From positions 1,612,001 through 1,676,000 of the forward strand of contig NZ_CAAHFG010000001.1 in the NCBI RefSeq assembly GCF_900890425.1: DNA of 64,000 nt. The letters run 5' to 3'. The stretch is from Pontiella desulfatans. Lineage in GTDB: Bacteria; Verrucomicrobiota; Kiritimatiellia; Kiritimatiellales; Pontiellaceae. This document shows, piece after piece, positions 1 through 64,000 of this stretch. The notes under the pieces were generated by a model. It did not search any database. It was given only the letters and a program-made list of their open reading frames with translations, and had not been told where the DNA came from. How positions within the stretch are numbered: the stretch's first letter is position 1; every line of letters starts with the position of its first letter. The position numbers and the translations under genes are program-made.

Positions 1-2
1 AT

Positions 3-734
3 CCGGGGGCTGCGGGACAGACGCTGCTGTTGAACAATCTCATATTGGATGACGCAACCATCTGCAACAATCGGCTGAACGCCTTCACGCTGGATCTGAC
101 GGGGCATTGGATGCGGCTCGTCCAAGGAACCATTCGTGCCGGAATTAAAGAGGTAAACCGGGATCTGATTGTTAAAAACGCCCGCCTGACGGGGTTCGGT
201 ACAATTGATGTCGAAGCCGGGGACGCCTCGGGAGCGGAAGTCCGTTTTGAATCCACCGTCGATACCGTCGGGTTCACCGGCCTGTTCAACGTGCAGTCAA
301 ACGGAATCCTGAACCTGCCCCCCATTTCCACGCCCTCGTTTGGCATTCGGCTTTCCGGCAGCGGGCGGTTGGTGCTGGATGACGATATTGCGGTGACCTC
401 GCTGGAAATCGATGGAAAACTCTTCGCGGACGGCAGCTATACCTACGCGGACTTCACGTCGGTCGAGCAGTTTTTCCTGATCAATAACGGCGGCGGCATT
501 ACGGTGGATGCCGCCGCCAATCCCCCCGGCAGCATCGTTATTTCTTCCAAAGGTTCATCGACGGGTATTGGTCTCACCGATCTTTCAGTCTATGCCACCT
601 ATACCCTTCAGCATTGCGACGATCTAACGAGTTCCAACTGGGTGGATATTGCATCAACGACCGGGGTTCAATCCGTTCAATGGCAGGTTCCTTCCACCAG
701 CGATGCGCTGTTCATGCGGGTGGTCTCTCCTTAG
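3..734 (+). CDS. C-terminal part of a large repetitive surface/secreted protein (left end cut by window)
   Basis: The reading frame is open from the left edge (codons run back to base 3), so only the last 243 residues are visible. The sequence alternates short hydrophobic and polar beta-strand-like segments rich in G, L, D and N, as in autotransporter-associated beta-strand or parallel beta-helix proteins. The last 45 residues carry the pattern YTLQ..DDLTSSNW...FMRV, a module common at the C-termini of long secreted proteins of Verrucomicrobia and Kiritimatiellota. This suggests a cell-surface or extracellular protein. No catalytic motif is visible. It ends 126 bases before the LacI-like stub, so it is probably transcribed separately from the enzyme cluster. 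Function is not assignable. Confidence 0.6.
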   Translation, partial: PGAAGQTLLLNNLILDDATICNNRLNAFTLDLTGHWMRLVQGTIRAGIKEVNRDLIVKNARLTGFGTIDVEAGDASGAEVRFESTVDTVGFTGLFNVQSNGILNLPPISTPSFGIRLSGSGRLVLDDDIAVTSLEIDGKLFADGSYTYADFTSVEQFFLINNGGGITVDAAANPPGSIVISSKGSSTGIGLTDLSVYATYTLQHCDDLTSSNWVDIASTTGVQSVQWQVPSTSDALFMRVVSP

Positions 735-775
735 AGAATGTCCGCCAATGACGCATATTCGTGTCTCATGACAAC

Positions 776-786
776 GGGGGGGGGGG
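776..786. repeat. Homopolymeric run of 11 G
   Basis: Eleven consecutive G residues lie between the surface-protein gene and the LacI-like stub. Tracts of this length are prone to slipped-strand length changes. It lies about 75 bases upstream of the stub, outside any convincing coding frame, so any effect would be on transcription. Confidence 0.9.
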
Positions 787-809
787 CTTTGGGGAATATG
801 GGTTTAATT

Positions 810-832
810 GTGCAGATGGAGATTCGCTGCAC
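810..832. promoter_or_regulatory. Short inverted repeat upstream of the LacI-like stub (possible operator)
   Basis: GTGCAG at 810-815 and CTGCAC at 827-832 form a 6-bp dyad with an 11-bp spacer, about 30 bases upstream of the stub. It could be an operator for the stub or for a full-length LacI regulator elsewhere, but the spacing is wider than in most LacI operators. Confidence 0.2.
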
Positions 833-860
833 GGTTGTTTGAATTTGAGGAAGACGATAG

Positions 861-1079
861 ATGAAAACGAATCGAGTGACGCAGAAGGATATTGCCCGGC
901 GAGCCGGAACTTCGGCCTCGCTGGTGTCCCGGATACTGAACGGAAAAACCGCATATATCAGCGTCTCGGACGAGACGATGACCCGTGTGCAGTCTGCGGC
1001 GGAAGAACTGGGATATCGGGCCGGATCAAGGGGTTCTTCCAACCCTGACCATGTGGCTCTTGAAAATGAAGAAGGATAA
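861..1079 (+). CDS. Orphan LacI-type helix-turn-helix domain, 72 aa (truncated regulator)
   Basis: Residues 7-53 are a clear LacI-family DNA-binding domain: VTQKDIARRAGTSASLVSRIL is the helix-turn-helix and EELGYR marks the hinge entry. Normal family members continue with about 270 residues of periplasmic-binding-protein-like sensor domain. Here the frame turns into low-complexity sequence and stops at residue 72. A Shine-Dalgarno-like GAGGAAG sits at 847-853. The stop codon is one base away from the ATG of the first sulfatase, and the sulfatase ribosome-binding site lies inside the stub, so the two are translationally coupled. It is either a decayed regulator or a stand-alone DNA-binding peptide. 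The family call is secure; activity is not. Confidence 0.7.
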   Translation: MKTNRVTQKDIARRAGTSASLVSRILNGKTAYISVSDETMTRVQSAAEELGYRAGSRGSSNPDHVALENEEG

Positions 1080-1080
1080 A

Positions 1081-2961
1081 ATGAGTAAATGGATAATTGT
1101 AGGTGGCCTGGCGGCATTATTGTGCGGCTTTGTGCATGCGGCTGAAAAACCGATGAATGTGATTTTTATTCTGGCCGATGATTTGGGCTGGAGTGATACC
1201 ACGCTGTATGGCACCACCAGTCTGTATAAAACGCCGAATATTGAGCGGCTGGCCAAGCGGGGAATGACCTTTACCCGCGCTTACTCGAACAGCCCGCTCT
1301 GTTCACCGACCCGTGCCAGCATTCTGACCGGCCAGACCCCGGCCCGCCACGGCTCGACCGCCCCGCAGCATCATCACGGAGAGGTGCGGCTGAAAGCGGG
1401 CGTCGAGCCCTCGACCAGCCCCGGAAACAAAGCGCTCGGAACTGTTTCTGTGACACGGCTGGACACTAAACTTCCAACCCTGGGAAAACTGATTAAAGGT
1501 GACGGGTATGCCACTGCCCACTTTGGAAAGTGGCACCTCGGCCCGGAGCCCTACAGTCCGCTTCAGCATGGCTTCGATATCGATATCCCGCACTGGTACG
1601 GCCCAGGACCGGCCGGCAGCTTCCTCGCCCCGTGGCAGTATCCGAACTTTAAAGCCAACCATCCGAAAGAACATATTGAGGATCGCATGGCGGAAGAAGC
1701 GGTTGCATGGATGACGTCCGTAAATATGGAGCAACCGTTTTTTATGAACTACTGGCAGTTTTCGGTACATGCGCCGTTCGATGCCAAAGAGGAGCTGATC
1801 GAAAAATACCGCAACGAGATCGATCCGAAAGACCCGCAGCGCTGCCCGATCTATGCGGCGATGGTTCATTCTCTCGACGATGCCGTTGGCTCACTGCTCG
1901 ATGCCGTTGATGCGGCGGGTATCGCCGATGAAACGGTTATTGTCTTTATCTCCGACAACGGCGGCAACATGTATGACGATGTGAATGGAACCACCGCGAC
2001 CAGCAATTTTCCGCTGCGCGGCGGCAAGGCGACCATGTTTGAGGGCGGAATCCGCGTACCGTGTGTCGTGATCTGGCCCGGTGTCACCCAGCCCGGAAGC
2101 CGCAGTGATGAACTGATTCAGACGGCGGACTTTTATCCCACCCTCCTCAATGGCCTCGGGATTGATCTGCCGGAAAACTGGCCGCTCGACGGCGTAGACC
2201 TGCTGCCCGCGCTCAAGGGCGGTAGACTAAGCCGTGATGCGATCTTTACGTACTTTCCGCATTCCCCGCCGATTCCGGAATGGCTGCCACCGTCCATGAC
2301 GGTGCATGTGGGCGACTGGAAACTGATCCGCCTGTTCTGTCAGGGCGAGAACGGTGCGCACGACTGGCTGCTCTACAACCTGAAAGACGATATCGGCGAG
2401 AAAAACAATCTGGCCGCGGCCTATCCGGAACGGGTCCAGCAGATGGACCGAATGATTGAGGACTATATTAAAACATCCGGCGCGGTGGTTCCGCAGCCCA
2501 ACACAGCGTTCGATCCAAAATTCTACATGCCCGAAAACATCGGCGTCCCGAAGGATAAACAGGCGGTTAGAGGGCTGGTCGCCGGATGGGTTGAGAACGG
2601 AACCTGCTCGCTGGAGCAGGGCGAGGGCACGCTGGTTGTGAAGAGCACCGGGGCTGACCCGTTTGTTCAGGGACATCAATTCAAGCTCCTGCACGGCGGG
2701 CCGTTTGTTGTTCATTTCAGCATGAAATCGAACTCGCAGGGAACCGGGGCGGTCTATTACAACCAACCGGCCGGAAAAGATTGTCTGATCGATTTCCCGG
2801 TTACGCATGACGGCCGCTTTCACGAGCTTGCAATCAAGCTGCCGGTAAAAACACTCAACGCGCTGCGGATCGACCCGTCCCGCGGTCCCGGCACGATGGA
2901 ATTCGACTGGATCCGGGTGCTTGACCATTCCGGTAAAATTCTGCAGCGCTGGGAGTTTTAA
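1081..2961 (+). CDS. Secreted S1-family sulfatase 1, with C-terminal accessory domain
   Basis: A type I sulfatase of 626 residues expected to hydrolyse sulfate esters on a polysaccharide outside the cytoplasm. Start 1081 is preferred over in-frame upstream codons because it begins a signal peptide (MSKWIIVGGL...VHA, cleavage near residue 20) after a GAAGGA ribosome site. The CSPTR motif at residues 74-78 holds the Cys to be converted to formylglycine. ADD near residues 32-34 and SDNGG later supply metal ligands. GKWHLG is the usual catalytic lysine/histidine segment. After about residue 500 a beta-sandwich-like extension follows, ending in an FDWIRVLD pattern, possibly carbohydrate binding. 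It is the first enzyme of the cluster and overlaps functionally with the LacI-like stub. Substrate position is unknown. Confidence 0.9.
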   Translation: MSKWIIVGGLAALLCGFVHAAEKPMNVIFILADDLGWSDTTLYGTTSLYKTPNIERLAKRGMTFTRAYSNSPLCSPTRASILTGQTPARHGSTAPQHHHGEVRLKAGVEPSTSPGNKALGTVSVTRLDTKLPTLGKLIKGDGYATAHFGKWHLGPEPYSPLQHGFDIDIPHWYGPGPAGSFLAPWQYPNFKANHPKEHIEDRMAEEAVAWMTSVNMEQPFFMNYWQFSVHAPFDAKEELIEKYRNEIDPKDPQRCPIYAAMVHSLDDAVGSLLDAVDAAGIADETVIVFISDNGGNMYDDVNGTTATSNFPLRGGKATMFEGGIRVPCVVIWPGVTQPGSRSDELIQTADFYPTLLNGLGIDLPENWPLDGVDLLPALKGGRLSRDAIFTYFPHSPPIPEWLPPSMTVHVGDWKLIRLFCQGENGAHDWLLYNLKDDIGEKNNLAAAYPERVQQMDRMIEDYIKTSGAVVPQPNTAFDPKFYMPENIGVPKDKQAVRGLVAGWVENGTCSLEQGEGTLVVKSTGADPFVQGHQFKLLHGGPFVVHFSMKSNSQGTGAVYYNQPAGKDCLIDFPVTHDGRFHELAIKLPVKTLNALRIDPSRGPGTMEFDWIRVLDHSGKILQRWEF

Positions 2962-2969
2962 TTGTTGCT

Positions 2970-2992
2970 CCGGGCGGATTCACGCCGCCCGG
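2970..2992 (+). terminator. GC-rich hairpin after sulfatase 1
   Basis: CCGGGCGG (2970-2977) and CCGCCCGG (2985-2992) form a perfect 8-bp stem with a 7-base loop 8 bases after the stop codon. No T-run follows, so it is more likely an mRNA-stabilising or attenuating hairpin than a strong intrinsic terminator. Confidence 0.4.
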
Positions 2993-3077
2993 GGCGAACG
3001 AAGGTTTATGTGGAAGGTCGTGTGGAGCACTGGATGTTGACGAACCTGGTTTCTACAGCACATCCGATGAGCGCATT

Positions 3078-5771
3078 ATGAAAAGATTTGGAATGACTGT
3101 TTTTTTAGTTTCGCTTCTGGCGGGATTGCCTCCGGCCGGGGCAGACGGGCTGCAGCGGGCGCAGTGGGTTGGTTTGACGAACGACCGGCGGCCTGCGGAA
3201 TGGTCGGCGCGGGACGTGGTGTTCAATCGACCGCCTCACGATATTTCTTCGTGGAAGCCGACGGAGGCGGAGCTGCGTTCAACGCCGCGGAAATCCTTTA
3301 TCTCCCCGTTGCTGAGAAAAGAGTTTTCCGTAAAGAAAGAAATCGAGTCGGCAATCGTGTCCGTGTGCGGGCTTGGGCTCTATGAACTCTGGATTAATGG
3401 CTCGAAAGTTGGCGATCAGGTATTGGCTCCAGCACAGACCTCCTACGACGAACGGGCCTTTTACAATGTCTTCGATGTAACGCAGCAGATCCGGCGCGGC
3501 GGCAACGCCATCGGCCTGATGCTGGGAAATGGATTTTACGGCCAAAATGTCGCGTTTGCTCCAAATCTGAGCTATGGCGCACCGCGTGCCAAAGCGGAGC
3601 TGCTCATCAAGCATGCCGACGGCTCAACATGGAGTGTTCTGTCCGACGACAGCTGGCGCGCCATGGGCGGACCGGTTGTGTTTGATAATGTCTATCTCGG
3701 CGAAACCTTTGACGCCCGGCGGTTGCCACCGGATTGGTCCTCTGCGGGGTTTAATGATTCGAAGTGGTTGCCGGTCGAAATCATGGACGCGCCGGGCGGG
3801 CGGCTCGAAGAACAGCAGCTGGAACCGATGCGGAAAGTCCGCAAGGTCGAGCCGGTTGCGGTATGGCCTGCCGAGGAGGGCTGGATCGTCGATATGGGCG
3901 AAAACATGACCGGCTGGCTGCAGATTGCCGTAAACGAGAAAAAGGGAACGGTGGTGCAGATGCGGTTTGCCGAGCACCTGATGCCCAACCGCAGGAACAT
4001 TGACACCGCCTCCACCGGCATCCATGCCACGGGTGGCGAGCAGAAGGACATTTATATTTGCCGGGGCGGCGGAAAAAAAGAAACCTGGGAGCCGCGCTTC
4101 ACTTATCATGGATTCCGCTATGTCCAGATTACGGGGCTGAGCAGCAAACCCGACGCAGGCGATATGACCGGCTGGTTCGTGCGCACCGATGTTGAGAAGA
4201 TCGGTTCGTTCCAATGTTCGGATGAATTAATCAACAGATTCTACGAGGTGTCGATGCGCACCATTGAAGGAAACCTGCAGGGATTGCTGAGCGATTGTCC
4301 GCACCGCGAGCGCTGCGCGTGGATGGGCGACATGCATGCGGTCGGCGAAGCCGCGTCGTACAACTTTGATCTGCGCAAATTCTGGCCCAAAGTGGCCCGC
4401 GACATCGAAACCATGCTCGGAGAGGGCGGTGGGAATGAAAAGGCGGGGCTGCCGAACGATCCCCGTGCGCCCTGCAATATCGCAGTCGGGAAACGCAACT
4501 GCGGTCAGGCCCGTCCGGACTGGGGCGCGGCAACGGTGCTGGTTCCGTGGTACAGCTATCTCTACTACGGAGATATGGACCTAGTCAAAGAGGCCTGGCC
4601 AATGATGGAGGGCTGGATGGCGTATTTGAACGAGTTTGCCTTGAAGGATGGCATGGTCGGTGACGGCTACGGCGACTGGTGCCCGCCGGGATCGAACGCG
4701 AAAATGGATACGCCTCCCGCACTGACCTCCACCGCGCTTTACTACCAGTCGCTCATGGCGATGCAAACAATGGCGAAGGCGTTGGACAAACCCGTCGAAG
4801 CCGCGCAGTACGCCGAGCAGGCCGCAGTGGTGAAGCAGGCCTTCAATAAACGCTTTTACAAAACATCCGATGTGCCGGTCGAACCCGTTCCGGAGGGCAC
4901 AGAGATTGTCATCGTCAAAGCGCTTTACGGCAGTTCCTCAAAACAGATCGACCTGACCCCAAAGCTTCGCAGTTTGGTCGCCTCCAATAAATATACATTC
5001 AAAATCACCAACCCGTTTGTCGGAAAGGATCCCGCCCCCGGACAAAAGAAAAAACTGGAGCTGGAATATACCGTAAACGGCAAGCTCGAAAAACAGACGG
5101 TGAACGAAAATTCGGACGTTTACTTTTTCAGAAAATCCGTCGCCGGCTACGGCTCGCAAACCGGAAATGCGGTGGCCTTGTTTTCCGGGCTGGTTCCGGA
5201 TGGCAAAGAACAGCTTGTCGCCGATGGGCTGGCTTCGCTTATTATGGGAAAAGAGGGTGGGCATTACACCACCGGAATTTTCGGGCACCGCCCGCTCTAC
5301 ACCCAGCTCAACGACTACGGGCACGGCGATGTCACTCGCCATCTATGGCGCATCATCGACTGGCCGAGCCTCGGGTTCATGACTGAAAAGCACGACCTGA
5401 CCACCTGGCCGGAAGTTCCCTATAATTGGGATACGACGCGGCGCTATCTTCGCAACTCGTTCAACCACCCGATGCACAGCGGGTTTGCCGCCGCTTTCCA
5501 TGAAAGCCTCGGCGGCATCCGCCCCGATCCGGAAACTCCCGGCTTTAAGAACATCATTCTAAAACCCTGCTTCCTGCACGATCTGGAGTGGGCCAAGGCC
5601 TCTGTCCAGTCGCCGCAGGGGCTGATTTCCAGCCATTGGAAACGCGAGGGCGGCCAAGTCATCTGGCAGGTCGTCATTCCGCCCGATACCACCGCAACGG
5701 TCGAGTTTCCGAACGGTCGCAAGTCGGAAACGATTTACGGCGGAAGCCATGAGTTTAGCGTTAAAATGTAA
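3078..5771 (+). CDS. GH78 alpha-L-rhamnosidase 1 with an inserted DUF3395-like module
   Basis: A secreted 897-residue exo-alpha-L-rhamnosidase that would release terminal rhamnose by inversion. A signal peptide (MKRFGMTVFLVSLLAGL) is followed by the N-terminal beta-sandwich (LWINGSKVG, GNGFYG), a second beta domain (WIVDMGENMTGW) and the alpha/alpha-barrel. DCPHRERCAWMGD at residues 406-418 and GYGDWCPPG mark the active-site region. The first is a one-residue-shorter variant of the usual DCPQRDERxGWTGD. Residues 609-684 are an extra module (EIVIVKALYG ... DPAPGQKKKLELEY) placed between FNKRFY and YGSQTGNAVALF, that is inside the catalytic barrel. It is shared with three other enzymes here. 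The next gene starts 17 bases downstream. Confidence 0.92.
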   Translation: MKRFGMTVFLVSLLAGLPPAGADGLQRAQWVGLTNDRRPAEWSARDVVFNRPPHDISSWKPTEAELRSTPRKSFISPLLRKEFSVKKEIESAIVSVCGLGLYELWINGSKVGDQVLAPAQTSYDERAFYNVFDVTQQIRRGGNAIGLMLGNGFYGQNVAFAPNLSYGAPRAKAELLIKHADGSTWSVLSDDSWRAMGGPVVFDNVYLGETFDARRLPPDWSSAGFNDSKWLPVEIMDAPGGRLEEQQLEPMRKVRKVEPVAVWPAEEGWIVDMGENMTGWLQIAVNEKKGTVVQMRFAEHLMPNRRNIDTASTGIHATGGEQKDIYICRGGGKKETWEPRFTYHGFRYVQITGLSSKPDAGDMTGWFVRTDVEKIGSFQCSDELINRFYEVSMRTIEGNLQGLLSDCPHRERCAWMGDMHAVGEAASYNFDLRKFWPKVARDIETMLGEGGGNEKAGLPNDPRAPCNIAVGKRNCGQARPDWGAATVLVPWYSYLYYGDMDLVKEAWPMMEGWMAYLNEFALKDGMVGDGYGDWCPPGSNAKMDTPPALTSTALYYQSLMAMQTMAKALDKPVEAAQYAEQAAVVKQAFNKRFYKTSDVPVEPVPEGTEIVIVKALYGSSSKQIDLTPKLRSLVASNKYTFKITNPFVGKDPAPGQKKKLELEYTVNGKLEKQTVNENSDVYFFRKSVAGYGSQTGNAVALFSGLVPDGKEQLVADGLASLIMGKEGGHYTTGIFGHRPLYTQLNDYGHGDVTRHLWRIIDWPSLGFMTEKHDLTTWPEVPYNWDTTRRYLRNSFNHPMHSGFAAAFHESLGGIRPDPETPGFKNIILKPCFLHDLEWAKASVQSPQGLISSHWKREGGQVIWQVVIPPDTTATVEFPNGRKSETIYGGSHEFSVKM

Positions 5772-5788
5772 TGGGAGATGAGATTGCG

Positions 5789-8401
5789 ATGAAGAGAATG
5801 ACCGGAATATCTATGTTGTTATTGTGCCTGCTTGCAAGGAATGGTTTGGCGGATATGCAGCAGGAGTTTATTAATCCGCCGCTGAAGTATGCGACGCGTC
5901 CGTTGTGGTTTTGGGCGAACACCCCGGTGACGGTTGAGGGCGTGCAGGAGCAGCTGGAGGCGGCCCGGGATCAATCCGGTTACGGAGGATTCGGGATCCT
6001 GCCGTTTAATCCGCCGCGACAAAAAGGATTCAAACCGGACTATTTGAGTGACGACTATTTTGAGGTGTACGGGGCGGTTCTGGCAAAAGCCAAAGAGCTG
6101 GGTATGACCATGTGTCTGTACGACGAATTCGGCTTCCCCAGCGGCAGTGCCGGCGGGCGTCATGGCGATGGGGTGGCGCGTTTTAAAAACAAGTACCCGC
6201 AGCACACCATCAAGCGGCTGGATAAAGTCGAAAAAGAACTGACGGGGCCGGCGCAATATGCGGCCGCGATTCCTCAAACGGGCCGCCTGATGAGTGTCGT
6301 GGCGATGGAGACGACCACGAAGAAGCGCGTCAATTTGACCGATCAGGTCAAGAACGGGCGGATCGAGTGGTCAGCCCCCAACGGGTCGTGGAAGGTCATG
6401 AGCTTTATGTGTGTGCCGACGGAAAACTACCTTGTGGATTATCTGGATCCGGAGGCCTGCCAGCTTTTCGTTAATATGACCCATGAAGCCTATTACAAGC
6501 GCTTCAAGGAATATTTCGGCACGACGATTGACGGCACGTTCTTTGACGAACCGACAATTTATCATGAAAACGGGCGCGTCTGGACCGGCGCGTTTAACGA
6601 AAAGTTCGAGGGCGAGCATGGCTTTGATCCGGCACCGTATTATCCGGCGCTGTGGTATGATATCGGCCCCGACACCCAGGCGGCCCGCAATGCGCTGTTC
6701 GGCTTCCGCGCGGAACTCTATGCCAAAGGCTTCCCGAAGGTGATTCAGGCGTGGAGCGAGAAACATGGCATTGTCTCTACGGGTCATCAGGATCAGGAAG
6801 AAGTGGTCAACCAGACCGGTATCTCCGGCGACTTGATGCTCTCCTTTAAGTATCAGGACAGCCCCGGGATCGACAAGATTGGCGGACGTCCTGCGGAGCG
6901 CGTCTATAAAGTGGTCAGTTCGGCCGCCTATAACTGGGACAAAGCCCTGGTGATGTCGGAAACCTACGGCGCGATGGGCGACATCAGTTGGGATCAGGTC
7001 TATCACGTTGCGATGGAGCAGTACACCAAAGGGATCAATCAGCTGATTCCCCATGCGGTTTGGTATGATGACAACAAGGTGACCTATAAGCCGGAGTTTT
7101 CCTGGCGTCATTCCAAGTATGCCGAGGGATTGCCTCAGTACAATAAGTACATGGGGCGGCTGAATCTGCTGTTGCAGAATCACGGACGTCATGTCGCCGA
7201 TATCGCGGTGTTGTATCCGGTTAAAACCATGCAGGGAGGGCATTATTTGGACAGTCCTGTTCGGGCGTATTGGGGCGGCGTGGAGATTCCGGAGCTCGAC
7301 TATGTGGAGGTCGGCGAGCTGCTGGCCACCGACCTCTGCCGGGACTACACCTTCCTTCATCCGGAAGCCCTGAACGAAAAATGCGCGGTTGAAGGAGATG
7401 CGCTGAAGCTCTCCAATCCGATCAATTATGAACATTACAAGGTGATGATCATTCCCGGCCACACGACCATTGAATGGGCCAACCTGAAGAAAATCAAGGC
7501 CTTCTATGACCAGGGTGGCAAAGTGATTGCGACCGGAACGCTTCCGTATAAATCGGCGGAATTCGGGCACGACGAGGATGTGGTGGCGACTATCCGGTCC
7601 ATGTTCCCCGGCGCACCGCTCGGCAGGGTGGAGCCACTTTTTTCCGCCTCCACGTCATGGTCCGGCCACGGCCCTGAGCTGGCCTTTGACGGCTCGGAGC
7701 AGACGCGTTGGAATTCTAAAGATGGCGAGAGCGAAAATCAGTGGCTGGAATTTTCATTTGAGCAAGAACTGCCGGTCAACCAGGTTGACGTTCTGGAAAT
7801 GTTTGATCGGGTCTCGTCCTATCGCGTTCAGTACATGAAGGGCGGCCAGTGGGTGGATTGGGTGAGCGGGCAGAAGCTGGGCAAAAAGACCCACAAGCTG
7901 GAACAAGTCGTCACCTCGAAAGTCCGCCTCTGTATGGATACGACCAACGGGGCCAAAAGCGTATCCGTGGCCGAGTTTTCCGTGACGCTCGACGGCAAGG
8001 CTCCTGTTCGTGCGGTGGCGGTGCCTGCAATCACCTCCACCAACAGCAAGGGCGGCAAGGCGGTTTTCCTGAAAACACCGACGGCTCAAAACCTGCGTGA
8101 AACACTCGATGCGATGGTGGACACCTACGATGTGGAGTTCGAGGCCGGTCAGGAACTGCGCTACATCCACAAAGTCAAAGACGGCAAAGAGATTTTCTTT
8201 TTTGCCAACCTGAACAAGCAGGCAATCCATTCGTGGGTTGAACTCCGGGGCACATTGACGCCGGAGCTGTGGAACCCGCATACGGGCGCGATTCAACCGG
8301 CCGATTTTTCCCATGCGAAGAAGGGGGCGGAGAACATTACCCGGGTTAAGATTGAGCTCGATCGCATTCAATCGGTCTTTGTGGTGGCGGATGCGAAGTG
8401 A
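5789..8401 (+). CDS. GH106-like secreted glycosidase with embedded F5/8C (discoidin) domain
   Basis: An 870-residue protein with signal peptide MKRMTGISMLLLCLLARNGL. Start 5789 has GGGAGATGAG just upstream; an in-frame ATG at 5771 overlaps the preceding stop and lacks a signal sequence at its start. The N-terminal TIM-barrel-like half (RPLWFWANTPV, MCLYDEFGFPSGSAGG, DGTFFDEP) resembles the GH106 alpha-L-rhamnosidase superfamily, though more distantly than the two large GH106 genes here. Residues 614-735 form an F5/8 type C/CBM32-like domain (LAFDGSEQTRWN, NQWLEFSF). It is inserted before the last beta domain (WVELRG ... VFVVAD). The same domain closes the next gene, a sulfatase, so the two probably bind the same glycan. 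Specificity could differ from rhamnose. Confidence 0.75.
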   Translation: MKRMTGISMLLLCLLARNGLADMQQEFINPPLKYATRPLWFWANTPVTVEGVQEQLEAARDQSGYGGFGILPFNPPRQKGFKPDYLSDDYFEVYGAVLAKAKELGMTMCLYDEFGFPSGSAGGRHGDGVARFKNKYPQHTIKRLDKVEKELTGPAQYAAAIPQTGRLMSVVAMETTTKKRVNLTDQVKNGRIEWSAPNGSWKVMSFMCVPTENYLVDYLDPEACQLFVNMTHEAYYKRFKEYFGTTIDGTFFDEPTIYHENGRVWTGAFNEKFEGEHGFDPAPYYPALWYDIGPDTQAARNALFGFRAELYAKGFPKVIQAWSEKHGIVSTGHQDQEEVVNQTGISGDLMLSFKYQDSPGIDKIGGRPAERVYKVVSSAAYNWDKALVMSETYGAMGDISWDQVYHVAMEQYTKGINQLIPHAVWYDDNKVTYKPEFSWRHSKYAEGLPQYNKYMGRLNLLLQNHGRHVADIAVLYPVKTMQGGHYLDSPVRAYWGGVEIPELDYVEVGELLATDLCRDYTFLHPEALNEKCAVEGDALKLSNPINYEHYKVMIIPGHTTIEWANLKKIKAFYDQGGKVIATGTLPYKSAEFGHDEDVVATIRSMFPGAPLGRVEPLFSASTSWSGHGPELAFDGSEQTRWNSKDGESENQWLEFSFEQELPVNQVDVLEMFDRVSSYRVQYMKGGQWVDWVSGQKLGKKTHKLEQVVTSKVRLCMDTTNGAKSVSVAEFSVTLDGKAPVRAVAVPAITSTNSKGGKAVFLKTPTAQNLRETLDAMVDTYDVEFEAGQELRYIHKVKDGKEIFFFANLNKQAIHSWVELRGTLTPELWNPHTGAIQPADFSHAKKGAENITRVKIELDRIQSVFVVADAK

Positions 8402-8457
8402 GATGATTTGTAATTGTAACATGGAATTGAACTGAGTTTCGGAAGATAGGGACGCTG

Positions 8458-10497
8458 ATGAATATAGACATGAAGAAATGGACGACGGGGCTGCTCGTGG
8501 TTGCGACGGCATGGTGTAGCCTGAGTGTGAGCGCGAGTGAAAAGCCGAATATCTTGCTTGTCTTGGTTGATGATATGGGCTTCTCCGATCTGGGATGTTA
8601 CGGTTCTGAGATTGACACGCCTCGTCTGGATTCCTTGGCGGCCACCGGCTTGAGGTTCAGTGATTATTATAATTGCGCCCGGTGCTGGCCATCGAGAACC
8701 AGTCTGATGTCGGGCTATCATCTGGAGCAGATTACCGGCGGCCCGCATGTTGTAGCGAAGGATAAGATGGAGGTGATCACGGAGCGGCTGTCTCCGTTGC
8801 CCGCTCTATTGCGCCAAAACGGATATCGCTCCTATCATACCGGGAAATGGCATATCCACACCCTCCCGAAGGTTTGCGGGGATGCGGGTTTCGATCACTC
8901 CCTGGCCTTCCACAATGGAGAAAACCATTTTCGCCCCCGTCATGTGACGGAAGATGATAAACCGTACCCGGACCAGGATGTCTACGATACGGACGCGATG
9001 GCCGATCGCATGATCGACTACCTGAAAGATCATCAGACGAATCATGCGGACGCACCGTTCTTCAGCTACCTAGCCTTTTACGCCCCCCACTGGCCGTTGC
9101 ATGCCAGGCAGGAGACGATCCGTAAATATGACGGGGTCTATGACGCGGGATGGGATGTTCTGCGCAAAAAAAGACTTCAGCGCATGAAAGAAAAAGGCTT
9201 TCCACAGAACTGGGCGATTTCTCCGCTCGAACCTCAAATCGAGGGGATGGGCATCAAAAAAGGTCCGGATGGAAAAATGATTTTCGGTCCGAACGAAATA
9301 TATAACGCCGCCGACTGGGATGACCTCTCCGAGGATGTGCAGGCGTTTCAAAGCCTCAAAATGCAGATTCACGCGGCGATGGTCGACGATATGGATCAGG
9401 CGCTCGGGCGGGTGATCGACCAGATCAAGTCGATGGGTGATTTTGATAACACGCTGATTCTCTTCCTGTCCGATAACGGGGCGAGTGCCGAAATGTACGG
9501 AGCGTATGGTCGAGGGAAAGTGGTCCATGATCCAAAGGCCAACATGGGTGGAGCGGATACGCACCTGTGCCTTGGACCCGGTTTTGCGGCGCTCGCCAAC
9601 ACGCCCTTCCGGCGCTACAAGATTTGGACACACGAGGGCGGTGTGGCCACTCCGTTGATTGCCCACTGGCCGAAAGGCATCGATGCCGAGGTTTACGGAC
9701 GCGTCAGCGACCGGCTCGGCCATGTCATCGACATCGTCCCAACCCTGCTGGAGGTGGCCGGTGTCGATCATCCGGTTCTTGATCCGGAGGCCCCGGAGCT
9801 GACGGGGGAAAGCTTTGCGTCAGTTTTTAACCGTGAAACTTTTTCCACGCCCCGCGAATCCCCCGTGTTTTTCTCGCATTCCGGCAATCGCGGGTTGCGT
9901 CAGGGAGACTGGAAGCTGGTTTCCGCCAAGATCGATAAGAACAGTTGGGAGCTTTATAATCTGAAAGAGGATCGATCGGAAACGAATGACCTGTCCGCTC
10001 AGTATCCAGAAAAATTAAAAGAACTTGAGGCCTTATGGGCTCAGTCGAATCGGCACTATAAGGAAGAGTCCAGAAAGCTGCAGGCAACGAAGGCCGTTCC
10101 GGTTTCGACTGTTGGCGATATAGGCAAGGGTACGGTGCGCGCCTCCAGCTTTTGGGCCGGGGTCAACCCGCCGGAGTTGGCGGTCGACGGGAATCCCGAT
10201 ACGCGCTGGAATGCGGCAGAGGGATCGCGCGGGAATCAGTGGCTGGAAATCGTCTTTGATGCGCCGCGGCCAGTCAACCGGGTCGAGGTGATTGAGCGGT
10301 TCAACCGGGTCAAAACCTACCGGATTCAGTATCAGAAAGAGGGCGAATGGGTCGAGTGGGCATCCGGAACGTCGTTAGGGAAAAAGACACTTGATCTGCC
10401 AACAGTGACCACATCCAACGTGCGCATTTGTATGGATAAGGTTGCTGGCGGCAGCGTCTCGATCGCCGAGTTTACCGTGACCCAACGCGGGAAATAG
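8458..10497 (+). CDS. Secreted S1-family sulfatase 2 with C-terminal F5/8C domain
   Basis: A 679-residue Cys-type sulfatase. A GGAAGATAGGGA ribosome site precedes ATG 8458, and the first 27 residues are a signal peptide ending SVSASEKP. LVDDMGFSDLG gives the metal site, CWPSR at residues 76-80 the formylglycine motif, TGKWH the catalytic segment and LSDNGAS the second metal site. HEGGVATPLIAHWPKG is the usual late sulfatase segment and is closely matched in sulfatase 5. Residues about 558-679 form an F5/8C domain with LAVDGNPDTRWN and NQWLEIVF, closely similar to the one in the preceding glycosidase. Domain sharing suggests coordinated action on one substrate. The exact sulfate position is unknown. 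Confidence 0.9.
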   Translation: MNIDMKKWTTGLLVVATAWCSLSVSASEKPNILLVLVDDMGFSDLGCYGSEIDTPRLDSLAATGLRFSDYYNCARCWPSRTSLMSGYHLEQITGGPHVVAKDKMEVITERLSPLPALLRQNGYRSYHTGKWHIHTLPKVCGDAGFDHSLAFHNGENHFRPRHVTEDDKPYPDQDVYDTDAMADRMIDYLKDHQTNHADAPFFSYLAFYAPHWPLHARQETIRKYDGVYDAGWDVLRKKRLQRMKEKGFPQNWAISPLEPQIEGMGIKKGPDGKMIFGPNEIYNAADWDDLSEDVQAFQSLKMQIHAAMVDDMDQALGRVIDQIKSMGDFDNTLILFLSDNGASAEMYGAYGRGKVVHDPKANMGGADTHLCLGPGFAALANTPFRRYKIWTHEGGVATPLIAHWPKGIDAEVYGRVSDRLGHVIDIVPTLLEVAGVDHPVLDPEAPELTGESFASVFNRETFSTPRESPVFFSHSGNRGLRQGDWKLVSAKIDKNSWELYNLKEDRSETNDLSAQYPEKLKELEALWAQSNRHYKEESRKLQATKAVPVSTVGDIGKGTVRASSFWAGVNPPELAVDGNPDTRWNAAEGSRGNQWLEIVFDAPRPVNRVEVIERFNRVKTYRIQYQKEGEWVEWASGTSLGKKTLDLPTVTTSNVRICMDKVAGGSVSIAEFTVTQRGK

Positions 10498-10534
10498 TTA
10501 TCATAGAGGACTTATAAGAAAGGAAGGCAGTTAG

Positions 10535-12067
10535 ATGAAACGAAGTAAGCTGACATTAATAGGAATGGCTACGGCCGCCGCGCTCTCGCTGACCGCGCAG
10601 GCCGCGCCGCAAACCAAAAAACCCAACCTGCTGTTTGTCTTCACGGATCAGCAGTCGTTTGACATGATCGGGGCGGTGAATCCGCAGGTGAAAACCCCGG
10701 TGCTCGATTCGCTGGAGGCCAGCGGCGTGCGGTTTCAGCATATGGTGTCGAGTGAGCCGATCTGCACGCCGTACCGCGGCATGCTCTTTTCCGGCCAGCA
10801 TCCGCTCTACAACGGGGCGTTCTTTAATGACGTCCCGCTGCTGCCGACCTCTCAGGATCGTTTTGCGCACGTGTTGTCCCGGGCCGGCTATGAGACGGCT
10901 TATGTTGGTAAATGGCACCTGCTAGGCGGCCCTACGCGTGGCACGGGCATTCCGCCGGGGCCTAACCGTCAGGGGTTCGATGAAACGTTTCTGAGCAATA
11001 ACTGCCATGTGAATTACAGCCCGGAGGCATGTCATTTCTACGATGACAACAATCGGCGCATTCTTTTTAAAGAGTTTTATTCAGATAGCCCTTGGGAGCT
11101 GGAGGCCCAGACTCGACAGGTTGAAGAGTGGTTTGGGCGGCGTGATCAAAATCGCCCGTTCGCCGCGTTTGTTTCCTGGCATCCGCCGCACAACTTCGGA
11201 GGCGACGGCTGTCCGAAACTGCCGGGCCGGCAGAAAAACTACAACGTAAAAGGGTTGGATCCGGATCTGATCAAGCCCTATGAGAAGGTGGACATCACGC
11301 TGCGCCCAGGCGAGCAGCTCGACCCTGAAAACGAAGCCTGTCGAAAGAATCAGTACCGCAATTATATGGCGATGATTACCGCGTGTGATACGGCGCTGGG
11401 GCGCTTGGTTGATCAGCTGAAACAGCAGGGCGTATATGAAAACACGCTGATTGTCTTTACCTCCGACCACGGCGATATGCTCTTGTCGCATGGGGCCGGA
11501 AAGCCGAAACAGTATCCTCAGGATTACTCTGCGCGGGTTCCGCTCGTCATGCATTGGCCCGGCCGCATTCCGGAAGGAAAAGTCAACGATCTGCTCGTTG
11601 GATCCATGGATCTGATGCCGACCATTCTGGGGCTGCTCGACCTGCCGGTTCCGGACTCCGTGCAGGGAAGAGATCTTTCTGAGGCTGTCATCGCGAACGA
11701 CGGTTCTGTCGTGGAGAGCGTGCCGCTGTTTGTCTACTTGCATAAAGGTTCGTGGCGCGGTGTTTTCACGAAAGAGTGGACCTATGCCCGCTCGGTGGAC
11801 GCGCATAAAAAGCGCGACGGCGTAGAGGTCAATGTGCTTTATAACCGAAAGAACGATCCCGGGCAGCTGAATAACCTCTTCGGCAAACCGGAGTTTGCCG
11901 ATGTTCAGCAACACATGGAGTCGTTGACCACACAATGGATGGAGAAATTCGGCGACAAAGAATATACCGCAGCGGACTTTGCGACGGCGGCAAAAAAGGC
12001 CGGGATCACCTGGCAGAATAATTATACGCATCGGCCGATTGACCTGTTGCGCGCTCTGGATAAGTAA
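10535..12067 (+). CDS. Secreted S1-family sulfatase 3
   Basis: A 510-residue Cys-type sulfatase with signal peptide MKRSKLTLIGMATAAALSL and likely cleavage after AQA. FTDQQSFD replaces the usual DD metal pair with DQ, a known variant. CTPYR at residues 77-81 is the formylglycine motif with Tyr at the variable position. VGKWHL and TSDHGDMLLSHG supply further active-site residues; SDHG rather than SDNG places it in a different subgroup from sulfatases 1, 2 and 5. There is no extra C-terminal domain. AGAAAGGAAGG upstream at about 10517-10527 is the ribosome site. It lies 37 bases after sulfatase 2 and probably shares its transcript. Confidence 0.9.
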   Translation: MKRSKLTLIGMATAAALSLTAQAAPQTKKPNLLFVFTDQQSFDMIGAVNPQVKTPVLDSLEASGVRFQHMVSSEPICTPYRGMLFSGQHPLYNGAFFNDVPLLPTSQDRFAHVLSRAGYETAYVGKWHLLGGPTRGTGIPPGPNRQGFDETFLSNNCHVNYSPEACHFYDDNNRRILFKEFYSDSPWELEAQTRQVEEWFGRRDQNRPFAAFVSWHPPHNFGGDGCPKLPGRQKNYNVKGLDPDLIKPYEKVDITLRPGEQLDPENEACRKNQYRNYMAMITACDTALGRLVDQLKQQGVYENTLIVFTSDHGDMLLSHGAGKPKQYPQDYSARVPLVMHWPGRIPEGKVNDLLVGSMDLMPTILGLLDLPVPDSVQGRDLSEAVIANDGSVVESVPLFVYLHKGSWRGVFTKEWTYARSVDAHKKRDGVEVNVLYNRKNDPGQLNNLFGKPEFADVQQHMESLTTQWMEKFGDKEYTAADFATAAKKAGITWQNNYTHRPIDLLRALDK

Positions 12068-12114
12068 TCTTTATACCAAGTGGATTGGTTTTTTAACGAA
12101 CAGAGAGCTTTGTG

Positions 12115-13995
12115 ATGAAGTTGAATAGAATAATTATGGGGCTGACTGCACTGGTTGCGGCAGCCGGCAGTGTGGTTGCGGATGAAAAACCGAATATCGT
12201 TTTTGTGCTGGTGGATGATCAGCGCAATGACACGCTCGGATGCGCCGGGCACCCGGTGATTCAGACGCCGAATATTGACCGGTTGGCGGCGCAGGGGGTT
12301 CGTTTCGAAAACGCCTTCGTCAATACCTCAATCTGCATGGCCAGCCGCGCCACCATTTTTACTGGACTCACGCAGCGTTCGCATAACTATCGGCCTGCCG
12401 ATCCGCAGGGGTCCACCCCCGTCTCCGATGCGGTTTTGATGGACAGTTTCCCGACGCAGCTGCGGCAGGCGGGTTACTACACCGGATTTTTCGGGAAAAA
12501 CCATGTTGGCTTTAAGCGGGGCACATCGAAGGCCTTCGATACGATGTTTGATGATTGGCGGCATTTGACGTTGGGAATGAAAAAACAGCCGGACGGTACG
12601 ATGCGCCACAGTGACGAACTGGTCGGCGACGAGTCGGTGGAGTTTTTGCGTCAGCGGCCAACCGATAAGCCGTTTATGCTTTATATGAGCATGACGATTG
12701 CACATGCGAAGGATTCGAATCACAGCCCGGGGATGGGGCACTATCCCTGGCCCAAAGCCGTGGACGGGATGTATGAGGACATTGATCCGGCCCGCCCGCG
12801 GCTGGATGATCCGGCGATTTATGAATCGATGCCCGGATTTCTGAAAGAATCACTCAACCGGACCCGGTATTTCTGGCGCTGGGATACCCCGGAAAAGTAT
12901 CGCACCAATATGCGGGCTTACTACCGGATGCTGAGCGGCATGGACGGCATTGTGGGACGCGTATTGGCGGAGTTGGAAACGCAGGGTGTTCGGGATAATA
13001 CGATCGTAATCTACACGGCTGATAACGGGTATTACATGGGAGAGCGCGGGCTGGCCGGGAAATGGTCTCATTTTGAGGAATCCCTGCGGGTGCCGCTGAT
13101 TATTGCCGATCCGCGTCTTCCGAAAGAGAACGGCGGACGGGTTGAGCCCTCCATGGTGATGAATCTGGACTTGCCAACCACCATGCTGGATCTGGCGGGT
13201 GTTCCTGTTCCTGAGCAGTATCAGGGGGAAAGCCTGACGCCGTTTCTGACCGGAAACCGGCCCGCCGAGTGGCGCACGGAGTGTTTTGTGGAACACCATC
13301 AACTTAGAACAGTGATTCCGAGCTGGGCGGGTGTTCGTGACGAACGCTATGTCTATGCCCGATACGACCGGCAAAACCCTCCGTACGAGTTTTTACACGA
13401 CCTGAAAGCCGATCCGGATCAGCTGAAGAACTTTGTCAACAACCCCGAATACGCGGAGATTCTCGACCGGTTGAGGAGCAATACAGATGGCTATATCCGG
13501 GAGTATACAGGTGGGTCGAAGCCGCCGTCTGACGAATCGGCTGAAAAATACACCGGCGGCGAGGCCTCTTTTAACGGGCGGCAGTCCGCAAAGCTGGCCG
13601 ACGTTCCGGCACTGAGCGTTGAGAGCAAAATCACCTGGCGCATGGAGGTTAAGATTCATCCGGACTGCGCTCCCGGCGCGATTCTGATGGGAAACCGCAA
13701 GGCAAACGGTCGCGATTATTTCTTCAAGATTACCCCGTCGAAAGGCGTACAGCTTTTCAAAGATAGAAAACTACTCCTTAAGATTCCCGCCAGGATTCCG
13801 AAAGGCGTTTGGACGGAGGTTCGAGTCGTTAAAGAGGGGCCGCAGTTTACGCTCTTCATCAACGGGGAAGCCGCCGGGACGGCCCGCTCGAACCAACCCC
13901 TTCCGGCCATGCCGTGCTATCTCGGCGGCGACCCCGCTACGAAGAAGGAGTTCGCCAGATGCTCCATCCGCAATGCCTACGTGGAGGGGCCGTAA
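12115..13995 (+). CDS. Secreted S1-family sulfatase 4 with C-terminal LamG/concanavalin-like domain
   Basis: A 626-residue Cys-type sulfatase. ATG 12115 is preferred to GTG 12112 because it opens the signal peptide (MKLNRIIMGLTALVAAAGSVVA). LVDDQRND supplies metal ligands. CMASR at residues 74-78 is the C-x-A-x-R form of the formylglycine motif, seen in a minority of S1 sulfatases. FGKNHVG replaces the more usual GKWH. TADNGYYMGERG is the second metal site. Residues about 500-626 look like a concanavalin A-like jelly roll (ITWRMEVKI, GVWTEVRV, FTLFINGEAAGTA), probably a carbohydrate-binding add-on. A piece of its signal-peptide coding sequence is echoed at 20407-20442. Confidence 0.88.
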   Translation: MKLNRIIMGLTALVAAAGSVVADEKPNIVFVLVDDQRNDTLGCAGHPVIQTPNIDRLAAQGVRFENAFVNTSICMASRATIFTGLTQRSHNYRPADPQGSTPVSDAVLMDSFPTQLRQAGYYTGFFGKNHVGFKRGTSKAFDTMFDDWRHLTLGMKKQPDGTMRHSDELVGDESVEFLRQRPTDKPFMLYMSMTIAHAKDSNHSPGMGHYPWPKAVDGMYEDIDPARPRLDDPAIYESMPGFLKESLNRTRYFWRWDTPEKYRTNMRAYYRMLSGMDGIVGRVLAELETQGVRDNTIVIYTADNGYYMGERGLAGKWSHFEESLRVPLIIADPRLPKENGGRVEPSMVMNLDLPTTMLDLAGVPVPEQYQGESLTPFLTGNRPAEWRTECFVEHHQLRTVIPSWAGVRDERYVYARYDRQNPPYEFLHDLKADPDQLKNFVNNPEYAEILDRLRSNTDGYIREYTGGSKPPSDESAEKYTGGEASFNGRQSAKLADVPALSVESKITWRMEVKIHPDCAPGAILMGNRKANGRDYFFKITPSKGVQLFKDRKLLLKIPARIPKGVWTEVRVVKEGPQFTLFINGEAAGTARSNQPLPAMPCYLGGDPATKKEFARCSIRNAYVEGP

Positions 13996-14068
13996 CCGCG
14001 GTTGATATCAGGCGGGGAGAATGAGTCTAACGGATTTAGTATTAAACAAACACGAGGAAAGTAGAGCT

Positions 14069-17000
14069 ATGAAAAAATTTATTATCAGATTGGTTATATC
14101 AATGCTTCCGATGGCGGGGATGTGCCGAATGGCCGGAGCCTCACTGGAGCAATCGTTTCAATCGCCGCCCGACAGCGCGCGCGCTCAGACGTGGTGGCAT
14201 TGGATGAATGGGAATGTCAGCGCCGAAGGAATTACTAAGGATCTGGAGGCGATGAAGGACGCAGGATTGAATGGATTCACTGTTTTCGATGTGCCTTTAA
14301 ATACACCTCGCGGCCCCGTTAATTACAACAGCCCGAAGTGGCACGAAATGATCGCTCATACGGTCAAAGAGGCGGATCGGATCGGACTGGAGATGACGTT
14401 CCATAACTGCGCCGGATGGTCATCCAGCGGCGGGCCGTGGATCACCCCGGAGCATTCCATGCACGAAGTGGTGTGGAGCGAGGTGCAGGTGTCGGGTGGT
14501 AAGGATGTGTCGATCACCTTGACGCAGTCGACCACCCGGAAGGGCTATTATCAGGATATTGTGGTGCTGGCTTTTCCGACGCCCGAGGGCGAACAGAACG
14601 GCAAGCCGGGGTTTCGCATCGAGAACTGGGAGGAGAAGTCTGGGAAGAATGAGCAGAGAGGTCAAAACCCTCATGCCGGGAGCGAGTTTTCTCCCTCGGA
14701 TCTCATCGCAATGGACGGGGTTTTAAATCTGACGGACCGCATGACGACCGATGGCAAGTTGGCATGGACGGCACCAAAGGGCCACTACACGATTGTGCGC
14801 TTCGGGTATACGACGAGGGGAAAAACCAACCACCCGGCCGCACGTTCGGGTCAAGGACTGGAATGCGACAAATTGAGCAAAGCGGGTGCCGACCTGCATT
14901 GGAACCGGTTCCTGACGAACGTGTTGGCCGATGCCGGGCCGCTGACAGGAAAATCATTAAAACGCGTGTTGATTGACAGTTACGAAGTGGGGCTCCAAAA
15001 CTGGACACACGATTTTGCGCAGCAGTTCAAGGCGCGCCGCGGCTATGACATGACACCGTGGATGCCTTGCATGACGGGGCGTGTGGTCGGCTCGCTCGAA
15101 CTTTCTGAACGCTTCCTCTGGGACTTGCGCCGCACGATCATGGACTTGATGACGGAGAACTATTTTGGCCGCTTCGCGGAGCTATGCCATCAAAAGGGGT
15201 TGACGCTGTCCATCGAACCCTATGGTAACGGAGGCTTCGACCACTTTCAGGCGGCTGCAGTTGCGGATGTCCCGATTGGCGAATTCTGGACCAAGCGTCA
15301 CATCGAGCGGCTCGACATGTCGATGAAGCTGACCGCGTCGGCGGCGCATATGGGCGATAAACGTTACGTCGGAGCGGAGGCGTATACCGCGATGCCCGAG
15401 GCCGCCGACTGGAAATCGCATCCCTATTCAATGAAAGCAGAAGGCGATTTGGCCTATGCGGAAGGGATCAACCGTTACATTTTTCACACCTTTGCGCATC
15501 AGCCTTTTGCCGATGACATTGTTCCCGGAATGACGATGGGGCGGTTCGGGATGCAGATGAACCGCAACAACACCTGGTTCATGGAGGCTCGTCCGTGGTT
15601 CGATCGCCTTGCGCGCTGCCAATACCTTTTGCAGGAAGGACAGTTCGTGGCGGATCTGCTTTATATCCATGGCGAAGGCGTTCAGCGAAATGAGGTTCGC
15701 AAGAGTCTGTCGCCCGTTCCTCCGGACGGATATGATTATGATGTCGGCGGCTTTGATGCCCTGATGGATCTGCGCGTTGAGGATGGCCGTCTCGTGTTGC
15801 CTTCGGGGATGTCCTATCGCGTGCTGGTGCTGACCCGCATGCCGACGGCACGCCCCGAGTTGATGACAAAGCTTGCCGAGCTGGTTCGTCAGGGTGCGAT
15901 CGTTGTGGGCGAAAAGCCTGTTGGGTCTCCCAGTCTGGAAAACTATCCAGACTGCGACAAACAGGTCGAAACCATCGCCGCGTCGCTGTGGGACAGCGGC
16001 CGCGTCGAGAAACCGGAAAATTTACCGGCGGTACTCAAGCAGATTGATTTGGTGCCGGATTTCGAGGTGAGCGGGGAGGCAAACCTCGCCTACATTCATC
16101 GCAGGATCGACGGCAAGGATGTTTATTTTGTATCGAACCAGGACGCTCTTCCCAGCTCGGTGCGCTGCCGGTTCCGTGTCGCGGGGCGGACGCCTGAGTT
16201 GTGGCACCCCGATACCGGCCGGATCGAAGCGGCTCCGGTTTGGAAATCGAACGGAGCAACGACGGAGGTGGCGCTCGAACTGGATCCGGCGGGATCGGTA
16301 TTCGTTGTATTTGACCGTCCGGTGGAACAGGTCAATCCGATTGCGGAGATCACGTTCCGTTCGGCTGAAGAGGCTCAGTCTGAAGAGGAGGGGCTTACGA
16401 TCGTTCGGGCTTGGTACGGCAACCCTAACGACCCGCAACAGCGCGTCGATCTTACGGAAAAACTCGCCAAACGCGCAGCTCTTGGTCAAACGGTTTTCAC
16501 CGCCAGTAATAAGGACTTCGGCGATCCGGCCAATAAGATAGAAAAAGTTTTGGAGATGGAATACGTAGCGAATGGGGTCTCGAAAACGGTTCGAGTGAAC
16601 GAAAACCAATCGATTGACGTGAGCCAGGCGCTTGCCGCTGCCCGTCCGGAGCCGGTGCGGCCGCGCATTGTGGACGGCGAGGAACAGATTTTGGTCTTCA
16701 GTGCCGGAACGCTCGACGTGCGTCGCGCATCCGGAACCTCCGCCACTGTGGATGTGCCGGAGGTGGCAGAACCGCTTGCGGTCAATGGCCCGTGGACGGT
16801 CTCGTTCGGCAAACTGGGGCCGGAGGCACCGGTTGTGTTCAAGTCGCTCATACCCTTGAACGAACACGAGGACGAGGAGATTAAATATTTCTCGGGTGCG
16901 GCCACCTACCGAACCGAGTTTCATTATTCCGCAGCGGACAGCGCGTCGGCGATTCTGGATCTGGGACGCGTCGAGGTGATGGCCCGCGTGAAGCTGAATG

Positions 17001-17341
17001 GAACGGACTTGGGGCTGCTTTGGAAGCCGCCGTTCCGTGCCGACATTACCGGGGCCGTTCGGGAGGGCCGCAACGAGCTGGAAGTCACGGTGGTCAACCT
17101 GTGGGCCAATCGATTGATCGGCGACGAGCAATATCCGGATGTGCTGGAGTATAGGGGGCCTACGGCTTCGGTCGTCCCCGATTGGCTGAGGAACGGTACG
17201 CCGCGCCCGGCAACCGAGCGCAAGACCGTTACCCTGTATAAGCATTTGAGGAAAAATTCATCGTTGGTGGACTCTGGCTTGATTGGCCCTGTGCGCGTGC
17301 TGCGCCCGCAAATCGTACCGTTCAAGGATACGCAAAGGTAG
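14069..17341 (+). CDS. GH106 alpha-L-rhamnosidase 1 with DUF3395-like module
   Basis: A 1090-residue secreted enzyme. ATG 14069 follows GAGGAAA and starts a signal peptide (MKKFIIRLVISMLPMAGM). The earlier in-frame ATG at 14021 would bury it. QTWWHWMNGNVSAEGI, HNCAGWSSSGGPWI and the IDSYEVGLQNW segment are hallmarks of GH106 calcium-dependent inverting alpha-L-rhamnosidases. The long barrel is followed by a Rossmann-like beta/alpha domain and beta-sandwiches. Residues 775-851 are the shared module (GLTIVRAWYG ... KVLEMEYVANG). The C-terminus (FSGAATYRTEF, LNGTDLGLLWKPPF, NLWANRLIGDE) is the galactose-binding-like domain that closes the family. It probably removes rhamnose after desulfation. 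Confidence 0.9.
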   Translation: MKKFIIRLVISMLPMAGMCRMAGASLEQSFQSPPDSARAQTWWHWMNGNVSAEGITKDLEAMKDAGLNGFTVFDVPLNTPRGPVNYNSPKWHEMIAHTVKEADRIGLEMTFHNCAGWSSSGGPWITPEHSMHEVVWSEVQVSGGKDVSITLTQSTTRKGYYQDIVVLAFPTPEGEQNGKPGFRIENWEEKSGKNEQRGQNPHAGSEFSPSDLIAMDGVLNLTDRMTTDGKLAWTAPKGHYTIVRFGYTTRGKTNHPAARSGQGLECDKLSKAGADLHWNRFLTNVLADAGPLTGKSLKRVLIDSYEVGLQNWTHDFAQQFKARRGYDMTPWMPCMTGRVVGSLELSERFLWDLRRTIMDLMTENYFGRFAELCHQKGLTLSIEPYGNGGFDHFQAAAVADVPIGEFWTKRHIERLDMSMKLTASAAHMGDKRYVGAEAYTAMPEAADWKSHPYSMKAEGDLAYAEGINRYIFHTFAHQPFADDIVPGMTMGRFGMQMNRNNTWFMEARPWFDRLARCQYLLQEGQFVADLLYIHGEGVQRNEVRKSLSPVPPDGYDYDVGGFDALMDLRVEDGRLVLPSGMSYRVLVLTRMPTARPELMTKLAELVRQGAIVVGEKPVGSPSLENYPDCDKQVETIAASLWDSGRVEKPENLPAVLKQIDLVPDFEVSGEANLAYIHRRIDGKDVYFVSNQDALPSSVRCRFRVAGRTPELWHPDTGRIEAAPVWKSNGATTEVALELDPAGSVFVVFDRPVEQVNPIAEITFRSAEEAQSEEEGLTIVRAWYGNPNDPQQRVDLTEKLAKRAALGQTVFTASNKDFGDPANKIEKVLEMEYVANGVSKTVRVNENQSIDVSQALAAARPEPVRPRIVDGEEQILVFSAGTLDVRRASGTSATVDVPEVAEPLAVNGPWTVSFGKLGPEAPVVFKSLIPLNEHEDEEIKYFSGAATYRTEFHYSAADSASAILDLGRVEVMARVKLNGTDLGLLWKPPFRADITGAVREGRNELEVTVVNLWANRLIGDEQYPDVLEYRGPTASVVPDWLRNGTPRPATERKTVTLYKHLRKNSSLVDSGLIGPVRVLRPQIVPFKDTQR

Positions 17342-17403
17342 AGTCGAGGCCTGTTTTGCCACTCGGCAGGAAAAAATTATACACGCAATTAGAACGAAAA
17401 ATT

Positions 17404-20391
17404 ATGAGAAATCGATACGCAATCATTCCAGTCGCTTTAGCGGCGTTCATCGTATGCGCTACCAATGGCTTTTCCGCCGCAAGCATTCGCCCGGTAGAGC
17501 CGCGCTGCGAATATCATGTCGAGCCGCAGGGCCTCGATGTGCTGCAGCCTCGACTGAGCTGGCGGCTGGAATCCGGTCAGCGCGCTCAGATGCAGAGTGC
17601 CTACCGCATTCTGGTGGCCGGTTCGCCGGAGACGTTGGCCAACGATGCCGGCGATCTGTGGGACTCGGGGAAAGTGAACTCGGGTGAAAGCATTCAGATC
17701 GCTTACAAAGGGAAGCCGCTGACGTCCCGCCAGTCCTGCTGCTGGAAGGTGATGGTCTGGGATCGGGAGGGGAATCCCTCAATCTGGAGCGAGCCCGCCA
17801 TGTGGTCGATGGGCCTGCTTAAGCCGAAGGATTGGAAGGCGCAATGGATCGGTTACGATGAAATTCCGGAAGATCCCATCCAGGAAGGGCCCAAGGTGGT
17901 CGTGGTCAAGGCCCTGTATGGTTTAGGCGGAAAACCCTCAAAACAGGTTGATGTGACGGAAAAACTCCAAAAGCGGGTTGCCGAGGGGACGCTTAAACTT
18001 TCGGTTGGTAACGAACTTGCGGAAAAGGATCCCGCGCCCGGAAAACTGAAGAAGCTCGAACTTGAATATACATTTGATGGAGTCACTCGAAAACGGATCT
18101 TTAGCGAAGGCGAAACGTTTGAATTTTTCAGCACAAACCGGCCTAACTTGATGAATCGAAGCTATCTGCCGTCGCCGTATCTGCGCAAGGTATTCGCGGT
18201 GAAAGCTCCGGTAAAGCGGGCGGTGGTCTATGTTTCCGCGCAGGGGTTTGTTGAGTTGCATCTCAACGGGCAGCGCGTGGGTGATGAGTTTTTCACCCCG
18301 CCCGGCTGGACCGACTACCGCAAGCGCATCTACTATAAGGCCTATGATGTAACCGATCTGCTGCAGCAGGGCGATAACGCCATCGGCGGAATTCTCGGAG
18401 ACGGCTGGTTCCGCGGCAACATCAGCATCAAGGGACAAAACCAGTACGGCTCAAAAATCCGTCTCCTTTCCCAACTCCATATCGATTACGCGGACGGACG
18501 CTCGGAAACCGTCGTCTCCGATCCGTCGTGGAAGGCTTCGTTCGGCCCCATCCTGCTGTCGGACATGCAGGCCGGGGAAACCTACGATGCCCGTCGTGAG
18601 ATGCCCGGTTGGGATAAGTCCGGCTTTGATGACAGCCAATGGCGCGCGGTGAATACCGGGTCGGCACTGAAGGCAAACCCCGTCATCGAAGCCTATCCCG
18701 GCGTTCCGGTGCGCCGTACGCAGGAGCTGCCGGTCGTCAAAATCACCGAGCCAATGAAGGGTTTGCACGTCTTTGATTTGGGGCAGAACTTTGCCGGCTG
18801 GGTGCGGCTGAAGGTGAGCGGCAAGGCCGGCGATAAGATCGTGATGCGTTTCGGCGAGATGCTCAGTCCGGACGGATCGGTCTTTACCGAAAACCTCCGT
18901 TCCGCCCGAGCGACCGACACCTATATTCTCAAAGGCGACGGCGTGGAGGTGTGGGAGCCGCACTTTACCTTCCACGGCTTCCGCTATGTTGAAGTCACCG
19001 GGCTGCGCGAGGATCCGCCGGCGGATACGCTGACGGGAGTTGTGGTGCACTCCGATGCGCCGCTGACCAGCTCGTTCGAGTGCTCGGACCCAATGCTCAA
19101 CCAGCTCCACAGCAACATTCTCTGGGGCCAGCGCTCTAATTATCTCGAAGTGCCGACCGACTGCCCGCAGCGCGACGAGCGGCTGGGCTGGACCGGCGAT
19201 ACGCAGGTCTATATCCGCTCCGGAACCTATCATCAGGATGTGGCTTCGTTCTTTACCAAATGGATCGTCGATCTGGAGGATACGCAGAATAGAGGCATGT
19301 TCGGCCAGCAGGCCCCGGCCTTCCATGGTCACGCCAGTTCCGGGTGGTCGGATGCCGGAATCATCTGTCCATGGACGATCTACAGGGTGTACGGGGATGC
19401 CCGCATTGTTGAAAAGCATTATGATGCAATGGCACGCTACATTGAAGCGTGTGAAAAGCATGGCTTGAGCGGAATACCCAAAGGGTTTGGCGACTGGCTG
19501 GCCGTCGGTTCCAGTACGCCGAAGGATGTGATTTCGACCGCCTACTTTGCCTACAGCACAAGCCTGATGGCGGAGATGGCCGAAGCGATCGGAAAAAAAG
19601 CAGACGCGACAACATACCGGGAGCTGTTTGAGCGCATCCGCGAGCATTTCCAAAAAACCTTTGTTGATGCCGACGGCCGGGTGAAAGGCAATACACAGAC
19701 CGCCTACTGCATGGCGCTGCATTATGACCTGCTGACCGAAAAACAGCGCAGGCAGGCGGCGGCTCATCTGGTGGAGCGGATTAAAGCCAAGGACTACCAT
19801 CTCTCGGTCGGTTTCCTCGGGGTGCCGATCCTGCTGCCGACGCTGACCGAGATCGGGCGGAGTGATCTCGCGTATCGCCTGCTGCAGAACAAGACCTATC
19901 CTTCCTGGGGCTATTCCGTCGAACAGGGCGCCACCACCATCTGGGAGCGCTGGGACAGCTGGACCCGCGAGAAGGGGTTCAATGCCGGCGCGATGAACTC
20001 GTTCAACCACTATGCCTACGGGGCCTGCAGCGAGTGGATGTTCTACTCCATGCTCGGGATTGATCTGGACGCAGCCGGCTACAAGACCATCCGCATGAAG
20101 CCCGAAATTGGATCCGGCATAACGTGGGCCAAGGGGCATTATGATTCCATTCGCGGGCGGATTTCCAGTGATTGGAAAATCGAAGACGATACCTTCCACT
20201 GGAAGGTCGAAATCCCGGCCAACTCAACAGCCACTATGTATATCGCGGCCGAACAAGCTGCCGACGTGACTGAAGGCGGCCGCCCGGTTGAAGACGGGGC
20301 CGGCATACAGGTGCTTGGTCAGAAGGAGGGCTGCGTGGTGATTCAGGTCGGATCAGGAAGCTATGCCTTTACGGCAAAAGGCCGGCTGTAG
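17404..20391 (+). CDS. GH78 alpha-L-rhamnosidase 2 with N-terminal DUF3395-like module
   Basis: A 995-residue secreted GH78 enzyme. ATG 17404 starts the signal peptide (MRNRYAIIPVALAAFIVCAT); an upstream in-frame ATG at 17356 is unlikely. An Ig-like domain comes first (PRLSWRLES, WDSGKV). Residues 164-242 are the shared module (KVVVVKALYG ... DPAPGKLKKLELEY), here between the Ig domain and the N-terminal lectin-like sandwich (AQGFVELHLNGQRVG). The catalytic alpha/alpha barrel carries canonical DCPQRDERLGWTGD from residue 586 and GFGDWLAVGSSTP. SYGYSVEQG-type sequence (WGYSVEQGATTIWERWDSW) precedes the C-terminal sandwich. The canonical motif differs from GH78 number 1, suggesting a different rhamnosidic linkage or aglycone. 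Confidence 0.93.
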   Translation: MRNRYAIIPVALAAFIVCATNGFSAASIRPVEPRCEYHVEPQGLDVLQPRLSWRLESGQRAQMQSAYRILVAGSPETLANDAGDLWDSGKVNSGESIQIAYKGKPLTSRQSCCWKVMVWDREGNPSIWSEPAMWSMGLLKPKDWKAQWIGYDEIPEDPIQEGPKVVVVKALYGLGGKPSKQVDVTEKLQKRVAEGTLKLSVGNELAEKDPAPGKLKKLELEYTFDGVTRKRIFSEGETFEFFSTNRPNLMNRSYLPSPYLRKVFAVKAPVKRAVVYVSAQGFVELHLNGQRVGDEFFTPPGWTDYRKRIYYKAYDVTDLLQQGDNAIGGILGDGWFRGNISIKGQNQYGSKIRLLSQLHIDYADGRSETVVSDPSWKASFGPILLSDMQAGETYDARREMPGWDKSGFDDSQWRAVNTGSALKANPVIEAYPGVPVRRTQELPVVKITEPMKGLHVFDLGQNFAGWVRLKVSGKAGDKIVMRFGEMLSPDGSVFTENLRSARATDTYILKGDGVEVWEPHFTFHGFRYVEVTGLREDPPADTLTGVVVHSDAPLTSSFECSDPMLNQLHSNILWGQRSNYLEVPTDCPQRDERLGWTGDTQVYIRSGTYHQDVASFFTKWIVDLEDTQNRGMFGQQAPAFHGHASSGWSDAGIICPWTIYRVYGDARIVEKHYDAMARYIEACEKHGLSGIPKGFGDWLAVGSSTPKDVISTAYFAYSTSLMAEMAEAIGKKADATTYRELFERIREHFQKTFVDADGRVKGNTQTAYCMALHYDLLTEKQRRQAAAHLVERIKAKDYHLSVGFLGVPILLPTLTEIGRSDLAYRLLQNKTYPSWGYSVEQGATTIWERWDSWTREKGFNAGAMNSFNHYAYGACSEWMFYSMLGIDLDAAGYKTIRMKPEIGSGITWAKGHYDSIRGRISSDWKIEDDTFHWKVEIPANSTATMYIAAEQAADVTEGGRPVEDGAGIQVLGQKEGCVVIQVGSGSYAFTAKGRL

Positions 20392-20406
20392 CGAAGGCAG
20401 AAAGAA

Positions 20407-20442
20407 GGTTGCGACAGCCTGCAGTGTGGTTGCGGTAGAAAA
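20407..20442 (+). pseudogene. Vestige of a sulfatase signal-peptide coding segment
   Basis: Thirty-two of 36 bases match 12153-12188, the end of the signal-peptide region of sulfatase 4. Translated, it gives VATACSVVAVE against VAAAGSVVADE. There is no sulfatase frame after it. It lies in the 142-base gap between the second GH78 and GH43 genes, suggesting that a sulfatase gene or part of one was lost here. Confidence 0.5.
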
Positions 20443-20533
20443 TATGATGAAGCACTATGGACTAAAAATAACATTACATCATAGGACTGAAGTAGCCCCT
20501 TTTTTTGGCTGACCCTTAACCAGAAGGAAATCG

Positions 20534-22279
20534 ATGATGAAACATAGGCGCTGGATCTGCTTTTTGACTATCGCGGTGGGGTTTCTGATCTGCGCTCAGG
20601 CGCAGCAAACAGGGAGCTGGGGCGATCAGGGCGACGGAACCTACCGGAATCCGGTCCTCAACGCGGACTACCCCGACGTGGATGTCGAGCGGGTGGGGGA
20701 CACCTACTTCATGATCTCGTCGAAGCAGCACATGAGTCCGGGAATGGTGATCCTTGAATCGAAGGATATGGTGAATTGGACAACCATCGGGCACGTTTGG
20801 GACAGGCTTTCCTGGGCGCCGGAATACAACTGGAACGAAATGCGGGGCTACAGGTTCGGGGTGTGGGCCGGCGATTTGGCCTACCACGACGGTACCTGGT
20901 ATTGTTACCAGATTGATTCTCGGCACGGGCTGTATATGAGTTCTGCAACAGATATCAGAGGCCCCTGGACCCAACCGATCCAGATGCTTACCAACGAAAA
21001 AATATTTGATGATCCCGTTGTCTTTTGGGACGAAAAAGAACATCAGGCTTATTTGTTGTGCAATACAGCAAAGAAACAGAAACGACCAGAGAACACGACG
21101 CCTGGAAGCGAGAACAGGTTATATAAAATGAGTTGGGATGGGCGGGAGATTCAGGACTCGGGAAAAGTGATTTATACCGGTCCCGGAGCTGAAGCCGCCA
21201 AAATCTACAATATTAATGATACCTGGTATATTTTTATGGCGGAGTGGTTTGTCGGCGATAAGGAAACGCCTCTTGGAAGGCCAAGTAAAAAGAACGACCG
21301 CAAGCAGCTTGTGCTGCGCTCGCAAACAGACAGCATCTACGGGCCCTATGAAAAGAAAGTTGTGTTCGAGCGAGGCAACGGTTTTGAACGGTCATGCAGC
21401 CAGGGCGCATTGATGCAGGCCCCCGACGGCTCTTGGTGGTACATGCACCAGCTGATCCAGAACATCGGGAATCCGTTTCAGGGACGTCCGCAGTGCCTGC
21501 AGCCGGTTAAATGGGTCGATGGTTGGCCAATGATCGGCAAGGATATCGACGGCGATGGCATTGGCGAGCCGGTGCGGTCGCATGAAAAACCGATTAATGG
21601 ATTCCCGGTCACTGCGCCGCCCACGGATGATGAATTCAATCCCGGCCGGCTCGGTGTGCAATGGGAGTGGAACCATAACCCGCGTGATAGCCACTGGACG
21701 CTGGCGGAGCGGCCGGGGTGGCTGCGGCTTAAGGCTGACCGGCCGGTTGCGCCGGTGAAAAACTACAGAATACATGGTCAGCTATTCTGGCGGGCCTTCA
21801 ATACCGTCAGTCAGCGGATAATGGGCACTTCGACCGGGAGTGCCGTGGCCCGGTTTGACCTCTCCGGCATGAAGGCGGGGCAGCGCGCCGGATTTGTCCG
21901 TTTTGGCGGGATCTTTCACCTGCTCGGTGTTCATGTCGAAGAGAACGACACCCGCAGACTGTTCTTCATGGATATGAACGGGAAGGAACTCCGTGGCGAC
22001 GCGATCCATGGCAACGACCTGTTCATCCGCACGACCAACAAAGGAGACCGCGCAGCCTTTGAATTCAGCACGGATGGTGAACGCTTCACGCGTTTCGGTC
22101 CGGAATTCACCATTGCGTTTGGATTCTGGAGCGGGGATCGCCTGGGCTTCTTCTGCTGGAATGAATCCGGCGAAAACGGCCACGTGGATATCGACTATTT
22201 CCACTACGACTACGACGGGCCGAAGCAGGAACTAAAAGGGGCGGAAAAGAACGGATGCTTAAATGACGCTCTGCGATAA
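20534..22279 (+). CDS. Secreted GH43 glycosidase (beta-xylosidase/alpha-L-arabinofuranosidase type)
   Basis: A 581-residue protein with signal peptide MMKHRRWICFLTIAVGFLIC preceded by AGAAGGAAA. NPVLNADYPDVDVER near residues 39-53 carries the catalytic-base Asp of the GH43 five-bladed propeller. DDPVVFWDE matches the second acidic site of the family, and SCSQGALMQAPDGSWWYMHQ is typical of its later blades. From about residue 360 the C-terminal concanavalin-like domain seen in many GH43 proteins follows (DEFNPGRLGVQWEWNHNP ... HVDIDYFHYDY). In an ulvan or rhamnan context it could remove xylose side residues. GH43 members vary widely in specificity, so the substrate is inference. Confidence 0.85.
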   Translation: MMKHRRWICFLTIAVGFLICAQAQQTGSWGDQGDGTYRNPVLNADYPDVDVERVGDTYFMISSKQHMSPGMVILESKDMVNWTTIGHVWDRLSWAPEYNWNEMRGYRFGVWAGDLAYHDGTWYCYQIDSRHGLYMSSATDIRGPWTQPIQMLTNEKIFDDPVVFWDEKEHQAYLLCNTAKKQKRPENTTPGSENRLYKMSWDGREIQDSGKVIYTGPGAEAAKIYNINDTWYIFMAEWFVGDKETPLGRPSKKNDRKQLVLRSQTDSIYGPYEKKVVFERGNGFERSCSQGALMQAPDGSWWYMHQLIQNIGNPFQGRPQCLQPVKWVDGWPMIGKDIDGDGIGEPVRSHEKPINGFPVTAPPTDDEFNPGRLGVQWEWNHNPRDSHWTLAERPGWLRLKADRPVAPVKNYRIHGQLFWRAFNTVSQRIMGTSTGSAVARFDLSGMKAGQRAGFVRFGGIFHLLGVHVEENDTRRLFFMDMNGKELRGDAIHGNDLFIRTTNKGDRAAFEFSTDGERFTRFGPEFTIAFGFWSGDRLGFFCWNESGENGHVDIDYFHYDYDGPKQELKGAEKNGCLNDALR

Positions 22280-22356
22280 CCTGTAAAAGGTGAGGTACCT
22301 ACATGGAAGATTATGCCCATGCAGCTTCGCATTCGATCAAAGTAAAGAAAGTAAAA

Positions 22357-24054
22357 ATGAAAAACTGGATATTAAGTCTCTTATTGCTGACAGGGGCGGC
22401 TCAGGCTGCGGAGAAGCCGAACATGATCTTGATCATGGTGGACGACATGGGCTTTTCCGATGTCGGTTGCTATGGCGGTGAAATCGAAACGCCTAACATC
22501 GACCGCCTTGCGGCGCAGGGCGTGCGCTTTTCGCGATTCTATAACGGCTCGCGCTGCTGCCCAACTCGCGCATCACTGATGACCGGGCTGCATTCGCACC
22601 TCACCGGTATCGGCCACATGACGAATTCGCCGAACAAGGAAAACCACGATGCGGGCGAACAGTTTTCGAGCTATCGCGGCTTCCTCAACCGCAACTGCGT
22701 AACGCTTGCCGAGGCACTTAAACCCGCCGGGTACGCTACACTAATGACGGGGAAATGGCATCTGGGGTACAACCATAAGAATCGTTGGCCGCTGCAGCGC
22801 GGCTTCGAAAAATATTATGGCTGCATCTCGGGCGCAACCCGCTTCTTCTATCCGTACGACGCGCGCGGGATGACCTTCGGCAACGAACCGGACAAGGAAT
22901 TGAAGAGCACAACGGATCGTCCGTTCTATACCACGGATGCATTCACCGACCATGCTATCCGTTTCATTCAGGAAGAGCAGCAGGGGAAGGATCGCCCGTT
23001 CTTTCTTTATCTGGCCTATACCGCGCCGCACTGGCCGCACCAGGCGCATGAGGAGGACATCGCGAAATATGCCGGCAACTATATGATGGGCTGGGATGCC
23101 CTGCGCGAACAGCGCTATCAGCGCCAGATCGAACTTGGACTGATCAAGCCGGAATGGAAGCTTTCGCCGCGCGATAAAAAAGTGCCGGCATGGGACACGC
23201 TGAATGCCGAAAAGCAGAAGGTGATGGATATGCGCATGGCGGTCTATGCTGCTATGATCGACCGAATTGATCAGAACATCGGAAAATTGGTCCAGACATT
23301 GGAAAAGAGCGGGCAGCTGGATAATACGCTGATTCTGTTTCTGTCCGACAACGGCGCTTGTGCCGAGGGTCCGCCACTAGGGCGCGGCGAAATTATGGAT
23401 CCGGAAAAGCGCAACCAGCAAACCAATAACAACTATGGCGCGGCCTGGGCGAATGTTTCCAGCACGCCGTTTCAGCTCTACAAGCACTACACCCATGAGG
23501 GCGGTGCGGCCACCCCGTTTTTCATGCACTGGCCGAAGCGTATTCAGCCGCAGGCGGACTGGTATGAGTCGCCGGCGCAGCTGATAGACGTGATGCCGAC
23601 CCTGCTCGACCTAGCGGGAGCAACCTATCCCCAGGCGGTCGATGGAAATAAAATCTATCCGCTGCGCGGTGTGTCGCTCGCTCCGGCGTTCGATGGCAAG
23701 CCGATCCAACGCACGGCTCCGATGTTTTCGGAGCATGAAAAAAATGCCTTCATGATGGACGGCGACTGGAAGCTGGTCGGCCGCGGCGTTGCCGCGCCGG
23801 AGGGCGTGCTCGTTTCCAAATGGGAGCTCTACAATCTTGCGGAAGACCGCACCGAGCTGAACGATCTTTCCGGAAAATATCCCGAGCGCCTCGCGGAGAT
23901 GTCCAGGGCCTGGAATAAATGGGCCGACCAGGACAGGGTCTACCCCAAGCCGAGACCGAGAAAGAAAAAGCAAAAGCAATCGGGGGTACCCGCACATTGC
24001 GGAATGCGGAATAGTGGAACGTCTGAAAAAGTTTTGGATAAGCACGCGGAATAA
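22357..24054 (+). CDS. Secreted S1-family sulfatase 5
   Basis: A 565-residue Cys-type sulfatase. ATG 22357 starts the signal peptide (MKNWILSLLLLTGAAQA); the upstream in-frame ATG at 22303 adds a non-signal stretch. IMVDDMGFSDVGCYG gives the metal ligands. CCPTR at residues 67-71 is the formylglycine motif, with the first Cys catalytic. TGKWHLG, LSDNGACAEG and THEGGAATPFFMHWPK follow. It resembles sulfatase 2 throughout, including the WDALREQRYQRQ segment that matches WDVLRKKRLQRM, so the two are probably paralogues. It lacks the F5/8C tail. The last 40 residues are basic and low in complexity (KPRPRKKKQKQ). Confidence 0.9.
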   Translation: MKNWILSLLLLTGAAQAAEKPNMILIMVDDMGFSDVGCYGGEIETPNIDRLAAQGVRFSRFYNGSRCCPTRASLMTGLHSHLTGIGHMTNSPNKENHDAGEQFSSYRGFLNRNCVTLAEALKPAGYATLMTGKWHLGYNHKNRWPLQRGFEKYYGCISGATRFFYPYDARGMTFGNEPDKELKSTTDRPFYTTDAFTDHAIRFIQEEQQGKDRPFFLYLAYTAPHWPHQAHEEDIAKYAGNYMMGWDALREQRYQRQIELGLIKPEWKLSPRDKKVPAWDTLNAEKQKVMDMRMAVYAAMIDRIDQNIGKLVQTLEKSGQLDNTLILFLSDNGACAEGPPLGRGEIMDPEKRNQQTNNNYGAAWANVSSTPFQLYKHYTHEGGAATPFFMHWPKRIQPQADWYESPAQLIDVMPTLLDLAGATYPQAVDGNKIYPLRGVSLAPAFDGKPIQRTAPMFSEHEKNAFMMDGDWKLVGRGVAAPEGVLVSKWELYNLAEDRTELNDLSGKYPERLAEMSRAWNKWADQDRVYPKPRPRKKKQKQSGVPAHCGMRNSGTSEKVLDKHAE

Positions 24055-24150
24055 AATAAAGAAAAAGCTCAGGACGGTGCGGGATCTGAGAGGGGTGTGG
24101 GCTTTACTCCTGACATGAAAAAACTAACAGCAGGAACGCTCTTTTAACCA

Positions 24151-24205
24151 CGAAATACAGCGCGAAAGCGGGCGCGCTTGGTTTTCGTCTGGTTCGTGTA
24201 TTTCG
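24151..24205. repeat. Quasi-palindromic intergenic repeat, CGAAATACA type
   Basis: CGAAATACA (24151-24159) and TGTATTTCG (24197-24205) form a 9-bp inverted repeat in the only sizeable gap of the cluster. The left arm, ccacgaaatacagcgcgaaa, belongs to the wording (CACGAAA, GCGAAAG) that recurs in several other gaps of this window. Confidence 0.6.
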
Positions 24206-24237
24206 GGGTCTAAATTCTGAAGACAGGAGATATGGAG

Positions 24238-24321
24238 ATGCGAAAAAGAAATTCGTTGTTGGCGGGGCGTCATATTTTTAATGTAAATTGCAGCTACAGA
24301 GGAAGTTTATCGTATTTTTGA
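24238..24321 (+). CDS. Possible 27-residue leader ORF before GH106 number 2
   Basis: An ATG with AGGAGA 8 bases upstream opens 27 codons (MRKRNSLLAGRHIFNVNCSY...) and stops 14 bases before ATG 24336. It sits in the 281-base gap between sulfatase 5 and the GH106 gene, where a new promoter might be. There is no stem-loop or codon bias to prove a leader-peptide function. Confidence 0.2.
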   Translation: MRKRNSLLAGRHIFNVNCSYRGSLSYF

Positions 24322-24335
24322 AGAAAAGGAACCTT

Positions 24336-27300
24336 ATGAAATTATTTAAACTATATGGACTGATCGCTGTTTTGGCTTCGTTATCAGCGGGGCTGGCTTT
24401 TGCAGAGACTCTGGAGGAACGTTTTCAATCCCCGCCGAATTCCGCGAAACCGCATACGTGGTGGCACTGGATGAACGGGTATGTTTCAGCCGAAGGGATT
24501 ACCAAAGATCTGGAGGCGATGCAGCGAGCTGGGCTCGGTGGATTTCAGGCGTTCCAAATCGAAAGAGGGATGGATGCCGGGCCGGTCAAATATCTAAGCA
24601 GCGAGTGGCGCGAGTTGATGACGCATACGATTAAAGAGGCGGACCGTCTCGGGTTGGAGGTGTGCTATCATCAAACGGCGGGTTGGTCGAGCAGCGGCGG
24701 CCCGTGGATTACGCCGGAATATTCGATGCAGAACGTCGTCTGGACGGAACAGCAGGTCGAAGGACCGACGTCTGTGAAGGTAAAATTAGAAAAGCCGCAG
24801 AAACTGCGGGATAACTATTTTCAGGATATCGCTGTGCTGGCGTTTCCAACCCCTGAATCCGAGCGCAATGGCAAGAAGGGGTTCCGGGTGGATAACTGGA
24901 AAAGCAAAGCCGGTTATGAGCGCGATGATAAAATCCAACCGGATACTCGTGCGGTGGACGCCGGCGATCAGATTGATTTTTCATCCATTATTGACCTCAG
25001 CGACAAGATGGATGCTAACGGGCAGCTTCAATGGAGTGCCCCGAAAGGGCAGTGGACCATTGTTCGTTTCGGGCATGCGGTCTGCGGACTTCAGAATCGC
25101 CCGGCTCCACGTGAAGGGCGTGGCAACGAATGCGACAAAATGAGCAAAGCCGCGGCGGAATGGCATTGGAAACATACCGTGCAGAAGGTGATTGATGATG
25201 TGGGGCCGTTGACGGGTAAAGCATTCAGCAGCGTGTTGATCGATAGTTATGAAACAGGCCAGCAAAACTGGACCAAGGGTTTTGATGAAGAATTCAAGAA
25301 GCGCATGGGATATGATTTTATAAATCATCTGCCGGCGGTAACAGGACGAGTGGTAAACAACCTGGATTACACCGAACGGTTCCTATGGGATTTTCGCCAG
25401 GTGATTGCCGATCTATGGACCGAAAACTATTTCGGACATTTTGCTGAAATGTGCCATGAAAACGGGTTGACGCTTGCGTGCGAGCCCTATGGTAAGCCGG
25501 GCAATATGGACGACTTTGCGGTGGCGGATGTCGTCGATATGCCCATGGGCGAATGGTGGGCCAGATCCACGGGAGGACCGTTCCGGAGTTCCTCAAAAAT
25601 GGCGGCATCGGCCGCGCATACCAACGGCCGCCGTTTCGTGGGAGCGGAAGCTTTCACCGCAGGGCGTATGGAAGCGGCCTTTGTGAATCACCCTTACGGA
25701 CTCAAGGTTCAGGGCGACTTCTTTTTCTGTCAGGGGATCAATCGTTTCATTTTTCATACCTTTGTTCATCAGCCGTGGGGCGATGAGGTTCTGCCCGGCA
25801 TGACGATGGCGGTGTGGGGATTCCAGAACAATCGCAACAATACGTGGTATGAGCAGGGCCGGGCGTGGAATGAATATCTGGCCCGCAGTCAGTATCTTCT
25901 GCAGGAGGGGAAATTTCAGGCGGACCTCTGCTATTATCCGGGCGAAAGCGCGCCTCAGACGGTCAGACACCGGGAAGAGATGAATCCGACTGCGCCGGCG
26001 GGGTATGATTATGATCTGATCTCGCGCAAAAACCTGATGAAAATGACGGTTAAAGAGGGGCGTTTGGTGCTGCCCGGCTTGATGGAATACCGCCTGTTGA
26101 TCATGCCGGATGGACCGGTTCGTCCTGAGGTCTTGAAAAAGGTTGAGCAGTTACTGAGCGCTGGCGCGCATATCGTCTGGAAAAAACCGGAAGGCACACC
26201 GGGTTTGCAGGATTACCCAAATGCAGATCGTTTCGTGAAAAAAGCGGCCGATCAGGTGTGGCGTGACTGCGACGGTACGAAAGCTAAAGAGATCGCCTAT
26301 AAAAAAGGCAAACTCTACTGGCCCGGTCCATTAGCCGAAATTCTTTCCTCCATGGGCGTTCAGCCGGATGTGGAATTTCGCTCCATTCAGGGCATTGCCC
26401 CCAATCTCATCGGCGGCAATGGATATGAGTGGATTCATCGCAAAATCGGCGATGCCGATGTGTATCTGATCTCCAATCAGCAGGAAATGCCCCGTCAGGT
26501 GGAAGTGATCTTGCGTGATAAAGGGCGTGTTCCCCAGCTGTGGAATGCGCAGACGGGTGAAATTAAACAAGCTCCTTTTTTCCAAACAACGGATGATGAT
26601 CGCACGCAGGTAAAGCTCTTTATGGAACCCGCCGAATCGGTGTTTGTGGTGTTTCAGGATCAGGCCACTGCGCCAAGTGTCGTAAAGATGCTGCACAATG
26701 GAAAATCGCCGTTTGACAGTAAGATGGCGGCGAGCAGCCCCTTGGTTATTCATAAGGCCGTCTTTGGTGCGGCTGACGGGGACCCCGACTCCCAAAAGGA
26801 CGTGACTTCCAGAATCCGATTACTGATCAAAAACAATGCATTGGAAATGGTGGTCACTACGCAGGCGGCGACCGGTGAAAAACCTACCATAGGAGCAACG
26901 AAAGCATTGCGTGTGGACTATTCCTACGGCTCAGAGGTCATAACCGTTGCGCGAATGGAGAATGAAGTCCTCACGATTAAAGATGAAACCGTGGTTTTTC
27001 CCGCCCAGCCGGAACCGGCAACCCTGTCGGTCGCAAATAATGAAACCATCCTGTCCGCCTGGCAGCGTGGGGACTACGACGTCGTCTATTCCGATGGAAC
27101 ACGAAAAGCGGTTAAGGTGACCGATGTGCCGAAATCCTTGGATCTTACCAAGGACTGGAACCTGAAATGTCCGGAAGGCTGGGGCCCGACCAAAGTCAGG
27201 CTGGATAAACTGATTTCCTGGACGGAGCACCCGGATCCGGAACTGAAGTATTTCTCCGGAACAGCGGTTTACGGGAAGCAATTTAATGTGCCGGCCGATC

Positions 27301-27725
27301 AACTGAGCGAGGAATATGCGGTCAGTCTGGATCTCGGCGACGTACAGGTTTTTGCCGAAGTGATCCTGAATGGCAAAAACCTCGGGATTCTGTGGAAGCC
27401 GCCGTACAAACTGGATGTTACGGGAATGCTTAAGTCGAAGGGCAATCAGCTTGAGATTCGCGTTACCAACCTGTGGGTGAATCGCATGATCGGCGATGAG
27501 CATTATCCTGAGACCGATACATACATCCCGGGCAGGAAGCCGGCGGAGAATTTAATTGAGAAGATTCCCGCCTGGCTGAAGAATGGAACACCACGCCCCG
27601 CGACCGAGCGCAAAACGTTTACAACCTGCCGGTTTTACACCAAGGATTCGCCGATAGTTGAATCCGGTCTGATCGGTCCGGTACAGTTAAAATTTGGCGT
27701 TAAAAAGGTTGTGAATGAGCCGTGA
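24336..27725 (+). CDS. GH106 alpha-L-rhamnosidase 2 with DUF3395-like module
   Basis: An 1129-residue secreted GH106 enzyme, paralogous along its whole length to the 14069 gene. ATG 24336 follows AAAAGGAA and begins a signal peptide (MKLFKLYGLIAVLASL). HTWWHWMNGYVSAEGI, HQTAGWSSSGGPWI and IDSYETGQQNW are the GH106 landmarks. Residues 802-881 hold the shared module (PLVIHKAVFG ... KALRVDYSYG), the most divergent of the four copies but at the same position as in its paralogue. The C-terminal galactose-binding-like domain (FSGTAVYGKQF, LNGKNLGILWKPPY, NLWVNRMIGDE) ends the protein. Two GH106 enzymes side by side suggest two rhamnose linkages or sulfation contexts. Confidence 0.9.
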   Translation: MKLFKLYGLIAVLASLSAGLAFAETLEERFQSPPNSAKPHTWWHWMNGYVSAEGITKDLEAMQRAGLGGFQAFQIERGMDAGPVKYLSSEWRELMTHTIKEADRLGLEVCYHQTAGWSSSGGPWITPEYSMQNVVWTEQQVEGPTSVKVKLEKPQKLRDNYFQDIAVLAFPTPESERNGKKGFRVDNWKSKAGYERDDKIQPDTRAVDAGDQIDFSSIIDLSDKMDANGQLQWSAPKGQWTIVRFGHAVCGLQNRPAPREGRGNECDKMSKAAAEWHWKHTVQKVIDDVGPLTGKAFSSVLIDSYETGQQNWTKGFDEEFKKRMGYDFINHLPAVTGRVVNNLDYTERFLWDFRQVIADLWTENYFGHFAEMCHENGLTLACEPYGKPGNMDDFAVADVVDMPMGEWWARSTGGPFRSSSKMAASAAHTNGRRFVGAEAFTAGRMEAAFVNHPYGLKVQGDFFFCQGINRFIFHTFVHQPWGDEVLPGMTMAVWGFQNNRNNTWYEQGRAWNEYLARSQYLLQEGKFQADLCYYPGESAPQTVRHREEMNPTAPAGYDYDLISRKNLMKMTVKEGRLVLPGLMEYRLLIMPDGPVRPEVLKKVEQLLSAGAHIVWKKPEGTPGLQDYPNADRFVKKAADQVWRDCDGTKAKEIAYKKGKLYWPGPLAEILSSMGVQPDVEFRSIQGIAPNLIGGNGYEWIHRKIGDADVYLISNQQEMPRQVEVILRDKGRVPQLWNAQTGEIKQAPFFQTTDDDRTQVKLFMEPAESVFVVFQDQATAPSVVKMLHNGKSPFDSKMAASSPLVIHKAVFGAADGDPDSQKDVTSRIRLLIKNNALEMVVTTQAATGEKPTIGATKALRVDYSYGSEVITVARMENEVLTIKDETVVFPAQPEPATLSVANNETILSAWQRGDYDVVYSDGTRKAVKVTDVPKSLDLTKDWNLKCPEGWGPTKVRLDKLISWTEHPDPELKYFSGTAVYGKQFNVPADQLSEEYAVSLDLGDVQVFAEVILNGKNLGILWKPPYKLDVTGMLKSKGNQLEIRVTNLWVNRMIGDEHYPETDTYIPGRKPAENLIEKIPAWLKNGTPRPATERKTFTTCRFYTKDSPIVESGLIGPVQLKFGVKKVVNEP

Positions 27726-27786
27726 TTGATGTGGCCTTAATGCATGAATAAATCAGGGGCTAACAGAGCACCCCGTCAGGAGAATA

Positions 27787-28956
27787 ATGAGCAGGAAATT
27801 TACATGTATATTTGCATCAGCTTTGCTGGTCGCCACGGGAGCATTAGCGGATCAGCCGTCGTTTGATCTTGTGGAAATTGAGAGGCCTCGGATTCTGGAA
27901 AAAGCGGAAGGATATCTTTCTGCCTCCCCCGTAACGGTTACGGCCGCGGTATGCGAGCGGAGCGAAGGTGGGAAACACGATTTTTATTCCGAGGGCGATT
28001 ATTGGTGGCCGAATCCCGATGATCCGGATGGGCCGTATGTCCGCCGCGATGGAGAAACGAATCCTGAAAACTTTATTGCCCACCGCAAGGCGATGATTCG
28101 CTTCAGTGATATAATGGGTACGCTGACTTCCGCTTACCTGCTTACGGGGGAAGAACAGTATGCCCGGCAGGCCGTGGCGCATCTCAACGCCTGGTTTGTT
28201 GATGAAGCAACGCGCATGAATCCAAACCTTTTATACGGGCAGGCCATCAAAGGACTGCATTCCGGGCGCAGTATTGGGATCATAGATACCATTCATCTGG
28301 TGGAAGTGGCGCGCAGTGCAAAGATTCTGTGTGGCTCTCCGTCCTTTCCTGAAAATGATCAGATGCCGGTGAAGGCTTGGTTCAAAAACTACCTGAAGTG
28401 GCTAAATACCCATGAATATGGATTGAAGGAACGGGAGCACCCGAATAACCATGGCGTTTGCTGGTCGTTGCAGGCGGCGGCATTTGCGCAGTTGATTGGC
28501 GATGATGCTCAGCTGGCGAGGATTCGGAATCAATTCAAGACCGTTTATATTTCGGAAATGATGAATGCAGCGGGCGGGTTCCCGAAAGAGCTCAGCCGCA
28601 CGAAGCCCTATGGCTATTCCCTGTTTGTGATAGATGCGATGGCCGGCGTGGCACAGATGGCATCCATTCCTGAAGACAATCTGTGGAGCTTCGAGCTGCC
28701 GGATGGGCGGGGCATGAAAAAGGGCATGGAGTTTATCTATCCCTATATCGTTGATAAGGCCTCTTGGCCGAAAGATCCCGATGTGCTTTATTGGGACGAG
28801 TGGCCCGTGCGGCAGCCCAGCCTGTTGTTTGCTGGAGTTGCGCTTGGTCGATCAGAATATCTGAAAGCGTGGCAAAGCCTTGAATCGAATCCGGAGACCT
28901 TTGAAGTCCTCCGCAACCTGCCGCTTCGTCATCCGTTGATTTGGATTCAAAAATAG
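27787..28956 (+). CDS. Secreted alginate-lyase-superfamily (PF05426) enzyme, PL5/PL38-like
   Basis: A 389-residue protein with signal peptide MSRKFTCIFASALLVATGAL. It is alpha-helical with the alginate_lyase layout: YWWPNP near residue 75, then HRKAMIRFSD, GYARQA-type helices (EEQYARQAVAHLNAWFVD), and NNHG at residues 220-223, the Asn/His pair used in beta-elimination. Y-rich KPYGYSLFVIDAM supplies the candidate tyrosine. The family cleaves uronic-acid glycosidic bonds; PL38 members act on beta-1,4-glucuronan. With sulfatases and rhamnosidases around it, cleavage at glucuronate or iduronate is plausible, but substrate is inferred. It is 17 bases upstream of the GH2 gene, almost certainly co-transcribed. 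Confidence 0.82.
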   Translation: MSRKFTCIFASALLVATGALADQPSFDLVEIERPRILEKAEGYLSASPVTVTAAVCERSEGGKHDFYSEGDYWWPNPDDPDGPYVRRDGETNPENFIAHRKAMIRFSDIMGTLTSAYLLTGEEQYARQAVAHLNAWFVDEATRMNPNLLYGQAIKGLHSGRSIGIIDTIHLVEVARSAKILCGSPSFPENDQMPVKAWFKNYLKWLNTHEYGLKEREHPNNHGVCWSLQAAAFAQLIGDDAQLARIRNQFKTVYISEMMNAAGGFPKELSRTKPYGYSLFVIDAMAGVAQMASIPEDNLWSFELPDGRGMKKGMEFIYPYIVDKASWPKDPDVLYWDEWPVRQPSLLFAGVALGRSEYLKAWQSLESNPETFEVLRNLPLRHPLIWIQK

Positions 28957-28973
28957 GAAACAGGGAAAATTAG

Positions 28974-31421
28974 ATGAAACGAAAAATTGCAGCTTTGGCA
29001 TTGTGCCTCGCGACGGTCTGTCAGGCGGAGCGTCTGAATGAGAATTGGGATTATTTGAAAGGCGATATCGGCGGGCCGTGGGAGGCGCTGCGCGAAAACC
29101 TGGAGCGTAAAGGCAAACCGGAAAATATTCCGGTGTGGGATAAGGTAACGCTTCCGCACTGCTTTAACGCTTGGGATGCCGTTGATCCGGATGTGACCTA
29201 TTATCAGGGTCCCGGATGGTATCGCACGTTTATTGATATTAAGAATCCGCTCAAAAACGGCCGTACGCTGTTGCATTTTGAAGGAGCAGGGCAGAAAACT
29301 GAAGTGTATGTGGGGCTGACACCGGTTGGCAAACATGTCGGCGGTTATGACGAATGGACGGTGGATATTACCGACGCCGTTTCCAAACATCGGAAAGACA
29401 AGGAACTGATCGAAAAATATAAAGGAAAAATTCCAATCATCGTTCGGTGCGACAACACACGCGATCTGGAAATGATGCCCTCGGATCTTTCGGATTTTAA
29501 TGTCTATGGCGGGCTCTACCGCTACGTCAACCTGAACTATGTTCCGGCGCTTTCGCTTGGGCTTCGGAAAGTGGATGCCAAGGTCGATGTGGCTGGCGCT
29601 GAAGGTGTCGTGACGGTTTCGGCGGATCTATATAATCCGACCGGTATTCAATCCGCAGAGGCGGAAATCGAATTGCGCGCGCCGAATGGTTCTATGGTGG
29701 TAACGAAAAAAGTCAAAGTAGATGCGTCAAAGACAACCGTATCACTTTGTGAGTTTAAGGTTCAACAACCTCTGCTTTGGTCGCCGGAAGAGCCGAACCT
29801 GTATACCTGTGTGGTTCGTCTGAAATCAGAAGCCGGCGTGTCGGAAGAGCAAGACCAGATCGGGTTCCGCCATTTTGAATTTTTGAAAAACGGGCCGTTT
29901 ATGCTGAACGGCAAGCGATTGTTGCTGCGCGGAACGCACCGCCATGAAGACCATGCCGGTGTCGCAGCCGCCATGACCGAGGATATGATTCGGACTGAAA
30001 TGGAAATGATGAAGGAGATGGGCGTAAACTTTATCCGTCTCGGACATTATCAGCAGTCACTGATCGTTCTGGAAGAGTGTGATCGTTTGGGCATTCTGGT
30101 CTGGGAGGAAATTCCCTGGTGTCGCGGCGGTATCGGCGGCGAAGTGTACAAAGAGCAAGGCCGCCGCATGCTCAGGAATATGATTGCCCAGCACTATAAT
30201 CATCCTTCCGTTATTATCTGGGGATTGGGCAATGAAAACGACTGGCCGGGCGATACGCCTGACTTTGACGAGGCCGCCGTGCGGAACTATATGATTGAGC
30301 TCAATACGCTTTCGCATGAACTGGACCCCGATCGTAAAACCGCCATCCGGCGCTGTGAATTCTGCAAGGATGTGGTGGATGTCTATTCGCCCTCCATTTG
30401 GGCGGGATGGTATCGCGGTAAATTTACCGACTACAAAGCATCTACGAAAAAAGCCGTTGATGGGGTGGATCATTTTTTCCATGCGGAATGGGGGGCGAGC
30501 AACCATGCGCGCCGTCATTCTGAAACGCCGGATCAAAACCTAGAAGCCGTCGGCGGAGGAAGCACTGACGAACGCGACGGCGATGCCTCGCTCTACGGCG
30601 GCCCGCCGCGAGTTTCAAAAGACGGCGACTGGTCCGAAACCTATGCCTGCAACCTGATTGACTGGCATTTGAAAGAGCAGGAAACGATGCCGTACTTAAC
30701 GGGCTCGGCGTATTGGCCCTTCAAGGACTTTTCCACGCCGATTCGGCCAGAAAATCCGGTTCCCTACGTGAATCAGAAGGGCGTGGTTGAACGCGATTTC
30801 AGGAAAAAGGAGGCCTTCTATGTCTTTCAGTCCTACTGGACCGTAGAACCGATGGTTCATATTTACGGAGCAACCTGGCCGACCCGCTGGGGCAAGGCCG
30901 GCGAAGCAAAGCTCGTGAAAGTTTATTCCAACTGCGACGAAGTCGAACTGTTCCTGAACGGTAAAAGCCTCGGGAAGAAAAAACGCGACAGCCAAAATTT
31001 CCCCGCCGCCGGCCTGCGCTGGCGCGTGAAATTTAAGGGTGGTGAAAACAACGTCGAAGCCGTCGGATTCAAAAATGGAAAACAGATCAAAGACAATGTA
31101 ACCTGGGGTTATGAAACCCGCGAATGGGGGAAACCCGCAATTCTTGAGGTGACCACGTTCCGGGATTCCGAAAATCAAACATGGGTAGAGGTCCTGCTGA
31201 ACGATAAGCATGGGGTACCTTGTCTGGATGCTACGGCATTTGTCCGTTTCTCTCTAGTCGGTGACGGTCGTCTGGTCGATAACCTCGGTACTTCAACGGG
31301 CGCAAATAAGGTGCAGGTCTGCAACGGGCGCGCGCGGATCAAAGTCGATGCCAACGGCGGTTCCAGCGTTGTTGCCGTGTCTTCCGAGGGGTTGAAAACA
31401 CAGTTCATCTCGATTAAGTAG
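28974..31421 (+). CDS. Secreted GH2 beta-glycosidase (galactosidase/glucuronidase type)
   Basis: An 815-residue retaining GH2 enzyme with a short signal peptide (MKRKIAALALCLATVCQA). The sugar-binding jelly roll (GPGWYRTFID, VYVGLTPVGKHVGGYDEWT) and Ig-like domain lead to the TIM barrel. GLGNENDW contains the acid/base Glu421 and FFHAEWGAS the nucleophile Glu505. A C-terminal region (LFLNGKSLG, WGYETREWG) follows. It is the last intact enzyme of the cluster. Family members act on beta-galactosides, glucuronides or mannosides, and the N-terminal and catalytic signatures do not decide between them. In this setting beta-glucuronidase or beta-galactosidase activity on oligosaccharides is plausible. 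Confidence 0.88.
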   Translation: MKRKIAALALCLATVCQAERLNENWDYLKGDIGGPWEALRENLERKGKPENIPVWDKVTLPHCFNAWDAVDPDVTYYQGPGWYRTFIDIKNPLKNGRTLLHFEGAGQKTEVYVGLTPVGKHVGGYDEWTVDITDAVSKHRKDKELIEKYKGKIPIIVRCDNTRDLEMMPSDLSDFNVYGGLYRYVNLNYVPALSLGLRKVDAKVDVAGAEGVVTVSADLYNPTGIQSAEAEIELRAPNGSMVVTKKVKVDASKTTVSLCEFKVQQPLLWSPEEPNLYTCVVRLKSEAGVSEEQDQIGFRHFEFLKNGPFMLNGKRLLLRGTHRHEDHAGVAAAMTEDMIRTEMEMMKEMGVNFIRLGHYQQSLIVLEECDRLGILVWEEIPWCRGGIGGEVYKEQGRRMLRNMIAQHYNHPSVIIWGLGNENDWPGDTPDFDEAAVRNYMIELNTLSHELDPDRKTAIRRCEFCKDVVDVYSPSIWAGWYRGKFTDYKASTKKAVDGVDHFFHAEWGASNHARRHSETPDQNLEAVGGGSTDERDGDASLYGGPPRVSKDGDWSETYACNLIDWHLKEQETMPYLTGSAYWPFKDFSTPIRPENPVPYVNQKGVVERDFRKKEAFYVFQSYWTVEPMVHIYGATWPTRWGKAGEAKLVKVYSNCDEVELFLNGKSLGKKKRDSQNFPAAGLRWRVKFKGGENNVEAVGFKNGKQIKDNVTWGYETREWGKPAILEVTTFRDSENQTWVEVLLNDKHGVPCLDATAFVRFSLVGDGRLVDNLGTSTGANKVQVCNGRARIKVDANGGSSVVAVSSEGLKTQFISIK

Positions 31422-31529
31422 GTTTACGAAGTCGAAAATTGCACAATCATAGCCTAACCCCGCGTTCAACCGGAATCGGTAAAGTTCACGTTCACCTTTG
31501 TTCCTCAAGCACATGACGAACGGTAAGAA

Positions 31530-32530
31530 ATGAGAACGATGAAACAGGCTTTCCTGGTATTTATGTTGATGGCTCTTCCGGTCATTGGATGTTTGGCGGA
31601 TGATCAGGTCATGGATTTTTCGGGGTCGTGGGGATTTCGGTTGGATCCGGACAATGCGGGGATTGCCGCGCAGTGGTATGGTAGCGAGACCGACCAAATC
31701 CTGACGCTTCCGGGATGTCTACAGGAACAAGGGTATGGAAATGTTCCGGGGCCGGATACTGTATGGATGAACCCGGTCGTCAACTCCTGAAAAAGGCGAT
31801 TCGTATCACCATGGCGTACAGCCATGACGGCGTCTTTGGCCCGCTGCGTTTGCGCGAGATTCCCACCCAGAGCCTACAGTTTGTGGATCAATGCGTTTTG
31901 CAGTATTATCTGAACACGGCCGATGAGAGGAGACGCTTCGTTATGCCTGTCCGTACGTGCGCGATTATCTGAACTTCTGGGCGATGGGGAGCGATAGCTT
32001 GCCGGTGCGGGAAAAGCGATCTATGGATTCCTGGAAGTGGAGCGACTGAGGTGAAAAAGGCACCGTGGATGACACGGTGATTTTGGATTCGCTCTATTAT
32101 ATGGCACTCAACAGCGCGAAAAAGATGGCACTGGAGTTGGGTGAAAATAAGGATATTTTCTGGCATGATGAATGGGTCGATACCCTGAAAAAAGAGTTTA
32201 ACAGAAAATGCTGGAAGGGAAAATATTACAGTAGCAACGCCAAAAAGTTTCAGGATGACCGCGCCAACGCACTGGCCAGTCTCTCCGGTCTGGCCGGAGC
32301 GGAAAAACAGCCATCCATCGTCGGAAATGTGCTGATTCCGAATCAATATTGCAGTCCGCATTTTGAATGGATGGTGGAAGAGGCCATGTGCTATGCCAGA
32401 TATTACGAAGCCGCACTCAAATGCATAAAGGAACGGTATCAACTGCATTGTGGCTGTTTAGTGATATTTTTGAAGGATTTTCAGCGGTCCAGTTAGACTT
32501 ACAGGATCGGCCGATCTTTCTTATGGTGGA
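31530..32530 (+). pseudogene. Decayed chimera: GH2-like N-terminus joined to GH78 catalytic remnants
   Basis: The first 80 residues (signal peptide MRTMKQAFLVFMLMAL, then SGSWGFRLDPDNAGIAAQW) look like the start of a GH2-type enzyme. The frame then closes and GH78-like barrel pieces continue in other frames: SLQFVDQCVLQYYLNTADE, then RYACPYVRDYLNFW, then a TGA where GH78 has Trp in a W.DWG segment (32047-32049), then VDDTVILDSLYYMALNSA ... DDRANALASLSGLA, and finally TALWLFSDIFEGFSAV in yet another frame. At least two frameshifts and one nonsense change are needed. It is the broken downstream edge of the degradation cluster. Confidence 0.75.
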
Positions 32531-32667
32531 ACTACTTTGGCGCATCCGATAATATCGGCTCCCTTCACTCGTTGGTTCCGAGCCTTCAAGATGAACCCCT
32601 TAGGAGCATTATGTGGCGCACTTCCCTTAGCGAAAATTTTATAAACTGCAACTACTTTTGAGTAGTT

Positions 32668-32847
32668 ATGGAAGCAGATAAGCAGGGTGTTGATTCACTC
32701 GAAGATAAGCTTGCGGATATCGACCGCCACCTGCATGACATCCGGTCGGATGTTTCAAAAATCCTGAAAACACTCCAGGATGAACTGGAGCATTTTAGGG
32801 AGCGGGAGTTCTGGCAGGAATACCGCGAGACCTACAACCAGGAGTAA
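32668..32847 (+). CDS. Small coiled-coil protein, 59 aa
   Basis: ATG 32668 to TAA 32845-32847 encodes 59 residues that are highly charged with leucine/isoleucine heptad spacing (LEDKLADIDRHLHDIRSDVS, ILKTLQDELEHF). There is no signal peptide. The ORF overlaps a strong hairpin terminator at its stop codon, which supports it being a real transcribed unit. The composition suggests a short dimeric helix. There is no recognised family; function unknown. The pseudogene lies upstream and a frameshifted gene downstream. Confidence 0.45.
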   Translation: MEADKQGVDSLEDKLADIDRHLHDIRSDVSKILKTLQDELEHFREREFWQEYRETYNQE

Positions 32848-32875
32848 GGGCGCTTATGCCTTTACTCCTTTTTTC
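32840..32875 (+). terminator. Intrinsic terminator after the small coiled-coil ORF
   Basis: AGGAGTAAGG (32840-32849) pairs with CCTTTACTCCT (32859-32869) with one bulged base, followed by a T-rich run (TTTTTTCATTTTT). The stop codon lies in the left arm. Confidence 0.75.
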
Positions 32876-32915
32876 ATTTTTGGCTGAAACTCCGGATCAT
32901 ATGTCTTTGTGATTT

Positions 32916-34179
32916 ATGCGCATTGTGAACCGCGCTGTTATCGGGTGACTTCTGCCAGGCGGCAGAACTGTTTTCCCGGCGACTGAACGATGGCGAGCAC
33001 CGCTTTGATGCACTGTCCGTTCAGCACCTCAACGCGGAAATCATTGTGTCGTCGCAAGGTTCTTACCATGACCGGCGCACCGCGTTGGCGCGAATGTTGG
33101 AGCAGGTGGGGCATGGCGTCTATTTCGCGGACGAGGTGAACTATGACCGGATCGTGAAGCTGGCCAGGAAATATGTCAGTACGCACTGGTCGCATGAACG
33201 AGCCTGGAACCTGCTGCGCAGCAGCCGGTCGGGCTTTTCGGAGCTGCGGGCGTTTGTAAAGCAAAAGCACCCGAAGCTGAAGATCGGAAGCTACGACGAC
33301 ATGAACGATCTCGATCTGGCCAACCTGTTGTCGGTCGGGGATTTCATGGAAGAGGAACAGAGCCTGGTGCTCGAAGCCCTCTGCTGCCGCAACTTCCGCA
33401 AGGTGTCAGCGCTGCGCGGTTTGACCGATGACCGGCACCGGTTGCGGTTTCGTGACCGGATCGACTGGTTCGAGCTGGTCGTCAATCCCAACCGCACACA
33501 CGACTGCGGCCAGATGAAATATTCATGCGGGGTGCATGGCAACACGGTTCATTTCGAGCCGGAATTGGTGGCTTCCGTGTCACAGCGGAAGTTCGCCAGG
33601 GCGTTCGCGCGGGAATACCGCACGATTGGCGGTGACTATTGTTTCGCCATGCCAGTGACGCAGGTGCAGGAGATCCTTGATAACGAGGAGGTGACGCTGC
33701 GATTCAACAATGTGCGCTACCTGCAACGGTTGAGTCCGTTGCACTCGACGGCGCGGTTGCGCAAGGAGCAGATTCCAAGGTTTGGAATCTCGTGGCGCAA
33801 GATGGAAACGCTTGACCAATTCCGCGATGCGTTGCGTACGCACGGTTGGAAGATTTCGGGCAGAAAGTCCGATCTGATCAAGCGCACGGCCAAGCTTGCA
33901 GCTGAAAGATATGCGGAGGTTGTGCCTGTGCTCAGCGAATGGTTTTCGGATCAACGCTACGTGCGTGTTCCGAATGCACAGCGGTTTCCAACACCGTTTC
34001 CCCTGCTGGAGGACGAGTCGCTTCAGAACTTGCTATTGAGCATGTTTTTGATGCGGCACCTACGGGGCAATACGGTGGTGGACGTAAACCACGAAAACCA
34101 ATCCGTTCAGCCGGAGGACATGGCCGAGGCGCTGCTCGTCGGCAAAACGGAGCTGAAGGGCTGTTTCCTTAAAGTATGA
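32916..34179 (+). pseudogene. Frameshifted gene with SAP-like motif, about 420 aa if repaired
   Basis: The 1134-base frame from GTG 33046 has good coding character but extends upstream without an ATG to a stop at 32926-32928. In another frame ATG 32916 gives MRIVNRAVIG then TGA. Removing one G of GGG at 32943-32945 joins them into MRIVNRAVIGDFCQAAELF and on, giving one continuous protein of about 420 residues. Near the middle, LDQFRDALRTHGWKISGRKS and the following DLIKRTAKL resemble a SAP DNA-binding motif. The rest is unrecognised. The next small ORF starts within the stop codon region (ATGA). It could be a real inactivation, a phase-variable site or an assembly error. Function unknown. Confidence 0.55.
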
Positions 34180-34199
34180 AAATAGAACGGAGTGAAGTC

Positions 34200-34442
34200 A
34201 TGAAAATATGGCTGGCGGCAATATCGCACAAGCACGGCACAACCGTCTATGCGGCGGTGTCGCGCGATCGGTTGATCCATGAACTGTATGGATATGTGCA
34301 GTCGTGGTGGAAGCAGGAACTGCCGGATGACCCGTTCCCGGCTGGCATGCCGGAGGAAGAGGCGGTTGATCTCTACTTCAAGAAAATCGACTACGAATAC
34401 CTGGAGTTTGTCGATGAGACCGAGCTGGCAGGCAGCGACTGA
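34200..34442 (+). CDS. Small hypothetical protein, 80 aa
   Basis: ATG 34200 has GGAG six bases upstream and is preferred. An in-frame ATG at 34176 overlaps the previous stop as ATGA and would add eight residues. The protein is acidic and aromatic (MKIWLAAISHKHGTTVYAA, YGYVQSWWKQELP, YFKKIDYEYLEF) and soluble, with no signal peptide. It is tightly linked to the SAP-motif gene upstream and is followed by a perfect terminator hairpin, so the two form one operon. The family is not recognised. Confidence 0.55.
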   Translation: MKIWLAAISHKHGTTVYAAVSRDRLIHELYGYVQSWWKQELPDDPFPAGMPEEEAVDLYFKKIDYEYLEFVDETELAGSD

Positions 34443-34470
34443 AAGAAAACCGAACACAACAATAATCCTG

Positions 34471-34503
34471 AAAAGCGCGAACGGCCATGGCTGTCGCGCT
34501 TTT
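34471..34503 (+). terminator. Intrinsic terminator hairpin
   Basis: AAAAGCGCGA (34471-34480) and TCGCGCTTTT (34494-34503) form a perfect 10-bp stem; the loop contains the dyad GGCCATGGC. It ends the 32916-34442 unit and the A/T ends make it usable from either side. Confidence 0.75.
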
Positions 34504-34529
34504 CTCATAAACGGAAAGGAAGAACAGTC

Positions 34530-34763
34530 ATGAAGAAGGAATATGAAGCGGCCTTCCACGAAACCCGATCCGCCTTTGGCGTGGAGCTGGACATCGCTGT
34601 TCCTGGCCACACCCATCCCGTGCTGGTTGCACAGGATGTGTTTGGCGAGGCCGAGGAGCAGATGCAGCTGCTGGTCTATCCGGCAGGAGTAGATCAGGAG
34701 ACTGAATCCGCAGTCAGTATTCTTCTTCTCGTAGTGCTAATGCACTGTAAATGTTTTGGTTGA
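34530..34763 (+). pseudogene. 5' fragment of a small hypothetical gene, truncated near 34690
   Basis: GGAAAGGAAG precedes ATG 34530. The first ~57 codons (MKKEYEAAFHETRSAFGVEL ... QLLVYPAGVDQE) have normal composition and belong with the preceding GC-rich genes. From about 34695 the frame runs into the AT-rich 3' end of the opposite-strand Cys-rich gene and reads as hydrophobic junk until 34763. This looks like a gene cut by the arrival of the AT-rich segment. The family is not recognised. Confidence 0.5.
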
Positions 34764-35469
34764 TGTTAAAACCGTATACAGCGCGTTGAATCAGAGTCTC
34801 TGAAACGGCTTGGGCTTTCATCATAAGTTCAATCGATAAGTAAGCGGCGTCTCTATTTTTAGTTTCCTTGAAAACCCTACGCATCATAGATGATGCAATG
34901 TTAAGCAAATCGGTTGCTTCTGCTGATGATCCATAGACCTGCTCATATATTGATTCAATAAAGGAAACAAAGTGGATATAAGTGTTGTGCACATCAGGAG
35001 TTACACGCAGCACTGGCAAATAGTTTCTCAGAAATTCTACGTCATCATTCGGGGAAACTCCAAAAGGCATTTTAGGGCGAAAAGGTGTATATAATCGCTT
35101 GGGGTAGGAGGGGTGAATTGTGGTTTTTTCGACTGTGAAGCTGTTATTGTGGCAAGTTCCACACTCAAAAGATTCGCTACGAGAGGCATAGCTAGATGAA
35201 CCACATTTGTTGCAGAGGCGACATTCAAATGCCTCGAAACAGATGCTTTCAAATTCATTTTTTTTGCATTTGGGACATGATAGTTCTTTATTTTTAATTC
35301 CTTGTATTTTGCTTGCAAGAAGCAATTTGCCTAAAGTTACGTCAATCCACGAAACTTCATCGCATGAGCGGCAGCGAAAGTGCAGTTGGCCATTAAAAGA
35401 TAACTGGCCTTTGACTATAGGATCAGTGAATTCCGCGGGTAACTCCTTTTCAGACAAGAACGTGCTCAT
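34714..35469 (-). CDS. Multi-CxxC zinc-ribbon-like protein, 251 aa, unknown function
   Basis: ATG 35469 follows GAGG. Residues 30-110 hold five Cys pairs (CRSC, CPKC, a Cys pair around CRLCNKC, CGTC), the pattern of two or three zinc ribbons. The C-terminal ~140 residues are helical without Cys (FLRNYLPVLRVTPD, ATDLLNIASSMMRRVF, AYLSIELMMKAQAV). The gene is clearly richer in A+T and in TTT/AAA/ATT codons than all its neighbours, a sign of acquisition from elsewhere. It is alone, bounded by a truncated ORF and a tRNA gene. Zinc ribbons followed by a helical domain occur in nucleic-acid-binding and some defence proteins, but no function is assigned. Confidence 0.6.
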   Translation of the reverse strand: MSTFLSEKELPAEFTDPIVKGQLSFNGQLHFRCRSCDEVSWIDVTLGKLLLASKIQGIKNKELSCPKCKKNEFESICFEAFECRLCNKCGSSSYASRSESFECGTCHNNSFTVEKTTIHPSYPKRLYTPFRPKMPFGVSPNDDVEFLRNYLPVLRVTPDVHNTYIHFVSFIESIYEQVYGSSAEATDLLNIASSMMRRVFKETKNRDAAYLSIELMMKAQAVSETLIQRAVYGFNINQNIYSALALREEEY

Positions 35470-35765
35470 GATTACCTCTTAAAGTAATTGCTTTTATAAT
35501 GTTGGATTTATGTCGCAAGCCTAGAGCTCGCGAATGAATCCATATCAGACAAGTGTTAACAATAGTGAACGAAGTTGAGTCTGAGAAGACGATTGATTGT
35601 GTTAATAAGGTGGTCATGCTCTAAGAGTCGAAGAAAACCGGCTTGCACCCGTATTTGATTGAGAGCCAAACTTTCCGGTTTCTTTCCGGTTATTCCCTAA
35701 AAATGGCTGGAAATATCTAGAGCTATCGGATTCATGGGAGAAGCTGTGAAATAATGTTTTAGGTA
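35470..35765. other. AT-rich gap with a short tandem repeat, no gene
   Basis: No coding frame is supported between the Cys-rich gene and the tRNA terminator. CTTTCCGGTT occurs twice in tandem (35671-35680 and 35682-35691, 11-base period), which could bind a regulator. Base composition matches the Cys-rich gene rather than the GC-rich neighbours, so the acquired segment probably extends to the tRNA. Confidence 0.5.
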
Positions 35766-35767
35766 AT

Positions 35768-35801
35768 AAAAAAGGGGCTTATCGGTTAAGATAAGCCCCT
35801 T
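35768..35801 (-). terminator. Terminator of the tRNA-Gly transcript
   Basis: AAGGGGCTTATC (35772-35783) and GATAAGCCCCTT (35790-35801) form a perfect 12-bp stem with a 6-base loop. On the minus strand it is followed by a T-run (A-run at 35768-35773), just after the tRNA 3' end. Confidence 0.9.
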
Positions 35802-35806
35802 GAAGA

Positions 35807-35880
35807 TGGAGCGGGCGAACAGATTCGAACTGTCGTAACCAGCTTGGAAGGCTGGGGTTCTACCATTGAACTACGCCCGC
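35807..35880 (-). tRNA. tRNA-Gly (anticodon TCC)
   Basis: Read on the minus strand the gene starts GCGGGCG, pairs with CGCCCGC at the 3' end, has a D-arm GTTCAATGGTAGAAC, an anticodon stem with CTTCCAA in the loop (anticodon TCC), and TTCGAAT in the T-arm. The discriminator T and an encoded CCA complete the 3' end. It has its own promoter and terminator. The 3' end faces the AT-rich segment, the usual orientation for an integration target. Confidence 0.95.
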
Positions 35881-35913
35881 AGTTTGAATGGTTTCCCGTT
35901 CAAACGAGCGCAT

Positions 35914-35942
35914 AAAGTACCTGCGAAGGCGGGGTGCGTCAA
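35914..35942 (-). promoter_or_regulatory. Sigma70-type promoter of tRNA-Gly
   Basis: On the minus strand TTGACG (complement of 35937-35942) and TACTTT (complement of 35914-35919) are separated by 17 bases, about 35 bases upstream of the tRNA. Confidence 0.65.
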
Positions 35943-36014
35943 GGCCTCTTGCTTAACTTTTTTCAAACACTCGGAAGGTTGGGTAAAATCAGGTCAAATG
36001 CCTGCCGTATATGG

Positions 36015-36044
36015 TTGATCGCCTCGATTGTCGCCCCGTATATT
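36015..36044 (+). promoter_or_regulatory. Sigma70-type promoter of the 36077 membrane-protein gene
   Basis: TTGATC (36015-36020) and TATATT (36039-36044) have an 18-base spacer, 33 bases before the chosen start codon. Confidence 0.5.
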
Positions 36045-36076
36045 CGTCAGCTTAATTGATGGATATTGAGGGGCGA

Positions 36077-36382
36077 ATGCTTTCTGGAATCAAGGAAATC
36101 GTGATTATCGCATGTGTTTTGGCGGGTTTGTTCGTGCTGCCTCGCATGATGCGGCGGAGGGATGTCGCGCGTGGCGGGGAAAAGCGGCATGCACCGGTGA
36201 GAAGGAACCGTGGTCTGTTACGTTTGGGGCTGTTGCTTTCCGTGCTGTGGGTTGCCTTGGCTTTCGTTTTGCTGAACCCATTGTCCGGGAATTTGCTGCC
36301 GTTTCTTGGCGCCGGGGTTTTGCCGGTTGGGCTTGGCTGGGGGATCCGCTGGGTGGTGCTGGGGTTCAGATCGGCGAGTTAG
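36077..36382 (+). CDS. Small inner-membrane protein, two TM segments, 101 aa
   Basis: ATG 36077 has GAGGGG four bases upstream, a better start than ATG 36059. Three hydrophobic stretches are visible: EIVIIACVLAGLFVLP, LLRLGLLLSVLWVALAFVLL and LLPFLGAGVLPVGLGWGI. A strongly basic loop (RMMRRRDVARGGEKRHAPVRR) lies between the first two. That gives two to three membrane helices with positive charge on the cytoplasmic side. There is no recognised family. Its stop codon overlaps the stop of a small ORF on the other strand. Confidence 0.55.
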   Translation: MLSGIKEIVIIACVLAGLFVLPRMMRRRDVARGGEKRHAPVRRNRGLLRLGLLLSVLWVALAFVLLNPLSGNLLPFLGAGVLPVGLGWGIRWVVLGFRSAS

Positions 36383-36525
36383 CCGTTCTTGAGGTTCCAG
36401 AGCCAGAACTTCAGCCGCTTGAGGATCGGGGGCTTGTTCCCGGCTTTCCTGATGTGGGCGCGCGCTTTCCCCGGCTTGGGGTGGTTCGCCGGTTCCCGCA
36501 TATAGTCTCGGTCGGAGATTCCCAT
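36379..36525 (-). CDS. Small basic protein with GISDRDYMRE N-terminus, 48 aa
   Basis: On the minus strand, ATG 36525 opens 48 codons beginning MGISDRDYMREPANHPKPGK and ending KRLKFWLWNLKNG, stop 36379-36381. The G-[IL]-x-D-R-x-Y-M start is one I recognise from short bacterial proteins that recur in unrelated genomes. The C-terminus is basic and aromatic, able to lie on a membrane. It is convergent with, and overlaps by three bases, the membrane-protein gene. Other long frames through this stretch look like shadows. Function unknown. Confidence 0.5.
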   Translation of the reverse strand: MGISDRDYMREPANHPKPGKARAHIRKAGNKPPILKRLKFWLWNLKNG

Positions 36526-36565
36526 TTGGATTTGCTTGCCCTTCGTTTAACAATTCGCGAACAGT

Positions 36566-37174
36566 ATGCACCCCATGACCCAAAAAAAGAAGACAACTTT
36601 ACGTGTGATGACCGATAATTGGTTGGATCCTCTTGATTTCAAGGCGGAATTCCCGCATCCGGAACGCCCGCTGGAAGTGGATATAGGTTCAGGAAAGGGG
36701 CGCTTTCTCGTTGCCCGGTCCGGCAAGTTTCCTGAAACCAATTTCCTGGGGATCGAGCGTCAGAAGATTCGAATTCATAGTAGTGGGCGCAGGTGCGAAC
36801 GGGCCGGGCGCGAAAACGTCCGGGTTTTCCGGATGGAAGGCTTCTATGCCATTAGCAAAATGATGCCCGCAAACTATGTGGCGAACTACTATTTCTTTTT
36901 TCCGGACCCTTGGCCCAAAGCGCGTCACCAGGACCAGCGACTGTTTAATCCGGCGTTCATGGATGCACTTTTCAAAACCCTTGAGGACGACGGGTGCCTG
37001 CATGTCGCCACCGACCATCTACCATATTTCGAGGAAATCCGCGGTCTCCTGCAACAGGATGAGCGGTTCGAGGAGATTGAGGCTTTTGTTCCGGACGAGG
37101 AGGAAACAACCGATTTTGAGCTGATCTTTTCCCATAAGCAGATTGGGCGGTGTTCCTTCCGCAAAGTGAGTTGA
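36566..37174 (+). CDS. trmB: tRNA (guanine-N7-)-methyltransferase
   Basis: A 202-residue SAM-dependent methyltransferase that forms m7G46 in tRNA. EVDIGSGKGRFLVARSGKFP is the SAM-binding motif I region, FLGIERQ the acidic motif II loop and FFPDPWPKARHQDQRL the family-specific signature with catalytic Asp. The end TTDFELIF matches the usual TxFE(xx)F substrate motif. Length is normal. Start 36566 or the Met three codons later (36575) are both possible. The next gene starts inside its stop codon (TGATG), so they are translationally coupled. Confidence 0.95.
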   Translation: MHPMTQKKKTTLRVMTDNWLDPLDFKAEFPHPERPLEVDIGSGKGRFLVARSGKFPETNFLGIERQKIRIHSSGRRCERAGRENVRVFRMEGFYAISKMMPANYVANYYFFFPDPWPKARHQDQRLFNPAFMDALFKTLEDDGCLHVATDHLPYFEEIRGLLQQDERFEEIEAFVPDEEETTDFELIFSHKQIGRCSFRKVS

Positions 37175-37557
37175 TGGCGAAAAAGAAACCAGATGTCTCC
37201 ATGCACAGCCATGGGCTGTACGATGGGTGGGACCGAGAAAGCAAGGATTTGCCCAACCTGGTGAAAATCACCACCGAGATCGAAACCGCGTTGGATGTTG
37301 AATTCGGCTACATCCTGCGCATCCGCAATGCACGGAATAGCAAGATCACATTCCGGATCGAGCATCCGCCCTTCAAGGGGCCGGGGGGTGGCATTGCTCC
37401 TCCGTTCGTGGGCGAGCTTTATGTGAAGACCAATGATTTCCGTTTTTTCCTCGGCGACACCATTTGGGCTCCGGTCGAGGACAAGCGGGGGGAGTGGCGG
37501 TTGATCACCTGGCTGGACGGCGAAAAGGTGGCCGACAAGACGTTGACGATGGTTTAG
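37174..37557 (+). CDS. DUF3859-family protein, 127 aa
   Basis: The ATG overlaps the TGA of trmB. After a basic start (MAKKKPDVSMHSHGLYDGW) the body has the features I associate with DUF3859: the SKDLPNLVKITTEIE stretch, then VEFGYILRIRNA, IEHPPFKGPGG, ELYVKTNDFRFFLGDTIWAP and WRLITWLDGEKVADKTL. It is predicted to be a soluble beta-rich protein; no biochemical role is known to me. Its 3' end overlaps that of hypA by four bases on the opposite strand. Confidence 0.8.
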   Translation: MAKKKPDVSMHSHGLYDGWDRESKDLPNLVKITTEIETALDVEFGYILRIRNARNSKITFRIEHPPFKGPGGGIAPPFVGELYVKTNDFRFFLGDTIWAPVEDKRGEWRLITWLDGEKVADKTLTMV

Positions 37558-37901
37558 GGGATTTCCAGTTCGATGGATCGGACGAGAAACTCACGACCAC
37601 CCATCAGCTTCACTTCGTTCGATCCGCATGCGCGACAGAGCAAGAACGTCGGTTCCGGATGCGAGACGGCCTTGCATTGGCAACATTCGACCTCCACCGG
37701 TAGCTCCTCGATTTCAAGAACGGCGTTTTCCGCCAACGTACCTTCGGCGGCAAAGGGGAAGGCAAACTCGAAGGCATCGCGTTCGACGCCTGAATATTTT
37801 CCGATTACCAAAACAATGCGGTCGATCCGCAGTGCGTTTTGCATGGATGCCGCTTGTTCAAGCTGCTCCACCAATCCCTGTGCCAATGAAAGCTCATGCA
37901 T
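37554..37901 (-). CDS. hypA: Nickel metallochaperone HypA
   Basis: A 115-residue HypA/HybF protein that delivers Ni to [NiFe]-hydrogenase or urease maturation. The invariant N-terminus MHELSLAQ holds the Ni-binding Met1, His2 and Glu3. The zinc site is C73xxC76 and C89xxC92 (ECCQCKA ... LLCRACGS). LVIGKYSGVE is the typical core. No hydrogenase, hypB or urease gene is nearby, so its client is elsewhere in the genome. It is convergent with the DUF3859 gene. Confidence 0.93.
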   Translation of the reverse strand: MHELSLAQGLVEQLEQAASMQNALRIDRIVLVIGKYSGVERDAFEFAFPFAAEGTLAENAVLEIEELPVEVECCQCKAVSHPEPTFLLCRACGSNEVKLMGGREFLVRSIELEIP

Positions 37902-37979
37902 GGAACCAGTTTAACGGGTTCCAGGCTGAATGGAAGACTTTGCGCCTTTTTTGGATGAGATCTAAATTATGGGATGTGC

Positions 37980-38007
37980 TTGTCGTTGGAAAATCCGCCG
38001 CTATACT
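37980..38007 (+). promoter_or_regulatory. Sigma70-type promoter of the CBS-domain gene
   Basis: TTGTCG (37980-37985), a 16-base spacer and TATACT (38002-38007) lie 53 bases before ATG 38061, whose ribosome site AAGGAGG is at about 38049-38055. Confidence 0.6.
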
Positions 38008-38060
38008 GTTCCCGTTCGGAGAAACATTAACCATACTAACAAAGGACTAAGGAGGCCGTC

Positions 38061-38495
38061 ATGGGTGCTGTGTCGAATCTACTCGATTCAAAGGGATATG
38101 ATGTGTTGACCGTAAAGCCGGAACAACCGGTTCACGAAGCCATCGAACAAATGGAAAGCATTTCCGCCGGCACTGCGCTGGTAATGGATGGTGGAGATGT
38201 GGTTGGCATCATTTCCGAGCGGGATGTGTTCCGCAAGGTGGTACTGGAAGGCAAGAGCATCGACGACGTTACGGTGCAGGACATCATGTCGGGCAACCTG
38301 ACGACGGTTACGCCGGAAACTCCGCTGGATGAATGCATGCAGCTCATGACGGAAAAGCGCATTCGCCACCTGCCGGTACTGCGCGACAAGGCCCTTTGCG
38401 GAATCGTATCCATTGGCGATGTGGTGAAATACCTGGTTGTCGAAAAAGACTTCAAGATCAAGAATCTGGAAACCTATATCAGCGGCGTGATGTAG
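38061..38495 (+). CDS. Stand-alone CBS-domain pair protein, 144 aa
   Basis: Two CBS motifs make up the whole protein. The first spans residues 10-66 (VKPEQPVHEAIEQM, SAGTALVMDGGDVVGIISER) and the second residues 78-130 (VTPETPLDECMQLMTEKRIR, LPVLRDKALCGIVSIGDVV). Such pairs bind adenine nucleotides and sense energy state, usually as partners of other proteins. A very strong AAGGAGG site and a clear terminator make this a monocistronic, well-expressed gene. The partner is unknown. Confidence 0.9.
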   Translation: MGAVSNLLDSKGYDVLTVKPEQPVHEAIEQMESISAGTALVMDGGDVVGIISERDVFRKVVLEGKSIDDVTVQDIMSGNLTTVTPETPLDECMQLMTEKRIRHLPVLRDKALCGIVSIGDVVKYLVVEKDFKIKNLETYISGVM

Positions 38496-38518
38496 ACTCT
38501 TTCGCACTGGATACAAAG

Positions 38519-38547
38519 AAAAGCTCCCTTGTGCGGGAGCTTTTTTC
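38519..38547 (+). terminator. Intrinsic terminator of the CBS gene
   Basis: AAGCTCCC (38521-38528) and GGGAGCTT (38535-38542) form an 8-bp stem followed by TTTTC, 25 bases after the stop codon. Confidence 0.9.
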
Positions 38548-38598
38548 GTGGATGGAGGGGGCGAGAGCTTCTGCCCCCGGGTCGGCAAGGCCGCCGGT

Positions 38599-39264
38599 CT
38601 ACATCACCATGTTTTCCAGATCCGGACGCGAAACATGCTCCAGCGAATCGGTCACGGCATCGGCTTCCATCAGATATTCCCGGTCATAGCTGTTGGTTAC
38701 GGCCAGCACTTTCAGCCCCGCTCCTTTGGCGGACATGATTCCGGCCGGCGTATCCTCGATCGCGATGACCGAGGCGGGGTCGTCGATTCCCAGTTTTTCA
38801 AGGGTGAGCCTATAGGGGGCCGGATCCGGCTTGCTCTTGGGGGTGTCTTCGGCCGTGACAATGGCCGAGAATGCATGGTCGATCCCCAGCTTTTCGATGA
38901 CCGGGATAATGTCTTCCCGCAAGGCACCGCTGCACAAGGCGACGGGCAGGCGGACCGGAATGCTTTTGATTAGTTCGACCGCTCCGGGCAAAGGCGTTGC
39001 CTCGCCCTTCTGCACATATTTCTGGAAAATCGCGGCCTTTTCCTCGATTAGATGCTTCAGATCCTTCGTGCAGATTTTCTTCTTGTTGTTCTTGAGTACG
39101 GTTCGGAAGGCATCCCGGTCGTCGAATCCAATGTATGTGCTGCAATAGTCATCCCACAGGATTTCGATCCCCAGCGGTTTAAGAACTTCGTTGAACGCGC
39201 GGAAATGCATCGGTTCGCTATCCACGATGATGCCGTCAAAATCAAATACTACTGCAGCAAGCAT
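38599..39264 (-). CDS. HAD-superfamily phosphatase / beta-phosphoglucomutase-like, 221 aa
   Basis: A subfamily I HAD hydrolase. FDFDGIIVDSEP carries the nucleophile Asp8 and acid/base Asp10. LCSGALRED has the motif II Ser/Thr position, KSKPDPAPY the motif III Lys, and VIAIEDTPAGIMSA the motif IV acidic residues with the ED signature typical of phosphoglycolate phosphatase and beta-phosphoglucomutase relatives. A helical cap lies between motifs I and II. It lies 62 bases downstream of hrpA on the same strand and could be co-transcribed. The substrate is not predictable from sequence. Confidence 0.88.
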   Translation of the reverse strand: MLAAVVFDFDGIIVDSEPMHFRAFNEVLKPLGIEILWDDYCSTYIGFDDRDAFRTVLKNNKKKICTKDLKHLIEEKAAIFQKYVQKGEATPLPGAVELIKSIPVRLPVALCSGALREDIIPVIEKLGIDHAFSAIVTAEDTPKSKPDPAPYRLTLEKLGIDDPASVIAIEDTPAGIMSAKGAGLKVLAVTNSYDREYLMEADAVTDSLEHVSRPDLENMVM

Positions 39265-39326
39265 TCTCCATCCCCTGTCTTAGGTAAAGCGCCGTACTTT
39301 CGTGTCTCATTCGCGGCTTGTCAAAT

Positions 39327-42300
39327 TTATTGGATGTTTTGCCATGCTTCTTCCAGTCGTTGTGTCGAAACCTTGAGGGGCGTCTTGATTTCGGGAGCAA
39401 AGCGGTTGACGCGGAATTCCTCCAGCATCATGGCGAATTCGAGGAGCCCGTGGGCACCGGCAATATCATCGCTTTCAAGCAGCCTTTCGTTGAGTCGGTT
39501 CTGGAAGGGGGCGATTTCCAGCAATTTACGGGCATCGGCCTGCGGATTGTTGCGGATGCGCTGGATGCGCACCTGCATGGCCTTTAAATAGCGCGGGTAG
39601 CGGCCGAATACATCCAACGTCCGGAGGAAGCCAGGGCGGAACAGGAACGCCAGCTGCATCTCCAGGTCGTGAAGCGTGTCGAAATCGGCACTCAGGTTGG
39701 AAGTCGCCGCGACGATCTCCTCCCGCTGCTCCGCCATTTGGGTCAGTAGACCGGCGTTCTCGTCGACGGTTTCGTAAAGGATGGTTCGGGCGTGCGCCGC
39801 CCGTTCGTTAAAGCTTTCGCCATTGCGGATCCCCAACCTCGAATCATTGGTCAGTGCCTCGACGATCGAAGCATCCATCAGGTCGCCAAGAAAATCGCTA
39901 TCGATGGACGAAAGGGTCAATTGGAGCATTGGGGTGAGCGGAGGCCGCTTTTCCACATACCTGACCTGGTCTTTTTGCTGCAACCGGAAAAGTGCCGCCA
40001 AACCCGCCCTGTGCGAATATTCCGCATCCGTCTGGCTCAGGAACACGCTGCGCCCAACGCCTCCGGCTTCGGCGGTCAGCGCGGGATGGCCGCGGGTCTT
40101 CTGGCTGTCGTCGCTCGTGATGAATTCCGGAAGCTCCCCGCCCGGCCAAACCCGACCCAGGGGCAACGTCCACTTGGCAAAAGCGCTCTCCGCGCCACTG
40201 CGATGAACATGCAACCGATGCTCCTCGGAAATCGAGGTGTGCACCCGGACAATTTCATCGTTCCTTGTTTCGATCACCTTCATGCGCAGGCATTCCGGCA
40301 GGACTGATTCATCGAAGTCCGAGGCATCCACCGGCAGCTTAAACTCCTGTTGCAGCCACGCCGAAATGGCATCCAGCAAGGGGCGCTCAAGCACACTTGC
40401 GCAAGTGTGCTTGAAGCGTTTGGCCGTCTGGTCGATGGGTGCAATGGAGGTGCGCAGGTTTTTCGGAAGGGTCCGCAGCAGGCGGTTGGTCTTTTCCTCC
40501 AGCCAGCCCGGGACGAGCCAGTCCGGCGCCCAGTCGGGTAGGAAGGCGAGTTTGTCGGTCGGGCAGACCAGGGCGATACCGTCGAGCTCTTCGCCGGGAT
40601 CGAAGGTGTAGATCAGGTGGAAATCTTCCCCGTGGAAGGTGAGATGGTCGGGATAGTCCTCCGGGTGAATCGGTTCCGATTGCGGATACGTGGCATCCTT
40701 CAACCGCATCGCAATGCGCGCCTTTGATTTCCGGATCCATTGTTCCAGCGTTTTGACCGAATGGACGTCGTTCGGCAATACCCGGTCGAAATGGTCGTAG
40801 ATGGCATCGTGGTCGAGCAGGGCGCCGGGGCGGCGGATGCGTTCCTCCAATGCCTGGATGTCGTCGAGCATCTGCCGGTGTAGCTTGAACCACCCCCCGC
40901 GCGTGTTCAGGTTGGCCGGCACCATGCCTTCGCGGATAAATATTTTGCGTGCTTCTTCGGGATTGACCGTTCCGAAGTGGACGTTCTTTCCGGAGCGAAG
41001 GGTGAGGCCGCCGGAGATGACCGATTCCTTGGCATAGACAAACCCCTTGTCGGGATCCCACGCCGGATTGCCATAGACGGCCTTGCAAAGGTGCGGAGCG
41101 ACCGCCTCCACCCATTCCGGCTGGATTTCGGCCACGGTACGCGCGTAAAGCTTGGTGGTTTCCACCAGCGAAAAGGTCATCACCCAATCCGGCGGCTTTT
41201 TGAACAGCCCGGACCCCGGAAAGATGAAAAACTTACGGTTGCGCGCGGCGCAAAACTCGCGCTCTTCGCCCTTGAGACCAATGTTGGCCGGTAACCCCGC
41301 CAGCAGGCTGCGGTGGATCGAAGCATACTGCTCTAAATTAGAAGGACTCATATCGAAAGCCGAAACAATTTTCGAATGTTCAGAATTCGAATGTTGTAAG
41401 CTTTTCGATTTGGAGTTTTGGGCTTTGTTTCGGGCTTCGGATTTAGAGTTTAGCGTTTCGCGGGCTTGCTCGCGCAGGTCCTGCCAGAGGTTGCGCCATT
41501 CCATGACGCGGCGATAGTTGACGAAGTTTTTTTTGCAGAACCGTCGCAGCCTGCCGTGCGACCCACCTCCGCCGCGCTCGTCCTCGATGGCGTTCCACAG
41601 GTTGAGGATGGTGATGAAGTCGGACTTCGGATCTTTCCATTGGGCATGGGCCAGGTCGGCGGCATCGGCCTTTTCGGTTGGACGTTCGCGTACATCCTGG
41701 ATCGAAAGAAAGGCGACAAGGATCAGGATCTCGGTCAGGGCGCCTTCGTCGATCGCCTGCACCAGCATGCGCGCAAGATGCGGGTCGGTGGGGAATTTCG
41801 CAATGTCCCGGCCCAATTGGGTCAGCTTGCGTCCGTCATCGATCGCCCCGATATCGCGCAACGTTTTATAGCCCTCGTTCACGAGCGTCGAACTCGGAGG
41901 ATCGATCAGCGGAAAGCGGTCGATCGGGGGCAGGCCGAGCATGTCCATTTGCAGGATGACGCCCGCGAGCGAAGAGCGCCGTATTTCGGGGTCGGTATAT
42001 TGCGCGCTGTTTTCGAGCGTATCCTTGTCATACAGGTAGATGCAGATGCCGTCGGTCACGCGGCCGCATCGTCCGCGCCGTTGCCGGGCGCTCGCCTGCG
42101 AAACCTGCTCGATCTGCAAGCCCTGCACCTGCGTGCGCGGGTTGTAGCGGCTCAGACGCACGAGGCCGGAGTCGATGACATAGTGGATGCCCGGAATCGT
42201 GATCGAGGTTTCGGCCACATTGGTCGCCAGGATGATGCGCCGCCTTCCGCCAACCTTGAAGACGCGCTGCTGCTCGCCCATGCTCAGGCGCCCGAACAGG

Positions 42301-43259
42301 GGAAGCACCTCCGTGTTTTTCCAGTGCTGGCCTTCCAGCTTTTTGGTGGCATCGCGGATTTCGCGTTCGCCCGGCAGGAAAATCAACACGTCTCCTTGGT
42401 CGTCGACATCCGAGATCCAGCGCATGGCCCGCAGAATATGGTTCGAAAGTTCCTCGTCCTTGCCGCCCGGCAGGAAAAAATCCTCAACCGGATAGGTGCG
42501 GCCCTCGACTTCAATCACCGGTGCGTCGTTGAAAAAACCTGAAAAGCTTTCGGCATCGAGCGTCGCCGAGCTGATGACCACCTTTAGATCCGGCCGGACG
42601 TCCAGCAGGTTTTTAAGGTAGCCGAGCAGGAAATCGATATTCAGGCTGCGCTCGTGCGCCTCGTCGATGATCAGGCAGTCGTATTGCTGCAGATGCCGGT
42701 CGCGCTGGGTTTCCGCCAGCAGGATGCCGTCGGTCATGAACTTAATGACCGTCTCGTCGCAGGTTGAATCGTCGAACCGCACCTGGCAGCCGACGCCCTT
42801 GCCATAGTCCGAGTCCATCTCCTCCGCCACGCGCCGCGCCATGCCCGTTGCCGCGAGTCGCCGCGGCTGGGTAACGCCGATGCGCCCGGTCTTGCCCGAA
42901 CCGGCCTCCAACACAATCTTCGGCAGCTGGGTCGTCTTGCCCGAACCCGTCGTGCCGCAGACGATCACGACCTGGTTCTCTTTGATCAGCGTCAGGATTT
43001 CATTCTTTTTTCCGGAGACCGGCAGGATGTCGGGATAGTCGCACTTCAGCTGAACCGCCGCCCGTTTCTGCGCACGCTCCAGCGCCTGGGCATGCGCATC
43101 CCGAAGCTTTGCAACCAGCTTATCGGCCGGCTTGCCGTCGTGGATGCACTGCCGCACCCGCCGCATCAGCGAATTCAAGTAGGCGCGGTCGCGCAACAGC
43201 ACGCCATCCAGCGACCGCTTCACCTTCTGCAATAATTCCTTCGTTTCCGGCTGATTCAT
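39327..43259 (-). CDS. hrpA: DEAH-box ATP-dependent RNA helicase HrpA
   Basis: A 1310-residue HrpA-type helicase. GTTGSGKTTQ near residue 90-100 is Walker A, TQPRR motif Ia, DEAHERSLN near residue 195 the DEAH box, SATLDAESF motif III, and ASARQRRGRCGR motif VI. The long C-terminal region with HA2, OB-fold and HrpA-specific DUF3418 is complete. MNQPETK at 43259 is taken as the start because GGCTATGCCCTTATT with a fixed 10-base gap precedes it and the analogous Met of the cysteine-cluster gene. An in-frame ATG at 43280 lies inside that leader. It acts in mRNA processing and rescue of stalled ribosomes in relatives. Confidence 0.93.
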   Translation of the reverse strand: MNQPETKELLQKVKRSLDGVLLRDRAYLNSLMRRVRQCIHDGKPADKLVAKLRDAHAQALERAQKRAAVQLKCDYPDILPVSGKKNEILTLIKENQVVIVCGTTGSGKTTQLPKIVLEAGSGKTGRIGVTQPRRLAATGMARRVAEEMDSDYGKGVGCQVRFDDSTCDETVIKFMTDGILLAETQRDRHLQQYDCLIIDEAHERSLNIDFLLGYLKNLLDVRPDLKVVISSATLDAESFSGFFNDAPVIEVEGRTYPVEDFFLPGGKDEELSNHILRAMRWISDVDDQGDVLIFLPGEREIRDATKKLEGQHWKNTEVLPLFGRLSMGEQQRVFKVGGRRRIILATNVAETSITIPGIHYVIDSGLVRLSRYNPRTQVQGLQIEQVSQASARQRRGRCGRVTDGICIYLYDKDTLENSAQYTDPEIRRSSLAGVILQMDMLGLPPIDRFPLIDPPSSTLVNEGYKTLRDIGAIDDGRKLTQLGRDIAKFPTDPHLARMLVQAIDEGALTEILILVAFLSIQDVRERPTEKADAADLAHAQWKDPKSDFITILNLWNAIEDERGGGGSHGRLRRFCKKNFVNYRRVMEWRNLWQDLREQARETLNSKSEARNKAQNSKSKSLQHSNSEHSKIVSAFDMSPSNLEQYASIHRSLLAGLPANIGLKGEEREFCAARNRKFFIFPGSGLFKKPPDWVMTFSLVETTKLYARTVAEIQPEWVEAVAPHLCKAVYGNPAWDPDKGFVYAKESVISGGLTLRSGKNVHFGTVNPEEARKIFIREGMVPANLNTRGGWFKLHRQMLDDIQALEERIRRPGALLDHDAIYDHFDRVLPNDVHSVKTLEQWIRKSKARIAMRLKDATYPQSEPIHPEDYPDHLTFHGEDFHLIYTFDPGEELDGIALVCPTDKLAFLPDWAPDWLVPGWLEEKTNRLLRTLPKNLRTSIAPIDQTAKRFKHTCASVLERPLLDAISAWLQQEFKLPVDASDFDESVLPECLRMKVIETRNDEIVRVHTSISEEHRLHVHRSGAESAFAKWTLPLGRVWPGGELPEFITSDDSQKTRGHPALTAEAGGVGRSVFLSQTDAEYSHRAGLAALFRLQQKDQVRYVEKRPPLTPMLQLTLSSIDSDFLGDLMDASIVEALTNDSRLGIRNGESFNERAAHARTILYETVDENAGLLTQMAEQREEIVAATSNLSADFDTLHDLEMQLAFLFRPGFLRTLDVFGRYPRYLKAMQVRIQRIRNNPQADARKLLEIAPFQNRLNERLLESDDIAGAHGLLEFAMMLEEFRVNRFAPEIKTPLKVSTQRLEEAWQNIQ

Positions 43260-43269
43260 GGGAGCCGGA

Positions 43270-43301
43270 AATAAGGGCATAGCCGACGGGCTAGATCAAG
43301 G
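43270..43301 (-). promoter_or_regulatory. Shared promoter-leader, copy A (hrpA)
   Basis: On the minus strand CCTTGA, then GGCTATGCCCTTATT, then 10 bases to ATG. The same elements occur at identical offsets upstream of the gene starting at 44654. TTGATC with 17 bases to CCTTAT, preceded by TG, would be an extended -10 promoter giving an almost leaderless mRNA. That reading is inference. Confidence 0.45.
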
Positions 43302-43333
43302 TTTTTGACCGCAAAGACACAAGGGACCCGAAG
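43302..43333. repeat. Single-arm intergenic repeat, GCAAAGACAC type
   Basis: TTTTTGACCGCAAAGACACA is one arm of the ACCGCAAAG/CACGAAG type of dispersed intergenic repeat that appears at several points of the window. Confidence 0.4.
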
Positions 43334-43349
43334 CTTTAGGGAGGGGCGC

Positions 43350-43964
43350 TTATGATTGGGCGGCTTTCCGCTGCCGAACGATTTCGAAGAGGGTGACTCC
43401 GGTGGCAACGGAGACGTTGAGGCATTCCACGAATCCGGCCATGGGGATCGATAGGAGGTAGTCGCATTTGTCGCGCGTCAGTTGGCGCATCCCTTTTTCC
43501 TCCGATCCCATCACCAGCGCCAAGGGCCCTGAGAGGTCGGTTTCGTAGATGTTTTGGGTACCGAGGTGATCGGAGGTTCCGGCAATCCAGAGGCCATGCT
43601 TTTTGAGGTTGTCCATGGTGCGGGCGAGATTCGTGATGCGGAATATCGGGGTGTGGCTTGCCCCTCCGCAACTGACCTTTATCGCAACATCGGTGACCGG
43701 TGCGGCCTTGTCCTTCGGAATAATCACCGCGTCAACCCCCGCGCCGTTGGCCGAACGCAGGCAGGCGCCCAGGTTGTGGGGATCCTGGATGCAGTCCAGG
43801 ATTAAAACCAGCGGATCCTTCGTGCCGGCGAGCAGGGCATCGAGCTCCGACTCGTCCTTGATCATTGCCTTGCTGCTGGCGGCATGTTTGTTGGAGCGGG
43901 CCTTGTTGCCGCTCCGGCCATGGTTGGATCCGCGTTTTTGAAATGGGTTGTTCGGTGTAGCCAT
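43350..43964 (-). CDS. rlmB: SpoU/TrmH-family RNA 2'-O-ribose methyltransferase (RlmB-like)
   Basis: A 204-residue SPOUT methyltransferase. LDCIQDPHNLGACLRSANG is motif 1 with the catalytic Arg/Asn, LVMGSEEKGM motif 2, and IPMAGFVECLNVSVATGV motif 3, where the usual SLNVS is CLNVS. The N-terminal L30e-like RNA-recognition domain of full RlmB is missing; instead a ~40-residue Ser/Lys/Asn-rich basic tail (KRGSNHGRSGNKARSNKHAA) precedes the domain, perhaps binding RNA. Start MATPNN at 43964 is preferred to 43973. It probably methylates 23S rRNA G2251, but other SpoU targets are possible. Confidence 0.82.
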   Translation of the reverse strand: MATPNNPFQKRGSNHGRSGNKARSNKHAASSKAMIKDESELDALLAGTKDPLVLILDCIQDPHNLGACLRSANGAGVDAVIIPKDKAAPVTDVAIKVSCGGASHTPIFRITNLARTMDNLKKHGLWIAGTSDHLGTQNIYETDLSGPLALVMGSEEKGMRQLTRDKCDYLLSIPMAGFVECLNVSVATGVTLFEIVRQRKAAQS

Positions 43965-44063
43965 AAAAAACATCCTATTGATGAAAGGTTGAACTATGGT
44001 TCAAACCCCAGGATTTCACGATATGGTTTTTTAAAAAAAAGTCATCGCGGAGGGGGGGGGCGT

Positions 44064-44654
44064 CTAGCCGGGGTAATGATGGGCGGAAGACTCAGCCGGG
44101 GTGTCGAATTCCGTGTGGATATGAATGCGCTTCAGCGCGATGCGGGAGTGCTCCGGCAAGGTTCCGTTGCGGTAGAAGGAACGGATGGTTTCCAGCGCCT
44201 GCAGACTTTCCTTCATCTGCTCTTCCAGGCGTTGGAAGTCGAGCCGGTCGAGTTCCTCCTCCTGCATGATTTCCAGGAGCGGGGTTTCCCCCTGGGCGTT
44301 CCGTGTTGCGTGGAACAAAAGGGAACCGAGAATCTGGAGGATTCCGGCGTGCCGGTCGTCGGATTGGTAAAAAAACTGGTTGTCGCAAAAATATTCGTAG
44401 CAGACCGACGGCCGGCCCTTTTTCAGCCGGCATCCCGTTGGGGTGAGAAATCCCTCCTGTTCGTCGAACAGATCGGCTTGTTGATGGACCTGTTTCAGGA
44501 AGGGGCTCTCGATGGCTTCCCGGCAGATGACCGCATCGCAGCAAACACTCGTGCATTGCGCGCAGAGCGAGGCGCATTGCATCAGCACCAGTTCCTGCAG
44601 GCCGGTTTCCAACTCGACATACTGCTCAACATACGCTTTCAGGGAATCATTCAT
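44064..44654 (-). CDS. Cysteine-cluster (YkgJ-like) protein, 196 aa
   Basis: Residues 27-45 carry a dense cysteine motif (CASLCAQCTSVCCDAVIC) followed later by GCRLKKGRPSVCYEYFC, similar in layout to YkgJ/UPF0153 putative Fe-S or zinc cluster proteins. The rest is helical and acidic (LLEIMQEEELDRLDFQRLEE). Start 44654 (MNDSLKAYVEQY) is preferred over 44675 because the shared leader lies between them. No function is known; oxygen-sensitive metal binding is likely. Confidence 0.65.
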   Translation of the reverse strand: MNDSLKAYVEQYVELETGLQELVLMQCASLCAQCTSVCCDAVICREAIESPFLKQVHQQADLFDEQEGFLTPTGCRLKKGRPSVCYEYFCDNQFFYQSDDRHAGILQILGSLLFHATRNAQGETPLLEIMQEEELDRLDFQRLEEQMKESLQALETIRSFYRNGTLPEHSRIALKRIHIHTEFDTPAESSAHHYPG

Positions 44655-44664
44655 AAGAGCCGAG

Positions 44665-44696
44665 AATAAGGGCATAGCCCGGCAAACGATTCAAGG
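44665..44696 (-). promoter_or_regulatory. Shared promoter-leader, copy B (cysteine-cluster gene)
   Basis: AATAAGGGCATAGCC on the plus strand at 44665-44679 is identical to 43270-43284, and TCAAGG at 44691-44696 matches 43296-43301. Both are at the same distance from their ATG codons as in hrpA. Confidence 0.45.
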
Positions 44697-44759
44697 AAGA
44701 AGGTTGTCTGTTTCGGGCTTTCGCGCTACTCTTCCGGCGTTGGAAGGAGGCGCAAGCCA

Positions 44760-45119
44760 ATGAAAGCAGAACGCATGTGGCAGAAGGTGTTGGAGGAGTT
44801 TCCAGCGGATGCTCCCGCGGACCGGATCGAGTCCACCGCCAGGGTGCTGGAAGGCATGAGCTATGAACCGGTGCTGTTGCTCAAAACACCGGGTTTCTTG
44901 CGGATGGGACGCAACGATCTGGAGCACGAGATCGGTCGGGTCCATGAAATGACGATCAAGGAAATGATGGCCGAGGGGTTTTCCGAGAACGCCAATTTCA
45001 ATGAATTCAAGGGCAAGCATCTCCAGCTTCTGGTCTATCACTATGGCTTGCTTTGCCGTCTGCGCACCGATGATCCAACGGCATGGGACATCGTCAACGA
45101 ACTCTACGAAGACGATTAG
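44760..45119 (+). CDS. Conserved-looking hypothetical protein, 119 aa
   Basis: ATG 44760 is preceded by TTGGAAGGAGG. The protein is soluble, acidic and largely helical (MWQKVLEEFPADAPADRIES, RMGRNDLEHEIGRVHEMTIK, TDDPTAWDIVNELYEDD). There are no cysteine clusters or membrane segments. The family is not recognised. Divergent from the cysteine-cluster gene, so the two may share a control region of about 105 bases. Confidence 0.6.
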   Translation: MKAERMWQKVLEEFPADAPADRIESTARVLEGMSYEPVLLLKTPGFLRMGRNDLEHEIGRVHEMTIKEMMAEGFSENANFNEFKGKHLQLLVYHYGLLCRLRTDDPTAWDIVNELYEDD

Positions 45120-45130
45120 CCATCCGGTTC

Positions 45131-45192
45131 CAGCGCAAAGGCACGAAGAGCGCGACGTTTCTGCGTTGTGGCCTTCGTGTCTGCGTGTTTAA
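45131..45192. repeat. Quasi-palindromic intergenic repeat, GCACGAAG/CTTCGTGT type
   Basis: CGCAAAGGCACGAAG on the left is matched by CCTTCGTGTCTGCGTG on the right as an imperfect inverted repeat around 45131-45192, filling the gap between the 119-aa gene and the Dabb gene. Confidence 0.6.
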
Positions 45193-45224
45193 ACTCCCCG
45201 CATATTCAACGAAAGGGATAAACG

Positions 45225-45515
45225 ATGATTAAGCATATCGTGATGTGGACGTTCAAGGAGGGCGTGGGCGAGGCTGAAAAGCTCGAGATGAAGCGCCAGC
45301 TGGAAGCGCTGAAGGGCGTGGCGCCAACGCTGATCGACATTGAAGTCGGGCTGGACGTGCTGGGCAGTGAGCAGTCGAAGGATATCGTGCTCTATTCCGA
45401 GTTTGCCTCGATGGACGACCTGAAGGCCTATGCCAACCATCCGGCGCACCTGAAGGTCGGGGCGTTCATTAAACCGCTCGTCTGCGAACGCCACGCCGTA
45501 GACTACGAAGTATAA
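45225..45515 (+). CDS. Dabb-domain (stress-responsive A/B barrel) protein, 96 aa
   Basis: A single ferredoxin-like A/B barrel domain. MIKHIVMWTFKEG is the first strand with the conserved His4, LEALKGVAPTLIDIEVGLDV the middle, and SEFASMDDLKAYANHPAHLK the typical Y..HP.H segment before the last helix. The domain dimerises and occurs in plant stress proteins and bacterial enzymes. GAAAGGGATAA is the ribosome site. The role here is not defined. Confidence 0.9.
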   Translation: MIKHIVMWTFKEGVGEAEKLEMKRQLEALKGVAPTLIDIEVGLDVLGSEQSKDIVLYSEFASMDDLKAYANHPAHLKVGAFIKPLVCERHAVDYEV

Positions 45516-45536
45516 TTTCCATACAGCGGGAATTTT

Positions 45537-45615
45537 ACAGGACTATTGATAACAAGACTATTCGGACTGCAATGAATCAGGTGGAGAAAAATAGTCCTGT
45601 TATCAATAGTTCTGT
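45537..45615. repeat. Long hairpin element with 26-bp arms upstream of aroK
   Basis: The left arm 45537-45562 (ACAGGACTATTGATAACAAG then ACTATT) pairs with 45590-45615 with 24 of 26 bases complementary, one more as G-U, and a 27-base loop. Each arm contains the heptamer GACTATT (or its complement) twice in tandem. It ends 26 bases before the GTG of aroK. Confidence 0.85.
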
Positions 45616-45641
45616 TAAACCTGATCGGCTGAGGTTACCTC

Positions 45642-46145
45642 GTGGATAAGAGCAACATTGTTTTGATCGGGATGCCGGCGAGCGGGAAAAGCACGGTGGG
45701 CGTTCAGCTGGCCAAGTGGCTTTCCATGGGGTTCCTCGATACCGACCTGCTCGTGCAGGCGCGCGCCGGCGAAAGCATGCAGGCGTTCCAGAACCGCGAT
45801 GGGCTGGAGGCCTACCAGGCGCTGGAGTGCGATACGGTCAAATCCGTGGTTTGCGAAAACTGCGTCATCGCCACCGGCGGCAGCGCGGTCTATTGCGTCG
45901 GCGCGATGGAGCATCTCAAATCCATGGCCAAGATTATCTTCCTCGATGTTCCGCTCCTGGAAATCAAGCGCCGCATCGGCGATTATTCCGAGCGGGGAGT
46001 CATCATCAAACCCGGCATGACGCTCGACGATCTCTATGAAGAGCGCCGTCCGCTCTACCTCAGGCACGCCGATACGATTCTCGATTGCGCCGGCAGGAGC
46101 CAGAGCGACCTCCTGGCGGAGATCCGGGCCTTGGACTGCCACTAA
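45642..46145 (+). CDS. aroK: Shikimate kinase
   Basis: A 167-residue shikimate kinase, phosphorylating shikimate in the aromatic amino acid pathway in the cytoplasm. GMPASGKSTVG is Walker A, FLDTDLLVQ holds the shikimate-binding Asp, IATGGSAVY is the GGG-type Walker B region, with Ser in place of the third Gly, and YEERRPLYLRHAD is the adenine-binding/lid end. It uses GTG 45642. The RGVI..PG segment of the LID keeps Arg. A long hairpin lies in its leader and could influence expression. Confidence 0.9.
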   Translation: MDKSNIVLIGMPASGKSTVGVQLAKWLSMGFLDTDLLVQARAGESMQAFQNRDGLEAYQALECDTVKSVVCENCVIATGGSAVYCVGAMEHLKSMAKIIFLDVPLLEIKRRIGDYSERGVIIKPGMTLDDLYEERRPLYLRHADTILDCAGRSQSDLLAEIRALDCH

Positions 46146-46201
46146 ATTCGGGCGTTAACCAAATAGTACGTTGAAAAACATTAGCCTTCGCATTCTAAAG
46201 G

Positions 46202-46250
46202 AATTTTTAACCACCCACTGCGTTAGAGGACTCAGAGACACAGAGGGTTA
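46202..46250. repeat. Single-arm intergenic repeat, CTCAGAGACACAGAGGG type
   Basis: TTTTTAACCACCCACTGCGT and CTCAGAGACACAGAGGG after aroK are wording of the dispersed CACAGAG repeat, with a two-arm copy at 56433-56499. No right arm is apparent here. Confidence 0.45.
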
Positions 46251-46323
46251 GGGCCGGCGCTGCGAGCTGGCTCCATCCCTGCAAAGCCGAAGCGCCGAAA
46301 GCCACCTCGCAACGGTCGCTTTC

Positions 46324-47028
46324 CTATATCAACGAGAGTTCAAGTTTGTGTTTCCGCTTTTTCCAGTCGGGCATTGTTGCTTCAAGCAGCTCATAGAACG
46401 CAGGGCTGTGATTGTGGTGTTTTAAATGGCATAGCTCATGGGTGAAGACATAATCGATGCATTCTTTGGGTGCTCGGATCAAATCGACATTGAGTGACAG
46501 GCGACCGCTCGTAGACAGGCTACCCCAGCGGGTTTTCATGCGCTTGATGACCAGCCTGGGTTTGCTTAGGCCCATTCTTCCAAATTTAGGCCAGCACCGT
46601 TCGAAGGCCTCGATAAATTTGATTTGCGCTTTTTCGGCGTACCAGTGATCCAGCAAGGATTGGGTGATTTGGGGAGTGGGGGAACCGTTAACAGATATCT
46701 GGAAATATCCACGGATCAGCTTAACGCCGCATTCCGCGGACCGAAGGATTTTGAGTCGATACTGACGGCCAAGGTATAGATGTGTTTCTCCGCCTAAATA
46801 TTTCCTGGGTGGGGTTCGAGGTTCAAACTGATGAAAATAGTCCAGCTGTCGAACAATCCAGCGTCCTTTACGTTGCACCCGTCGAGCAATCAACTCCGGT
46901 TGGATTCCATTCGGAGCTTTAACCCGGATGCACTGATCCGGATACACTTCAATCTGCAGCGTTTTGCGTGCCGATAGAATCACCTCATACCGAAGGGTTC
47001 GGTTTCCATATTTTACCACTTGAACCAT
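46324..47028 (-). CDS. SprT/YgjP-like zinc metalloprotease of the restriction locus
   Basis: A 234-residue protein with HELCH in FTHELCHLKHHNHSPAFYEL, the HExxH zinc site of the M48/YgjP (DUF45) group. RWGSLSTSGRLSLNVDLIRA and KTRWGS precede it as in family members. Start 47028 follows AGGAAAG located at the end of hsdR, five bases after its stop, so the two are one operon. Such metalloproteases commonly travel with type I restriction genes, possibly in control of restriction, but their role there is not established. Confidence 0.85.
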   Translation of the reverse strand: MVQVVKYGNRTLRYEVILSARKTLQIEVYPDQCIRVKAPNGIQPELIARRVQRKGRWIVRQLDYFHQFEPRTPPRKYLGGETHLYLGRQYRLKILRSAECGVKLIRGYFQISVNGSPTPQITQSLLDHWYAEKAQIKFIEAFERCWPKFGRMGLSKPRLVIKRMKTRWGSLSTSGRLSLNVDLIRAPKECIDYVFTHELCHLKHHNHSPAFYELLEATMPDWKKRKHKLELSLI

Positions 47029-47032
47029 GGTT

Positions 47033-50000
47033 CTACTTTCCTGAGCGGTTTCGAGCAATGCGCATGGTGCTTTCGATCAACTCATCCATCTGATCCAGCG
47101 TTAGGTCGATGTCTGTTTTATCGCGGACTTCATCAAAGAGATAATCTTCAATTTCATTGATGGCGAGGTTCTGGGCATCACTGTCATCCCAGAAATGCAC
47201 CAGCGAAATATGGGACTCAAGAATCCGGGCGATGGCCAGTGCTGCATCCGCAGAGAGCATTTCATTCTCTTCTCCGAACAGCGGTTTGATTACACCGAAG
47301 TAGGCCATAGCCTCCTCATTACTGCTGATGGATGTGGGGATGTCGTCGTGTTGTTTGGTAACCACCCGATGGCGAATATCAGTCACTTGTTCCAGATATT
47401 CCTGTGCGGAGATCACTTTCGCGCGAAAATCATCGATGGCATCCTGAATCAGTTTGGAAAATTTGGAATAAAACGCCGGGTCTTCCTCCATGCTTTCGGT
47501 AATGACTTTCTTTGTTGCATGGGCAATGGCATCGGCCTTGGCTCCGTCCGTTTTCTTTACGGTATAAACGCCCATCTCCTCTTTGACCGCACCAAACAAC
47601 GTGTCATCAAAGATGTTCACCGGTTCATTCAGTTGGATTGCTTCGTTCGCCTGGATATGCGTGTCCAGCAGCTTTTTGATCTTAGGTTCATAATCCCGGT
47701 AATCGATGGATTCGGCATAGCGCATTTTGACGGAGACTTTCAGTTTGTGAAACCGCTTCAGGTCAGCCTTGTATTGTTCCAGCTTCAGATCCGTGATTTC
47801 CGTGACAAAACGTTCGCTCGACAAGGCGACGGCCAGGGTTTTGCTATATTCGGTCAGGCGGCTGTAAAACTCATCGCGCAGGTCTTCATCAGCCAGGAGT
47901 TGTTCATAGGCATCTTCGTCATAGGAGTTTTTCACTGCCTTGAAGAGATCCCACAGATCTGAATAGCGTTGGGGCAGTTGGTCGATCTGGCTTTGAATTG
48001 AGGTCAGGCTTCCGGCCAGATCATTTTCGTCAAAGCCTTCAAAGGCATCGTACATGCTCAGCGCCTTGTCCAGCTCTCCCAAAAGGCCGACATAATCCAC
48101 GACATAGCCATAGTCTTTGTTTTCATGAACGCGGTTCACTCGGGCGATGGCCTGCAACAGGGTGTGTTCCCGCAGCTCTTTACAGAGATAAATCACGGTA
48201 TTACACGGGGCATCAAAGCCGGTTAACAGTTTGCTGACCACAATCAGTATTTCCGGGTCTTCGCCGAATTTAAACTGGTTAATAACCTGCTTGTTGTAGT
48301 CCTCTTCGCTCCCGTAGCGCGCCATCATCTTGTTCCAGAAGCGGAGCACTTCATCCGAAGGTTCTTCATCCGTTTCTTCATAGCCGTCGCGGGTGTCGGG
48401 ACCGCTGATGATCACTTCGCACGACACCGTATCCAGTTCATTCAGGAAATCACGATACATTAGAGCTGCGGCTTTACTGGGAGCCACCAGCTGCGCTTTA
48501 AAGCCGGTTCCCTGCCAGGCCTTGCGATAATGCTCGCTGATGTCGTAAGCGCGCATATAAACGACCTGTTCGGTTTTATTCAGCATTTCCGCACGGGCAT
48601 ATTTCTTCTTCAGGTCGGCCTGCTGTTCCTTGGTCAACCCTTTGGTGTGCCGTTCAAACCAGAGATCTATGGCCGCTTTATTCTGTTCCATCTCCACTAG
48701 ACGGCCTTCGTAGAGCAGGGGAACCACTGCGCCATCCTCTACAGCTTGGCCGATGGAATAATGCGGCTCGATCAAACCGCCGAATTTAATAAAGTTGTTT
48801 TTCTCCTCCTTCATCAACGGTGTACCCGTAAAGCCGATATAACACGCTTTCGGGAACATCTGACGCATACGGGCCGAGAACGAACCAAACTGCGTGCGGT
48901 GGCTTTCGTCCACCAAAACAAAGATATCCGAAGAGTCGTCTTTGAAGGATCGCACCTTCATCGCCTTATCAAATTTATGGATCAGCGTCGTGACGATGCC
49001 CGCCTTGTGGGTGGCCACCAATTCCAGTAGATGGCGTCCGGAAGTGGCGCGTTCCGGATTCAGGCCGCAGGCGGCAAAGGTATTGCCCAGCTGTCGATCA
49101 AGGTCTTCGCGATCGGTTACCAGCACGATCCGGGGATTGGAAATGTCTGGATCCAGCGCCAGATTTCTCGCTAGCATCACCATGGTCAATGATTTGCCGG
49201 AGCCCTGGGTATGCCAGATAATGCCGCCTTTGCGCTGTCCCTCGGAGTCCTGCTGCTTGATCCGCTCCAGTGTGGATTTAATGACAAAGAACTGCTGATA
49301 GCGGGCAATTTTTTTTATCCCGCCATCAACCACGATAAATTTAAATACAAGCTCCAGTAAACGTTCAGGACGGCACAGCGCATGCAGTGCCTTATCCTGC
49401 TCCGTAACCAGCCGATCACCTTCATCTTCCAACCGTTGGAAAAAAGTTCGCGCTACAGCAAACTCACCACTGAAAAGCCGATCTTTGTTTTCAGCGGTCA
49501 GGGTTTTGTTAGTAATCCCATCAACCTCCAACTGACAACCATCAACTGCAGGTTCCTCTTTCCAAATACCCCAGAATTTTTTTCCGGTTCCGACGGTCGC
49601 ATACTGCGCTTCATTTTTGCTGACGCCCATTACGAGCTGGGCATAGACAAACAGCTTCGGAATAAAGTCATCGCTCTGGTTGCGGATGGATTGTGAAATC
49701 GCCTGATCAATTTCAATGTCCGGCGCTTTACATTCAATCACCGCCAGCGGAATTCCGTTCACAAACAGGACAAGATCCGGGCGGGCGGTTTCCGTGCTGC
49801 GGGTGCGCTCCACACTGAATTCGGGAACCACATGAAATACATTATTCGCCGGGTTCTTCCAGTCGATGTAATGCAGATTAAAACTTTTGGAATCCCCTTC
49901 AATCGACTGCTCCATCGCGGTGCCGAGGGTGATCAGATCATAGACCGCTTCATTGGTTTTTTGCAGACCGTCGAACTTAATGTTTTTGAGCTTTTGGATC

Positions 50001-50260
50001 GCCGACTGAATATTCTCCTCGCTGAAAAGGTATTCACTGCCCTTGTAGTTGATTTGGTTGATACGTTTTAACTGATTACGTAGCGTGTTTTCCAGCAGCA
50101 CATTGCTCCGCTTGCTCAACCGTTCTTTCAGCGCTTCTTCCGGGCTGAGATATTCATAGCCCAGCTTCAGCAGCACCTGGAGTGCCGGTATCTGCGACAG
50201 ACGCTTCTCGTTTGTCGGGAATGATGAGTGATGGGTGATGAGTGATGAGTTATTTCCCAT
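47033..50260 (-). CDS. hsdR: Type I restriction enzyme R subunit (HsdR)
   Basis: A 1075-residue motor-nuclease subunit that translocates and cuts DNA lacking the cognate methylation. The nuclease core near residues 150-180 reads RPDLVLFVNGIPLAVIECKA (PD-ExK). WHTQGSGKSLTM near 350 is Walker A and LVDESHRTQ near 446 the DEAD box; ITGFDAPCNTVIYLCKEL and QAIARVNR are later helicase motifs. The chosen ATG 50260 lies inside the S23-type gene and the first dozen residues (MGNNSSLITHHSSF) are encoded by a GATGAGT-type repeat, so the native start may have been replaced. Conserved sequence begins at EKRLSQIPALQVLLKLGY. Confidence 0.93.
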   Translation of the reverse strand: MGNNSSLITHHSSFPTNEKRLSQIPALQVLLKLGYEYLSPEEALKERLSKRSNVLLENTLRNQLKRINQINYKGSEYLFSEENIQSAIQKLKNIKFDGLQKTNEAVYDLITLGTAMEQSIEGDSKSFNLHYIDWKNPANNVFHVVPEFSVERTRSTETARPDLVLFVNGIPLAVIECKAPDIEIDQAISQSIRNQSDDFIPKLFVYAQLVMGVSKNEAQYATVGTGKKFWGIWKEEPAVDGCQLEVDGITNKTLTAENKDRLFSGEFAVARTFFQRLEDEGDRLVTEQDKALHALCRPERLLELVFKFIVVDGGIKKIARYQQFFVIKSTLERIKQQDSEGQRKGGIIWHTQGSGKSLTMVMLARNLALDPDISNPRIVLVTDREDLDRQLGNTFAACGLNPERATSGRHLLELVATHKAGIVTTLIHKFDKAMKVRSFKDDSSDIFVLVDESHRTQFGSFSARMRQMFPKACYIGFTGTPLMKEEKNNFIKFGGLIEPHYSIGQAVEDGAVVPLLYEGRLVEMEQNKAAIDLWFERHTKGLTKEQQADLKKKYARAEMLNKTEQVVYMRAYDISEHYRKAWQGTGFKAQLVAPSKAAALMYRDFLNELDTVSCEVIISGPDTRDGYEETDEEPSDEVLRFWNKMMARYGSEEDYNKQVINQFKFGEDPEILIVVSKLLTGFDAPCNTVIYLCKELREHTLLQAIARVNRVHENKDYGYVVDYVGLLGELDKALSMYDAFEGFDENDLAGSLTSIQSQIDQLPQRYSDLWDLFKAVKNSYDEDAYEQLLADEDLRDEFYSRLTEYSKTLAVALSSERFVTEITDLKLEQYKADLKRFHKLKVSVKMRYAESIDYRDYEPKIKKLLDTHIQANEAIQLNEPVNIFDDTLFGAVKEEMGVYTVKKTDGAKADAIAHATKKVITESMEEDPAFYSKFSKLIQDAIDDFRAKVISAQEYLEQVTDIRHRVVTKQHDDIPTSISSNEEAMAYFGVIKPLFGEENEMLSADAALAIARILESHISLVHFWDDSDAQNLAINEIEDYLFDEVRDKTDIDLTLDQMDELIESTMRIARNRSGK
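50222..50253. repeat. GATGAGT-type repeat, left boundary of the S23 gene
   Basis: Several GATGAGT/GATGGGT units in tandem ending GATGAGTTAT (50244-50253). The inverse ATAACTCATC occurs at 50620-50629. The stop codon of the S23 gene lies in this repeat. Confidence 0.7.
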
Positions 50261-50621
50261 CTTTGCCTCCGGTTTGGGCGGTTTTAACGATGGCCGTGAG
50301 GATTCGAACCAGTTCGTCTGCTTCCTGTATGATTTCATCTAATTTTGTTTCTGAAATCAGTTCTGCTTCCTTGAGAAGACGTAACCAATAAAGCGTTTCC
50401 CGTGCTTCCTTTCTGGAAATTGACATTTTGGCTATGAAATCCGGTTTGCTTTGTCCTGCCTGAGCCTCTTCAGCATTAGCGCCTATCGACGTGCCCGAAC
50501 GTAATAGTTGATGGGCCAACGTTCGCGATACCCGATCTTGTTTCTCCAGAAACTGGCAAAGTTTCACGATCCGCACAGCAAACTGGAAGGAACGATCTGT
50601 AATTTTTAATTCAGCACTCAT
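50250..50621 (-). CDS. Four-helix-bundle protein (23S rRNA intervening-sequence/S23 family)
   Basis: A 123-residue helical protein of the S23/IVP family: ITDRSFQFAVRIVKLCQFLE, LAHQLLRSGTSIGANAEEAQ (signature), KMSISRKEARETLYWLRLLK, LDEIIQEADELVRILTAIVK. Members form pentameric four-helix bundles and often occur in rRNA intervening sequences or between unrelated genes. Here the start codon lies in a CTCATAACTCATC repeat and the stop in its inverse, so the gene is exactly framed by inverted repeats like a mobile cassette. It interrupts the rhuM-hsdR part of the restriction operon. Function unknown. Confidence 0.88.
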   Translation of the reverse strand: MSAELKITDRSFQFAVRIVKLCQFLEKQDRVSRTLAHQLLRSGTSIGANAEEAQAGQSKPDFIAKMSISRKEARETLYWLRLLKEAELISETKLDEIIQEADELVRILTAIVKTAQTGGKDGK

Positions 50622-50640
50622 AACTCATCCTTCATAATTT

Positions 50641-51612
50641 CTACGCTTCTCCAATCAGATTAGTCAGCATGGCGGCAATCACCTCTTTTTCCTGGGGGCG
50701 GCTTTCAGCAATCATCAGCGTCATGGCCACCAGGGCATTGTCGGCAATTCGCTTGTGGCCCTCTTTGTCATAGATCAGTTTATTCTTTTCCGCAAAGCGC
50801 AGGAAAACCGCCGCGGCGATCCGTTTGTTTCCATCGACAAAGCTGTGGTTTTTGACGAGAAAATAGAGCAGGTGCGCCGCTTTTTCCTCCACCGACGGAT
50901 AAACGTCTTTTCCATCAAAACTCTGCATAACCGCATTCAGCGAACTGTGCAGGCTTTCATCCTTTTCTTTTCCAAAAACCGCCGAGTCGCCGAATTTTAT
51001 GCGCATTGCATCAATCAGCTTCAGGGTTTCCTCATAGCTCACCGGTTTCGCTTTGCGTTTGGATGTTTTGCCGATGCCCACCCGCTGGTGATCATAATCA
51101 TCCAGCAGATCCAGCGCGCCGGCATATTCCGATACGGTTTGAAGGAGGATCGATGCTTCATCGCCGGAGAGCGCTTTGCGCTTCGAAATATCGGCAGCCA
51201 GTTTGACGACCTGACCCAGCTGCTTTAATCGTTTTTCGTTTGCCGTGTACCCCTGGACAATATGCTGTTTTAAGACGTTAGTCGCCCAGATGCGGAACTC
51301 CGTGCCGCGTTTGGATTTGACCCGGTAGCCCACGGAAATAATCACGTCCAGATTGTAAAAACGCACCTTTCGGCGCACCTTTCGGTTGCCTTCCTGTTGA
51401 ACTACCGAGGATTCCTCGGTAGTTGCCGCTTCTTCCAATTCACCTTCTTTGTAGGCGTTGCGGATATGGAGTCCAATGGTGTCCGTATCCTTCTCGAACA
51501 GCAGTCCCATCTGCTTCTGCGACAGCCAGATGGTTTCCTTTTCGAGCGTCGCATCCAGCTGAACACCGCCATCCTTGCTTCGATAAATGACCAATTCCTG
51601 TTTTTTACTCAT
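50641..51612 (-). CDS. rhuM: RhuM-family protein with Fic/Doc domain
   Basis: A 323-residue protein. Residues 1-125 are the virulence RhuM domain (IYRSKDGGVQLDATLEKETI, FYNLDVIISVGYRVKS, FRIWATNVLKQHI). Residues about 195-320 form a Fic/Doc domain with HSFVDGNKR at 256-264, the HxFxDxNKR catalytic loop that transfers a nucleotide or phosphate to a target protein. The combination often accompanies type I restriction systems and is suspected to modulate host or toxin functions. The start is two bases after the stop of the hsdR-like stub, whose GAGG serves as ribosome site. Confidence 0.9.
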   Translation of the reverse strand: MSKKQELVIYRSKDGGVQLDATLEKETIWLSQKQMGLLFEKDTDTIGLHIRNAYKEGELEEAATTEESSVVQQEGNRKVRRKVRFYNLDVIISVGYRVKSKRGTEFRIWATNVLKQHIVQGYTANEKRLKQLGQVVKLAADISKRKALSGDEASILLQTVSEYAGALDLLDDYDHQRVGIGKTSKRKAKPVSYEETLKLIDAMRIKFGDSAVFGKEKDESLHSSLNAVMQSFDGKDVYPSVEEKAAHLLYFLVKNHSFVDGNKRIAAAVFLRFAEKNKLIYDKEGHKRIADNALVAMTLMIAESRPQEKEVIAAMLTNLIGEA

Positions 51613-51614
51613 AA

Positions 51615-51794
51615 TCAGGCCTCATGTTCAGGGATAGGAAACCGCAAAGGGCGCGAAATACGCGAAAAGGACGGGAAGGATTGTGGCCGCGAGAGAGCGC
51701 AGAAATCGCAAAGACCGTTACCGCCGGAATTGATCAGCAGCTGGAGCGCCGGGATCTGCGAAAGATATTTTTCGTTAAAGCGGAAACCGTTCAT
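51615..51794 (-). pseudogene. hsdR N-terminal stub fused to intergenic-repeat sequence, 59 codons
   Basis: ATG 51794 begins MNGFRFNEKYLSQIPALQLL, which matches TNEKRLSQIPALQVL near the start of hsdR, about 1.6 kb away. The DNA is similar but clearly diverged, so it is not a simple duplication of the present gene. After ~22 codons the frame reads through a GCGAAA/GCAAAG repeat (51639-51716) and stops two bases before rhuM. It looks like the remnant of an earlier hsdR allele. Confidence 0.65.
51639..51716. repeat. Intergenic repeat, GCGAAATACGCGAAAAGG type
   Basis: ACCGCAAAGGGCGCGAAATA, CGCGAAAAGGACGG and, further on, GCGCAGAAATCGCAAAGACC are successive wordings of the dispersed repeat. It interrupts the hsdR-like stub after its 22nd codon. 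Confidence 0.6.
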
Positions 51795-51797
51795 TAT

Positions 51798-52025
51798 TTA
51801 ACCCCAAACTTCGGCTGATTGGGCATCGAAAAAGTGAACATCCAATTTTTTGCGTGGATTAACAATTATGCGCTCCTCGGTAATAATTTTTGCCCGTTTG
51901 ATGATCCACTCATTTTCAGGGGAATCAGGTTCCCCGTATATACTCACAAACAGCTTTGAAATTTTGCCCCGTTCGATGAGACGCAAAATGTGTTGATCGT
52001 TGTCGGCAAGCGAGTGGCCATAGTC
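51798..52025 (-). pseudogene. C-terminal remnant of a DUF4917-like protein
   Basis: In the frame ending at 51798, about 76 residues follow a TGA at 52026-52028: DYGHSLADNDQHILRLIERG, KISKLFVSIYG, NEWIIKRAKII and FFDAQSAEVWG. GHSL.xND.HI ... V.IYG ... FYDAxSA..WG is the C-terminal pattern I associate with DUF4917. There is no start codon or N-terminus, and the preceding coding sequence is in another frame, so this is debris. Confidence 0.55.
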
Positions 52026-52135
52026 TCAGCCATGGCCGATCCGACTTCATCTTCTCCGTCCAGATTAAGATTGCTGATCCATTCCTCAATAAATGTTTTC
52101 AGCTCGTCTTCAACGAAATTTTCGAGGTCTTTCAT
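51944..52135 (-). CDS. Small acidic ORF coupled to hsdS, 63 aa
   Basis: The ATG overlaps the hsdS stop codon (ATGA). Residues 1-37 are acidic and helical (MKDLENFVEDELKTFIEEWI, then SNLNLDGEDEVGSA). From about residue 38 the frame overlaps the DUF4917 remnant in a different frame, so the natural C-terminus is probably lost. It is likely translated because of the coupling. It may be the N-terminus of a small partner protein of the restriction locus. The family is not recognised. Confidence 0.45.
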   Translation of the reverse strand: MKDLENFVEDELKTFIEEWISNLNLDGEDEVGSAMAETMATRLPTTINTFCVSSNGAKFQSCL

Positions 52136-53355
52136 TTAACAGCCTCCTCGATATTCACCCGCCAGGTGCCGGTGAGCAGTTTCTGCATGAGGCCGCGTTT
52201 TTGGGCTTTGTATTTTGCCGCCAGTTTTTTGAGCAGGTCGATTTCCTTCCGCGCTGTGACGACATATTCAGCAACCTTTTTCTGCTCAGATTTATCTGTG
52301 GGTAAGTGAAGTTTTTTACTGAGGAAGGTTTTGTTCGTAATCGCAATCGTGTTCTTTGCGCCTTTTTGAACGATCGGGAATAAATAGTTTGTTGCCCGAG
52401 TCGGAGAGCTGAAATAGAAATCAAGAACGATTCCTAAGTCGTGAGTCTGGGGAGTAAAAACACCGTAAAGAGGAGAGACAATCACATCTTCCGGTGTATA
52501 GCTCTGTTTGACAATTCCCCAAGGGAAATCGCCGGTTGGACTTTTGGTGTAAACAATGTCGCCATGGTGAACGCGGTTATAATGATCAGTCTTGGCGGCA
52601 GAGAAAGATCGGCCAAGGTGTTCGATCTGATTTACTAAACCTTTGTGGACGGAAACGGAGAATACTTCTTCCTTTCCGGCACTCTTGTCTCCATGTTCAT
52701 CCAGAACATCAGCCAGTTTGATTAGTTCCCATCCCGGATATTTTCCATTCTGATTTCTGTCAAAAAGAGAGCGCCCATATGCATCCAGTTTCTTTTCTTT
52801 GGCCTGGATGAGGCGTTCGGTGGTGGAGATAGCCCGATCCCATGTCGACAGCACATCCGCAATCGCCTTCTGTTCCTCCAGCGGGGGGATTGATATTTTT
52901 ATTTCCAGAAATTCCGACTTCGTTATGTTTTTAATGTTTGTGCCGGTTGCAAACATGAGCATTTTTGCGCGCATCCTCGGAGAGGATACAAGGGCGAAGA
53001 GCCATTGCGGGCAAGCAAGATCATTTGCTGTTACCTGCCATAGCTTATCCGACAAGAACCGGTTGGGATAATCTGCGGGCACATAAGCGCTTGCGCCAAC
53101 ATGTTTAGGGGAACCACTTGCGCGGCTGATTATTATGCTGTCTTTTTTTGGTGTGCAGTTCGCTCTGGTCAACTCTTTTCCTGAAATGGGCTTAGCTGCG
53201 AATTCATCAAAATATCCGTATGTGACCGCACTCACTTTGAGTACAGCGGCTTCATTGGCTTCAGGAGTTCTGTCTAGCCCATTGACGCTAACGCCAGACT
53301 CCAGTCCTGCAATGCAGTCTTTCATCCGACCTTTTTTCCAACCATTGGAACTCAT
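52132..53355 (-). CDS. hsdS: Type I restriction enzyme specificity subunit (HsdS)
   Basis: A 407-residue S subunit with two target-recognition domains. Each ends in the conserved IPPLEEQKAIADVL (residue ~155) or its second-half equivalent LPTDKSEQKKVAEYV, followed by long helices (AISTTERLIQAKEKKLDAYG and LLKKLAAKYKAQKRGLMQ) that form the coiled-coil conserved regions. KKGRMKDCIAGLESG and WELIKLADVLDEHGD open the two domains. Its ATG overlaps the hsdM stop (TAATG). The split recognition sequence cannot be predicted. Confidence 0.93.
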   Translation of the reverse strand: MSSNGWKKGRMKDCIAGLESGVSVNGLDRTPEANEAAVLKVSAVTYGYFDEFAAKPISGKELTRANCTPKKDSIIISRASGSPKHVGASAYVPADYPNRFLSDKLWQVTANDLACPQWLFALVSSPRMRAKMLMFATGTNIKNITKSEFLEIKISIPPLEEQKAIADVLSTWDRAISTTERLIQAKEKKLDAYGRSLFDRNQNGKYPGWELIKLADVLDEHGDKSAGKEEVFSVSVHKGLVNQIEHLGRSFSAAKTDHYNRVHHGDIVYTKSPTGDFPWGIVKQSYTPEDVIVSPLYGVFTPQTHDLGIVLDFYFSSPTRATNYLFPIVQKGAKNTIAITNKTFLSKKLHLPTDKSEQKKVAEYVVTARKEIDLLKKLAAKYKAQKRGLMQKLLTGTWRVNIEEAVK

Positions 53356-54878
53356 TACGCATTCCTCTGAATTGTGGCGAGTTTTTCGGTCATTTCCTTC
53401 CGAACATTGGAAAGTTCGGTTTCGAGGTCGTCGATTTCCTTTTGTACGGCGTCGACGTCGATTTCGGCCTCTTCTTCAAAGGTGTCGACATAGCGTGGGA
53501 TGTTGAGGTTAAAGTCGTTTTCTTTAATTTCGTCGAAGGTGGCGACGTAGGAATATTTTTCGACTGTTTTGCGTTCGCGGTAGGTGTCTACAATCTTTTC
53601 AATGTGTTCTTCGGTGAGGGCATTCTGATTCTTGCCGGGCTTGAATTCCTTGCTGGCGTCGATAAATAAAACCTTTTTTTCGCGCCCTTTCGTTTTTTTC
53701 GCGGTTCCTTCTCTGCTCCGGTCAAAGATCAGGATGGCAACGGGGATCGATGTGGTCTGGAACAGGTTGCCGGGCAGGCCGATGACGGCGTCCAATAGAT
53801 TATCTTCAATCAGTTTCTGACGGATCCGACCTTCGGCGGCACCGCGGAACAAAACACCGTGCGGAACCACGACGGCCACGCGGCCCTCTTTTTCTACGGC
53901 GGATTCAATCATGTGGCTGATAAAGGCATAGTCGCCTTTGCTCTTGGGCGGAACGCCGCGCCAGAAGCGGTTATAGCGGTCGTTGACGGCTTCTTCGGCT
54001 CCCCATTTATCGAGCGAGAAGGGCGGGTTGGCAACGACGACGTCAAATTTCATCAGCCGATCGTTTTCGACCAGTGCCGGCGAGGTGAGCGTGTTGCACC
54101 ATTCAATGCGGGCGCTATCGAAGCTGTGCAGAAACATATTCATGCGTGCCAGCGCCCAGGTGGCGCCGTTGACCTCCATACCGAAAAGGGCAAAGTTGCG
54201 GTCGCCCACTTCCCGTGCGGCTTCAATCAAAAGGGTGCTGGATCCGCAGGCCGGATCGCAGATGCGGTCGCCCGGTTTCGGGTTGGCCAGTTTGGCGACG
54301 AGCTGTGAAACCTGGAAGGGGGTATAGAATTCGCCGGCCTTTTTGCCGGAGTCGGTGGCGAAGCGTTCAATGAGGTAGAGGTAGGTATTACCAATCACGT
54401 CTTCGGAAACCCGGCTGGGCGATAGATCGAGCTGCGGTTTATTGAAATCCTCCAGCAGCATTTTGAGGCGGCGGTTGCGGTCTTTGGTTTTGCCGAGGTT
54501 GGCCTCGGAGTTAAAATCAATGTTGCGGAACACGCCGTCGAGCTTGGCTTTGTTGGTCTCTTCAATGGAGTCGAGCACCATATTGATCAGCTCGCCGATA
54601 TTGGCTTCATTCCTTTTTTCATAGAGATCATAAAAGCTGGAGCCTTCGGGGAGAACAAAGCGTTCGCGTTCCAGTTTCCGGCGGATGCGGGCGTCGTCGC
54701 CGTCGTACTGCTTGCTGTATTCGGCATAGTGGTCTTTCCAGACATCGGAAATATATTTGAGGAAGAGCATCACGAGGATGTAGTCCTTATACTGCGCCGG
54801 ATCGACTACGCCCCGGAAGGTATCGCACGCCGCCCACGCCGCGTTGTTGATGTCTTTCTGTTCAATCGTTGTGCTCAT
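53355..54878 (-). CDS. hsdM: Type I restriction enzyme modification subunit (HsdM)
   Basis: A 507-residue N6-adenine DNA methyltransferase. The N-terminal helical domain (AAWAACDTFRGVVDPAQYKD, YILVMLFLKYISDVW) is followed by YTPFQVSQLVAKL, the SAM motif DPACGSSTLL near residue 207 and the catalytic NPPF (ANPPFSLDKWG) near residue 280. Start 54878 (MSTTIEQKD) follows GGAGAA. The longer frame from 54980 is rejected because its first 13 residues are encoded by an intergenic CACGAAAAGG-type repeat. It overlaps hsdS by one base. Confidence 0.95.
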   Translation of the reverse strand: MSTTIEQKDINNAAWAACDTFRGVVDPAQYKDYILVMLFLKYISDVWKDHYAEYSKQYDGDDARIRRKLERERFVLPEGSSFYDLYEKRNEANIGELINMVLDSIEETNKAKLDGVFRNIDFNSEANLGKTKDRNRRLKMLLEDFNKPQLDLSPSRVSEDVIGNTYLYLIERFATDSGKKAGEFYTPFQVSQLVAKLANPKPGDRICDPACGSSTLLIEAAREVGDRNFALFGMEVNGATWALARMNMFLHSFDSARIEWCNTLTSPALVENDRLMKFDVVVANPPFSLDKWGAEEAVNDRYNRFWRGVPPKSKGDYAFISHMIESAVEKEGRVAVVVPHGVLFRGAAEGRIRQKLIEDNLLDAVIGLPGNLFQTTSIPVAILIFDRSREGTAKKTKGREKKVLFIDASKEFKPGKNQNALTEEHIEKIVDTYRERKTVEKYSYVATFDEIKENDFNLNIPRYVDTFEEEAEIDVDAVQKEIDDLETELSNVRKEMTEKLATIQRNA

Positions 54879-54950
54879 ATTCTGTTCTCCATTGAATCCG
54901 GGTTGTGGCGGAAAGGTCTTCGACCGTTTCAGCCCTACAATAAAATCTGT

Positions 54951-54980
54951 TTTTCGGTCTTTGTGCCTTTTCGTGGCCAT
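54951..54980. repeat. Single-arm intergenic repeat, CTTTGTGCCTTTTCGTGGCC type
   Basis: TTCGGTCTTTGTGCCTTTTC followed by GTGGCC, upstream of hsdM, is the reverse-complement wording of the GGCCACGAAAAGGCACAAAG repeat. Confidence 0.5.
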
Positions 54981-55031
54981 CCATTTTTTCTGAAAATTGG
55001 GGTGGCGGGAAGTTTCCCTCCCGCCGGTCTT

Positions 55032-55337
55032 TTAACGCTTGCCGCAGGGCGGATCGAACTTTGCCCGCAGTTCTTTCTCTATCCGCATTCGTTGCGCTGC
55101 ACTGGTATAGTGCGCGGCCACGGTGATAGTCCTGTAGCCCCGTCTTTGCCAGCACGGTTTGCGGTCGTGGTTTTCAATCCGCTCTTTCACTTCCTGTGAT
55201 TCGCCGATATCGACCACTTTCCATGTCTCTGCCTCGGAATTTCGACCGAGAATGGAATACACTCCCGACGAATTTCGAAGGTTCGAGGTGCTTGTATACG
55301 GCCCCTCGAAGTTGTAGCTTCCTATTTGGATACCCAT
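55032..55337 (-). CDS. Small GIY-YIG-like protein, 101 aa
   Basis: AGGAGGT precedes ATG 55337. After ~22 residues the fold markers of a GIY-YIG domain appear: SGVYSIL for GIY, WKVVDIGESQEVKERI for YIG plus the following helix, and IEKELRAKFDPPCGK for the C-terminal Glu and P.CG ending. RIENHDRKPCW matches the spaced R.xxH.R..CW seen in small stand-alone relatives. It may be a nuclease or a degenerate DNA-binding relative. It lies between two S-type genes and hsdM, suggesting a defence or anti-defence accessory role. Confidence 0.6.
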   Translation of the reverse strand: MGIQIGSYNFEGPYTSTSNLRNSSGVYSILGRNSEAETWKVVDIGESQEVKERIENHDRKPCWQRRGYRTITVAAHYTSAAQRMRIEKELRAKFDPPCGKR

Positions 55338-55348
55338 TTAATGACCTC

Positions 55349-55999
55349 CTACGGTTCTGGGTGGTTATCCTTGTCTTCCTGAGGTGTTGCAACCACCTCG
55401 GGAAGACGTTCATTTTCGGCACCATTGCCGGTTTCTGACGCAACCCGCGCCAAGATTCCTGAAATCAGTTTTTTTTTCTTATCCCTCAGCTGATCCATCA
55501 GGCGTTGTTCGCGGTCGGCCAGTTTGGCGATAGCCGTGATTTCCCGCTGTTTTTCCAAGGGTGGGAGAGGGATGGGCAGGTTTCCAAGAGCATCGCGGTC
55601 GATCATGCGAACGGAGGTGCCCTTGGCGTTTCGGTCAAAATAGGTTTGGGATGAGTCCTGATTGATGAACCAGCACACATATTCGGGCAGTGCGCAGGAT
55701 GGATTGACTTGAATATGGAACAGGGGAGCCGCGCATACCGTCGGATTTTGGGTGCCGGAAAATACTGCACAGGTGTTCGTGTTTCCTCTCGAACGGAATA
55801 CGACATCTCCTTTTTCAAGGAGGTATTGGGTTTTGATCTTGTCGCCTCCGAGTCGCAACACCTTTGCTGCATCGATAAAAAAAGAATCGGTTACATCACT
55901 CAACTGCAGCACGTTAACATCGCCGCCAACATCTTCATTCAGTTTTCCTCTGAATGGATGGCCTGATCTTATTTTGGCGATGTTTTTTAACAATTTCAT
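55349..55999 (-). CDS. Half-length HsdS-like protein with one recognition domain, 216 aa
   Basis: One target-recognition domain (MKLLKNIAKIRSGHPFRGKL, QYLLEKGDVVFRSRG, IPLPPLEKQREITAIAKLAD) followed by one helical arm (REQRLMDQLRDKKKKLISGI). The acidic Pro-rich tail (PEVVATPQEDKDNHPEP) is not typical. Full HsdS has two copies of this unit, as in the other gene here. It could dimerise to give a symmetrical specificity, exchange with hsdS, or be a relic. It is the first gene of the island on this strand and is followed 11 bases later by the GIY-YIG gene. Confidence 0.8.
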   Translation of the reverse strand: MKLLKNIAKIRSGHPFRGKLNEDVGGDVNVLQLSDVTDSFFIDAAKVLRLGGDKIKTQYLLEKGDVVFRSRGNTNTCAVFSGTQNPTVCAAPLFHIQVNPSCALPEYVCWFINQDSSQTYFDRNAKGTSVRMIDRDALGNLPIPLPPLEKQREITAIAKLADREQRLMDQLRDKKKKLISGILARVASETGNGAENERLPEVVATPQEDKDNHPEP

Positions 56000-56578
56000 G
56001 CAGTAATCCCGTTTCTTGAGTTCGGAATGTATGCAATTCGGGATATGCTGTCAATGTATTTAAATTAAGAAATAATCAGGTTACTGCAATTAAAGGATGT
56101 TTCGGTCGTCTCTGTAGGCCGCAGAAGGAAAACGGGTCGGAAAAGCGTCAGGGTACCAGAGTAGGCGGAAATGGATCTCACCTAAAAAAAGGTTCAGGCC
56201 TTTGATCTTTGTGTTTTGGGTGGCGGTGCGGACGTGCGGTCGATGAGGAAAGGAAAAGGGTCGGTCAGGGAATTCGGGAATTCGTGACACTCGGAAAAAA
56301 CCTGCTTCGCGTTCTTGGGTAGTTGGGGTTCAATTGTGTGGACACATATCCCCGTCGTTTCCCAGTGGTGGCTCTGGTCGAACGGGGCGGTCCGCGACCT
56401 TGTTTTCCGGTCATTAGGAGTGATAGGCAGTCTCACCACAGAGCGCACGGAGGCACAGAGCAATCAATATATCTGCCACCCTCTGCGTCTCTGTACTACT
56501 ATCTCCCCAAAACTTGTTTTTCCGGCAAGATTTTCTCCGCAAGCCTTTGGATAATAGCAACTACGTCAGAGTTTTTTT
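56000..56578. other. Gap between restriction island and parvulin gene, no gene recognised
   Basis: Short overlapping frames on both strands have no family features or ribosome sites. The stretch contains a CACAGAG-type repeat (56433-56499) and, just after it, a long hairpin (56579-56646). The left part is probably the boundary of the restriction island. Confidence 0.5.
56433..56499. repeat. Two-arm intergenic repeat, CACAGAG/CTCTG type
   Basis: CACAGAGCGCACGGAGGCAC then AGAG on the left and CTCTGCGTCTCTGT on the right form an imperfect inverted repeat around a 19-base AT-rich loop. Confidence 0.65.
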
Positions 56579-56646
56579 GCAAAATAATGAGTGGCAAAAT
56601 AATCTACTTGAAGCATTTCAGATCATTTTGCCGTCCATTATTTTGC
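56579..56646. repeat. Long hairpin element with 25-bp arms and internal GCAAAATAAT repeats
   Basis: The left arm has GCAAAATAAT at 56579-56588 and again at 56594-56603. The right arm 56622-56646 holds the complementary pair (ATCATTTTGC, ATTATTTTGC). Twenty-one of 25 arm bases are complementary, with an 18-base loop. The architecture equals that of the element at 45537-45615 though the sequence differs. Confidence 0.8.
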
Positions 56647-56854
56647 GATATCTTTGGTTGCGGCTGAGCTGCGCTAGGAACTCTGTGGTAAAAAATTCAA
56701 ATCAGTTTAATTTGGTATGAGTGTCCGGCTGAGATCTGTTTAATATCTATTCGCCTTTGCAAAGGATGCGGCGCGACATGAAGATGCACCTGCTTTGCAC
56801 TCCACCGTTTGCTGAGGGGCATTTCATTAAACAACACATTCATGGGAGAGCACG

Positions 56855-57136
56855 ATGGCTACAGCAACCGCACGACATATTTTAGTGGCAACCGAGAAGA
56901 AGTGCCTGGATATCAAAAAGAAGCTCGATAAGGGCGTGGCTTTTGCAAAAATGGCGAAGGCGCACTCGACCTGCCCATCGGGTAAAAAGGGCGGAGCCCT
57001 TGGTAAATTTAAGCCGGGCCAGATGGTGAAGGAATTCGACAAGGTGGTGTTCAGCGCACCGATTGGCGTCGTTCAGGGTCCGGTTAAAACCGAGTTCGGC
57101 TACCACCTCGTGGAGGTCACGCATCGCGTGGACTAA
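56855..57136 (+). CDS. ppiC: Parvulin-type peptidyl-prolyl cis-trans isomerase
   Basis: A 93-residue single-domain parvulin, the same length as E. coli PpiC. ARHILVATEKKCLDIKKKLD holds the first active-site His; FAKMAKAHSTCPSGKKGGAL is the AxxxStCpS segment with the active-site Cys/Ser region; LGKFKPGQMVKEFDKVVF and VQGPVKTEFGYHLVEV finish the fold with the last His. It is cytoplasmic (no signal peptide). GGGAGAGC is the ribosome site. It catalyses proline isomerisation during protein folding. Confidence 0.95.
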   Translation: MATATARHILVATEKKCLDIKKKLDKGVAFAKMAKAHSTCPSGKKGGALGKFKPGQMVKEFDKVVFSAPIGVVQGPVKTEFGYHLVEVTHRVD

Positions 57137-57209
57137 GATTTACAGACCTTGGAAACTTCCAGGCATTGGAATGTCTCGAAACAGAATTTCGAGCTGCTAC
57201 GTTCTTGTT

Positions 57210-58001
57210 TCAGGATGTTTCCATGCGCTGAACACTCACGAACTGCGAGCGGACGGTCACTGGCGGGCCGAACTGGTTGAAGACGGCGACGTCGGCCGCA
57301 TCCCGCCCGTAGCCGATTGCCACATACCCGCCTTTGAGTTCCGCCTGTGTGGCATCGAAGGTATACCATTGTCCGCCGACGTAGGCCTCGAACCAGGCGT
57401 GCAGTTCCATCGGTTCAAGCCCGTAAAGATATCCCACCACCATGCGGGCCGGGATGCTCAGGCTGCGGCAGAGCGCGATCCCGAGATGGGAAAGATCGCG
57501 GCAGACGCCCCAGCCGCGTTCGTTGATTTCGGTTGCGGACAACTGAATGTCGCTGTCGTACGGCTCGAAACGAATGTTGGCTTTCAGCCACGACTCAATG
57601 GCCTGAACCTGATCATATCCCAGCCACTGGCCGGCGGTGATCTCGGTGGCCATTTGGCCAAACCGGTCGGATTCGCAGTAGCGGCTGGGAAGCAGGTAAC
57701 TCAACACGCCATCGGGCAGGTATTCGACTTCAACAAAGGGTGCTCCGGGGGCTTGGTCCACCCAGTCCTGTGTTACGACTTCGGCGGCGGTATAGACTCC
57801 GAAGATGCCGGGCGGGGCAATCAGGCGTTGGCAGAGGTTGCCGTAGGAATCGGTAAATTCAAAGGCGGGGACGCCCGGCTCGAGCTTGTATTCTTCGCGG
57901 GCGACCCATTGCTGCGCACCGCTGCGCGGACGCAGCATCAGCACGAAGGGGGTCGGCACCTGAATGTCGAAGGTTAAGTTACAACTGGTGAGGAGCTGCA
58001 T
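57210..58001 (-). CDS. Transglutaminase-like cysteine protease 1 of the ATP-grasp cluster
   Basis: A 263-residue protein. After an N-terminal beta domain ([19 protein letters not shown]) comes the transglutaminase core: [20 protein letters not shown] with Cys167, [12 protein letters not shown] with His201, and WYTFDATQ with Asp216 form the catalytic triad. There is no signal peptide. It is the last gene of the four-gene cluster, ten bases after the second transglutaminase gene. Members associated with ATP-grasp/alpha-E proteins are thought to be peptidases opposing a peptide-ligase reaction. Confidence 0.88.
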
Positions 58002-58011
58002 CGGATCTCCC

Positions 58012-58923
58012 TTATTGCTGTTGTTGCTGTTGCGACTGGACCGGACGAAGTTCGGTTTCCGGAATCATGTCGACCTGGGCGTGGACCGTGTGTTTGCCGC
58101 CGCCGAGCAGAACGCCTTTGGCGGGGCTTACATCCTGAAAGTCCCGACCACAGCCGAGCGTGATGTATTGTTCATCGGCCGCCTGATTGTTGGTGGGGTC
58201 GAGCTCCAGCCAGCCGGCCTGCGGGCAGTAAACCGCCACCCAGGCGTGCGATGCATCGGCTCCGGCCAGACGCGGTTGGCCGGGCGGCGGGACCGTCTGG
58301 ATGTACCCGCTCATGTAGCGCGCCGACAGGCCTATGCTGCGCAGGCAGGAAACCATTAAATGCGCAAAATCCTGACAGACCCCGCGGCGGTTCTGCAGCA
58401 CGTCCTCCACCGGGGTGGCCACGGTGGTGGCCTTGGGGTCGAAGGTGAAGTCGGTGTTGATACGCGTCATCAGCTCGGTGGCGACGGCATGGATGCTCAT
58501 GCCGGGGCGGCATGAGGGCAGGGCATACGCCCGGGCTTTTTCCAGCGGTTTGGCATAGAGCGAGGCGAAGCTGTACTGATAGGCATCGAGACCGTTGGGG
58601 GTCGTATCCGCCCGCATGGTCCGCTGCGCGGTATCCCAGGCAATACTCGTCTGTGCCGCCGGCATCCGGGGCAGCACCTCGATCACGGACTGGGTGAGCA
58701 CTTTCATGGCGTCGTGCGGTGTCTGGATCATGAAAAACGTGGCGGAGTTGCCGAAATAGTCGATGCGCTCGCTCAGCACGACGGGTTCCGGCTCAATCTC
58801 CAGCCTGAAGGATTTTATGGTCTGCCACGGAAGTTCCCGGGGTTTGAGATGCAGCGTGTTGTAGACAAAGGTTACCGGCTGCGTGTAGCGGAACGAGGTC
58901 AGATGGCGAAGATGGTAAATCAT
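58012..58923 (-). CDS. Transglutaminase-like cysteine protease 2 of the ATP-grasp cluster
   Basis: A 303-residue protein starting at 58923 ([20 protein letters not shown]), where the ATG overlaps the stop of the ATP-grasp gene (ATGA). The N-terminal beta domain ([13 protein letters not shown]) is typical of the bacterial transglutaminase N region. The triad is Cys183 ([10 protein letters not shown]), His226 (SHAWVAVY) and Asp242 (LELDPTN). The last residues are a glutamine run ([11 protein letters not shown]) made of CAG/CAA codons. Paralogous to the next gene; the pair may process one substrate or form a heteromer. Confidence 0.9.
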
Positions 58924-61463
58924 TCGTCCTCCTCCCCGTTCCAGCATTCGGAACCGATGGACGATGCCAGTTTACTGGTGGAGTACACGTGCGCCAGATA
59001 GCGGTGGGTGACCATGTCGCTGAGTTCATACACGTGCCCGATGATCTCGGAGAGCAGGCTGCTCAGCGCCTCCCGGCAGCCTTTCGCATCGGTTTGAACC
59101 AGCAGGTTGAGATCGCATTGTTCAATCCGTTGAACCAGTTCGGTTGCAAGGGTCTGTTCCGGCAGCACGCCGCGGTCGGGCAGCTGAGAGAGGGCATGCA
59201 CGTGCTGACTGATCATCTCCAGCTGATAGGCCAGACTGCGTGGGTTCGTATCATCGCAGAGCAGCAGGTCGAGTAGCGGCAGCGGGGTTACATGGCTTTG
59301 GTAGCGCGAACGGTAGGTCATGGAGCTGTTGGCCACTTCGAGAATGGCATCCAGCACCGGCTTTTCAAAGGCGGCCGGCTTTTGCAGCAGTTCCCGCAGC
59401 AGCTGTGCGCTCATGGTGGCGCGTTCCATGCGGAAGCCCATGTCCATAAAACGCCAGCCATAGCCATGCGTCATACTCTCGGAGCTCAGTCCGGAAAAGG
59501 CGGCCAGCGGCATCAGCAGTCGGTCCAGCATGTCGAGCGCATCGGGCAGGTCACCACCGGCGGGGGTGGAATGGAGTTCGCCGTTCATGCGGTCGAGGAT
59601 GCGCCAGGTGTCGATGCTGATCCGCTCGCGCACCGTCGAGCCGATGTTGGCAGCGCTGGTGAGTGCATGGTGCAGGTTGCCGGGCAGTGCACGGTCGAAG
59701 ATCATGGTGTTGATATACGCCTGGGCCGGCCCCGGGTCCTGCAGGGGATTGGTCGGGATGCGGACTGCAGGTTCCTGTTCGGTAATCACGGCCAGCGTCC
59801 GCAGCAGTTCGGCCAGTTCCGGCGAACCATCGGGCTGGGTTTCCTCGGCGAGGCGCCGCAGGATGGTGCGCAGCAGGCGGGCATGCATATCCGCCCGCTG
59901 GACATAGCGGCCGAGCCAGAACAGGTTGTCGGCCACCCGGCTCGACAGGTTGGCATCGCTGCGCGACGGCAGGATATCATCGTCGTCCGCCGCAAGCAGC
60001 GTGACGTGTTCGACCCTCCCGCGGGCCTGCACCCAGGCATCCTTCGAACCGCCGCCGCTCTCCATGCTGACGATGGTGGAGTCGGCCTTCGGTGCCGTAC
60101 GAACGAGTCCGCCGGGCATAACCATCCACCCCTCCGCCGTGGCCACGATAAAAGCCCGGAGCATGGTGTGGCGCGAGGTCAGTCGCTTATCCAGCCAGCA
60201 GGGCGAGGAGGAAAGCTGGATGTTTTCCTGCGCGATAAACTGCCGGGGTTCCGCCTTGATCCGGTCGGCGAGTTTCGTGCGTTCCGCCGGGGAGAGGTTC
60301 TGGACAAAGACCGGCTTTCCGAGGCTTCCGGAAAAGGCGTGTTTGATGACCCATCGATCAAGTTGGTCGAGTACCTGTTTGCACTCCTTGGGCTGGCCGC
60401 ACCAGAGGGTTGGCAGGGTCGGCAACCGGGGTTCTTCCCCGATCAGTTTTCGGCAAAGTCCGGGCACGAATGGCAGCAGGGCCGGGGTTCCTGCCAGTCC
60501 GCTGCCGAGGGCATTGGCAATGGCCACTTCGCCGTCGATGGCCGCCTGCAGGAGGCCAGGTGTGCCGTACGGCGAATCCGGGGCGAGTTCCAGTGGATCG
60601 CACAGCGCATCGGCCTGCCGGCGAAGGATGACGTCGACCTTGCGCAAACCGGACAGCGTTTTGAGAAAAACCTCGCTGCCGCGCACCGTCAGGTCGTTCC
60701 CGACCACCAGCGGATACCCCAGATAGCGGGCGATGTAGGCATGCTCGAAATAACTTGAACTGTGCGGCCCGGACGTCAGCACCACAATGTGCGGGTTGGA
60801 GGTCCGGCCGGCGGCCAGCCCTTCGAGCGTATTGCGCAGGGCGGCAAAAAAAGGGGCCAGCCGTTCCACGCCGCAAACCCGGTACATGGTTGGAAAGGTG
60901 CGCGACATCACCAGACGGTTTTCAAGCGAATAGCCCGCGCCGGGCGGTGCCTGGGCCAGATCTTTCACCACGCTCCACGTTCCCGAAGGGGTCCGGGCCA
61001 GATCGACGGCGTGCAGCGTGAGATACTGCCCGTTGCGCGGAGTAATCTGACTGCAGGGCCGCAGAAAATGCGGGTTGGCATAGAGCAGCTCGCTCGGCAG
61101 GACATTGGAATGCAGGAGTGTTTGTTTTGAATAAAGATCCGCCAGGGCGAGGTTGAGCACCTTCGTCCGCTGGATCAGTCCGGCCGAAAGTGCGTCCCAT
61201 TCATCGGGAGGAATCATCAAAGGCACGGGGTCGAGCATCCACGGATGGCTGCTGCCTTTTTCATCGTCGTAGACATTGTAGGTCACGCCGTTTTCGCGGA
61301 TCGTGCGCTGGGCGCGTTGCCAGCGGGCATCAATGTTTTGCGGCCCGTAGTTCTCCAGCTGCTGCAGCATGGTTTGCCAGTGGGGGCGGACCGCCCCCTT
61401 CCCATCCACCATTTCAGGGTACGCGTCCGGGAGTGGCCGGTAGAAATCGGTCATTACACTCAT
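58920..61463 (-). CDS. Circularly permuted ATP-grasp and alpha-E domain fusion protein
   Basis: An 847-residue protein. Residues about 20-480 are the circularly permuted ATP-grasp type 2 domain (former DUF404/DUF407): NVYDDEKGSSHPWMLDPVPL, VVLTSGPHSSSYFEHAYIAR, VIKHAFSGSLGKPVF and QENIQLSSSP are the nucleotide- and metal-binding regions. After a linker (ADDDDILPSRSDANL) residues 505-835 are the alpha-E domain (former DUF403): RVADNLFWLGRYVQRADMHA ... GYGWRFMDMGFRMERATMSA. In most genomes these are two adjacent genes; here they are fused. It is predicted to form peptide or amide bonds in concert with the neighbouring transglutaminases. Confidence 0.92.
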   Translation of the reverse strand: MSVMTDFYRPLPDAYPEMVDGKGAVRPHWQTMLQQLENYGPQNIDARWQRAQRTIRENGVTYNVYDDEKGSSHPWMLDPVPLMIPPDEWDALSAGLIQRTKVLNLALADLYSKQTLLHSNVLPSELLYANPHFLRPCSQITPRNGQYLTLHAVDLARTPSGTWSVVKDLAQAPPGAGYSLENRLVMSRTFPTMYRVCGVERLAPFFAALRNTLEGLAAGRTSNPHIVVLTSGPHSSSYFEHAYIARYLGYPLVVGNDLTVRGSEVFLKTLSGLRKVDVILRRQADALCDPLELAPDSPYGTPGLLQAAIDGEVAIANALGSGLAGTPALLPFVPGLCRKLIGEEPRLPTLPTLWCGQPKECKQVLDQLDRWVIKHAFSGSLGKPVFVQNLSPAERTKLADRIKAEPRQFIAQENIQLSSSPCWLDKRLTSRHTMLRAFIVATAEGWMVMPGGLVRTAPKADSTIVSMESGGGSKDAWVQARGRVEHVTLLAADDDDILPSRSDANLSSRVADNLFWLGRYVQRADMHARLLRTILRRLAEETQPDGSPELAELLRTLAVITEQEPAVRIPTNPLQDPGPAQAYINTMIFDRALPGNLHHALTSAANIGSTVRERISIDTWRILDRMNGELHSTPAGGDLPDALDMLDRLLMPLAAFSGLSSESMTHGYGWRFMDMGFRMERATMSAQLLRELLQKPAAFEKPVLDAILEVANSSMTYRSRYQSHVTPLPLLDLLLCDDTNPRSLAYQLEMISQHVHALSQLPDRGVLPEQTLATELVQRIEQCDLNLLVQTDAKGCREALSSLLSEIIGHVYELSDMVTHRYLAHVYSTSKLASSIGSECWNGEEDE

Positions 61464-61478
61464 GGTTGAGCAGTCTCT

Positions 61479-64000
61479 TTAAAGGCGGCGCAGGTCGAGC
61501 GTGACCGGCATTTCCGGGTTGCGGGGAATGCGGCGCATCTGGAACGGCCCGGGCGTATGGCCCAGCGTCCGGAAACGCTCGGCGCGCCGGGTTTCTGCTT
61601 CGAGTGCATTGATCGGGAAAATTTCATGGCTTCTTCCGCCGGGGTGGCTGACATGATAGGTACAACCTCCAACAGCGCGCGCATTTTGCCGATCCACCAA
61701 ATCAAATACAAGCGGAGCGTGCACCGGAATCGTGGGGTGCAGGCAGCTCGGTGGCTGCCAGGCGCGGTAGCGCACGCCCGCCACATAAACGCCCGGCTCA
61801 TCGGTGGCCGTCAAAGGAACCTCGATGCCGTTCACGGCAAGGGCATGTTTCTGCTCGTTGAGTCCAATCACCTTAACCTGCAGGCGTTCGAGCGACGAGT
61901 CGACATAGCGGGCGGTGCCTCCGCCGCCGGCCTCTTCGCCGAGCACCAGCCAGGGTTCGATCGCCTGGCGCAGTTCGATCGTTACGCCGTCGATCATGAC
62001 GGTTCCAATGACGGGGAAACGGAACTCGAAATGGGTGGCGAACCATTCCTGCCGGAACGGGAAGTTGGCCTCGTTGAGGCGCTCGATCACCGCTGAAAAA
62101 TCGTGATGGACATAGTGCGGCAGCATGAAGCGGTCGTGCAGGTGCGTGAGCCAGCGCGTGAGCGGTTCGTCGTACGGGCGTTCCCAGAAATCGGCAATCA
62201 GGGCGCGCAGCAGCAACTGTTGGGTGAGGCTCATGCGGGCATGCGGCGGCATTTCGAACCCGCGGAATTCCACCAGGCCGAGGCGTCCGGTGGCGCTGTC
62301 GGGCGAATACATTTTATCGATGCAGAACTCGGCGCGGTGCGTGTTGCCGGTGAGGTCGGTCAGCAGATGCCGGAAAACGCGGTCGACCAGCCACGGCGGG
62401 ATGGACGGATCCTTCGAATTCGGAATCTGCCGGAACGCCAGTTCCATTTCGTAGGCGGCATCCGGGCGGCCTTCGTCGACGCGCGGGGCTTGCGAGGTCG
62501 GGCCGATGAACAGCCCGCTGAACAGGTAGCTGAGCGACGGATGGTTCATCCAATAGCCGATCAGCGACTTGAGGAGATCGGGGCGCCGCAGGAACGGCGA
62601 GTCGGCGGGGGTTGCGCCGCCGACCACCACATGGTTGCCGCCGCCGGTGCCGGTGTGGCGGCCATCGAGCTGGAACTTGTCGGTCCGCAACAGCCATTCG
62701 CGCGCCTCTTCATAGAGGATCGAGGTGTTGTGGATCATTTCCCGCCAGGAGTAGGCCGGCTGGATGTTGACTTCGATCACCCCCGGATCGGGCGTGACCT
62801 TCATGTATTCAATGCGTGGATCGTGCGGCGGTTCATAGCCTTCGATGAGCACCGGCGTGCCGGTGACCTCGGCGGCGTGTTCGACGGCGGCGACGAGGTC
62901 GAGGTAGTCCTCGATCTTGCTGCAGGGCGGGAAGAAGACATAGAGCCGCCCCTCGCGGCATTCGACGCACATGGCCGTGCGGACCACCCAGGGGGCGGAC
63001 TCGCCGAATTGCGGAAGCTGGTCGGACGTTTGTTCATTGCTTTCGAAGATGCCGGCATCGCGCGGTGCATCGCCGCGGTTTTGCGGCACCACGAGGGCGC
63101 GGCGGCTGGGCAGCGGCGGGTGGTAGGCCGATGGGTCGGCGGTGCCCATCACCGGGCGGTCTTCCTTTTTCGCCCAGGGCAGGCTTTCGAGCGGAAGGCG
63201 CAGGCCGAGCGGGGAGTCGCCTGGAATCAGATACAGTTGCTTGCCGCGCAGCATCCAGAGGCCGCTTTGCCAGCCGCTGCCGGTGCGTTCGAGCGGCAAA
63301 ACATAGCCAACCGGCGTATTCAGCCCGCGTTTGAACACCTTGAGCAGCTGTTCGCGTTCCTGCGGGTCGTCGAGCTTGCTGTCGAGCGGGTCGACGTTGA
63401 TCGGCAGTTCGCGTTCGCGCAGGGAAAACTTAACCGGGTCTTCGAAGGCGGGGTTGATGTAGTCGCGGTCGACGCCGAGCTGGCGGGTCAGCTCTTCCGT
63501 CAGGGCCAGCGCGTCTTTATAGGTATACCCATACTTTTCGTTTTCACTGCCGAGGAGCTTTTCGTTGGCCCAGACCGGCTGGCCGTCCTTGCGCCAGTAG
63601 AGGCCGAGCGCCCAGCGCGGCAGCGGCTCGCCGGGATACCACTTGCCCTGCCCGAAGTGGAGCAGGCCCTGCGGGCCAAAGCGGGCGCGCAGGCGGCGGA
63701 TCAGTTTTTCCGAAAGCGGCTTCTTGGTGGGGCCGACGGCCCCGGTGTTCCACTCTTCGCCTTCGAGGTCGGTGCCGGAAATAAAGGTGGGCTCGCCCCC
63801 CATGCTGAGGCGGACGTCGCCGGCTTTCAGCCGCTCGTCGACGAGGTCGCCGAGTTTGACGACGGCATTCCATTGGCCGTCGGTGTAGGGCTTGGTGACG
63901 CGCGGGTCTTCGTGGATGCGGGTGACCGACATTTCGACATTGAATTCGGTTTCGCATTGGCTGATTCCGCCCTCGAGCGGGGAGGCGCCCTTGGCATCGG
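61479..64000 (-). CDS. DUF2126 protein of the ATP-grasp cluster (N-terminus beyond window)
   Basis: The frame is open to the right edge and reads GGISQCETEFNVEMSVTRIH before EDPRVTKPYTDGQW, an internal sequence, so the ATG at 63932 is not the start. The visible 840 codons are the large DUF2126 region: LSMGGEPTFISGTDLEGEEW, LLHFGQGKWYPGEPLPRWAL, VIEGYEPP-type segment (LIEGYEPPHDPRIEYMKVTP), DGRHTGTGGGNHVVVGG, LVEFRGFEMPPHARMSLTQQ, and a C-terminal RRIPRNPEMPVTLDLRR. In relatives a transglutaminase domain precedes it. It shares the operon with the ATP-grasp/alpha-E fusion (16 bases apart). Confidence 0.9.
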   Translation of the reverse strand, partial: DAKGASPLEGGISQCETEFNVEMSVTRIHEDPRVTKPYTDGQWNAVVKLGDLVDERLKAGDVRLSMGGEPTFISGTDLEGEEWNTGAVGPTKKPLSEKLIRRLRARFGPQGLLHFGQGKWYPGEPLPRWALGLYWRKDGQPVWANEKLLGSENEKYGYTYKDALALTEELTRQLGVDRDYINPAFEDPVKFSLRERELPINVDPLDSKLDDPQEREQLLKVFKRGLNTPVGYVLPLERTGSGWQSGLWMLRGKQLYLIPGDSPLGLRLPLESLPWAKKEDRPVMGTADPSAYHPPLPSRRALVVPQNRGDAPRDAGIFESNEQTSDQLPQFGESAPWVVRTAMCVECREGRLYVFFPPCSKIEDYLDLVAAVEHAAEVTGTPVLIEGYEPPHDPRIEYMKVTPDPGVIEVNIQPAYSWREMIHNTSILYEEAREWLLRTDKFQLDGRHTGTGGGNHVVVGGATPADSPFLRRPDLLKSLIGYWMNHPSLSYLFSGLFIGPTSQAPRVDEGRPDAAYEMELAFRQIPNSKDPSIPPWLVDRVFRHLLTDLTGNTHRAEFCIDKMYSPDSATGRLGLVEFRGFEMPPHARMSLTQQLLLRALIADFWERPYDEPLTRWLTHLHDRFMLPHYVHHDFSAVIERLNEANFPFRQEWFATHFEFRFPVIGTVMIDGVTIELRQAIEPWLVLGEEAGGGGTARYVDSSLERLQVKVIGLNEQKHALAVNGIEVPLTATDEPGVYVAGVRYRAWQPPSCLHPTIPVHAPLVFDLVDRQNARAVGGCTYHVSHPGGRSHEIFPINALEAETRRAERFRTLGHTPGPFQMRRIPRNPEMPVTLDLRRL

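Follow-up and report, generated by a model that had tools for sequence, protein, structure and literature searches.

An S23/IVP gene framed by inverted heptamer arms in a Pontiella desulfatans restriction operon: a probable minimal inserted cassette

S23/IVP genes are found in many phyla, and we know of no function for them. The S23/IVP gene located in a restriction operon of Pontiella desulfatans is probably a minimal inserted cassette, in which the gene lies between two inverted arms that would both have been made from one seed during insertion. Such a cassette measures about 430–550 bp and consists of one S23/IVP gene and two arms of 7-nt (sometimes 8-nt) tandem repeats. The evidence comes from the window, that is, the whole 64,000-nt stretch of DNA analyzed here, and from S23 loci of related and distant genomes.

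The S23 gene of the window (50250–50621, minus strand) encodes a four-helix-bundle protein of 123 amino acids and lies outside any 23S rRNA gene, between rhuM and hsdR. In the profile search the protein matched PF05635 with 89.8 bits (cut-off 33.8) and TIGR02436 with 106.3 bits (cut-off 24); beside the latter, PF05635 is the sole matching profile, and a Y1/HUH transposase domain is absent. In the AF2 monomer model (pLDDT 92) it folds as a four-helix bundle, with TM scores of about 0.8–0.9 (0.82–0.90) to 2rld and about 0.7–0.8 to 2gsc. The downstream (3′) arm (50222–50253, minus strand), which reads ATAACTCATCACTCATCACCCATCACTCATCA in the sense orientation, contains an array of 4.1 copies of TGATGAG at 50222–50250, and with a TRF score of 51 this is the top tandem repeat of the 64 kb. 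The upstream (5′) arm (50615–50637, minus strand; TTATGAAGGATGAGTTATGAGTG in sense) consists of degraded heptamers and includes the S23 start codon. The two arms contain the halves of the inverted repeat I3 (50238–50253 and 50620–50635; 16 nt, 88% complementary), which has the start codon beside one of its arms and the stop codon within the other. The 64 kb contain just two exact copies of GATGAGTTAT, one at either end of the gene; when one mismatch was allowed, seven matches were found against 2.46 expected, and seven were reached in 4 of 100 shuffles. Moreover, the upstream flank aligned to the inverted downstream flank scores 19.0, a value reached by 1.6% of mispaired S23 flanks. The framing by inverted repeats proposed in the first-pass annotation is thus borne out by the TGATGAG-type arms, I3 and the flank score, but its statement that the repeats delimit the gene to the base was too strong, because the 5′ arm consists of a short, degraded stretch (AAATTATGAAGGATGAGTTATGAGTG). 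In the whole genome, a long pattern of the window's own unit had no match, and ATGAGTNATGAGT had four, two of which are the window locus itself; no S23 gene is present at the other two sites (L401 and L402).

Inverted heptamer arms are a general feature of S23 genes. The set analyzed comprised 167 genes, drawn from 57 genomes of the class, 51 of which contain S23 genes, and from 80 named loci of many phyla; the named loci were gathered with an alignment of close S23 sequences and therefore over-represent canonical S23. Arms were scored by local alignment of the 150-nt upstream flank of each gene with its 150-nt downstream flank in reverse complement, with mispaired flanks as the null. Inverted arms above the 95% null were found at 134 of the 167 S23 genes and, among 274 control genes from these loci, at 15 (Mann-Whitney p=2.6e-55), at least one of the arm-bearing controls being itself an S23 gene; above the 99% null the counts were 80/167 and 4/274. 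Clear arms are missing in about 20% of S23 genes, and the two flanks resemble each other far less when compared directly than when one of them is inverted. Autocorrelation peaks at 7, 14 and 21 nt appear in both flanks and are absent inside the gene and 400–500 nt upstream. The array period is 7 nt, sometimes 8: period-7 arrays amount to 4.38/kb beside S23 against 0.18/kb elsewhere in the loci (24-fold) and period-8 arrays to 0.91/kb against 0.011/kb, and few arrays have any of the remaining periods between 5 and 11. Named examples in Nostoc, Anabaena, Dolichospermum, Bernardetia and Treponema are plasmid-borne.

Both arms of one S23 locus share a unit, yet the unit is specific to the locus; among 90 strong units the commonest was found four times. 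Left arms are purine-rich and right arms pyrimidine-rich. A conserved unit grammar was considered and dropped, as the signal is weak and AG-biased (logL 231 versus 200–208 for shuffled units). The first-pass annotation had expected the same repeats to bound other S23 copies and had regarded flanks devoid of them as evidence against mobility. Taken to the letter, such flanks are what other copies have, since each locus carries its own unit with the period of 7, yet the cassette idea survives in this other form.

Insertion is visible from pairs of empty and filled sites. In Nostoc sp. C052, the plasmid pC052_A is filled and carries perfect 35-nt inverted arms, and pC052_D of the same strain is empty. 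Homology between the two stops exactly at the arms, the right flank being 99.7% identical over 1036 nt and the left 90.7%; because the left flank is only 90.7% identical, recombination may have contributed. At this filled site, the single precise case, 188 nt of the target are missing and no target-site duplication is visible. Three further Nostoc plasmids are empty, and the 427-nt arm-to-arm piece of C052 is the unit of homology at other loci. S23 also lies between cas2 and cas1, in antisense orientation, in Nostoc TCL26-01 and Anabaena cylindrica, and the two cas genes are adjacent in Nostoc UHCC 0870 and N. edaphicum. In one genus (g36), the gap between rfbF and rfbG measures 5 or 10 nt in two genomes (G122, G137) and holds a cassette in two others (G073, G093), and in G044 a cassette directly precedes rfbG; at the same rfbF–rfbG junction, G021 and G055, which belong to another family, have another S23 (52% identical) whose unit also differs. 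In Xanthomonadaceae, S23 sits between accB and accC. The empty sites that the first-pass annotation proposed to look for thus exist for hsdR, rfbF–rfbG, cas2–cas1 and the C052 plasmids, and the S23 gene with its two inverted arms forms a unit that enters operons.

These sites also bear on the idea that S23 was inserted into, or recombined between, heptamer arrays that were already present. Solo heptamer arrays do occur in S23-rich genomes, and in Xanthomonas and Nostoc (PMC4692102). However, one split array would yield direct and not inverted arms, no array was found at the empty sites of Nostoc, rfbF–rfbG, cas2–cas1 or hsdR, and the units are locus-specific, so that we regard this explanation as very improbable.

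At the window locus, the cassette appears to have altered a host protein. Transcription runs leftward in the order hsdM, hsdS, a relic of the hsdR 5′ end, rhuM, S23, hsdR and a ygjP-like gene. hsdR (47033–50260, minus strand; HSDR_N and SWI2_SNF2) has an array-encoded N-terminus (MGNNSSLITHHSSFPTNEK...). Its probable start codon (50260–50258), preceded by a GGAGG Shine-Dalgarno sequence (50270–50266), lies just before the array, and the first residues, MGNNSSLITHHSSFPTNEKRLSQIPALQ, come from the array, which supplies roughly residues 3–14. The earlier claim that the array provides both the start codon and the first residues of hsdR therefore stands for the residues and probably not for the codon. 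In relatives of the same genus and the same class, HsdR begins M(S)PFxFNEKxLSQIPALQ, without S23 in front. A second species of the genus (G120) has kept the order rhuM-S23-hsdR (82% nucleotide identity) together with an array-encoded HsdR start, MKNNPSLITHHSSFFSDEK. Because two species have an array-encoded start and the relatives have native ones (MSPF.FNEK as opposed to MGNNSSLITHHSSFPTNEK), the comparison supports the proposed chimeric start, in which the array has replaced the native beginning of HsdR. Conservation of the rhuM-S23-hsdR order across distant taxa had been named as an observation that would speak against a cassette; among the genomes examined, the order is common only to this one same-genus species.

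The rhuM-like gene (50641–51612, minus strand; RhuM plus Fic/DOC, PF13310 and PF02661) also lies between hsdS and hsdR, and therefore S23 may not have arrived alone. Upstream of rhuM is the hsdR relic (51730–51794, minus strand), recognized as a 79% direct repeat (D1) with hsdR and by its translation, MNGFRFNEKYLSQIPALQLLI, which is a native-type start; this relic was sought in G120 and not found. Between the relic and rhuM lies a nonamer-like array relic (51637–51670, minus strand; CCTTTTCGCGTATTTCGCGCCCTTTGCGGTTTCC), which resembles the right arm of PDDEXK_3 cassettes (cf. L260 and G120). A nonamer-like array is present just upstream of rhuM both in the window (TTTCGCGCCCTTTGCGGTTTCC) and in G120 (TTCGTGTTTTTCGTGGTT, L212), and the units differ.

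Two other arrangements of S23 genes were noted. At L100 (G003:C125), S23 lies directly between an apparent N-terminal piece of HsdR and an AlbA_2-like gene downstream, so that an hsdR start may have been disrupted here a second time, independently of the window. The window's own genome contains two S23 genes that are each split by one insert of about 300 nt with a GIY-YIG-like ORF (L007, L009, L010, L013; G000:C1:918840-919442 and 926128-926730); the inserts are nearly identical and the S23 halves differ.

Framing by inverted arms extends beyond S23. PDDEXK_3/GxxExxY genes of the same class (L247–L276, the class-level PF13366 loci) have inverted arms above the same threshold in 28 of 29 cases, with the autocorrelation peak at lag 9 and not 7; the arms are of the type ACCACGAAGG..CACGAAG / CTTCGTG..CTTCGTGGT, with a period of about 9. 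This speaks for framing as a wider phenomenon with gene-family-specific periods and weakens the claim that S23 alone makes arms, so that the process may not depend on S23. A few other genes bear inverted arms too. Several stand-alone DUF559 genes (L371–L382, PF04480 loci; L128:5662-6103) adjoin CCCTCACCCTAACCCTCTCCC-type repeats; DUF559 was rejected as a third framed family, since the result is mixed and inverted framing inconsistent.

Arms around several gene families could be the work of a general host process, in which template-switching repair at the ends of any newly inserted small gene makes the arms and S23 is one passenger, and the C052 insertion does resemble a repair event with target deletion. 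This explanation seems rather unlikely to us. Within one class the period depends on the gene family (7 for S23 and 9 for PDDEXK_3), and ordinary genes have no arms; therefore, the gene family matters. Furthermore, among 16 sampled genomes, period-7 arrays were found only in S23-rich ones. Eight S23-poor genomes gave none in about 0.63 Mb, and eight S23-rich genomes gave 14 in 0.55 Mb, 13 of which do not adjoin an S23 gene; since the 14 arrays stem from 4 of the 8 genomes, the association with S23 richness is only suggestive when counted by genome. Xanthomonas is rich in GGGAATC arrays, which often form convergent pairs (PMC4692102), and the arms of the S23 gene between accB and accC in this genus contain GGGAATC-like units.

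Among known elements, the nearest to the cassette is the 23S rRNA intervening sequence (IVS) that codes for S23. The IVS of Coxiella burnetii is about 430 nt long, occupies helix 45 of the rRNA and is cut out by RNase III; its inverted termini form a 28-bp stem, tandem heptamers (GACAGAT) are found directly upstream of the S23 start, and the S23 ORF is decaying (PMC4990558). The cassettes share with it the size of about 430 nt, the single S23/IVP ORF, the inverted termini and the tandem heptamers. They differ in that they reside in protein operons, that their S23 is under purifying selection, that both arms are heptamer arrays and that no signature of RNA pairing is seen.

The likeness to the IVS raises the question of whether the cassette works as RNA: RNase III would cut a long stem formed by its transcript, S23 mRNA would be excised from the operon transcript, the arms would thereby be kept complementary, and insertion could occur through reverse transcription, in which S23 would play a part like that of Avd. 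The heptamers and the RNase III-excised stem of the Coxiella IVS (PMC4990558) agree with this, as do the resemblance of S23 to Avd and the strong sense co-orientation with operon neighbors: the cassette is co-oriented with both neighbors in 102 of the 107 cases in which these share a strand, which may be the result of selection after insertion. Avd of diversity-generating retroelements has a similar four-helix-bundle fold, though its structures (4dwl and 8ub7; TM about 0.7) are more distant from the window model than 2rld and 2gsc; the Avd profile NF033474 gave no match for the window protein, and 20.5 bits for L016 against a cut-off of 80. Unlike diversity-generating retroelements, the cassette has no retroelement parts. 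The arms themselves speak against an RNA element. Their mismatches in the transcript comprise 239 of G-U type and 286 of A-C type, and the missing G-U bias argues against selection for RNA pairing; at most shared sites the arms show no covariation, and in cas2–cas1 the cassette is antisense. An RNA element is accordingly an unlikely explanation.

The same comparisons indicate how the arms of a DNA cassette would have arisen. The two arms belonging to one insertion agree more closely than arms crossed from one insertion to another (means of about 53 and 37, respectively). This advantage is not seen between most same-site orthologues, the arms of which have drifted without tracking each other; the own-versus-cross test gave 13 of 22 overall, which is not significant, and the split into same-site and different-site pairs was made after seeing the data. 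Continuing co-evolution of arms at shared sites was thus mostly not seen. Nostoc arms match within but not between loci (AATTCGT in C052 and AATTCGC in C057), and Nostoc sp. UHCC 0870 (L290) has a quite different 35-nt non-heptamer repeat, GGACTAACGTCCCGCTCCGCTAACGCAATTCGCA, inverted in both arms. Matched arms within loci together with untracked drift at shared sites fit arms set from one seed at insertion, and matching arms appear to be set at that moment and then to decay. The gene itself is under purifying selection (dN/dS 0.04–0.20). Same-site S23 orthologues reach dS values of up to about 1.6; cassettes have thus been long resident, and their movement must be rare.

The mode of movement can be sketched from these comparisons. 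The cassette enters mostly at transcribed operon junctions in the sense orientation, sometimes deletes part of the target and leaves no visible duplication, the arms being the ends of the unit. The arms of one insertion share a repeat unit and those of different insertions differ, and once resident they appear to diverge independently. Most likely, both arms would be made or renewed at the DNA level during insertion, from one seed. S23p of X. campestris is reported to be a pentamer (PMC4990558), and the S23 pentamer would probably serve as a nucleic-acid-binding accessory. The cassette contains no transposase, recombinase, nuclease or reverse transcriptase, S23 being its sole gene, and because S23 shows none of the folds known from enzymes that cut or copy DNA, we infer that these steps would fall to enzymes of the host or to others acting in trans. 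The chimeric start of hsdR in the window would be the product of such a cassette.

Other mobile elements resemble this arrangement in part. In REP/RAYT systems, short inverted repeats likewise flank one gene, and more repeats are scattered over the genome; the framing of the gene is alike, whereas the S23 cassette has no HUH (Y1) transposase and its unit is not common to the loci of one genome. In insertion sequences and MITEs, inverted ends delimit the inserted unit and empty sites exist, and MITEs also have no transposase. The S23 cassette is like them in its inverted ends and empty sites, but its ends are not conserved between copies, it has no transposase and no target-site duplication was seen. 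The heptameric SSRs of Xanthomonas and Nostoc (PMC4692102), the former often in convergent inverted pairs, and the TAACTGA repeats of Beggiatoaceae (PMC4679880) are 7-nt intergenic tandem repeats, like the S23 arms. A term search of the main texts of these two papers found no mention of S23 or of a mobile cassette. No description of S23 cassettes in operons, of S23 with heptamers or of GxxExxY cassettes was found in the literature searched, which included few subscription papers.

Locus-specific inverted heptamer framing gives the S23 family a concrete, testable biology. It connects three matters: the S23 ORFs of rRNA intervening sequences, the high share of heptamers in the repeats of bacteria, and the small genes found at operon junctions such as hsdR, cas1/cas2, rfbF/rfbG and accB/accC. 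For a mobile element it would be unusual to have ends that agree inside each copy and differ from copy to copy, and cassette insertions also rewrite host proteins, as exemplified by the chimeric HsdR start. More tentatively, and with odds that we put somewhat below even, S23/IVP could be the dedicated protein of widespread minimal mobile elements with freshly made inverted heptamer ends, which would seed solo heptamer arrays in trans and thereby cause 7-nt repeats to be over-represented. The S23 cassette may help to account for the abundance of 7-base repeats in the genomes of bacteria.
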